The position numbers and the translations under genes were made by a program. Shown piece by piece: positions 1-36,709 of a DNA stretch of 36,709 nucleotides. Within the stretch, counting starts at the first letter, position 1, and every line of letters starts with the position of its first letter. Source of the stretch: Candidatus Levyibacteriota bacterium (lineage in GTDB: Bacteria > Patescibacteriota > Microgenomatia > Levybacterales > UBA12049). A model generated the notes under the pieces. The model was given only the letters and a program-made list of their open reading frames with translations, made no database searches and was not told the origin of the DNA. The stretch is taken from NCBI GenBank assembly GCA_016217835.1, contig JACRFQ010000017.1, positions 1 to 36,709 of the forward strand. Reading direction: 5' to 3'.

Positions 1-428
1 GAGCCATTAAAAAGAAATAACATTATGCTTAAAATGCCTATTGTTTTAGATTTAAAAATTTCTTTTGAAAATAAATAAATCATTAAAATAAGAAATGAAA
101 ATCCCAAAGCCGATGGGACATTCAATGCATAATCAATTCTTAATCCCATTTTTTCAAACATGCCAACAATTGCATAAAAAAGAAAATGATATCTAATGGG
201 GGGGCCTGAGAAAAGCGGAAATTGGGGCGGGTAATTGTTACCAAAAGAAAAAGATCTAATTAATGGAATATGATTTGCAAAATCACTCCAGGCCTTTGAA
301 GCAATCATCATTGTTCCATCTTGATATGAAAATGTAGCAAACATTAACCACGATGAAAAAATAAAGGCAAAAATAAATATAAATATTTCAATCTTAAATT
401 TTTTTAAAAAGAGGATTATTTTATGCAT
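1..428 (-). CDS. Polytopic membrane protein, N-terminal part (possible membrane glycosyltransferase/DUF2298-like); C-terminus outside window
   Basis: Open minus frame from ATG at 428: MHKIILFLKKFKIEIFIFIFAFIFSSWLMFATFSYQDGTMMIASKAWSDFANHIPLIRSFSFGNNYPPQFPLFSGPPIRYHFLFYAIVG..., hydrophobic and open to the window edge. Not in the supplied ORF track because it is partial. Confidence 0.7.
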   Translation of the reverse strand, partial: MHKIILFLKKFKIEIFIFIFAFIFSSWLMFATFSYQDGTMMIASKAWSDFANHIPLIRSFSFGNNYPPQFPLFSGPPIRYHFLFYAIVGMFEKMGLRIDYALNVPSALGFSFLILMIYLFSKEIFKSKTIGILSIMLFLFNG

Positions 429-1712
429 TTATTTTATTATTAATTTTGCGACTTTATTCCCTAATTCTACTGCATAATTGGTACCCCTGTCCCATGGGTA
501 AACTTGTTCTATATTTGCAAGATAAACATTATTTAAAGGTGTTATAAAAGGAGGAAGTATTTTTGAATAATTAACAGGAATTATTGGTTGGGCAAAAGGC
601 GCTTTAAAAAGTTCATAGTTAATAATTGATTTTTTATATTCTGGATTTATTTTTTTAAGATATGGATCAATTTTTTTTAGCATTTGTTTCTTTGTCATTT
701 TAAAATAATCATCGTCTATCGATTTGTAGTTTCCAAGATACACAAGGTGTTCATTGTTATAATTTTTTTTATCCATAAAATTTGTATGTTCAACAATTGC
801 CATAACCGGAGCATTTTTGTCGCATACGCTTAACCAATACGTACTGTCGTTAAAAAAGGGTTTATTAAGTCTCAAAATCAAGTTAGTAGCGCCTAGACTT
901 TTTAATTTGCCTAAAGCTTCTTTATATTCGCGTGGAAGACCGGTCGCAATTTTTAAAAAAAGAAAAGAAGGAATCGTAACGATAATTGCATCAAAATTTT
1001 CAATTTTCAATTTTGAATTCCCAACACGCCTGAATTTTATTTGGGGTTTTTCTTTTGAAGAAAGCTCAGGTATTTCTGTATTAAAATATATTTTTCCTCC
1101 AAGCTTTTCAATTTCTTCAACGAGCCCAGTCGCAAAATTTAAAAATCCTCCTTTGGGGTAAGCGAGACTTGGAGTTCTTTTTTTGATTCTTGCCCAAAAC
1201 CAGGCAAGAGAGACGTCATCTGCAAAAGAACCAAATTTGTTTATAAAAAGAGGTTTCCAAATCATTTCGTATGATTTTTTCCCCATAAATTTTGGTAACA
1301 TCACAGAAGCTTTATATTTCTCAAGAGGCTTCCAAAAAGGATCGTATTTTAAAAGGCCAATAACAGTACTCATTTTTAACCGTTCAAAGAAAGATAATAA
1401 AGGAAATCTTAAAACGGTTGTTGGAGAATCCAATTGATAGATATTGTTCTTTATAAAGACAGAGGTTTTTGGTCTATTAATAATAATTTCATAATTTATT
1501 TCTTTTGCCAGATTTAAAATACTATTATCATTCGTAAACCAATGGTGATAGTGCTTTTCCAAAGACCATTCCCATCCACGTCCTTGATACCCGATTGCAA
1601 GCCCGCCGGGTTTTAAATCTTTTTCAAATACAGATACATCATGATTTTTTTTCACTAATTCAAAGGCAGCGGAAAGACCAGTGAACCCTGCGCCAATTAT
1701 TGCAATTTTCAT
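429..1712 (-). CDS. FAD/NAD(P)-dependent oxidoreductase (amine oxidase/protoporphyrinogen-oxidase-like)
   Basis: Rossmann motif MKIAIIGAGFTGLSAAFELVKKNHDVSVFEKD at the N-terminus; start placed at this Met rather than the upstream one in the ORF track (1736). Confidence 0.85.
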   Translation of the reverse strand: MKIAIIGAGFTGLSAAFELVKKNHDVSVFEKDLKPGGLAIGYQGRGWEWSLEKHYHHWFTNDNSILNLAKEINYEIIINRPKTSVFIKNNIYQLDSPTTVLRFPLLSFFERLKMSTVIGLLKYDPFWKPLEKYKASVMLPKFMGKKSYEMIWKPLFINKFGSFADDVSLAWFWARIKKRTPSLAYPKGGFLNFATGLVEEIEKLGGKIYFNTEIPELSSKEKPQIKFRRVGNSKLKIENFDAIIVTIPSFLFLKIATGLPREYKEALGKLKSLGATNLILRLNKPFFNDSTYWLSVCDKNAPVMAIVEHTNFMDKKNYNNEHLVYLGNYKSIDDDYFKMTKKQMLKKIDPYLKKINPEYKKSIINYELFKAPFAQPIIPVNYSKILPPFITPLNNVYLANIEQVYPWDRGTNYAVELGNKVAKLIIK

Positions 1713-1716
1713 AGAT

Positions 1717-3114
1717 TTAAATTGTCCTGCGGGCAAGTAGGAAAAGAAGGCCTCCCATTAAACTTAGAATAATACCCACAACGCCAAGTATTATCATAGA
1801 AGGATTTCCAGTTGGAGGCAATATTTGGCCAGAATAGGTTGCATACGGAGTCGGACTTAATGCTTCCGTGGGGATAGGAGTTGTGATTAAGGAGGAAAGA
1901 ATAGTTGGAGTCGGAGTTGGGGTAGCTTTAACAGTTGGCGTGGGAGTAAGAGTTGCCGTAGGTTTTGGTGAAGGTGTTGGTGTGGGGGATCCTGTTGCGT
2001 TTTGAATTTGTGTTCCCGAAGCGTAAACCACAAAGGATTGAGTTATCGTTTTTAGTATGCCGGATATATCTCTTGTCGTAATCGTTATCGTATGCGTTCC
2101 CGGGGTTAGAGGTTCTGATGGTTTATAGCTCCAATTCCCATTTTTATCTGTTACTACTTTAGTTTGAATTGTTTGATCTGAGTGTATGACTATTTGAACA
2201 TTTTCACCCGGTTTAGCTGTGCCCTTAAATAAAGGTTGGGTATCGGTGAGTCCTTGATTTTTTGTTGGTGTTAATATTTGGATTTTTTTTGTTTGCGTTG
2301 CTGAAGACGTACTTTCAAGAGAAGGAAAGTCTTGTAGGTCTGCCGAGGCACTTGCGATAGAAGATGCTTTAATTAAAAAATTATAATCTTTAGAAAGAGT
2401 TATTAAGGGAACAGGATTGATTTGTGTTTTGGATAAGGTAATGTTTGATGTTAATAAGTCGCCATAAGCAAGCATTTTTATAACAGAATTTTGGTTAAAA
2501 TTATAATAAGATGAAAGATTGCCGGTTCTTGTTATTTTTAAAGGTATTTCGTACGATCCGTCGGTTTTAGTAAGTGCCGAAAGAACCTGAGAGTTATCAG
2601 AGGTAACATAAATTATTGCTTCCGAAGGGGAACTACCAGTAGGGAGAAGAATCTTTCCTTTGATCGTGTCGGATTCTGTGGGGGATTCAGGAATAGAAAT
2701 GCCTGTGGCGATCTCAAAGGGCTTACCATTATTATAATATGTATTTTGACCGCTAATTATTGCAAAATAATACTTTGTTGCAGGCAGTAAATTATTGACG
2801 GTAATACTATGAACTTGATAATGTGTAAGTTTTTCGGATCCCAAGCTTCTTTCATCAAAAGCAGATTTACCTAAGGAGTTATTTTCTCCATAACTTACGG
2901 AACCGGAAATTTTTTCATTGGTCGAATAGGAAACAGAAAAAGACGTATCGGTAACATTGGTTATTCTTACATTTTGAGGTTGTTCGGATGAGACAGCATT
3001 TGTCCGAAGAAGAGTTTTGTTATTTGTTAAAAAAGTTGTTGTTCCAACTCCTAAAATAAGAATCAGTAATCCCAAGAGAGTCGGTATTCTTTTATCCCAG
3101 AAACTTCTTTTCAT
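1717..3114 (-). CDS. Surface protein: N-terminal TM, fibronectin-III-like and Ig-like domains, Thr/Pro-rich stalk, LPPTG-like motif plus C-terminal TM and RR tail
   Basis: PTPTPSPKPTATLTPTPT stalk; ...ILPPTGNPSMIILGVVGIILSLMGGLLFLLARRTI end; Fn3-like N-terminal segment. Confidence 0.75.
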   Translation of the reverse strand: MKRSFWDKRIPTLLGLLILILGVGTTTFLTNNKTLLRTNAVSSEQPQNVRITNVTDTSFSVSYSTNEKISGSVSYGENNSLGKSAFDERSLGSEKLTHYQVHSITVNNLLPATKYYFAIISGQNTYYNNGKPFEIATGISIPESPTESDTIKGKILLPTGSSPSEAIIYVTSDNSQVLSALTKTDGSYEIPLKITRTGNLSSYYNFNQNSVIKMLAYGDLLTSNITLSKTQINPVPLITLSKDYNFLIKASSIASASADLQDFPSLESTSSATQTKKIQILTPTKNQGLTDTQPLFKGTAKPGENVQIVIHSDQTIQTKVVTDKNGNWSYKPSEPLTPGTHTITITTRDISGILKTITQSFVVYASGTQIQNATGSPTPTPSPKPTATLTPTPTVKATPTPTPTILSSLITTPIPTEALSPTPYATYSGQILPPTGNPSMIILGVVGIILSLMGGLLFLLARRTI

Positions 3115-3419
3115 GGTAACAAACTTCCCCCAGAAGTAGCTTTTTGAGCGCTGCCAGAACTAATTACCTGAATTACTTCCGATGGCGAGATGGTTGGGTT
3201 TATAGGGGTGCCTGATTGGAATATGGGAGTTACACTTTGTCTTTTTTTAAGTTTATCTATAGTTTTTGTATCAAAATTTGGTGCAATAAAAAAGAGCTGC
3301 GCATTTATTGCTTCGGGTATGGTAGATGAAATGGAATTGTGATAAATATTAAACACAATCCATATAAAAACGAAAATAAATATTGACGAAAGAAGTATTA
3401 CTAAATCTTTTTTTATCAT
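3111..3419 (-). CDS. Small N-terminally membrane-anchored protein in pilN/pilO cluster
   Basis: ORF overlaps the downstream gene by 4 nt; N-terminal TM LVILLSSIFIFVFIWIVFNIY. Confidence 0.55.
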   Translation of the reverse strand: MIKKDLVILLSSIFIFVFIWIVFNIYHNSISSTIPEAINAQLFFIAPNFDTKTIDKLKKRQSVTPIFQSGTPINPTISPSEVIQVISSGSAQKATSGGSLLP

Positions 3420-3420
3420 A

Positions 3421-4056
3421 TTATTGTTTAAAATAGGCTGTGCCCCGAATGTTTAATTGTAAATATACTACGCTAATTTCAACAGTTTTTGAAATAGCAA
3501 TATTTCCAACAGTCGTTACTCTTTGAAAGTTAACCAGTCGATCCATAAAGATTATCATATTTTGATAATCGCCTTTAATCGTAAGATTAAAATCGTAAGA
3601 AGAAAATTTTTTTGCAGACACAGCCCTGTCTGAAACTTCCGTTGGAAAGGTCTGAAAATTAATTAATGTTACATTGCTTTCTTTCGCAAGTCCCTGGACA
3701 GATGCTAGTAAAAGAGGAATCTCTGATTTTTTTGGCACGGCAGCAAATACAATTGGAAGATCATTTTCAAGGCCTGAATACGCTTGTTGTAATAAGGAGA
3801 GATTGTTTATTTTTTCGGAAAGTTTTTTCTCTACAAATTTATCGTCTTCAAGCTGTTTTTGTAAAGTGGTTATTGTTGACAGCGTTGGTCCCAAAGCAAA
3901 AATGCCAAGTAAGATAGAGGTAATAAGGGTTAGGATTATGGATGTGTATTTTTGCGTTTTTTCTTGTTTAAAATCGGGTATTAGATCAAAATATTTACGA
4001 TACTCGTCCCTTTTAAGGTTTTTTAAGGTTAAATTATTTATTAGTGGAAGCTGCAC
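3421..4056 (-). CDS. pilO: PilO-like type IV pilus inner-membrane protein
   Basis: Single N-terminal TM, coiled coil, then a small alpha/beta domain; adjacent to PilN-like ORF. Confidence 0.6.
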   Translation of the reverse strand: MQLPLINNLTLKNLKRDEYRKYFDLIPDFKQEKTQKYTSIILTLITSILLGIFALGPTLSTITTLQKQLEDDKFVEKKLSEKINNLSLLQQAYSGLENDLPIVFAAVPKKSEIPLLLASVQGLAKESNVTLINFQTFPTEVSDRAVSAKKFSSYDFNLTIKGDYQNMIIFMDRLVNFQRVTTVGNIAISKTVEISVVYLQLNIRGTAYFKQ

Positions 4057-4603
4057 TTGCTACTCCTTTCTGTTTGAACGTTACAGTAATACCAACTGTG
4101 ATAGTGGCGCTTGATGTTTTGTTTTCAATTTTATTAATACTAACCGTATCTATTTGATCATACTTTTTTAAGGAATTTACGAAAATACTCAAAGGATATA
4201 TCGAGTTTAAACTTGCTTCCATTGTCATTCCGTTTTCAGCAAGGGTAATGTTGGAAAAAGTCATTCCTATAGGCGCAAAACCAATAATTGTTTTAAGTGT
4301 TTTTACATTTTCAGTTCCTGTGTTTGAAACTGAAGAGATTAAACTAATCCTATCCTGAAGATTCCTATAGGTATCCTCATCTTTTTTAAAAGACTCCAGC
4401 CTTAATTGTTGTTGTTTTATGTTTGTATGAATGTCTCTGAGCTGATTATCTAAAAAGAAGCGGTATACCAGAGCTGAGAGTGTAATGATTTGTACGGTTA
4501 TGATAAGAATTCTTCCAATGGTTTGTGCCCAATTTACGATTTGAGTTATTGTTTCTCCTCGATCCTTTTTAATCAAATTAATAGACTCGGGTTTTTTCAC
4601 CAT
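4034..4603 (-). CDS. pilN: PilN-like type IV pilus assembly protein
   Basis: N-terminus SINLIKKDR followed by TM and coiled coil, typical of PilN; overlaps pilO-like gene. Confidence 0.6.
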   Translation of the reverse strand: MVKKPESINLIKKDRGETITQIVNWAQTIGRILIITVQIITLSALVYRFFLDNQLRDIHTNIKQQQLRLESFKKDEDTYRNLQDRISLISSVSNTGTENVKTLKTIIGFAPIGMTFSNITLAENGMTMEASLNSIYPLSIFVNSLKKYDQIDTVSINKIENKTSSATITVGITVTFKQKGVASAASTNK

Positions 4604-4652
4604 ATCAATTTTAGTCTAAGGGTTTTTGAGGCTTTTGTCAAAGAATAAAAGG

Positions 4653-4967
4653 CTATCTTTTGCTCTTTGGAGATTTTGTTTTTTTAATAGTTTTCTTAAC
4701 AGGTTTTTCAACCACTTTTGTCTTTTGGATTTTTGCATTAGTAAGCTTACTTAGGTTTGATTTAATTCTTGCTGCTTTGTTTTTGTGAATAAGTTTTTTC
4801 TTTACTGCCTTATCTGTTAATACAATAGCTTTTAGTATATCCTTAGGAGTTTTGCTTTTTTGCGCATCTTTTACAGCGTCTCTAAAAGCTGTTCTTAAAA
4901 CTTTATTTACTTTCTCTCTTTTCTTATCTTGTCTTAATTTTTTCTTTGCTGATTTTATTACTGGCAT
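4653..4967 (-). CDS. rpsT: 30S ribosomal protein S20
   Basis: MPVIKSAKKKLRQDKKREKVNKVLRTAFRDAVK is an S20 signature. Confidence 0.9.
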   Translation of the reverse strand: MPVIKSAKKKLRQDKKREKVNKVLRTAFRDAVKDAQKSKTPKDILKAIVLTDKAVKKKLIHKNKAARIKSNLSKLTNAKIQKTKVVEKPVKKTIKKTKSPKSKR

Positions 4968-5009
4968 GCGGCTATTTTAGCATGCTATACTGTAAAAAAC
5001 AACACACAT

Positions 5010-6677
5010 ATGCCAAAGGAATTTCTTAAAAAAAGCATAAATCTTCTTTTAAAACAACAAAGCAATATTATATCGGCGGCTTTTGTGATTATGTTAACAA
5101 TAGTCTTTTCTCAGGTTCTAGGACTCGTTAGGCAAAGGCTTTTGGTTGCTATTTTTGGTGCATCCGACACATTAGGAGTTTACCTTGTTTCAACCAGACT
5201 TCCGGATTTTTTATTCCAGTTAGTAATTGCGGGAGCTTTATCATCTGCTTTTATACCGATATTTTCAGACTATCTTATCAAAGATAAAGATAAAGAAGGA
5301 CATAAACTTGCTTCAACTCTTTTATTTGTAAGTCTTATAATTTTTTCTCTTTTTTCCATAGTGCTTTTTGTTTTTGCAAATCAATTTTCCATGCTTGTTG
5401 CCCCTGGCTTTACGGCTGAACACATAAATTTAATGGCAAACTTAATGAGGATAATAATTTTTGGAGAAATTCTTTTTATTATTGGAAGTTTTTTATCGGC
5501 AATACTTCAATCTTATAATCATTTTTTTATCCCCGGGATTGCTTCTGCTTTATATAATTTAGGAATAATTTTAGGGATCGTATTTCTTTCGCCAATTGTT
5601 GGAATTTATTCAGCTGCTTATGGCGTAATTTTAGGAGCTTTGATTTTTGTTTTAATACAGTTGCCATTTATAAAAAATTTGGGTTTTTCTTTTAAGCCGG
5701 CAATGTCTATTAGCGCAATTAAATCTTCGGGGGTTTTAGATGTCTTCAAACTTATTTGGCCAAGAACTCTTTCGATTGCTGTCTTTCAGTTAGGAACAAT
5801 AATAACCGTAACATTAGTTTCGTACTTACAAAACCCCGGAAGAAATTATGTAATTTTTGATTACGCGCAAACCCTTGCTTTTGCGCCGGTTGTTTTATTT
5901 GGGCAGGCAATTGCGCAGGCCGCGTTTCCTGTTTTATCTAAAGAAAAAGACAGATTAGAAGATTTTAAAATAACATTCATAACGAGTTTTAACCAAATGC
6001 TTTATTTAGTTTTGCCATTTTCAGTTCTTTTTATTGTACTTAGAATTCCCGTTGTAAGATTAATCTACGGAGCAGCGCAATTTGACTGGGCAGCAACGGT
6101 TTTAACAGGTAGAACCCTTGCTTTTTTTAGTATTTCTATTTTTGCTCAAAGTTTAACTTATTTAGTATCTAGAGGCTTCTATGCGCTTCACGATACAAAA
6201 ATCCCTTTGACAGTCGGCTCTTTAACAACCGCTGTTATGGTTTTGATAAGTGCTGTATTTATTTTTATCTATCATTTTGGGATTGAGAGCGTTGCTTTTG
6301 CTTTTTCTATTGCATCAGTACTTAATTTTTTGATAATGTTTGCCATTCTAGACAGAAAAACAGGAGGATTTGATAAAATACCCTTAATAAAAACAGTAGT
6401 AAAAATTTTTTTAGCGAGCGGCTTTACCGCGTTTGCGTTATATATACCAATAAAACTTTTAGATCAATTAGTCTTTGATACAACAAAAACAATAAACCTT
6501 TTGCTGTTAACAGGGATATCGAGTTTTGCAGGTCTTTCTTTTTATCTTTTTTTAACATGGCTCTTTGAAGTTAAAGAAGCGAGTATGTTTATTTTATTAT
6601 TCAAAAAGATAGGAGATTGGAGACAAGTTCTTAGAAAATCTGAAGAAACGATTGACGGAACCAGATTTAACCCGTAA
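5010..6677 (+). CDS. murJ: Lipid II flippase MurJ (MviN family)
   Basis: Multi-TM protein with MviN features (VFSQVLGLVRQRLLVAIFGASDTLGVYLVSTRLPDFLFQLVIAGALSSAFIPIF). Confidence 0.93.
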   Translation: MPKEFLKKSINLLLKQQSNIISAAFVIMLTIVFSQVLGLVRQRLLVAIFGASDTLGVYLVSTRLPDFLFQLVIAGALSSAFIPIFSDYLIKDKDKEGHKLASTLLFVSLIIFSLFSIVLFVFANQFSMLVAPGFTAEHINLMANLMRIIIFGEILFIIGSFLSAILQSYNHFFIPGIASALYNLGIILGIVFLSPIVGIYSAAYGVILGALIFVLIQLPFIKNLGFSFKPAMSISAIKSSGVLDVFKLIWPRTLSIAVFQLGTIITVTLVSYLQNPGRNYVIFDYAQTLAFAPVVLFGQAIAQAAFPVLSKEKDRLEDFKITFITSFNQMLYLVLPFSVLFIVLRIPVVRLIYGAAQFDWAATVLTGRTLAFFSISIFAQSLTYLVSRGFYALHDTKIPLTVGSLTTAVMVLISAVFIFIYHFGIESVAFAFSIASVLNFLIMFAILDRKTGGFDKIPLIKTVVKIFLASGFTAFALYIPIKLLDQLVFDTTKTINLLLLTGISSFAGLSFYLFLTWLFEVKEASMFILLFKKIGDWRQVLRKSEETIDGTRFNP

Positions 6678-6713
6678 AATTAGCCCCATGTCCTACAAAA
6701 ATATTCGAAATTT

Positions 6714-6782
6714 TGCCCCAGAAGAATGCTCGTTGTTCCCGAGGGCTACGTCCTCGCGTCACAATGTCGCATCTACGGGGCA
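6714..6782 (+). ncRNA. Candidate structured leader of lepA, similar to the hrcA leader
   Basis: Closing stem TGCCCC/GGGGCA, internal hairpin GAGGGC-TAC-GTCCTC, ends TACGGGGCA; same layout at 23182..23251. Fold drawn by eye. Confidence 0.4.
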
Positions 6783-6794
6783 TCAATATCATTT

Positions 6795-8531
6795 ATGAAA
6801 AATAACATAAGGAATTTTGCAATCATCGCACATATTGATCATGGCAAGTCTACTCTTGCAGATAGATTTTTAGAAATTACAAAAACAATTTCTAAAGATA
6901 AGTTAAAAGAACAGTTTTTAGATCAAAATCCAATTTCAAGAGAAAGGGGAATAACAATTAAACTTGCTCCTGTCAGAATGAGGTATCAATTTGACGGCAG
7001 CGAGTATATGCTTGATTTAATAGATACCCCAGGACACATGGATTTTTCCTACGAAGTATCAAGAACATTAGCTGCTTGTGAGGGGGCAATACTTTTAGTT
7101 GATGCAACTAAGGGAATTCAGGCGCAAACTGTCGCGCATTATAACAGCGCTAAAAAAGAAAATCTTGTTTTAATTCCGGTAATCAATAAAATAGACCTAG
7201 ACAGCGCAAATACAAAAGAAGTAGTCAAAGATTTAGTGGAAATGTTTGGATTTAAGGAAGAAGAAATTCATTATATTTCGGCAAAAACAGGAGAAAATGT
7301 TGAAGGATTATTAAAAGCAGTTGTGCAAAACATTCCTCCGCCTGTTGCAGATGAAAATTTATCTCTTAAAGCTTTGGTTTTTGATGCTGTTTTTGATGAA
7401 CACAGAGGTGTAATTATTTTTGTAAAGCTTGTAAACGGCAGGGTTAAAAAACAGGACAAAATAGAATTTTTACAAAGTAAAACAAAAATTGATGTTTCTG
7501 AGGTTGGATATTTTTCCCCATTTTTAATAGCAAAAGAGCAATTATTAGCAGGAGAAATAGGTTATGTCGTTACAGGAATAAAAGATATAAGGCAAACAAG
7601 AGTTGGAGATACGATTACAATCTCAAATCTCAAATCTCAAATTTCAAATATCGAAGCCCTGCCGGGATATGATTTGCCAAAACCGATGGTTTTCTTTGGC
7701 GTTTATCCAAAAACATCAAATGAATATGTTCACCTAAGGGAAGCTTTAACAAAACTTTCTTTAAATGACGGATCATTAAGTGTTTCAAATGAATATTCGG
7801 CATTTTTAGGAAGCGGTTTTAGGGTAGGATTTTTAGGTCTTTTACACGCAGAGATTGTTAAAGAAAGACTGGGTAAAGAAGAAGGAATAGAACCTCTCTT
7901 AACAATGCCAAGGGTTTTATATAAAGAAGAAGATGGTAAAATGTTTGAACCATATATGAGGCTTACAATATTTACGCCGGCTTTATATGTTGGTGCAGTT
8001 ATGACAGTTGCTCAAAATAAAAAAGGAAATTTAATTGATATTAATTATCATAAACAAAATGTGGTTTTAAACTATGATATGCCTTACTCAATGTTTATAA
8101 GGGGATTGTCTTCGGAATTAAAAAGTGTTTCGAAGGGTTTTGCAAGCTTGGATTACGAAATAAAGGAATACAAACAAGCAAATCTTATAAAAATGGATAT
8201 TTTAATTAACGACAATGTTATTGATGTATTGTCAGAGCTTGTTTATAAAGATGAAGCAGATTATGTTGCCAGAGAAAAGGTAGAAAAACTCAAAGAGCAT
8301 CTTTCAAGACAGCAATTCAGGCAAATAATTCAAGCAACAATCGGGGCAAAAATATTGGCAAGAACAGAAATACCTCCATATAGAAAAGATGTTTTGGCAA
8401 AAATGTCAGGGGGAGACAGAACCAGGAAAGATAAGCTTTTAGAAGCTCAGAAAAAAGGAAAATCTAAGTTAATTAATGTTTCTAAAGTAGAAATTTCTCA
8501 AAAAGCTCTTTTGTCGATGCTCCAGGGTTAA
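6795..8531 (+). CDS. lepA: Elongation factor 4 (LepA)
   Basis: MKNNIRNFAIIAHIDHGKSTLADRFLE, DTPGHMDF, NKIDL and LepA C-terminal GDRTRKDKLLEAQKKGKSKL. Start moved to 6795; the ORF-track start lies in the leader. Confidence 0.95.
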   Translation: MKNNIRNFAIIAHIDHGKSTLADRFLEITKTISKDKLKEQFLDQNPISRERGITIKLAPVRMRYQFDGSEYMLDLIDTPGHMDFSYEVSRTLAACEGAILLVDATKGIQAQTVAHYNSAKKENLVLIPVINKIDLDSANTKEVVKDLVEMFGFKEEEIHYISAKTGENVEGLLKAVVQNIPPPVADENLSLKALVFDAVFDEHRGVIIFVKLVNGRVKKQDKIEFLQSKTKIDVSEVGYFSPFLIAKEQLLAGEIGYVVTGIKDIRQTRVGDTITISNLKSQISNIEALPGYDLPKPMVFFGVYPKTSNEYVHLREALTKLSLNDGSLSVSNEYSAFLGSGFRVGFLGLLHAEIVKERLGKEEGIEPLLTMPRVLYKEEDGKMFEPYMRLTIFTPALYVGAVMTVAQNKKGNLIDINYHKQNVVLNYDMPYSMFIRGLSSELKSVSKGFASLDYEIKEYKQANLIKMDILINDNVIDVLSELVYKDEADYVAREKVEKLKEHLSRQQFRQIIQATIGAKILARTEIPPYRKDVLAKMSGGDRTRKDKLLEAQKKGKSKLINVSKVEISQKALLSMLQG

Positions 8532-9631
8532 AGAGCCAGAAGTAAGATAACTCCAAGTATTGTAATAAAGAACCCAATTGCGCCAATTGCAATAAAGTTA
8601 CTTGGTCCTGTTGGCGGTAATGGGCTTGGATTAGGCACTCCTGATCCTGATGCGATTTCTGACGGGTTTATGGTTAAGATTAGCGTGCAGGTTCCCACCT
8701 GGCTTACTGCTCCATTAACATCGGTAATAGTACCGAATGCTGAAAATGTTCCGGCACTGCGATAGACATGAGAAGTTAATGAATTAACAGATGTTTGTCC
8801 TATTCCGTTTGCTTGCGTTAGTTCTGTTACTTGTCCGTCGCCAAAATTAAATGTTGCTTTTAGAATGTCAGCGCTACTTGTTCCGATTAAAGTAAAGTTT
8901 ATGTTATATGGAGCAATACCTGTTAACGCCCTATCCGCTGTAAAACTTGAACAAATAGGTGCGCCGGCAGCGCTTGCAGGAGTTGCAAGGGATATTCCGC
9001 TTGAGGTCGCTTGTCCGGTTGGTACGGTTGTAGGCGTTGGTATGGAAACCTTTGGCGTTGGAGATGGGATTAGTGCTGTTATATTTATTGTTGCAGAGGA
9101 AGAATTTAATAAAAGATTTTCGTTAAATTGATCAGTTGTTCCGACAGATAAAACTTGTGTTTGATTACCAAATCCAACTTGCGTTGAAGCAGGGCTTGTT
9201 GTATTCAGAGCCTTAAAAGTTAAGGTACCTATTTTTGTAGAACTTGTAATTGGCGGAGCGCTTGCTCCAATAGAAAGAGTAAAAGAAATTTTACCGGGTT
9301 CAAAAACAGGTCCCTGGACTACGGATCGAAAAGATGTTGTATTTGGTACAAAACCTGCGCCCTCTGTTGCAAGTTTAGTATCATCGTAATTAATATAAAT
9401 TTTAACAAAAGATACAGAGTTAGAGCCTGGATTTATATTAATATCAAAACTAGTATTTGCACCGCTATCCACAGATTGTGAAGCAGGAGTGAATGATAAA
9501 CTTGTGGATGGAACAGTGGATGTTTTTGCATTTTGTTGTAGCGAAACAAGATAAATAATTAAGGGTATTGCGATAAGCAAAACAACCACGAAACCCAATA
9601 AGAGAATTTTTTTCCCTGAAGGCATAGCCAT
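8528..9631 (-). CDS. Surface protein with cohesin-like and PKD-like domains and LPPTG-like motif plus C-terminal TM
   Basis: N-terminal TM; SFTPASQSVDSGANTSFDININPGSNSVSFVKIYINYD (cohesin-like); NFGDGQV (PKD-like); PLPPTGPSNFIAIGAIGFFITILGVILLLAL. Confidence 0.75.
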   Translation of the reverse strand: MAMPSGKKILLLGFVVVLLIAIPLIIYLVSLQQNAKTSTVPSTSLSFTPASQSVDSGANTSFDININPGSNSVSFVKIYINYDDTKLATEGAGFVPNTTSFRSVVQGPVFEPGKISFTLSIGASAPPITSSTKIGTLTFKALNTTSPASTQVGFGNQTQVLSVGTTDQFNENLLLNSSSATINITALIPSPTPKVSIPTPTTVPTGQATSSGISLATPASAAGAPICSSFTADRALTGIAPYNINFTLIGTSSADILKATFNFGDGQVTELTQANGIGQTSVNSLTSHVYRSAGTFSAFGTITDVNGAVSQVGTCTLILTINPSEIASGSGVPNPSPLPPTGPSNFIAIGAIGFFITILGVILLLAL

Positions 9632-9673
9632 GATTAAATGGTATAGAAAATAGCCTTAAGTGTCAATATACCC

Positions 9674-9702
9674 TTGACAGAAGAATCAGTATGTTGTATA
9701 AA
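9674..9702 (+). promoter_or_regulatory. Sigma70-type promoter of groES-groEL
   Basis: TTGACA (9674..9679), 17-nt spacer, TATAAA (9697..9702). Confidence 0.75.
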
Positions 9703-9729
9703 TTAGCAGTCGAATTGTTTAACTGACAT
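9703..9729 (+). promoter_or_regulatory. Degenerate CIRCE-like operator at groES
   Basis: TTAGCAGTC-N9-AACTGACAT in 9-9-9 geometry; left arm like CIRCE (TTAGCACTC), right arm keeps only ACTG. Confidence 0.5.
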
Positions 9730-9736
9730 TATTTTT

Positions 9737-10030
9737 ATGGTAAAAACAAAAATTACACCACTTTTTGATAACGTTTTAATAAAACCTTTAGAAGCCGAGG
9801 TAAAAACATCTTCGGGCATTATTCTACCTGACAGCGCAAAAGAAAAACCTCAAATGGGAGAAGTTGTTGAAGTTGGTCCAGGAAAAACGGATGAGGGAAA
9901 ACTTGTTCCTGTTTCAGTAAAAAAAGGTCAAAAAGTAATGTACAAAAAATGGGGCGGGAATGAAATAAAAATAAACGGGCAAGAACTAACCTTAGTAGAA
10001 GAAAAAGATATATTGGCTATTATCGAATAG
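9737..10030 (+). CDS. groES: Co-chaperonin GroES
   Basis: ITPLFDNVLIKPLEAEVKTSSGIILPDSAKEKPQMGEVVEVGPG. Confidence 0.95.
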   Translation: MVKTKITPLFDNVLIKPLEAEVKTSSGIILPDSAKEKPQMGEVVEVGPGKTDEGKLVPVSVKKGQKVMYKKWGGNEIKINGQELTLVEEKDILAIIE

Positions 10031-10073
10031 CCAAATTTAAAACTCAAAATGCAAAATTCAAAATTGCAATTAA

Positions 10074-11723
<1,650 letters not shown>

Positions 11724-11768
11724 CCTTTTCAAACCCCCAACCTTTAATATATAATCTAAAATACTTTT

Positions 11769-12605
11769 ATGAAAAAGATCTTTTATATTGCCGCAATTTT
11801 CTTGCTGGCTGTTGTAGTTTTTGGCATTGTTCTTTTTGTTTTGAGTAAAAATAAAGAAAAAGGAGCCTTGCAAGTAACTTCAGAGCCAAAATCAAGCGTC
11901 TATGTTAACGGAAAAAAAGTAGGACAAACACCATTTAGAACGAGTGAGTTAAGAGACATGTTTGAAGCGGGTAACTACACTGTAAAACTGGTTCCAATCC
12001 TTGGAAACTTTGAACCTTTTGAACAAAAAATTACAATTTCCCCAAAAGTTTTAACCGTTATTGATAGAAATTTTGGACCAACCGGTCTTGAAAGCGGAAG
12101 TGTCATAAGTCTTAAAGAAATTTCCGATAAAAAAGATGCACAAATTTCTATAGTTTCTTTTCCTGATTCTGCGCAGGTTTTTCTAGACAACAATTTAGAA
12201 GGACAGTCTCCAATGCTTTTAAAAAATATTACAGCGTCTGATCACGAAATAAAACTTAGTAAAGAGGGTTATAAAGATAAAATCTCTTTAATAAAAACAG
12301 TGTTAGGCTATAAATTAGAAATATTAATATTTATAGGTATAAATCCAAATGTTGCAAGCGCTTCTGCGGCAATTAATTCCACGCCTTCTGCTTCGTTATC
12401 TTTATCAACAAAGATTTTAATTCTAGAAACCCCTACGGGTTTTTTGAGGGTTAGAAAAGATGCATCTTTAGGAGCTTTAGAGGTTGCACGTGTTAAACCG
12501 GGCGATACATACGATTTATTAGAGGAAAAGAATAATTGGTATAAGATAAAAATTGATGATAAAACTTCGGGTTGGATAAGTTCTCAGTATGCGAAAAAGA
12601 ATTAA
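11769..12605 (+). CDS. Membrane-anchored protein with two PEGA-like repeats and C-terminal SH3b domain
   Basis: LQVTSEPKSSVYVNGKKVGQTPF and ISIVSFPDSAQVFLDNNLEGQSPM; C-terminal GFLRVRKDASLGALEVARVKPGDTYDLLEEKNNWYKIKIDDKTSGWISSQYAKK. Confidence 0.8.
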   Translation: MKKIFYIAAIFLLAVVVFGIVLFVLSKNKEKGALQVTSEPKSSVYVNGKKVGQTPFRTSELRDMFEAGNYTVKLVPILGNFEPFEQKITISPKVLTVIDRNFGPTGLESGSVISLKEISDKKDAQISIVSFPDSAQVFLDNNLEGQSPMLLKNITASDHEIKLSKEGYKDKISLIKTVLGYKLEILIFIGINPNVASASAAINSTPSASLSLSTKILILETPTGFLRVRKDASLGALEVARVKPGDTYDLLEEKNNWYKIKIDDKTSGWISSQYAKKN

Positions 12606-13543
12606 GGAGTCACAAAATAAATCAAAACAACAACAAGAATTGCCCAAACAGTAACGGTTATTAAAAGTGGCTTATCGGAAAAAAGAACTTTTTCAGGACT
12701 TTCCCCTTCGTGTTTTTCGTAAATATCTTGTAAGTACCTCATCAGTCCATAAACAACAGGAATAATTGTAATCATGAGCCATTTCCTCTGGAAAAAAGTT
12801 GGTAAAAAATCAGGCATTAGTATGCCAAGTGATAATTTAAACCCCCCGGGATTTTCTAAAAAAGTAAAAAGAGAGTAGGTTATAAAAGTTGAGGTTGCAA
12901 AAATAGATGCATAGACATCTAGTAATCTTTCGGAATAATGAGATAAAGATTTTCTGGTTGCCGCAATATTAAAATCTTTATTTTGTGAAAGTAAAGTTAA
13001 CTCGCTTCTTCTTTTGCCAACAGCTAAAAATAGGGAAATCGAAATGGTTGTTAATAAAAGCCAAACAGATATATGATATCCGCTTGCAAATTCTCCGCCG
13101 TAAACTCTTAAGATATAACCTGTAGCAATTGCAAGAATATCAACGACAGCTATAGATTTAAGAAATGAAGAATAAAGGAACTGAACAAATAAGTATGTTA
13201 GAGAAAGACCAAAAAATGCCGGAGTGATTGATTTGGCAACAACTAAAGAACCAATTATTAAAAACAATGCTAAACTAGCTCCCAGTGTTATGGGCACATC
13301 TCCATGGGCAATTGGCCTAAATCTTTTAAAAGGATGGAGTCTATCTTTTTTAATATCAAAAATATCATTAACAATATAAGTAGCGCTTGAAAGTCCGCAA
13401 AAAACAAAGAAACTTAGTAGTACGTTTTCAAAAACAGGCTTATCAAAGAGCGCGCCAGCAAAGGTGATTGCTGCAAAAACAGCAAAATTTTTGACCCATT
13501 GTCTGGGTCTTACTAATCTTAAAATATTATAAATGAGTTTCAT
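12602..13543 (-). CDS. UbiA-family prenyltransferase (decaprenyl-phosphate phosphoribosyltransferase-like)
   Basis: LVRPRQWVKNFAVFA and YIVNDIFDIKKDRLHPFKRFRPIAHG motifs; multi-TM. Confidence 0.8.
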   Translation of the reverse strand: MKLIYNILRLVRPRQWVKNFAVFAAITFAGALFDKPVFENVLLSFFVFCGLSSATYIVNDIFDIKKDRLHPFKRFRPIAHGDVPITLGASLALFLIIGSLVVAKSITPAFFGLSLTYLFVQFLYSSFLKSIAVVDILAIATGYILRVYGGEFASGYHISVWLLLTTISISLFLAVGKRRSELTLLSQNKDFNIAATRKSLSHYSERLLDVYASIFATSTFITYSLFTFLENPGGFKLSLGILMPDFLPTFFQRKWLMITIIPVVYGLMRYLQDIYEKHEGESPEKVLFSDKPLLITVTVWAILVVVLIYFVTP

Positions 13544-14600
13544 CCGAGTGTTTTGTTAATAAATGTAAAAAAAGTAGAGCGCCTCCGACTACAATAATAA
13601 GCATGATTATTGCAAACAATTTTCCCTTGCTTGAAAGCACTAGTGATAATGAGCCTAATATAGCAGAAACAACCCAATAAAACAACGCAACTCTTCTTTG
13701 ACTAAAGCCAAGGCTAAGTAATAAATGGTGAAGGTGTTTTTTATCATGCCAGAAAGGCGATTTTCCCGATGCAATTCTTCGCATAATAGTAAATAAACCA
13801 TCTGTCATAGGAACCCCCATAACAAGAATTGCCGTTGCTAATTTTGCGCTTGAAAGAATTGATGCAACTGCTAGTAAAAGATAAATAGCTGTCGCGCCAT
13901 AACCCGGGAAAATTTTTGCAGGATAAAAATTAAAAACTAAAAATCCCAACGAAGAACCTGCAATTATAAAAGAAAGAATTGCTGCAATTTCGCTTGTTTG
14001 ATCAAGTAGGGTAAATCTAAGACTAAGGATTCCAATAACGATTGCAGAAATTGCAACAATACCGGGCATCTGACCATCAACTCCCTTACTCCAATTAAGC
14101 ATATTCATAACCCAAACAATCCAGAGTATGGCAATTAAATCTGAAAGAAAGGTAATGGTTGTTCCTTGCCAAAACGGAATCTGAATATTATTTAGATAAA
14201 GTATGCCGCCGAACGGATTTGTGATAAAGGGAATATCAGTTCCCATATAAACTACAAAAATGGCAGTGCCGATATTTATTACAAATCTTAAATATGGTGA
14301 TAAATCATATTTGTCGTCCAAAACTCCAATCAACAAGGAAACAAATGAAGCAAAGAACAAAGCGATAATAATTTTACTTAAGGGGAGAAACAGGATTCCC
14401 GCCACTAATATTCCTATAAAAAGAGGAATTCCTCCGCCTCTTGGAATAGGTTTTTTGTGTAGTATTGCCGGATGTTTATGTTTTTTGGGATCGTCTACGA
14501 TGTTATATTTTTTAAGAAAAAATAGCGATATGGGAGTTGCAATTAAAGTAGCTAAAAAAGCGACTAGTAATGGGAAAATTGTTAAATTAAAGTTATACAT
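13527..14600 (-). CDS. MraY/WecA-family polyprenyl-phosphate sugar-1-phosphate transferase
   Basis: DDPKKHKHPAILHKKPIPRGGG, GVLDDKYDLSPYLRF, NMLNWSKGVDGQMPG and HDKKHLHHLLLSLGFSQRR motifs. Confidence 0.9.
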   Translation of the reverse strand: MYNFNLTIFPLLVAFLATLIATPISLFFLKKYNIVDDPKKHKHPAILHKKPIPRGGGIPLFIGILVAGILFLPLSKIIIALFFASFVSLLIGVLDDKYDLSPYLRFVINIGTAIFVVYMGTDIPFITNPFGGILYLNNIQIPFWQGTTITFLSDLIAILWIVWVMNMLNWSKGVDGQMPGIVAISAIVIGILSLRFTLLDQTSEIAAILSFIIAGSSLGFLVFNFYPAKIFPGYGATAIYLLLAVASILSSAKLATAILVMGVPMTDGLFTIMRRIASGKSPFWHDKKHLHHLLLSLGFSQRRVALFYWVVSAILGSLSLVLSSKGKLFAIIMLIIVVGGALLFLHLLTKHSDETHL

Positions 14601-14953
14601 TAAAGCACCACGAATATAGTTCTTGCTATAAAGAGAAAATTTAATATAGCAATTATAAACGTGATGGCTGAAACAATTCTTGCAATTAGTGGATTTTTTA
14701 AATAGACGAATGAGGAAAAAATAATATTTATTAGAAATATTATGCCAAAAACAGCAACCGGAATAAATATTCCGGAAGTTTGGGTAAGCCTTTGCGTACC
14801 CCAGGGAAGTTGATTAAAAATCGGTATTAATGGAGGAAGATTTTTATAGTTAAACAATATAAAAATTATTGTTAGAAAAGTTAATATCAGGCTAATATTA
14901 AAGCCTCTAAATGTCCATCTATCGGCTTTAATATTATTAATAAAACTTTTCAT
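14600..14953 (-). CDS. Small multi-TM membrane protein
   Basis: Three hydrophobic segments; start overlaps the end of the 14937..16421 gene. Confidence 0.55.
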   Translation of the reverse strand: MKSFINNIKADRWTFRGFNISLILTFLTIIFILFNYKNLPPLIPIFNQLPWGTQRLTQTSGIFIPVAVFGIIFLINIIFSSFVYLKNPLIARIVSAITFIIAILNFLFIARTIFVVL

Positions 14954-16421
14954 AAATTTCTATACCATTCAAATTCATTTTAAGAGAATAATCAAAAAGA
15001 GAAAAGGGGTAAGCGGAAGTATTGGGCATTACAACGATAAATTTTGGATTACTTTTTAAAAGACCAACTTTTGTATTTTCAAAACCATCTTTATAATTCG
15101 TAATATGATAAGCAACGGTATATCTTCCCGGCGGAAGTTTTTGGGTTAATGTATAAACTTGCGCATTATTGCCCCAGATAAAAATATTATCAGATGGTTT
15201 ACTGTGGGTATTTATATAACCGGCTATGTCATAGTCATTTGGAGTATTTCTATCAAAGAATCTCTGATATTCATAAACACTTTTTTGTTGCGTTAAAAAA
15301 GATACAAAATTTTGGTAGTAAAAAACAGTTTTTGTATAAAAACTAAAACTTAGTAAAACTGCAATTAAAGTCGTCAAAAGAACAACTCCTGATAATTTTG
15401 AGAAATTTTTATTTACAATAAATAATCCAATCGTTAAGGAAAATGCCGGAAGCAAAACTAAAACATAATGGGTATAGGGTCTTTGGGAAAAATAAGCGTT
15501 AAAAAGTGAAAACCCAAGCCATAAGAGAATAAGCATAAATGAGTTTCCATAAATTTTTCTTTTTGAAAAAATAAATAAAGAAAATAAAGAAAGAAGTATC
15601 AATTTAAAAATCAAAAGTCCTTGTGGGATTATGAATTTATTACCATAATTTACGTAGCCAACGTTATTAAATAAAACTGCTTTTAAAAAATAAGAAAAAG
15701 CGTCATTTATTAAAAAGAAAACAGTAACTAATAAAATAGGAGTTACGAATCCTAAGATAAAAGGAAGAATCGTTTTAAATTCTCCAATCAAGTTTTTAAT
15801 TTTAATCACATCAAGTAATTTTTTTGAAGAATTTGCAAAGACTAAAAATACAGTAAATGCAGCAAAGTCAAACAGGGCAACAATTTTTAAAAGAAAAGAT
15901 ATTCCCAAAATAAACCCTGCATATAAAAGAAGTTTAGTTTTTTTGTTTTGTATATCTGTTTCTAAAGATTTCAGAACTAAAATTGCTCCCAGGATATTTG
16001 GAAAAAGCATAAAGTTTTCGGCATTTGCAATATTGCCTTCAATGAGCGGAAGACCAAACAGAATAGCAAAGAATCCCGTTGAAATAAAAACAGCCTTCCT
16101 ATTCTCAAAAAGTTTTTTAGCAAGAAAATAAAATGCGCCGATAGCTAAAATGCCCGCCATTAAAGACAAAAGGCGGATTGCAAATTGATCTGAAGAGACA
16201 AGGGTATATAAAAAATAAAGAAGCGGTGGTTTATTGTCAAAAACATCTCTGTATAAAAGTCTTCCTGCATTCATGCCAGTGCCAAGTACTTGATATATTC
16301 CTTCATCACCATACCAATTTGGTTCAAAAAGCGAAGGAAATCTTAAGAAGAAAAAAACAACAGAAATTACTATTAAAAACCAACACCCAATACTTTTTTC
16401 AAGCCTTGTTAGCATTTTCAT
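14937..16421 (-). CDS. GT39/PMT-like membrane glycosyltransferase
   Basis: PSLFEPNWYGDEGIYQVLGTGMNAGRLLYRDVFDNKPPLLYFLY motif followed by many TM segments. Confidence 0.8.
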   Translation of the reverse strand: MKMLTRLEKSIGCWFLIVISVVFFFLRFPSLFEPNWYGDEGIYQVLGTGMNAGRLLYRDVFDNKPPLLYFLYTLVSSDQFAIRLLSLMAGILAIGAFYFLAKKLFENRKAVFISTGFFAILFGLPLIEGNIANAENFMLFPNILGAILVLKSLETDIQNKKTKLLLYAGFILGISFLLKIVALFDFAAFTVFLVFANSSKKLLDVIKIKNLIGEFKTILPFILGFVTPILLVTVFFLINDAFSYFLKAVLFNNVGYVNYGNKFIIPQGLLIFKLILLSLFSLFIFSKRKIYGNSFMLILLWLGFSLFNAYFSQRPYTHYVLVLLPAFSLTIGLFIVNKNFSKLSGVVLLTTLIAVLLSFSFYTKTVFYYQNFVSFLTQQKSVYEYQRFFDRNTPNDYDIAGYINTHSKPSDNIFIWGNNAQVYTLTQKLPPGRYTVAYHITNYKDGFENTKVGLLKSNPKFIVVMPNTSAYPFSLFDYSLKMNLNGIEIYEKFY

Positions 16422-16424
16422 ATT

Positions 16425-17918
16425 TTAAAGCTTTTCGGTTACTTTATATTCTAATCTTTTACCAAGCATAAGTTGAGTATGGGAAATGAGTGCCGGAAGA
16501 GCGCCTAGAAAAAAACCAACAAGCGGAAGAAGCAAGAATTCTAATGGGAATAATAATTGTCTTTTTTTTGAAATATTTTGGTGTTTTGGTCTTTGTCTAA
16601 AATCAATTATTAACATAGCTGCTGTTGCAAGAAGACAAAGCGTTAGTATGAATCCTGCCAGTTGAGGCAGGGTATAACCAAGAGTTGTTCTTGCAAATAC
16701 CGGATTAACAAAAGGCATAATATTTGCTGCTATGGTTATTATAAACCAATTGACCGGCCATAGGAAGTGATCTAATAAAACATGGAAAAGCATGGTGGTT
16801 TTTCTATAAAACGGAACATTTGGAACCGTAAACCACCATTTAATAAAAAGCGGATCATCTGAAGCGCCCCAACTCCAGCGTCTTTCCTGCTGATATTTAT
16901 TTTTTAAAGAATTAATATAAGAAGATGAAAGGGGAGCATCCATGGAAGTTTTTAGAAATATCGGTTCTGCAAAAACATTGCCTTGTTTTTTATAGAATGC
17001 TTTAAAAAATATTCTGTAGTCTTCAGGAATTACGTCCGTATCCCAATATCCAATTTCGTGTAAAAGCTTTAGAGATAGTGAATATGTAGAATTAGAAACT
17101 AACCTATCTTTTTGCACCAAAAGCCCCGTTCTCCATAAAGATCCAAAAAACGAAATTATTCTGATTGGGGCGGGAACATGCCAGAAATTATTGTAATTTA
17201 CATTAGCAGATTGCCAGAATTTTCCATACCTGTTGTTATCTGTTAAAAAACTATGGGAAAGATAAGAATAATATTGCGGATCAAAAATTGAGTCGGCGTC
17301 AACAGATGAAATTGTTGCAAATTCGTAGTCAACAATGCCGGTTTCTACGAGTTTTTTGTATGCAACTTTTCCGCCGTACGCCTCATTAGATGATTTGCCT
17401 TTTACCTCTCCTTCGATATCCGGATGAAGTGTGAAAAAAATATCACCGAACGCATCTTTAAATTCTTCTACTAATTTCTTACCTCTCTCTTTTGCTTGTT
17501 CTTCCCGCTCTTCCATAGCTAAAATCACATAAATTCTTTTAGTTGGGAATGTTTGATCAGAAAGGCTTTCAATTGTTTTTCTTAGTTTTTCTAAGGTTTC
17601 TTTATAGTTTGGAATAACTACAATGTGTGCTACTTTTTCAAAATTTTCTAAAGGCTTTGCGTTTTCTAACCAATTTTGCCTTTCAGCTTTTTTAATTTTT
17701 CTGGCACTTATGAATGCTGTTATAACAAGAGAAAAGCTTCTATAAAACCAATAAACATCAAAAAATAAAATAAAATAAGCGACAAACCAAGGGACAAAAT
17801 AGCTTCCCCAAACAGGCATAGTTATAAGTGTCCACGAAATGAGCCCTGGCATTATTTCAAGTGCCCGGCGTGTTTTAATAGGATAGGTAGTAAAAATTTT
17901 GTTGAAAAAATCTGTCAT
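16425..17918 (-). CDS. Family 2 glycosyltransferase with TM helices
   Basis: VVIPNYKETLEKLRKTIESLSDQTFP, SVDADSIFD and QQERRWSWG motifs. Confidence 0.8.
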   Translation of the reverse strand: MTDFFNKIFTTYPIKTRRALEIMPGLISWTLITMPVWGSYFVPWFVAYFILFFDVYWFYRSFSLVITAFISARKIKKAERQNWLENAKPLENFEKVAHIVVIPNYKETLEKLRKTIESLSDQTFPTKRIYVILAMEEREEQAKERGKKLVEEFKDAFGDIFFTLHPDIEGEVKGKSSNEAYGGKVAYKKLVETGIVDYEFATISSVDADSIFDPQYYSYLSHSFLTDNNRYGKFWQSANVNYNNFWHVPAPIRIISFFGSLWRTGLLVQKDRLVSNSTYSLSLKLLHEIGYWDTDVIPEDYRIFFKAFYKKQGNVFAEPIFLKTSMDAPLSSSYINSLKNKYQQERRWSWGASDDPLFIKWWFTVPNVPFYRKTTMLFHVLLDHFLWPVNWFIITIAANIMPFVNPVFARTTLGYTLPQLAGFILTLCLLATAAMLIIDFRQRPKHQNISKKRQLLFPLEFLLLPLVGFFLGALPALISHTQLMLGKRLEYKVTEKL

Positions 17919-17929
17919 ATATTCAGCGT

Positions 17930-18736
17930 TTAGCGCATAGCATTTAGTTTAAATAAACTCATTGCATTCTGGGTTGTAATTTTATCAACTTCGCTAAAAG
18001 AAGTATTTTTAATTTTAGCTATAGTTTCACCCACAATTATAACATAGGAGGGTTCATTGCGGCTACCGCGCTTAGGAATCGGCGTTAAGAACGGAGCATC
18101 GGTTTCCGTAACAATTCTTTCAAGCGGGGTATATCCAACAAGATCTTTTAAAGAAGTGTTTTCACCGGGCGCAATACCATTATAAGTAATATTTCCGTCA
18201 AAACCAATATAAAATCCCAAAGCTAGAGCAGTTTTTAAAATTTTTATTTCTCCCGCAAAGCAATGAAACATTCCGGGAGTTTCTTTTAAAATATTTTTAT
18301 GAGATTTAAGTATTTCTAAAATGTCTTTTCCCGCTTGCCGGTTATGGATTTGTAAAGGAAGTTTAAGTTTATGAGCCATTTGAATTTGAGTTTCAAAAAT
18401 CTTTTTTTGTAAAGAAGGATTTACAATCCCATTTGATTTATAAGAAAAATAATCAAGGCCGATTTCTCCGATTGCTAAAACTTTTTTATTTTTGGCAATT
18501 GTTTCTAATTCTTTTTCCCACCCGCTTTCTAATTTATCTGCATGATGGGGATGAATGCCAACAATTGAGTATAAGTTTTCATAATTTTTAGCAAGTTCGA
18601 CAGCTTTTTGACTTGACTCAAGAGAGGTGCCCACATTAATTATTTTTTCAACGCCTGATTCATGCGCTCTCTTTATAACTTCATCGAAATCATTCTCAAA
18701 AGAGTGAAAGTTTAAATGGCAATGAACATCAATCAT
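17930..18736 (-). CDS. tatD: TatD family metal-dependent hydrolase
   Basis: MIDVHCHLNF, VGIHPHHA, IGEIGLDYF, VTETDAPFLTP. Confidence 0.93.
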   Translation of the reverse strand: MIDVHCHLNFHSFENDFDEVIKRAHESGVEKIINVGTSLESSQKAVELAKNYENLYSIVGIHPHHADKLESGWEKELETIAKNKKVLAIGEIGLDYFSYKSNGIVNPSLQKKIFETQIQMAHKLKLPLQIHNRQAGKDILEILKSHKNILKETPGMFHCFAGEIKILKTALALGFYIGFDGNITYNGIAPGENTSLKDLVGYTPLERIVTETDAPFLTPIPKRGSRNEPSYVIIVGETIAKIKNTSFSEVDKITTQNAMSLFKLNAMR

Positions 18737-18762
18737 GTAATTTGATTATAGCAAGATAGAGG

Positions 18763-19860
18763 TTATTGTTCCCAGGGGAATTCTTCCCGGCCAAAGTGCC
18801 CGTAGCTAGAAGTCGGTAAGTAAATAGGTCTTTGTAAATTTAAACCGTTTAGAATTCCTTCAACCGAGGTGTCAAGGGTTTTTGTAATAAAATCCTGAAT
18901 TACCCTAGGTGTTACTTTTCCAGTTCCGAAAGTTTCAACTTCCTGCATGCTTGGTTTTTTGGCTCCGATAAAATAGGCAAGTCTAACTTCTGCTTTTTCA
19001 GCCAGTTTTTCTTTAACAATTCTTTTTGCCAAAAATCTTGCGGCATAAGCGCCACTTCTATCAACCTTTGTCGGGTCTTTGCCGGAAAATGCTCCTCCGC
19101 CAACTCTGGCATAGCCTCCATATGTATCAACAATTATTTTTCTGCCTGTAAGCCCAGTGTCAACGCCGGGACCCGGCATGTGCCAAATTCCCGTGCCGTT
19201 AACAATTAAATCTTTCTCAGCAATCTTAAAGCCGAATTCTTCTAAAACTTTTTTAACAATCTTTTGATAAACATCTTTCTTTACCTGTTCAAGTTCTATA
19301 TCTTCCCTGTGGGGAACTGCGATAACAACCTGATTAACTTTATATGGTTTGCCGTTTTTATAAGCAATGGTAACTTGAGTTTTTCCGTCAGGTCTTAAAT
19401 AAGGCAGTATCTTTTTTTCCCTAACTTCATCAATTCTTTGGGCTAAGTGGTGGGCGATAGTTATTGGTAAGGGCATTAAGTTTTTTGTTTCCCGGCAGGC
19501 AAAACCAAACATCATTCCCTGGTCGCCGGCTCCTTTTGGGGTAACGCCTGCAGAAATCTCACTTGATTGTTCATGGACATAGACTTCAATTTTGGAATTA
19601 TTAGAAAAATTAAATTTAGGATTTGTGTAACCTAAATTTTTTATTTGTTTCCTTGCAATTTTTTCAAAATCAATTTTTGCATTTGCAGTTATTTCGCCTG
19701 CAATAATTAATCTGTTAAATCCGGCAAGTGTTTCAACGGCAACCCGGCCGTATTTATCTTGTCTTAAAACTTCGTCTAAAATTGCGTCGGAAATTGAGTC
19801 GCAAACTTTGTCCGGGTGTCCGGCGCAAACAGATTCTGATGTAAAAGTGTAATTATTCAT
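18763..19860 (-). CDS. metK: S-adenosylmethionine synthetase
   Basis: MNNYTFTSESVCAGHPDKVCDSISDAILD, GAGDQGMMFG, GGGAFSGKDPTKVDRSGAYAAR. Start set at 19860; the ORF-track N-terminus (to 19932) lies inside the riboswitch. Confidence 0.95.
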   Translation of the reverse strand: MNNYTFTSESVCAGHPDKVCDSISDAILDEVLRQDKYGRVAVETLAGFNRLIIAGEITANAKIDFEKIARKQIKNLGYTNPKFNFSNNSKIEVYVHEQSSEISAGVTPKGAGDQGMMFGFACRETKNLMPLPITIAHHLAQRIDEVREKKILPYLRPDGKTQVTIAYKNGKPYKVNQVVIAVPHREDIELEQVKKDVYQKIVKKVLEEFGFKIAEKDLIVNGTGIWHMPGPGVDTGLTGRKIIVDTYGGYARVGGGAFSGKDPTKVDRSGAYAARFLAKRIVKEKLAEKAEVRLAYFIGAKKPSMQEVETFGTGKVTPRVIQDFITKTLDTSVEGILNGLNLQRPIYLPTSSYGHFGREEFPWEQ

Positions 19861-19870
19861 TGTTATGTAC

Positions 19871-19898
19871 AAAAAAACCTCTTTTGTCAAAAAGAGGT
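19871..19898 (-). terminator. Intrinsic terminator/expression platform of the metK leader
   Basis: Minus strand ACCTCTTTT-TGAC-AAAAGAGGT-TTTTTT: 9-bp perfect stem plus U tract, directly upstream of metK ATG. Confidence 0.85.
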
Positions 19899-19908
19899 AA
19901 AAGATTTT

Positions 19909-19997
19909 GTCCAATGTGACATCGGACCTCATCTTACTGGCACCGTAGTCTTTCTCGGTTGCCGGTCCTGCAAAAGCAGGGCTCTCTTGATGACTTA
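19909..19997 (-). ncRNA. SAM riboswitch aptamer (SAM-I/SAM-I-IV superfamily)
   Basis: Minus strand AGTCATCAAGAGAGCCCTGCTTTTGCAGGACCGGCAACCGAGAAAGACTACGGTGCCAGTAAGATGAGGTCCGATGTCACATTGGAC; CCGGCAACC...GGTGCC core, P1 CATC/GATG, hairpin CCTGC-TTTT-GCAGG and hairpin GTCCGATG-TCA-CATTGGAC; upstream of metK. Confidence 0.82.
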
Positions 19998-20002
19998 AAA
20001 AT

Positions 20003-20629
20003 TTATTGCCCGCTTAGCGCGCTTTCACAAGCGCTTTTTGCGGCTGCATCCGTAATTTGACTGCAAGGATTAGTAGTATCGGTTTTGGTTTGTGTTCCTG
20101 TTATTTTTGGTACAACTAAACTTGTCATATCGGTAAACTTAATGTCTGGAGGGGGAGTGAAAAGAGAAGAATCTATAGTCCAGGGCAGACAATTATAATC
20201 CATTTTATTATTAGGGTTGATAAATCCGCTTGTTTGTTGATTCTTAGATAATTCATCCAAGGGAACTTTCATTTTAATACCGGTTTTAAGTGAAGATCCC
20301 CAAATATAATTCATTTCACCATCTCTTATCATATTCATTTCTTCTGCTTTTCCATTGACAGTTGTTTTAAAGTCTCCACGCATTTTTCCGGTAGTGATAT
20401 AAAGTGTTCCCTCGGTAGTAGTACTGGAAGTTGCTGTTTTAAAGGTGCATTTTTGGTTTTTACCAAGATTTAATAAATCAAGAAGTGAAGAAGTTTTGTT
20501 TTTTGCTTTTGTTGGAGTTGGGGAGACATTTGTGTTAGTTGCTGTTTTATTTTGATTTAAAAAGTATGCGCCACCTGCTCCCAAGAGAAGTACTATCGCT
20601 GCAATAATTCCAATAATCTTAGTATTCAT
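20003..20629 (-). CDS. Membrane-anchored or exported hypothetical protein
   Basis: N-terminal TM (IIGIIAAIVLLLGAGGAYFL), Thr/Asn/Lys-rich linker, globular domain with two late Cys. Confidence 0.65.
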   Translation of the reverse strand: MNTKIIGIIAAIVLLLGAGGAYFLNQNKTATNTNVSPTPTKAKNKTSSLLDLLNLGKNQKCTFKTATSSTTTEGTLYITTGKMRGDFKTTVNGKAEEMNMIRDGEMNYIWGSSLKTGIKMKVPLDELSKNQQTSGFINPNNKMDYNCLPWTIDSSLFTPPPDIKFTDMTSLVVPKITGTQTKTDTTNPCSQITDAAAKSACESALSGQ

Positions 20630-20671
20630 TAGTTTTAATATATCATTTATTTTTCTTAAGTCAATAAGATT

Positions 20672-22123
20672 TTAAATCCTTGGGAACAAACCAATTGACG
20701 AAACAATTTCTGCTTTGCTAAATTGCGCGGTAATTTTTTCAGAAGTGCTTGGCATGAACGGTTTTAATAAAATTGCAATTTCCTGGATTTGGTTAACGGC
20801 ATGAGATAAGATATTTTCGATATTTTGTAATTTTTTGCTGCCCGCCGGTTGTTTTAAAAGTTCCCAGGGTTTTTCTTCATTGATATATTTATCAAGTTTT
20901 GTGATTTTTTGAAAAATTAAAAACAGCGCGTCATTAAACCTAAATTCTTCTAAAGCTTTGTTATAATCGTCAATCTCTACAATTACATGGCCGTTATGTT
21001 CGCTTGGGGTTTGTTTAAAATTGGCGTTTTCGCAAAGCTTAGCTACTCTTGAAATTAAATTTCCAAGCCCGTTTGCCAAGTCCGCATTGTATACCTCTTC
21101 CAGTCTTTTAATGGAAAAATCTCCGTCGGCAAATGGAGAAATTTCGCGTAAAAAATAATAACGCAAAGCATCTGTGCCATATTTTTCGCAAAGCGTAATC
21201 GGATCAATAACATTTCCCAAAGATTTAGACATTTTTTGTCCGTCGACTGTAAAATATCCATGCACAAAAAGTGCTTTCGGTAGTAAAAGTCCCGCGGAAA
21301 GTAAAAATGCCGGCCAGTAAACAGCATGAAATCTAATTATTCCCTTACCGATTACATGTAAATTGGCAGGCCACCATTTTTTATATTGTTTCTCATCGCT
21401 ATTAAAACCAACACCTGATTGATAAATATTTAAAGCGTCAAACCAAACATACATTCGTTGTGTTTCGTCGTTTGGTACTTTAACCCCCCAGTTTTTTGCC
21501 CGCTGATTGCTTCTTGAAATACTAATATCTTTTAAACCCTCTTTTAGAAATCCCAAAACTTCGTTTTTTCTAAATTCCGGGTAAATTTTTAATTTATCGC
21601 TTTTAATTAATTCCTCAATTTGTTTTTGATATTTAGAAAGTTTAAAAAAATAATTTTCTTCGGAAATCTCGTCTAATTGTTTTCCAGGATGTTCAAAACA
21701 TTCGCCTTTTTCATTAAGTTCTTGTTTTTCGTAAAAAAGTTCGCAGCCAGTACAATAAAGTCCTTTATACTCTTTTTTATAAATATCATGAAGACACAAT
21801 TCCCATAATTTTCGCGAGGCTTTATGATGAGCATCGCTGCTGCCTCTTTGGAAAATATCAAGTTCTATATTTAATTTTTTTGCTAAGTCTTGGAAAGCCT
21901 TAGAATTTTCATCTATAAATTCTAAAACTTCTTTTCCTGCGCTTTCTGCTGCCTGAACATTTTTAATTGCATTTTCATCTGCACCCGATAAAAGTAAGAC
22001 CTCATCACCTTTTATTTGTCTATATCTTTTAATTACGTCCGATTGGACAAATTCCAAAGCATGACCAACATGCGGTTTAGCATTTACATAAGGAATGGCA
22101 GTTGTTAAATAGTATTTATTCAT
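20672..22123 (-). CDS. metG: Methionyl-tRNA synthetase
   Basis: MNKYYLTTAIPYVNAKPHVGHALEF and KMSKSLGNVIDP; start set to second Met of the ORF. Confidence 0.95.
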   Translation of the reverse strand: MNKYYLTTAIPYVNAKPHVGHALEFVQSDVIKRYRQIKGDEVLLLSGADENAIKNVQAAESAGKEVLEFIDENSKAFQDLAKKLNIELDIFQRGSSDAHHKASRKLWELCLHDIYKKEYKGLYCTGCELFYEKQELNEKGECFEHPGKQLDEISEENYFFKLSKYQKQIEELIKSDKLKIYPEFRKNEVLGFLKEGLKDISISRSNQRAKNWGVKVPNDETQRMYVWFDALNIYQSGVGFNSDEKQYKKWWPANLHVIGKGIIRFHAVYWPAFLLSAGLLLPKALFVHGYFTVDGQKMSKSLGNVIDPITLCEKYGTDALRYYFLREISPFADGDFSIKRLEEVYNADLANGLGNLISRVAKLCENANFKQTPSEHNGHVIVEIDDYNKALEEFRFNDALFLIFQKITKLDKYINEEKPWELLKQPAGSKKLQNIENILSHAVNQIQEIAILLKPFMPSTSEKITAQFSKAEIVSSIGLFPRI

Positions 22124-22152
22124 TCTCTTTCTTTTCACGTCTTTTTAGAAAA

Positions 22153-22301
22153 AAGCCGCCCAAAAACTTTTTGCAAGCCAATCCGAACTATTTTTATTCT
22201 TTCGCTCTTCGGGTAATTTCACCCCTTCCTCGACAAGTTTGCGAGGAATTCCCCTGAATCGCTCATTCACAAAAACTTAACGTTCTTTGTTGGATTGCAA
22301 A
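22153..22301 (-). repeat. Copy A of a duplicated intergenic element (metG leader region)
   Basis: Shares TCCTCR-ACAAGTTTG-YGAGGA, GGGTRATTTCACCCC, TTCTTTGTTGRATTGCAAA and GMCGCCCAAAAA with 22775..22995, in the same order and orientation. Strand assigned by position relative to metG. Confidence 0.6.
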
Positions 22302-22355
22302 GATAATTAATTAGTTTACGAGAATTTTTCTCGCTTTTCATCAAATTATACCAGA

Positions 22356-22688
22356 CTATCTTCTTTTGACGAAGAAAAGTTCAATGCTTCCAAATAAAAT
22401 TAAAAGTAGGATAAGAAAAAAACCTTGAGTTAAGTTCATTAATCTTAAAAGCAAATAAGAAATTGCAAAAAGAGAAATTAATAACCCCCGCCTTTTGTTT
22501 ACGAAAATAAATGAGAATAAAAAATAAGTTGAAATAAAAAGAAGAAAGAAAAATAGCGGCAAAATCGTCAATCGTAAATCATAAATCTTAAATCCGTATG
22601 TTGGAGGAACGTTCAATATTAAATAAATCAATAACGCCAGTGACAAGAGACTAATGACTAAAAGCCGAAACGGTCTTTTCTTCCGCAT
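22356..22688 (-). CDS. Small multi-TM membrane protein
   Basis: 110-aa ORF with several hydrophobic segments; little other support. Confidence 0.5.
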   Translation of the reverse strand: MRKKRPFRLLVISLLSLALLIYLILNVPPTYGFKIYDLRLTILPLFFFLLFISTYFLFSFIFVNKRRGLLISLFAISYLLLRLMNLTQGFFLILLLILFGSIELFFVKRR

Positions 22689-22774
22689 AATTTAAGTTTA
22701 ACATAATAGGTTCTAATATCTTCAAAAGAAATAATTTGAGTTTTCCTTTTCAATTCTGCGTCTTTTTCCGGAAA

Positions 22775-22995
22775 AGACGCCCAAAAATGTTTTATTTATT
22801 CTTTTTCCCGCAAAAAGAATCAAAAGCTCTTTGCCTGTCTCGTTTTATGCTTTCAGCTTCTCGCTCATTTGACGGGTGATTTCACCCCCTCCTCAACAAG
22901 TTTGTGAGGAATCCCCCTGTCGCATTCACTCAAACCTTCAAGTATAAAACTTCAAACGGCAAAAAACCAAAGATTGTTCTTTGTTGAATTGCAAA
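22775..22995 (-). repeat. Copy B of the duplicated intergenic element
   Basis: See copy A; contains an extra segment with inverted repeat ATTCTTTTT-CCCGC-AAAAAGAAT. Confidence 0.6.
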
Positions 22996-23143
22996 TGGGA
23001 AGGAGAAAAATAATTTGACATCCCAGCACCCGAAAATCGGGACTTGACCCTCCGTATCTTTCCATTCGGCTTTCCAGAACTATCCGTTCACGCCTCATGG
23101 AGCGATTATTGGCGGGTCTGCGGGGGCAAATAAATTTGCCCCC

Positions 23144-23173
23144 TTGACAAAGAATTAGCAGTTATGATATTTT
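23144..23173 (+). promoter_or_regulatory. Promoter of hrcA-grpE-dnaK-dnaJ
   Basis: TTGACA (23144..23149), 18-nt spacer, TATTTT (23168..23173). Confidence 0.6.
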
Positions 23174-23181
23174 ACTGCTAA
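23155..23181 (+). promoter_or_regulatory. CIRCE-like HrcA operator
   Basis: TTAGCAGTT-ATGATATTT-TACTGCTAA, 9-9-9 geometry with 8-bp perfect arms, overlapping the promoter and upstream of hrcA. Confidence 0.8.
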
Positions 23182-23251
23182 CCCCAAACAGAGTTTACTT
23201 CTGTCCGGAGGCTTACAGCCTCGCGCTCCAGAAGAGCACTTGTACGGGGCA
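23182..23251 (+). ncRNA. Candidate structured leader of hrcA, similar to the lepA leader
   Basis: CCCC/GGGG closing pairs, hairpin ACAGA..TCTGT, hairpin GAGGCT-TAC-AGCCTC, hairpin GCTC..GAGC, ends TACGGGGCA. Confidence 0.4.
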
Positions 23252-23280
23252 GGTCCTAAAAAATCTAGATTTTATTTATT

Positions 23281-24012
23281 ATGCACGATTTAACAGCAAG
23301 GCAGGTTGAAATTTTAAAAAGCTTAATCGAAGAGTACATTGAAATAGCAGAGCCGGTTGGTTCCGAAACGCTTGAAAAAAAGCATAATTTAAGCGCTTCT
23401 CCTGCAACAATCAGAAACGAGATGGTAAAGCTTACAGAGCTTGGATACTTAAAAAAACCTCACGTTTCTGCAGGCAGAATTCCAACTCCAATGGGAATGA
23501 AATTTTACGTAAAGCAGTTAATGAAGGAAAAAGAATTATCTGTTACGGAAGAAGTTTCATTAAAAGAAAAAGTTTGGGATTTAAGAGAAAAAGAAAGAGA
23601 ATTCTTAAAACAAGTCACAAGAACATTGGCTGACAGAACCAAAGCATTGGCTTTTACGACGACAAACGAAGGCGATTTATTTTGTTCGGGATACGCAAAT
23701 ATTTTGGACATGCCCGAGTTTTTCGATATAGATTTAACAAAAAATCTTTTATTAGCCATAGATGAAGCGGAGTTTTTTACAAATTTATTTGCAGGACAAT
23801 TAGGAGACGAAGATATTCACATTCTTTTAGGAGAAGAATTAGGACCAAGATTATCAGGGCCATATGGCTTTGTTTTTACAAGATACCATACGCCAATAGG
23901 TTTAACAGGAGAAATAGGGGTGTTAGGACCGTCGAGATTAAACTATACTAATGTTGTCCCGACAGTTAGATATTTTGGAGATTTAATAGGAGAAATTGCT
24001 AAAGGATGGTAA
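23281..24012 (+). CDS. hrcA: Heat-inducible transcription repressor HrcA (short form)
   Basis: LTARQVEILKSLIEEYIEIAEPVGSETL, SPATIRNEMVKLTELGYLKKPHVSAGRIPT. Confidence 0.9.
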   Translation: MHDLTARQVEILKSLIEEYIEIAEPVGSETLEKKHNLSASPATIRNEMVKLTELGYLKKPHVSAGRIPTPMGMKFYVKQLMKEKELSVTEEVSLKEKVWDLREKEREFLKQVTRTLADRTKALAFTTTNEGDLFCSGYANILDMPEFFDIDLTKNLLLAIDEAEFFTNLFAGQLGDEDIHILLGEELGPRLSGPYGFVFTRYHTPIGLTGEIGVLGPSRLNYTNVVPTVRYFGDLIGEIAKGW

Positions 24013-24072
24013 AACTGCTTTGCAGTTTTACCAAGTTTGTAAAGTTATAAAGTTGAAAGTTGATAAAGTAAG

Positions 24073-24513
24073 ATGAAGAAACATGAAAAGAAAATTCAAA
24101 ATAAAGAAAACGAAGAGCTTGAGAACATTGAAAATCAATTAAAAAGAGCTTTGGCTGACTATCAAAATTTGGAAAAAAGGATAGCAGAGCAAAAAAGCGT
24201 TTGGATAAAAATAGCTAATAAAGATTTACTTTTAAAGCTTTTGCCGGGGCTAGACAGTTTAATTTTAGCTCAACAGCATACGCAAGACGAAGGTGTTAAG
24301 CTATCTATCAAACATTTTCTTGATGCTTTGCAGGAAGTTGGCGTTACAAAAATTGAAACTGTAGGAAAAGATTTTGATCCAAAATTTATGGAAGCAGTTG
24401 CAACAACCGAAGGACAGGAAGGCAAAGTAATAGAAGAGACACGCCAAGGCTATACTTTATTTGATATAATTTTAAGACCGGCACAGGTTGTCGTAGGACG
24501 ACAACAAGATTAA
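24073..24513 (+). CDS. grpE: Nucleotide exchange factor GrpE
   Basis: Coiled-coil N-terminus, LLPGLDSLILA..., C-terminal GYTLFDIILRPAQVVVG; between hrcA and dnaK. Confidence 0.9.
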   Translation: MKKHEKKIQNKENEELENIENQLKRALADYQNLEKRIAEQKSVWIKIANKDLLLKLLPGLDSLILAQQHTQDEGVKLSIKHFLDALQEVGVTKIETVGKDFDPKFMEAVATTEGQEGKVIEETRQGYTLFDIILRPAQVVVGRQQD

Positions 24514-24587
24514 AAATTAAAGATAAAATATTAAATATAATTTTTGAGATTTGATTTTTGAACTTTGATTTTGACTGAAAGGAACTT

Positions 24588-26483
24588 ATGGGAAAAATAA
24601 TAGGAATTGATTTAGGTACAACAAACAGCGCAGTTGCGGTAATGGAGGGCGGAAGCCCAAAAATAATCCATAGCGCCGAAGGCAGAAATGTCATACCGTC
24701 GGTGGTTGACCCTGTCAGTCATGTTGTCGGAGATATTGCTAAAAGACAGCTTGTTTTAAAGCCAAAAACAACAATATTTTCGATCAAAAGACTAATGGGA
24801 AGAAAATATACCGACGAAAGTGTTCAATACGATCTTAAATGGCTTCCTTATACTATTAAATCCGGTAGGGACGGCATGGCTGACGTCGAAGTAGACGGGA
24901 AAACACTCACCCCTCAAGAAGTTAGTGCCATGATTTTGCAAAAAATTAAATCAGATGCGGAAAGCTATTTGGGCAGCAAAGTTACACAAGCAGTAATTAC
25001 AGTACCTGCATATTTTGACGATTCGCAGCGTCAAGCCACAAAACAAGCAGGGGAAATTGCAGGATTAGAAGTGCTTCGCATTATTAACGAGCCAACAGCA
25101 GCAGCGCTAGCTTACGGACTTGATAAGAAAAATGCCCACACCATTGCGGTTTATGATTTGGGAGGCGGAACTTTTGATATTTCAATTTTAGAATTGGGAG
25201 AAGGAGTTTACGAAGTAAAATCAACCAACGGAGATACGCATTTGGGCGGAGACGATTTTGATAAAGCAATCATTGATTATTTGGCAGATGAATTTAAAAA
25301 AGAAAGCGGAGTTGATTTAACTAAAGATCCGCAAGCTTTACAACGTTTAAGAGAAGCAGCTGAAAAAGCAAAAATTGAACTTTCAAGCTCACAAGAAGCG
25401 CAAATTAACCAGCCGTTTATTACACAGGGCAAAGACGGTCCTTTGCATTTAACAGTTACATTAACAAGGGCAAAATTAGAACAAATTGTTGATCCTTTAA
25501 TTCAAAAAACCCTAAAACCGGTTGAGCTTGCTTTAAAAGACGCAAAAATGAAAGTTTCAGACATTGACGAAATAGTTTTGGTTGGTGGAATGACCAGAAT
25601 GCCAAAGGTTATTGAAGTTGTTACTAAGTTCTTTGGCAAAGAAGCAAATAAATCAGTAAATCCGGACGAAGTAGTTGCAATCGGAGCAGCTGTACAGGGT
25701 GGAGTGCTGGGGGGAGAAGTAAAAGACGTGCTCTTGTTAGATGTAACCCCGCTAACTTTAGGAATTGAAACATTGGGAAGCGTTTCTACACCTTTAATTG
25801 AAAGAAACACAACTATTCCAACCTCAAAATCTCAGGTTTTTTCTACAGCAGCTGATAATCAAACCCAAGTTGAAATAAATGTTTTACAGGGTGAAAGACC
25901 AATGGCAGCGGATAATAAGTCTTTAGGAAGATTTGTTTTGGACGGAATTCCGCCTGCACCAAGAGGAGTGCCTCAAATTGAAGTTGGTTTTGATATTGAC
26001 GCGTCGGGAATTTTACACGTTAAAGCAACCGACAAGGCAACAGGAAAAGAGCAAAGTATAAAAATAACCGGCTCAACAGGACTTACAAAAGAAGAAGTTG
26101 AAAAAATGACTAAAGACGCCGAAGCTCATGCCGCAGAGGACGCCGAGAAAAAAGGTAAAATTGAAGCAAGAAATCAAGCAGATTCATTAATTTTTACAGC
26201 GGAAAAAAGCCTAAAAGATGCAGGAGATAAAGTCGCGGAAGATGTTAAAAAAGAGGTAGAAGATAAAGTTGCAGCTCTCCGTTCAATTTTAGATTCAGGC
26301 ACAAAAGAAGAATTAGAAACAAAAACCAAAGAGCTTTCGGATGCATTAACAAAAGTCGGAGAAGCGATGTATAAAAAAGAAGAACCTCAAGCAGGAGAAC
26401 AGGCTGCAGATGGGGAAGCAAAGAAGGATGAAAATCCGCCAGCTGGCGGAGACGAACCAGTTGAGGGAGAGGTTGTTAATTAA
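24588..26483 (+). CDS. dnaK: Chaperone DnaK (Hsp70)
   Basis: [57 protein letters not shown]. Confidence 0.97.
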
Positions 26484-26599
26484 ATCCTAATTTCTAATAT
26501 CTAATTTCTAAATAATTTCAAAATTCAAATTTTTAAACTTTTTTATTTGGATATTTGGATTTGTTTAGGATTTTGTGTTTAGAGTTTAGGATTTTTTAG

Positions 26600-26605
26600 T
26601 ATAAT
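26600..26605 (+). promoter_or_regulatory. -10 box immediately upstream of dnaJ
   Basis: TATAAT followed by 6 nt and ATG at 26612. Confidence 0.6.
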
Positions 26606-26611
26606 AGCGTT

Positions 26612-27481
26612 ATGACAAAAGATTATTATCAAACATTAGGAGTTACTAAGGGAGCATCTGAAACAGAGATTAAAAAAGCTTATAGAAAGCTTGCTTTGCA
26701 GTATCATCCCGACAGAAATAAGGGAGATAAGGAATTGGAAAAAAAATTTAAAGAAGTTACCAAAGCTTACGAAGTTTTATCAGATCCTTCTAAAAGGCAA
26801 ACTTATGATCAGTTTGGTGAGGCTGCTTTTGAGCAAGGTGGGCCTGGAGCAGGCGGACCTTTTGGAGGGGCGGGCGGACAGTACGGTCCATTTACTTACA
26901 CTTATTCATCAGGGGGACAGGGGGGTTTTGATTTTGGCGGATTTTCAGACCCGTTTGATATTTTTGAGCAGTTTTTTGGCGGAGGAAATCCTTTTGGCAG
27001 AGCGCAGAGGCGGCCGACTTATTCTTTAACCATTTCTTTTATGGACGCGGTTAAAGGAGCAACTAAAAAAGTAAATTTAGGCGGGAAAGTTCAAACCATA
27101 AAAATTCCTGCAGGCGTAAATGAGGGATCAAGAATAAGATTTGGAGATGCAGAAATTGTAATTGATGTAATTGCCGATAAAAAATTTAAAAGAGAAGGTT
27201 ATGACATTGTTTCAGAGCTTGAACTTTCTTTCCCCCAAGCGGCACTTGGAGATGAAGTGCAAGTTCAAACAGTTCAAGGAATTGTAAAAATAAAAATTCC
27301 GCAAGGTACTCAACCCGAAACCTTGATAAGGCTAAGAGGAAAAGGCGTAAAAATGTTAAGAGGCTCGGGGTTTGGAGATCATTATGTTAAAATAAAAATT
27401 GTAATCCCAAAAAATTTAACAGGAAAACAAAAAGAATTATTAAAAGAATTTGACGGGCAAAAAAAATCCGGCTGGTTTTAA
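26612..27481 (+). CDS. dnaJ: DnaJ/CbpA-type co-chaperone lacking the zinc-finger domain
   Basis: J domain with HPD ([28 protein letters not shown]), G/F region, C-terminal substrate-binding domain; no CXXCXGXG repeats. Confidence 0.9.
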
Positions 27482-27516
27482 TTTGATTTCCTTATATTTT
27501 GTGAGATGATTTATTT

Positions 27517-28740
27517 ATGAAATCAAATAATTCTAATCAAACAATTCCACAACCAATTTCTCCAGCATCTCAACAAAATCAACAAGTGCAACAAATAGAT
27601 AAGATTAAATCATTAAAAACAAAATGGATTTTATTAGGAGGATTTATTGTTATTGTTTCATTAATATTAATAGGCGGTTTTTTGTTTATTCAATTTAAAA
27701 ATGGACCACCCAAAAAAGAAATAATAACTAAAACTTTTAAGACAAATCTTGCCTTTGTTGAAGCTCCTGTCCAAACACTATTATTCAGGGAAATAAATGA
27801 AGACGAAGATTTAAAAACCATTGAGGGTGGGTTTCCAATCTTGTTGCCTATAAATATAGTTGATTCAAATAGTATAAATCCAATACCAAGTTTTGAATTA
27901 GAAGTTTATTCTTTTTCAAAAGGAAAAACTATAAATACTGGAAATATCATTCAAGCATTGGGTGCGGCTGTAGGTTTTGGTAATACACATCCGCTTGCTT
28001 CTTATAACTTTAAATATACAGCTTATATTGATAACCAAAATAACATCAGGCTTTTGGATAATGACTCTTTAAAAAGCATGTTAGTGGCAAATATAAATAA
28101 AAGTACAGAAGTTTTTATCACAGATTGGTCACCCGATAGCAGATATTTAATATATTTCCTCTTTACTGGAAGTTTTCAAGGAGGAATAAGTTTTGAAGGA
28201 CCTAATTTAGAGTATTTTTCGTATAATTTGGAAACTAAGGAAACAAAACGATTGCCGATTGATTTTTATGGTTCATTTATAAATAATAAAGAAATTCTGT
28301 CTAAGCCCACAAATGATAAAAATAGTTTTGTTAGTTTGAATATTGAAAATTTTAAATTTAACCTAATACAAATAAATGATGTTCAATACGGCAATTTTTC
28401 AATTACAAAAGACGGTAAATTTTGGGCTTTCCAAAAATATATTAATTCCCAATGGGAATTGTTTTATGCACAATTTCCACAAAGCAATGTTAATCGTTTT
28501 ATTATTGGAGGTACAACCCCATTAATATCTCCGCAGGGAACAAATGTAGCTTATGTTAAAAACGATTCAGTTTGGATCTATAGTGCTAAAACTAAACAGA
28601 GCATTAAATATTTCGATGGTAGAGCTGTGCAATGGCTAAACGAAAATATACTAATAATTAATTCGAATTACTCATCGGGAACAGATGGGGATTTTTATAT
28701 TTTAAATCTAAACTCAAATTCAAAAGAAAAAATAAAATAG
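27517..28740 (+). CDS. Membrane-anchored protein, possible TolB/WD40-like beta-propeller
   Basis: N-terminal TM; repeats such as TDWSPDSRYLIYFLF and TKDGKFWAFQKY. Confidence 0.55.
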   Translation: MKSNNSNQTIPQPISPASQQNQQVQQIDKIKSLKTKWILLGGFIVIVSLILIGGFLFIQFKNGPPKKEIITKTFKTNLAFVEAPVQTLLFREINEDEDLKTIEGGFPILLPINIVDSNSINPIPSFELEVYSFSKGKTINTGNIIQALGAAVGFGNTHPLASYNFKYTAYIDNQNNIRLLDNDSLKSMLVANINKSTEVFITDWSPDSRYLIYFLFTGSFQGGISFEGPNLEYFSYNLETKETKRLPIDFYGSFINNKEILSKPTNDKNSFVSLNIENFKFNLIQINDVQYGNFSITKDGKFWAFQKYINSQWELFYAQFPQSNVNRFIIGGTTPLISPQGTNVAYVKNDSVWIYSAKTKQSIKYFDGRAVQWLNENILIINSNYSSGTDGDFYILNLNSNSKEKIK

Positions 28741-28820
28741 ATTCTATCATCGTTCATTCTACGGAGCGGGAATTTAATTGCAAAAACCCCTCAAATCCCC
28801 TAAACTTAAATTAGGTTATT

Positions 28821-29156
28821 ATGAGCATAATTCTATTGCCTTTTTACATTTTAAAATTCTGGTATTTGGAAGCGCCAATAAATCTTTTGAAATATTTTTT
28901 TCATTTAAATAAAGCTTTTTTTCATCTTTTTTCACTTCCTTTAATGCTAAGGACCTTTTTTAAACCCTGGAAAAATGAATACCGTGAAGGACTTATTAAA
29001 TTTTCTATTTTTATGGGTATGGCGTTTAAAAGCATTTTTATTATTGCCGATATTTTCCTTTTTTTATTTTTGCTTTTACTTGAAGTAGTTTTATTTATGG
29101 GATTTTTAGCCTGGCCAATAATAACTTTTTATATGTTGTTTGTTAAATTAATATGA
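28821..29156 (+). CDS. Small membrane protein coupled to the downstream AAA+ gene
   Basis: Multiple TM; overlaps the next start by 4 nt (ATGA). Confidence 0.6.
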   Translation: MSIILLPFYILKFWYLEAPINLLKYFFHLNKAFFHLFSLPLMLRTFFKPWKNEYREGLIKFSIFMGMAFKSIFIIADIFLFLFLLLLEVVLFMGFLAWPIITFYMLFVKLI

Positions 29157-31531
29157 AAGAATTTGCCTTATTTTATTTTTGGTACGAAAAATTCTTATTT
29201 AAAATTTTAAGAATTAGCATATTTGTTGTGCTTTTTGTCCTTTCAATTCTTTCTCTTGTTAATAAAGTTTATCCAAATATTCCTCTTTTTATTTTCTCGC
29301 TTTATTTAATGCTTGAAGTTTTTGTTGTTTATAAAATTTCAAGATTAATACCTCAAATTGAAGTATCAAAAAATACATCAAATCCTTTAGATTCTTTTAC
29401 GCTTGAAGCTTTAGGAATTTTTAACAGCAGTTTAAATTCACAAGGTTTGATAAAAGAATTATTAAATCTTTCTCAAATAAGTTTTATTGTGGCAAAAACA
29501 GACGGGGAGCGTAAAAATATCCAAATTTTAGAAATTGATAAAAAAATAATGGCAGGTAAAGCTTTGGAGCTTGCTAAAGAATTAAATGGAAAATTTGTAA
29601 CAACCTCTGATTTATTTGTTGCTTATCTTTTGTTAACAGAAGATAAAACCAAATTTTTATTCAATAAAAAACTAAAACAAGAAGATATTAAAAATATTTT
29701 ACTTTGGACAAGAGAAAGCTATTCAAAAGAAGAAAATCCTAAGGGTCAGGATTTAACATTTGCGGGCGAGGGAATTGCCGAGAGTTGGGTCTATGGCTGG
29801 ACAATAGAAACAGCCAAATACATGCTTGATTTATCAAGGCAATTTTTAAGTGAAAAGCAATTAAAGCCAACCGGCAGAAAAGATGAATATGCGCAGCTTG
29901 TTGAAGCATTATCAAAAGGGGCAAGTGCAATTCTAGTTGGAGACGAAGGATCAGGTAAGGAATCGGCGGTAAAAGAATTGGCAATTCAGAGTTTTTCAGG
30001 CAATTTTACCGGTAATCTTTTTCATCAAAAAATTTATCAATTAATGGTTGACGCTTTTATGGCAGGGGCAGAAAGCCAGGGCGCTTTAGAAGAACGGTTA
30101 AATAGTCTGGTTGCAGAAGTTTCGCATTCAGGAAATACGATTATTTATATTCCTGAATTTCAAAACATAATGGGAAGCTCTTCGTTCCATTTGGATATTT
30201 CAGGTGCTTTAATTCCTTACCTTAAAAACGGCTCAATAAGAATTATTGCCGCAGTAACACCCGGCGCTTATAAACAATTTATCGAACCAATGCATTCTTT
30301 GTTAGATTCATTTTCTGTAATTGATTTCAAAGAACCAAAAAGAGCAGATGTTTTGAGCATGTTATTTAAAAAAGCCGATGAAATTGAAGCTAAAAATGGT
30401 GTTATCTTAACTTATAAAGCAATGCTTGCGGCTTGTGATTATGCTAATAAATATGTAAAAGAAAAAGTAATGCCGGGGAGCGCCGTAACGCTTTTGGATG
30501 ATAGCGCAAATGCGGTAAGATTAAAAGGCAAAAAACTCGTAGAAGAACAGGATATCTTAGATCAGGTTAAGAAAAAAACCAGCGTTTCGGTTGGCGAGCC
30601 AAAACCGATTGAAAAAACGCTGCTTTTAAATTTAGAAAATGAACTTCATAAAAGAATAGTTGGGCAAAATGAAGCAGTCTCAGGGTTAGCGCAATCTATC
30701 AGAAGACTTCGAGCAGGGCTTTCAACTCCTACAAAACCGATCTCTTTTTTATTTTTAGGTCCAACAGGCGTTGGAAAAACCGAAACAGCAAAAGCTTTGG
30801 CAGATGTATATTTTGGCAATAGCGCAAGGCTTGTCAGGGTTGATATGAGTGAGTTTTCAGGAGACGACGGTATGAGAAGATTATTGGGTTCGGGTCCGGG
30901 GCAGGGCGATGAAAAAGGTCAATTAACAGAACCGGTTTACGATAGTCCGTATTCGCTTGTTTTACTGGATGAATTTGAAAAAGCAGATCAAAAAATTTTG
31001 GATTTATTCCTGCAGGTTTTAGATGACGGAAGGCTTACCGATAATAAAGGGAAAACAGTCTCTTTTGTTAATACAATTATAATTGCCACTTCAAATGCAG
31101 CTTCGGAATTTGTCAGAGAGCAAGTTAGTAAGGGTGTAAGCGTTGATAAGAAGTTTCAAACAGCGCTTTTGGAATTTTTACAAACCAAAGGCATTTTTAA
31201 ACCTGAACTTTTAAATAGATTTGATGATGTAGTTGTCTTTAAACCTTTAATACAGGAAGAGATTGTTCAGGTAGTTAAATTTATGTTAGTAGATGTGACA
31301 AAAAGGTTGACACAAAAAGATATAAAAGTTAATTTTGACGATAAAATCTTAACAAAAATTGCAACCGAAGGTTTTGATAAAAATTTTGGCGCAAGACCGC
31401 TTAATAGGTTCATCCAAGACAAAATTGAAGACCCGATTGCCCAAAAAATGTTAAAAGATGAAATAAAAAGAGGGGATAGTATTGCGGTTAGCGTTGATAC
31501 TTCAAATAATATCTTAATCTCCAAAGCCTAA
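29153..31531 (+). CDS. Membrane-anchored ClpB/ClpC-like AAA+ ATPase with degenerate first AAA domain
   Basis: Two N-terminal TM segments; D2 GPTGVGKTETAKALA and LVLLDEFEKADQKILDLFLQVLDDGRLTD; D1 degenerate (GDEGSGKES, IIYIPEFQ). Confidence 0.85.
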   Translation: MKEFALFYFWYEKFLFKILRISIFVVLFVLSILSLVNKVYPNIPLFIFSLYLMLEVFVVYKISRLIPQIEVSKNTSNPLDSFTLEALGIFNSSLNSQGLIKELLNLSQISFIVAKTDGERKNIQILEIDKKIMAGKALELAKELNGKFVTTSDLFVAYLLLTEDKTKFLFNKKLKQEDIKNILLWTRESYSKEENPKGQDLTFAGEGIAESWVYGWTIETAKYMLDLSRQFLSEKQLKPTGRKDEYAQLVEALSKGASAILVGDEGSGKESAVKELAIQSFSGNFTGNLFHQKIYQLMVDAFMAGAESQGALEERLNSLVAEVSHSGNTIIYIPEFQNIMGSSSFHLDISGALIPYLKNGSIRIIAAVTPGAYKQFIEPMHSLLDSFSVIDFKEPKRADVLSMLFKKADEIEAKNGVILTYKAMLAACDYANKYVKEKVMPGSAVTLLDDSANAVRLKGKKLVEEQDILDQVKKKTSVSVGEPKPIEKTLLLNLENELHKRIVGQNEAVSGLAQSIRRLRAGLSTPTKPISFLFLGPTGVGKTETAKALADVYFGNSARLVRVDMSEFSGDDGMRRLLGSGPGQGDEKGQLTEPVYDSPYSLVLLDEFEKADQKILDLFLQVLDDGRLTDNKGKTVSFVNTIIIATSNAASEFVREQVSKGVSVDKKFQTALLEFLQTKGIFKPELLNRFDDVVVFKPLIQEEIVQVVKFMLVDVTKRLTQKDIKVNFDDKILTKIATEGFDKNFGARPLNRFIQDKIEDPIAQKMLKDEIKRGDSIAVSVDTSNNILISKA

Positions 31532-31584
31532 GTAGTACCTAGCTTATTGAAGCTAGCTGAGTTTTCTGCTATACTTATCCGACT

Positions 31585-32796
31585 ATGCCAGCAATACAAA
31601 GAAGTGAATTTGCCCTAGCCCTAAATCAGGTCTCAAACGAAAGAGGCCTTGACCCAGAAATTGTTTTAGAAACTGTCAGAAACGCAATTTTGGCAGCTTA
31701 CAGAAAAGATCACCCTGATTCTTTAATTGAAGAATATACAGCAGTTTTGGATTCAAATACAGGTGAAGCTAAAATTTTCCATAAAGACGAAGATGTTACG
31801 CCTCCAGGGTTTGGAAGAATTGCAGCTCAAACCGCAAAACAGGTAATTTTACAAAAAATCAGAGAAAAAGAAAAAGAAGCTATAATTTCCGATTTCAAAC
31901 TTAAATTAGGCACAATTGCAAACGGAATGGTGCTAAGATTTGCAGGCCCAAATGTAATTATTGATGTTGGTAAAACCGAAGCAATAATGCCTCCAAGCGA
32001 GCAAATCCAAAATGAAAAATATCATTTAAATCAAAGATTAACGGTTTATATTTCGGAAATTAAAGAAGGAATAAAAGGGGAAGAAGTTGTTGTTTCAAGA
32101 GCCTCAAACGGGCTTTTAGAAGGACTTTTTAAAAGAGAAGTTCCCGAAGTTGCTCAGGGAGCAGTTGAAATAAAAGCAATTGTCAGAGAGCCGGGCAACA
32201 GAAGCAAAGTTGCGGTTGCTTCAACTCAACCAGGCATTGATCCGGTTGGAAGTTGCGTTGGCCAAAGGGGAGTAAGGGTTCAGGCAATAATTCAGGAATT
32301 TTTGGGAATTGAAAAAATCGATATTATTCAATGGCAGGAAACCCCAAAAAATTATATAGCTCAAGCTTTGTCTCCTGCAAAAGAATTAAAAGTTGAAGTT
32401 GACGAAAAAGAAAAAGTAGCAAAGGTTAGTGTTGCTCCCGAAGAACTTTCTTTGGCAATCGGCAGGGAAGGACAAAATGTCAGACTTGCTTCAAAATTAA
32501 CAGGTTACAGGATTGAAATAGAAGGCGATGAAAAATTAGCCAAAATTCCGGCAGAAGAAGCGGAAAAACCCTCCTCCGCTAAAGCTCCCGCTTCGCAGCG
32601 AGGCGAGTCGGAAGGGCAAGACCAAAAAGGGGTAAAAGAGGAAGAATTAGCAAAAGAAGCTTTGGAAGTTTCGGATTTGGCAGAAAAAGTAGAAGCCGAG
32701 AAACCTCAAGATTTAGGGGAAGAGGTAACAGAAGTTGCCCAAAGTGTAGAAGCTTTAAAAGAAGAAGCTAAAGAGAATAAAGATAAGGACAAGTAA
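31585..32796 (+). CDS. nusA: Transcription termination/antitermination factor NusA
   Basis: N-terminal domain, S1 domain, KH motifs (DPVGSCVGQRGVRVQAI, LAIGREGQNVRLASKLTGY); acidic C-terminus. Confidence 0.93.
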   Translation: MPAIQRSEFALALNQVSNERGLDPEIVLETVRNAILAAYRKDHPDSLIEEYTAVLDSNTGEAKIFHKDEDVTPPGFGRIAAQTAKQVILQKIREKEKEAIISDFKLKLGTIANGMVLRFAGPNVIIDVGKTEAIMPPSEQIQNEKYHLNQRLTVYISEIKEGIKGEEVVVSRASNGLLEGLFKREVPEVAQGAVEIKAIVREPGNRSKVAVASTQPGIDPVGSCVGQRGVRVQAIIQEFLGIEKIDIIQWQETPKNYIAQALSPAKELKVEVDEKEKVAKVSVAPEELSLAIGREGQNVRLASKLTGYRIEIEGDEKLAKIPAEEAEKPSSAKAPASQRGESEGQDQKGVKEEELAKEALEVSDLAEKVEAEKPQDLGEEVTEVAQSVEALKEEAKENKDKDK

Positions 32797-32915
32797 TGAA
32801 AGTTAAATACAATTCTCAATTATCAATTTCTAATTTTCAATGAATATACAATGAAACAATTAAGAAATGAAAATTTAATGAAAATTGTAAATTGTAAATT
32901 AGAAATTAATTCTAT

Positions 32916-34397
32916 ATGGATAAAAAATCGATTAATGACAATAAAATTAAAGAATTTTACCCGCCGGTAGTTGCGGTTTTAGGTCACGTTGACCACGGAA
33001 AAACCTCACTTTTAGACGCAATCAGAAAAACAACAATTGCAGCAAGAGAACACGGCGGAATTACCCAAAAAATCGGCGCATCCGAAGTTGAAGTCATGCA
33101 TGATGGCAATAAAAGAAAAATTACTTTTATTGATACACCGGGGCATCAGGCATTTTCACAAATGAGAGGCAGGGGAGCCCAAGCTGCAGATATCGGACTT
33201 TTGGTTATATCTTTAGTTGACGGAGTTATGCCTCAAACTGTAGAAAGCATAAATTTATTAAAAAATTCAAAGGTCCCATACATTGTTGTTTTAACAAAAT
33301 CAGATGATCCAAAAAAACTTCCGGATAAAGTAAAACAGCAGTTATTAAAAGAAGAAGTAATGCTTGAAAATTACGGCGGAGATGTTCCGTTTATTGAGGT
33401 TTCTGCAAAAGAAAATATTAACATCAAAGAATTATTGGATTTAATTTTGTTAGTTTACGATTTAAAAAAAGAAGCAAACTTTTACCCTTTTACAAAAACA
33501 GGTACTTTTATGGGTATTGTTATTGAATCAAAACTCGATCAAAAGTCCGGGCCCCGCGCCACAATTGTTGTTAAAAACGGAGTTTTAAAATTAAGAGATG
33601 AAATTTATTCGGAAAAAGAAAAAGGCAGGGTAAGGAATTTAATTTCCGATTCGGGAAAAAATCTCACAGAAGCAAGCGTTGGGCAAGCGGTTGAAGTTTT
33701 AGGGTTTGACGAGGTTCCATCGGTTGGAAGCGTTGTTTCGCACACGCCAAAACTTATAGAAACCTTTGCCTATAAGGATGAGGGACCTCAGGAAGAAAAA
33801 GAAGTTATCTCTCCGTTTGGGCAAGAAGATCAAAACATGCTTTCGGTAGTTTTATGCGCAGATACTCAAGGTTCTTTAGAGGCAATTATAAATTCAATTC
33901 CTGAAAAAGTAAATTTCGTTATGCAAAAAACAGGCGATATTGAAGTTTCGGATGTTTTATTTGCAAAATCAACCGGCTCAATAGTTCTTGGTTTTAATGT
34001 AAAGATTAAACCCGAAATCGCAAAGCTTGCTAAAACCGAAAAAGTTTTAGTTAAAAGTTACACAATTATTTATGAAATGATTGATGAGCTAAGCGACTTT
34101 ATCCAAGGAAAGCTTGAAGCGCTTCAGGAAGAAATTTTAGGCATTGCTAAGGTTTTAGCTAAATTTCCTTTTGATAAAACATTTGTTTTAGGATTAAAAG
34201 TCCAGGAAGGAAGAGTTGCAAAGGGCGATAAAGTAAGATTATTACGCGGAGAAGAAGTGGTTGGCGAAAGCCATATAATTTCTGTTAGAAAAGGCAAAGA
34301 TCAAACCTCAAAAGTAGAAGAAGGCGAGGAGGGAGGAATTATACTCTCCCCTGTCCTTGACTTTACTATAGGAGATATGTTAATATCCCATAGCTAA
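32916..34397 (+). CDS. infB: Translation initiation factor IF-2 (short form)
   Basis: VVAVLGHVDHGKTSLLDAIRKT, DTPGHQAFSQMRGRGAQAADI; follows nusA. Confidence 0.95.
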   Translation: MDKKSINDNKIKEFYPPVVAVLGHVDHGKTSLLDAIRKTTIAAREHGGITQKIGASEVEVMHDGNKRKITFIDTPGHQAFSQMRGRGAQAADIGLLVISLVDGVMPQTVESINLLKNSKVPYIVVLTKSDDPKKLPDKVKQQLLKEEVMLENYGGDVPFIEVSAKENINIKELLDLILLVYDLKKEANFYPFTKTGTFMGIVIESKLDQKSGPRATIVVKNGVLKLRDEIYSEKEKGRVRNLISDSGKNLTEASVGQAVEVLGFDEVPSVGSVVSHTPKLIETFAYKDEGPQEEKEVISPFGQEDQNMLSVVLCADTQGSLEAIINSIPEKVNFVMQKTGDIEVSDVLFAKSTGSIVLGFNVKIKPEIAKLAKTEKVLVKSYTIIYEMIDELSDFIQGKLEALQEEILGIAKVLAKFPFDKTFVLGLKVQEGRVAKGDKVRLLRGEEVVGESHIISVRKGKDQTSKVEEGEEGGIILSPVLDFTIGDMLISHS

Positions 34398-34401
34398 ACC
34401 C

Positions 34402-34419
34402 ACCTGCCGGCAGGCAGGT
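34402..34419. repeat. Short palindromic repeat
   Basis: ACCTGCC-GGCA-GGCAGGT, perfect 7-bp arms, between infB and the next gene. Confidence 0.6.
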
Positions 34420-34426
34420 ATCACTT

Positions 34427-35344
34427 ATGGATAATTTAACTTTCTCAAAGATAAAAGAAGCAATAGAAAAATATAATAGTATTGCTATTGCAACAAGAAA
34501 AGACCCTAGCGTTGACGAAATGGGAGCCGCACTTTCTTTGTATCTTTCACTTAAAACCACAGGAAAAGCCGTTAGTATTGCAACACCAAGTAATCCCCTG
34601 GTTGAAGTTTCTTCTTTAGTTGGAATAGACGAAGTAAAAACAAATTTAGGTTCGGAAAGCGGAGATTTGGTTGTTTCTTTTCCTTATAAAGAAGGAGAAA
34701 TTGAAAAAGTTTCCTATACAAGAGATGATAATTTTTTAAATATTGTTGTAAAAGCAGGCGAACTGGGACTTGGTTTTTCTGAAAAAGATGTTAAGTTTAC
34801 AAGAGGAGCAGTTGCGCCTGAGCTCCTTTTTGTTATAGGAAGCCCAAGAGTTTCTGATTTAGGAAATCTTTTTGACGTTACAATTTTAAAAGATACAATT
34901 GTTGTGAATATTGATAATAAAGCGGAAAACCAGGGATACGGAGATATTTTAATGGTTTCAGGCAGGCTTTCTTCGGTTTGCGAAGCTATTGCTAATTTAA
35001 TTTTAGGATTAAATCTTAAAATGGATTTAGATATTGCCCAGAACTTAATGCTTGGAATTGCAACTGCTACGGATAATTTCCAAAGCGAACACACCAGCGC
35101 TTTGGCTTTTGAAATGGCAGGAGTGCTTTTAAGACAAGGCGCTTTAAGACCATCTAATTCATTACCAAGGAGAAAATTAAGTGCGAATTTTGAAAATGAT
35201 CAATTTGAAGAAAAAAAAGAAGAGGTAAAACCAAGAGTTCAAAAACAAATCATAGAAGAAATTAAACAGGAACAAAAATCAACCCTAAATCCGCCGGAAG
35301 ACTGGCTCGAGCCAAAAATTTATAAAGGTTCAACAAGCTTTTAG
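34427..35344 (+). CDS. DHH/NrnA-like protein with altered catalytic motif
   Basis: IAIATRKDPSVDEMGAALSLYLSLKTTGK resembles the NrnA-type N-terminus; located where nrnA often follows infB. Confidence 0.6.
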   Translation: MDNLTFSKIKEAIEKYNSIAIATRKDPSVDEMGAALSLYLSLKTTGKAVSIATPSNPLVEVSSLVGIDEVKTNLGSESGDLVVSFPYKEGEIEKVSYTRDDNFLNIVVKAGELGLGFSEKDVKFTRGAVAPELLFVIGSPRVSDLGNLFDVTILKDTIVVNIDNKAENQGYGDILMVSGRLSSVCEAIANLILGLNLKMDLDIAQNLMLGIATATDNFQSEHTSALAFEMAGVLLRQGALRPSNSLPRRKLSANFENDQFEEKKEEVKPRVQKQIIEEIKQEQKSTLNPPEDWLEPKIYKGSTSF

Positions 35345-35346
35345 TA

Positions 35347-35376
35347 TTGACAAACTACCTTATAGTATGCTAATAT
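35347..35376 (+). promoter_or_regulatory. Promoter of the DGR target gene
   Basis: TTGACA (35347..35352), 18-nt spacer, TAATAT (35371..35376). Confidence 0.65.
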
Positions 35377-35386
35377 CCTTTTTCAT

Positions 35387-36133
35387 ATGATAGAACGAGG
35401 AATTATGGAAGCACTTCACAGTGCAAAACCCGGTTCAAGCCAAGAACTTCATGGAGAAGCTTTAAAAGCAATGCTTGAGGCTGCTAAAGCAAGTGGTTTT
35501 AGAGATCCCGTACTTCCAACAATTCCTGTTACTTCTGAAACCCCACACGTAGAATCTTTAAGTGGCGAAGCGCTTCAAGCGGAATTAGAAGCGCAGGCTA
35601 AGAGATATATTGAATTTGGTTTTGCAAAAAAGCTTGGGATGACTCAGTATAGATTTAAAGATAGAGTAATGGGCTTAGCTGCTCCACAGCCGGAAAGCTA
35701 TAAAGGCAGATTTGATATTCCAGTAGTAGTTATCGGTGCCCAAGTTCCGGCAGTAGAGCAATATAGGATGATTGGTTTTGATTATTATTTAAGTGACTTG
35801 GGAATTCAAGATAGAGATGTAAAAGGATATCAAACTCCCAATGTTCCCCATTTAGTTTGGATGCAAGACGGAAAAGTAAATCTTGGTAAATCTGTTGACA
35901 AAGTAAGAGCTTCTTTTAGTAGAGATGAAAGAGGAGCAAATCTATATGATGGAGTAGGGCTTGTTGTAGCCCGTCCCGATATATTAAAAGATCATTTCAT
36001 TGATCTTCCTGGTACGCAGGTTGGGTCTGGCAGCGCTCCATTTCTGAATTTGTGGGATGACAGACCGGAGGTGCACTGTGGCTTTGTCGACGATACGCAT
36101 TCGAGGTTTGGTTCTGCCTCTGGCGGGAGATAA
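35387..36133 (+). CDS. DGR variable (target) protein; possible DUF5701-like scaffold
   Basis: C-terminus VGSGSAPFLNLWDDRPEVHCGFVDDTHSRFGSASGGR lies in a repeat that differs from a nearby template only at template adenines. True start may be ATG at 35405, preceded by GAGG. Confidence 0.9.
   Translation: MIERGIMEALHSAKPGSSQELHGEALKAMLEAAKASGFRDPVLPTIPVTSETPHVESLSGEALQAELEAQAKRYIEFGFAKKLGMTQYRFKDRVMGLAAPQPESYKGRFDIPVVVIGAQVPAVEQYRMIGFDYYLSDLGIQDRDVKGYQTPNVPHLVWMQDGKVNLGKSVDKVRASFSRDERGANLYDGVGLVVARPDILKDHFIDLPGTQVGSGSAPFLNLWDDRPEVHCGFVDDTHSRFGSASGGR
36020..36125 (+). repeat. DGR variable repeat (VR)
   Basis: 106 nt aligned without gaps to 36432..36537 (offset 412): 92 identical, 14 differences, all at TR adenines. 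Confidence 0.96.
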
Positions 36134-36431
36134 TTTAAATTTGGTTTTTGAATCTTTCCCCTTTTTGTCTTCTTGAATTTTGGTACGTTTTTATTTACAA
36201 TAAAGCTTGAGAGTAGGTTAATGAATTCCAAACTAAGGTTTGAAATCGCCGAAATCTTCCAAAACTTAATCCATCAGAATTTTTGTAAGTTAAGGCTTAC
36301 CAAAAGAGAATGGTCATCTTTGGGAAACTCCGTGTTTTTCTCTTTCCTCCGGTTTAAACGGAGAAATAAAATACAACAGCAAGAGTTATCAAGCTGTGGT
36401 GGGGGTCTTTGTACGGAGAAAAATATAATAA

Positions 36432-36537
36432 GTTGAGTCTGACAACGCTCCATATCTGAATTTGTGGAATGACAGACCGAAGGTGAACTATAACTTTATC
36501 GACAATACGAATTCGAAGTTTGGTTCTGCCTCTGGCG
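36432..36537 (+). repeat. DGR template repeat (TR)
   Basis: 29 adenines, 14 substituted in VR (11 to G, 2 to C, 1 to T); 77 non-adenines all conserved. Confidence 0.96.
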
Positions 36538-36545
36538 ATAGTATC

Positions 36546-36709
36546 TCAAAGATTTTTAAGATAGCGAATCCAGCCTCCAGCCATCTTACCGATTTCCTGG
36601 AGGCTTTCGGAAAGCTTTAGATAGCTTTTGTTATCAATGCAATTGTTGTCCCTAGCAAGTCTTAATAATATCTTTTCGAGATCAATTTTTGCGTTAACTA
36701 TTATTAATA
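36546..36709 (-). CDS. avd: Avd-like DGR accessory / four-helix-bundle protein, C-terminal part; N-terminus outside window
   Basis: Minus frame ending at 36546: LIIVNAKIDLEKILLRLARDNNCIDNKSYLKLSESLQEIGKMAGGWIRYLKNL*; resembles the C-terminus of Avd/23S-IVP four-helix bundle proteins. Not in ORF track. Confidence 0.8.
   Translation of the reverse strand, partial: LIIVNAKIDLEKILLRLARDNNCIDNKSYLKLSESLQEIGKMAGGWIRYLKNL

Follow-up and report, generated by a model that had tools for sequence, protein, structure and literature searches.

In the diversity-generating retroelement (DGR) of Bordetella phage BPP-1 (mtd, avd, TR, brt), avd lies in the sense orientation upstream of the template repeat (TR) and a structured spacer is found 3' of TR; an adenine of this spacer primes the cDNA within IMH* (PMC12875486). 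DGR clade 2 is restricted to Patescibacteria, and DGRs of the CPR were already known (Roux et al., 2021; PMC8144416). Cassettes have been classed by TR, variable repeat (VR) and reverse transcriptase (RT) only (PMC6642488).

The locus described here lies at the right end of the window (the whole stretch of DNA that was analysed, 36 709 nt), which is one whole contig of a 0.71-Mb MAG (89.9% complete) from a Levybacteria-related Patescibacteria genome. It has in common with the BPP-1 DGR the adenine-specific transfer from TR to VR, a homologous Avd and, in complete relatives, a homologous RT. As in BPP-1, the target gene carries VR at its 3' end, the repeats are bordered by IMH and IMH*, and a stretch of RNA is complementary to the 3' end of TR. 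Unlike in BPP-1, avd is antisense in the window and its relatives and stands between TR and RT in complete cassettes, and the structured RNA precedes TR. A Patescibacteria host, a CPR-type RT in the relatives and a target without a recognized domain are shared with DGR clade 2, the description of which mentions neither avd nor its orientation (PMC8144416). In retrons (msr-msd), too, the template is preceded by a structured RNA that a long-range helix connects to the template 3' end, which resembles the arrangement predicted here; the RT of the relatives and the genetic effect are of the DGR type, unlike those of retrons.

Repeat pair and target protein

The elements of the cassette in the window were assigned as follows.
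35387..36133, + strand: variable protein (VP) gene, 248 aa, with VR in its last codons (homologues in the order; AlphaFold pLDDT 88)
36018..36125, + strand: VR (ungapped alignment to TR)
36126..36131, + strand: VR 3' border (IMH), GGAGAT; 5/6 bases complementary to leader element Y, TR at the same place 3/6
36430..36537, + strand: TR (ungapped alignment to VR)
36546..36707, - strand: avd, C-terminal ~53 aa, truncated by the contig end (Avd profile match)

The original prediction had aligned VR (36020..36125) and TR (36432..36537) without gaps, and all 14 differences that it listed were recovered at the same coordinates, each at one of 29 TR adenines and none at C, G or T. Its 13 amino-acid changes without a stop codon were reproduced on re-derivation, the AAY (Asn) codons that it had pointed out in the template number seven, and VR is in frame in the last codons of the open reading frame 35387-36133, in keeping with the proposed position at the 3' end of a gene. 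The pair is longer by two bases on the 5' side, which adds one A>G change (36431); the extended pair thus contains 15 differences (12 A>G, two A>C and one A>T), and 15/15 fall on the 31 adenines of the template (P = 3.4e-10 if differences were placed at random). The codon following the repeat (36125-36127) changes from GAT to GGG, in part by T>G, and represents the IMH/IMH* border. The coding capacity of TR is about 10^16.6 protein variants, and the codons able to mutate to a stop are limited to one AGA and two AAG. When the same search was applied to relatives, adenine-specific pairs were found beside DGR-type RTs and almost nowhere else.

VP gave no matches to Pfam, NCBIfam or PHROG, a sequence search of phages and IMG/VR returned none, and a profile search of the PDB yielded nothing convincing. 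The AlphaFold model (pLDDT 88) resembled solved structures weakly in Foldseek (best E 0.05 for 8oks, the rest 0.4 or worse); most of the low-ranked matches were C-type lectins, the usual target fold of DGRs. Some VP homologues in the order have no DGR beside them, and one of these adjoins an RT remnant of 44 aa and lacks a TR (L016, G068:C33, 3573-4492); this region is a probable decayed DGR.

Contig end, avd and reverse transcriptase

The contig ends at 36709, 172 bp past TR and inside the antisense avd gene. The minus strand of the last 160 bases encodes the C-terminus of Avd (PF22296 positions 61-106, E = 1.4e-7), a match that falls under the Pfam cut-off because the gene is truncated. A recurrent TAGTNTCT motif was noted at TR ends bordering antisense avd, for example at 36538-36547 in the window. 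An RVT_1 profile search over all contigs of the MAG gave no match, and the RT therefore lies in an assembly gap or is absent. A second Avd-like match in the MAG (G000:C4:73-390, L003) was weak and had no DGR around it; it was set aside as an apparent four-helix-bundle protein of the 23S-IVP/Avd superfamily that is not DGR-associated.

A complete homologous cassette (VP-TR-avd-RT, with avd antisense and RT adjoining) is present in a genome of the same family, G059. Its Avd homologue passes both the Pfam cut-off and the NCBIfam DivGenRetAVD cut-off. Assignment of its RT as a retron-type enzyme was rejected, as the retron models scored far below their own cut-offs. A profile built from 15 RTs of such cassettes had the BPP-1 DGR RT as its best solved relative (8ub7, E = 1e-59). 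In the G059 region L017 (2636-9528) the DGR sits between a glycosyltransferase-like gene and genes for an FAD oxidoreductase and an Fn3-like protein. Genes similar to these neighbours are adjacent to each other without a DGR at the left end of the window (3-3114); the cassettes thus occupy different places.

The adenine-only repeat pair, the antisense avd remnant and the complete homologous cassettes together make the identification of the locus as a DGR, as originally predicted, near certain. The canonical layout that had been expected was replaced by an antisense avd and a structured RNA 5' of TR. Taken alone, the DGR of the window is an ordinary, incomplete member of its kind.

Cassette layout in relatives

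VP homologues were sought in 82 genomes of the order and found in ten, with a matching TR additionally in G059. VR, TR, avd and RT were annotated automatically in the order and in 22 regions from other families of the class, and the recurring order was VP-VR, ~300 nt, TR, avd on the opposite strand and RT. An RT alignment was then used as the query to retrieve the best 80 loci from GTDB genomes and the best 80 from IMG/VR. Among the genome loci in which avd was found, it was antisense to RT in 75/75, a set chosen by similarity to the RT type of the window relatives that carries no information on other bacterial DGRs; avd was placed between TR and RT in 58/61 of the antisense-avd genome loci that have TR. 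The IMG/VR loci with avd (n = 77) had it in the sense orientation in 68 and antisense in nine. In the RT tree every sense-avd locus fell on one side of a single fully supported branch. The window and its relatives do not have the BPP-1-type cassette order, avd being antisense and downstream of TR.

Several individual loci depart from this pattern. Leader and TR are jointly inverted relative to the RT/avd block in L058 (G031:C5, 640-2349) and L141 (VMGD01000002.1, 4263-4515), from which it follows that leader and TR behave and move as one unit. In L118 (G180:C26, 3275-4345) avd is missing and only 43 nt separate TR from the start of RT, the sole such complete case in the class set. L113, L115 and L126 contain leader, TR and VR, and no RT was found near any of the three; an RT may act from elsewhere or may have been lost recently. 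Some contigs called viral in IMG/VR (L207-L216 and L285) carry a Patescibacteria-type RT, with avd antisense wherever found, and may come from viruses that infect Patescibacteria or from host DNA that was wrongly called viral.

Leader RNA 5' of TR

The interval between VP and TR is poorly conserved in sequence and folds alike among relatives. Three features were delineated in it.
36173..36201, + strand: candidate promoter of leader and TR (TTGAAT, 17 bp, TACAAT); suggestive, regular in position alone
36209..36331, + strand: upstream leader, two further hairpins plus a linker, with conserved AGTAGGTTAATGAA and CAGA...GAG elements (individual folds)
36332..36426, + strand: core leader RNA, comprising a 12-bp closing helix, a hairpin, the AUAAAAUACA motif and a second hairpin (covariation, model matches)

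The score of the promoter site did not exceed that of shuffled sequences (42/100), the same applied in most loci, and only the position was similar across loci. The interval was also considered as coding sequence (an 87-aa open reading frame at 36173-36436) and rejected, the frames not being conserved in relatives as judged by eye.

The core leader is ~95 nt long and its closing helix directly abuts TR. When the complete leader was aligned with MAFFT, RNAalifold gave no consensus because the hairpins were misaligned, and a core-trimmed alignment was used instead. In a MAFFT alignment of five sequences, 19/29 pairs of the core showed double-sided changes, a number reached by 0/500 shuffles; with 37 sequences, the alignment of which was fitted to the covariance model itself, 27/29 pairs covaried (289 double-sided cells vs 88 after shuffling). 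The covariance model matched upstream of TR in loci outside the training set and gave matches in 27/384 genomes of the class. The leader was directly 5' of TR in 20/20 of the opened regions from outside the order that hold a TR/VR pair. A wider model matched 46/84 loci of this RT type (E < 0.05) and 1/69 other viral loci, the one match (L218) carrying this RT type; the covariance-model search did not find the leader RNA in phage-type loci.

The RT-associated RNA RT-16 (Rfam RF03019) matched the window leader at 36297-36433 over its full length and with the same AUAAAAUACA motif, at a sub-threshold 37.3 bits (gathering score 50). Matches to RT-16 occupy the corresponding position beside TR in five loci, with scores of 32-37 bits, and no locus reached the gathering threshold (50 bits). 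The window leader is related or analogous to RT-16 and is not a member by Rfam's rule.

Complementarity of the leader linker to TR and VR

The linker immediately 5' of the core helix shows complementarity to the junction at the 3' end of TR and contains a two-part element, X and Y.
36316..36325, + strand: element X (ATCTTTGGGA), complementary to the TR 3' flank
36326..36331, + strand: element Y (AACTCC), complementary to the VR 3' end; the window is a weak case of the general rule
36544..36553, + strand: TR 3' flank (TCTCAAAGAT), which pairs with X and overlaps the avd stop codon (RNAduplex -15.7 kcal/mol)

In the window the linker AUCUUUGGGAAACU (36316-36329) forms 13/14 pairs with AGUAUCUCAAAGAU (36540-36553). 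The corresponding stretches are CUAGACACUACG against GGUAGUGUCUAG in one clade and CAAGACACUCC against GGUAGUGUCUUG in another. RNAduplex values for linker and TR junction were -14.4 for cognate and -10.0 for swapped combinations, and 0/5000 permutations were as strong.

The two parts were scored separately in 70 loci. X fitted the TR 3' flank with a cognate score of 6.07 vs 5.12 (0/3000 permutations), and Y fitted the VR 3' end with 5.10 vs 4.01 (0/3000 permutations); Y gave no signal against the TR 3' end (4.00 vs 3.90, 545/3000 permutations). Within the same locus Y fitted VR better in 51 loci and TR better in eight. With Y anchored at the core helix, the score with VR was 5.11 vs 3.57 over 30 distinct heptamers, the best of 5000 permutations being 4.17, and VR won by 41 to 11 when the registers were optimized separately for VR and TR. 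The VR-complementarity signal was confined to leader positions -30..+15. Related loci are not independent and these tests control for relatedness only in part; when cognate partners were compared with those of the three nearest relatives, Y won by 134 to 50 and X by 117 to 52. In many loci Y has some complementarity to TR as well, and in the window its match to VR is modest (5/6 bases; anchored 7-mer score 3). Other leader windows showed a small TR-flank signal, which is probably owing to base composition.

As a control, the same complementarity scan was run over 56 phage-type DGRs. Complementarity to the TR 3' end was found there only at spacer positions +35..+80 (0/1000), in agreement with the priming of BPP-1 cDNA by a spacer adenine (PMC12875486), and no Y-like match to VR was found in the spacers of these 56 elements. 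The Patescibacteria loci had no TR-end complement at 3' positions +35..+80; their signal sits in the 5' leader instead. Because the 3' signal is absent and the 5' signal present, the anchor and primer function would appear to have been transferred from a spacer after TR to the leader before it.

Proposed mechanism and alternatives

From the sequence comparisons we infer a guide and primer mechanism, together with the transcript and its ends, the priming site, the leader-protein contacts and the targeting. Leader and TR would form one transcript, in which pairing of X with the TR flank would fasten the 3' end of TR to the leader; this helix is likened to the 3' spacer of phage BPP-1 and to the a1/a2 stem of retrons. 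RT-Avd would bind the leader and begin to reverse-transcribe TR at its 3' end, making errors at adenines, with priming probably from or beside Y. Y, lying beside the 5' end of the new cDNA, would then pair with IMH at the end of VP. Since Y pairs with IMH and mismatches IMH*, the mutated cDNA is proposed to enter VP instead of returning to TR. About 20 codons of the VP C-terminus, which is probably a binding surface, would be changed at random in this way.

This explanation as a whole, a Patescibacteria (CPR)-type DGR truncated by the contig end and including the leader, X and Y, is considered probable. An ordinary BPP-1-like DGR, in which the RNA that recruits or primes the RT is 3' of TR and runs into antisense avd, the 5' RNA is regulatory and X and Y reflect ancestry and composition, is considered unlikely. 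Such a reading is compatible with an RT and an Avd homologous to those of BPP-1, with transcripts that could extend into antisense avd and with a hairpin in antisense avd at some loci. However, this hairpin is in slight excess and is not general (stem score of at least 6 in 8/63), the 3' end of avd follows within tens of bases after TR, the TR-end complement of phage-type DGRs at +35..+80 is missing here, and the X and Y signals beat all permutations, with VR preferred over TR in the same locus. Intrinsic terminators were found after TR in 10/37 loci, and in several cases they fell within the avd LQEIGKMLGGW motif.

The locus could also be a decayed, inactive DGR that has lost its RT and of which no more than the two repeats and part of avd are left, an explanation that we regard as less likely again. 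The lack of an RVT_1 match in the MAG, the TR/VR pairs without a nearby RT in L113, L115 and L126 and the RT remnant beside the VP homologue of G068 speak in its favour. The avd frame nevertheless stays open as far as the contig reaches, which leaves the loss a supposition; moreover, the incomplete MAG is broken exactly at this point, and the lack of any non-adenine difference between VR and TR argues for recent copying. Chance, or ordinary gene duplication with an A-to-G bias, could account for 12/15 changes being A>G, but it is hard to credit in view of the probability of adenine-only differences (P = 3e-10), the A>C and A>T changes among them, the adjoining avd and the homologous cassettes that bear the same signature.

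Implications

The preferred explanation of the window leads to a broader proposal for Patescibacterial DGRs, for which the chances are judged to be about even: a 5' leader would serve as scaffold and primer in place of a 3' spacer, and a guide in this leader would match IMH and mismatch IMH*, giving an RNA-based rule for target and template. No earlier statement of a VR-matched guide was found in the openly accessible literature. The antisense-avd layout and the link between RT-16 and DGRs, for which no prior report was found in the same literature, may have been described before.

The X/Y rule bears on two open questions, the priming of DGR cDNA in systems other than BPP-1 and the means by which a DGR alters VR while leaving TR intact, and makes both testable by sequence. 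A leader stretch matched to VR, and not to the template, could explain how the target gene is discriminated from the element's own template. Y predicts the end of each target and could help in the search for targets at a distance. Since Patescibacteria often carry DGRs, the layout may be among the most widespread DGR forms; the template RNA would be a compact leader-TR unit and not a piece of an avd-TR-RT operon.
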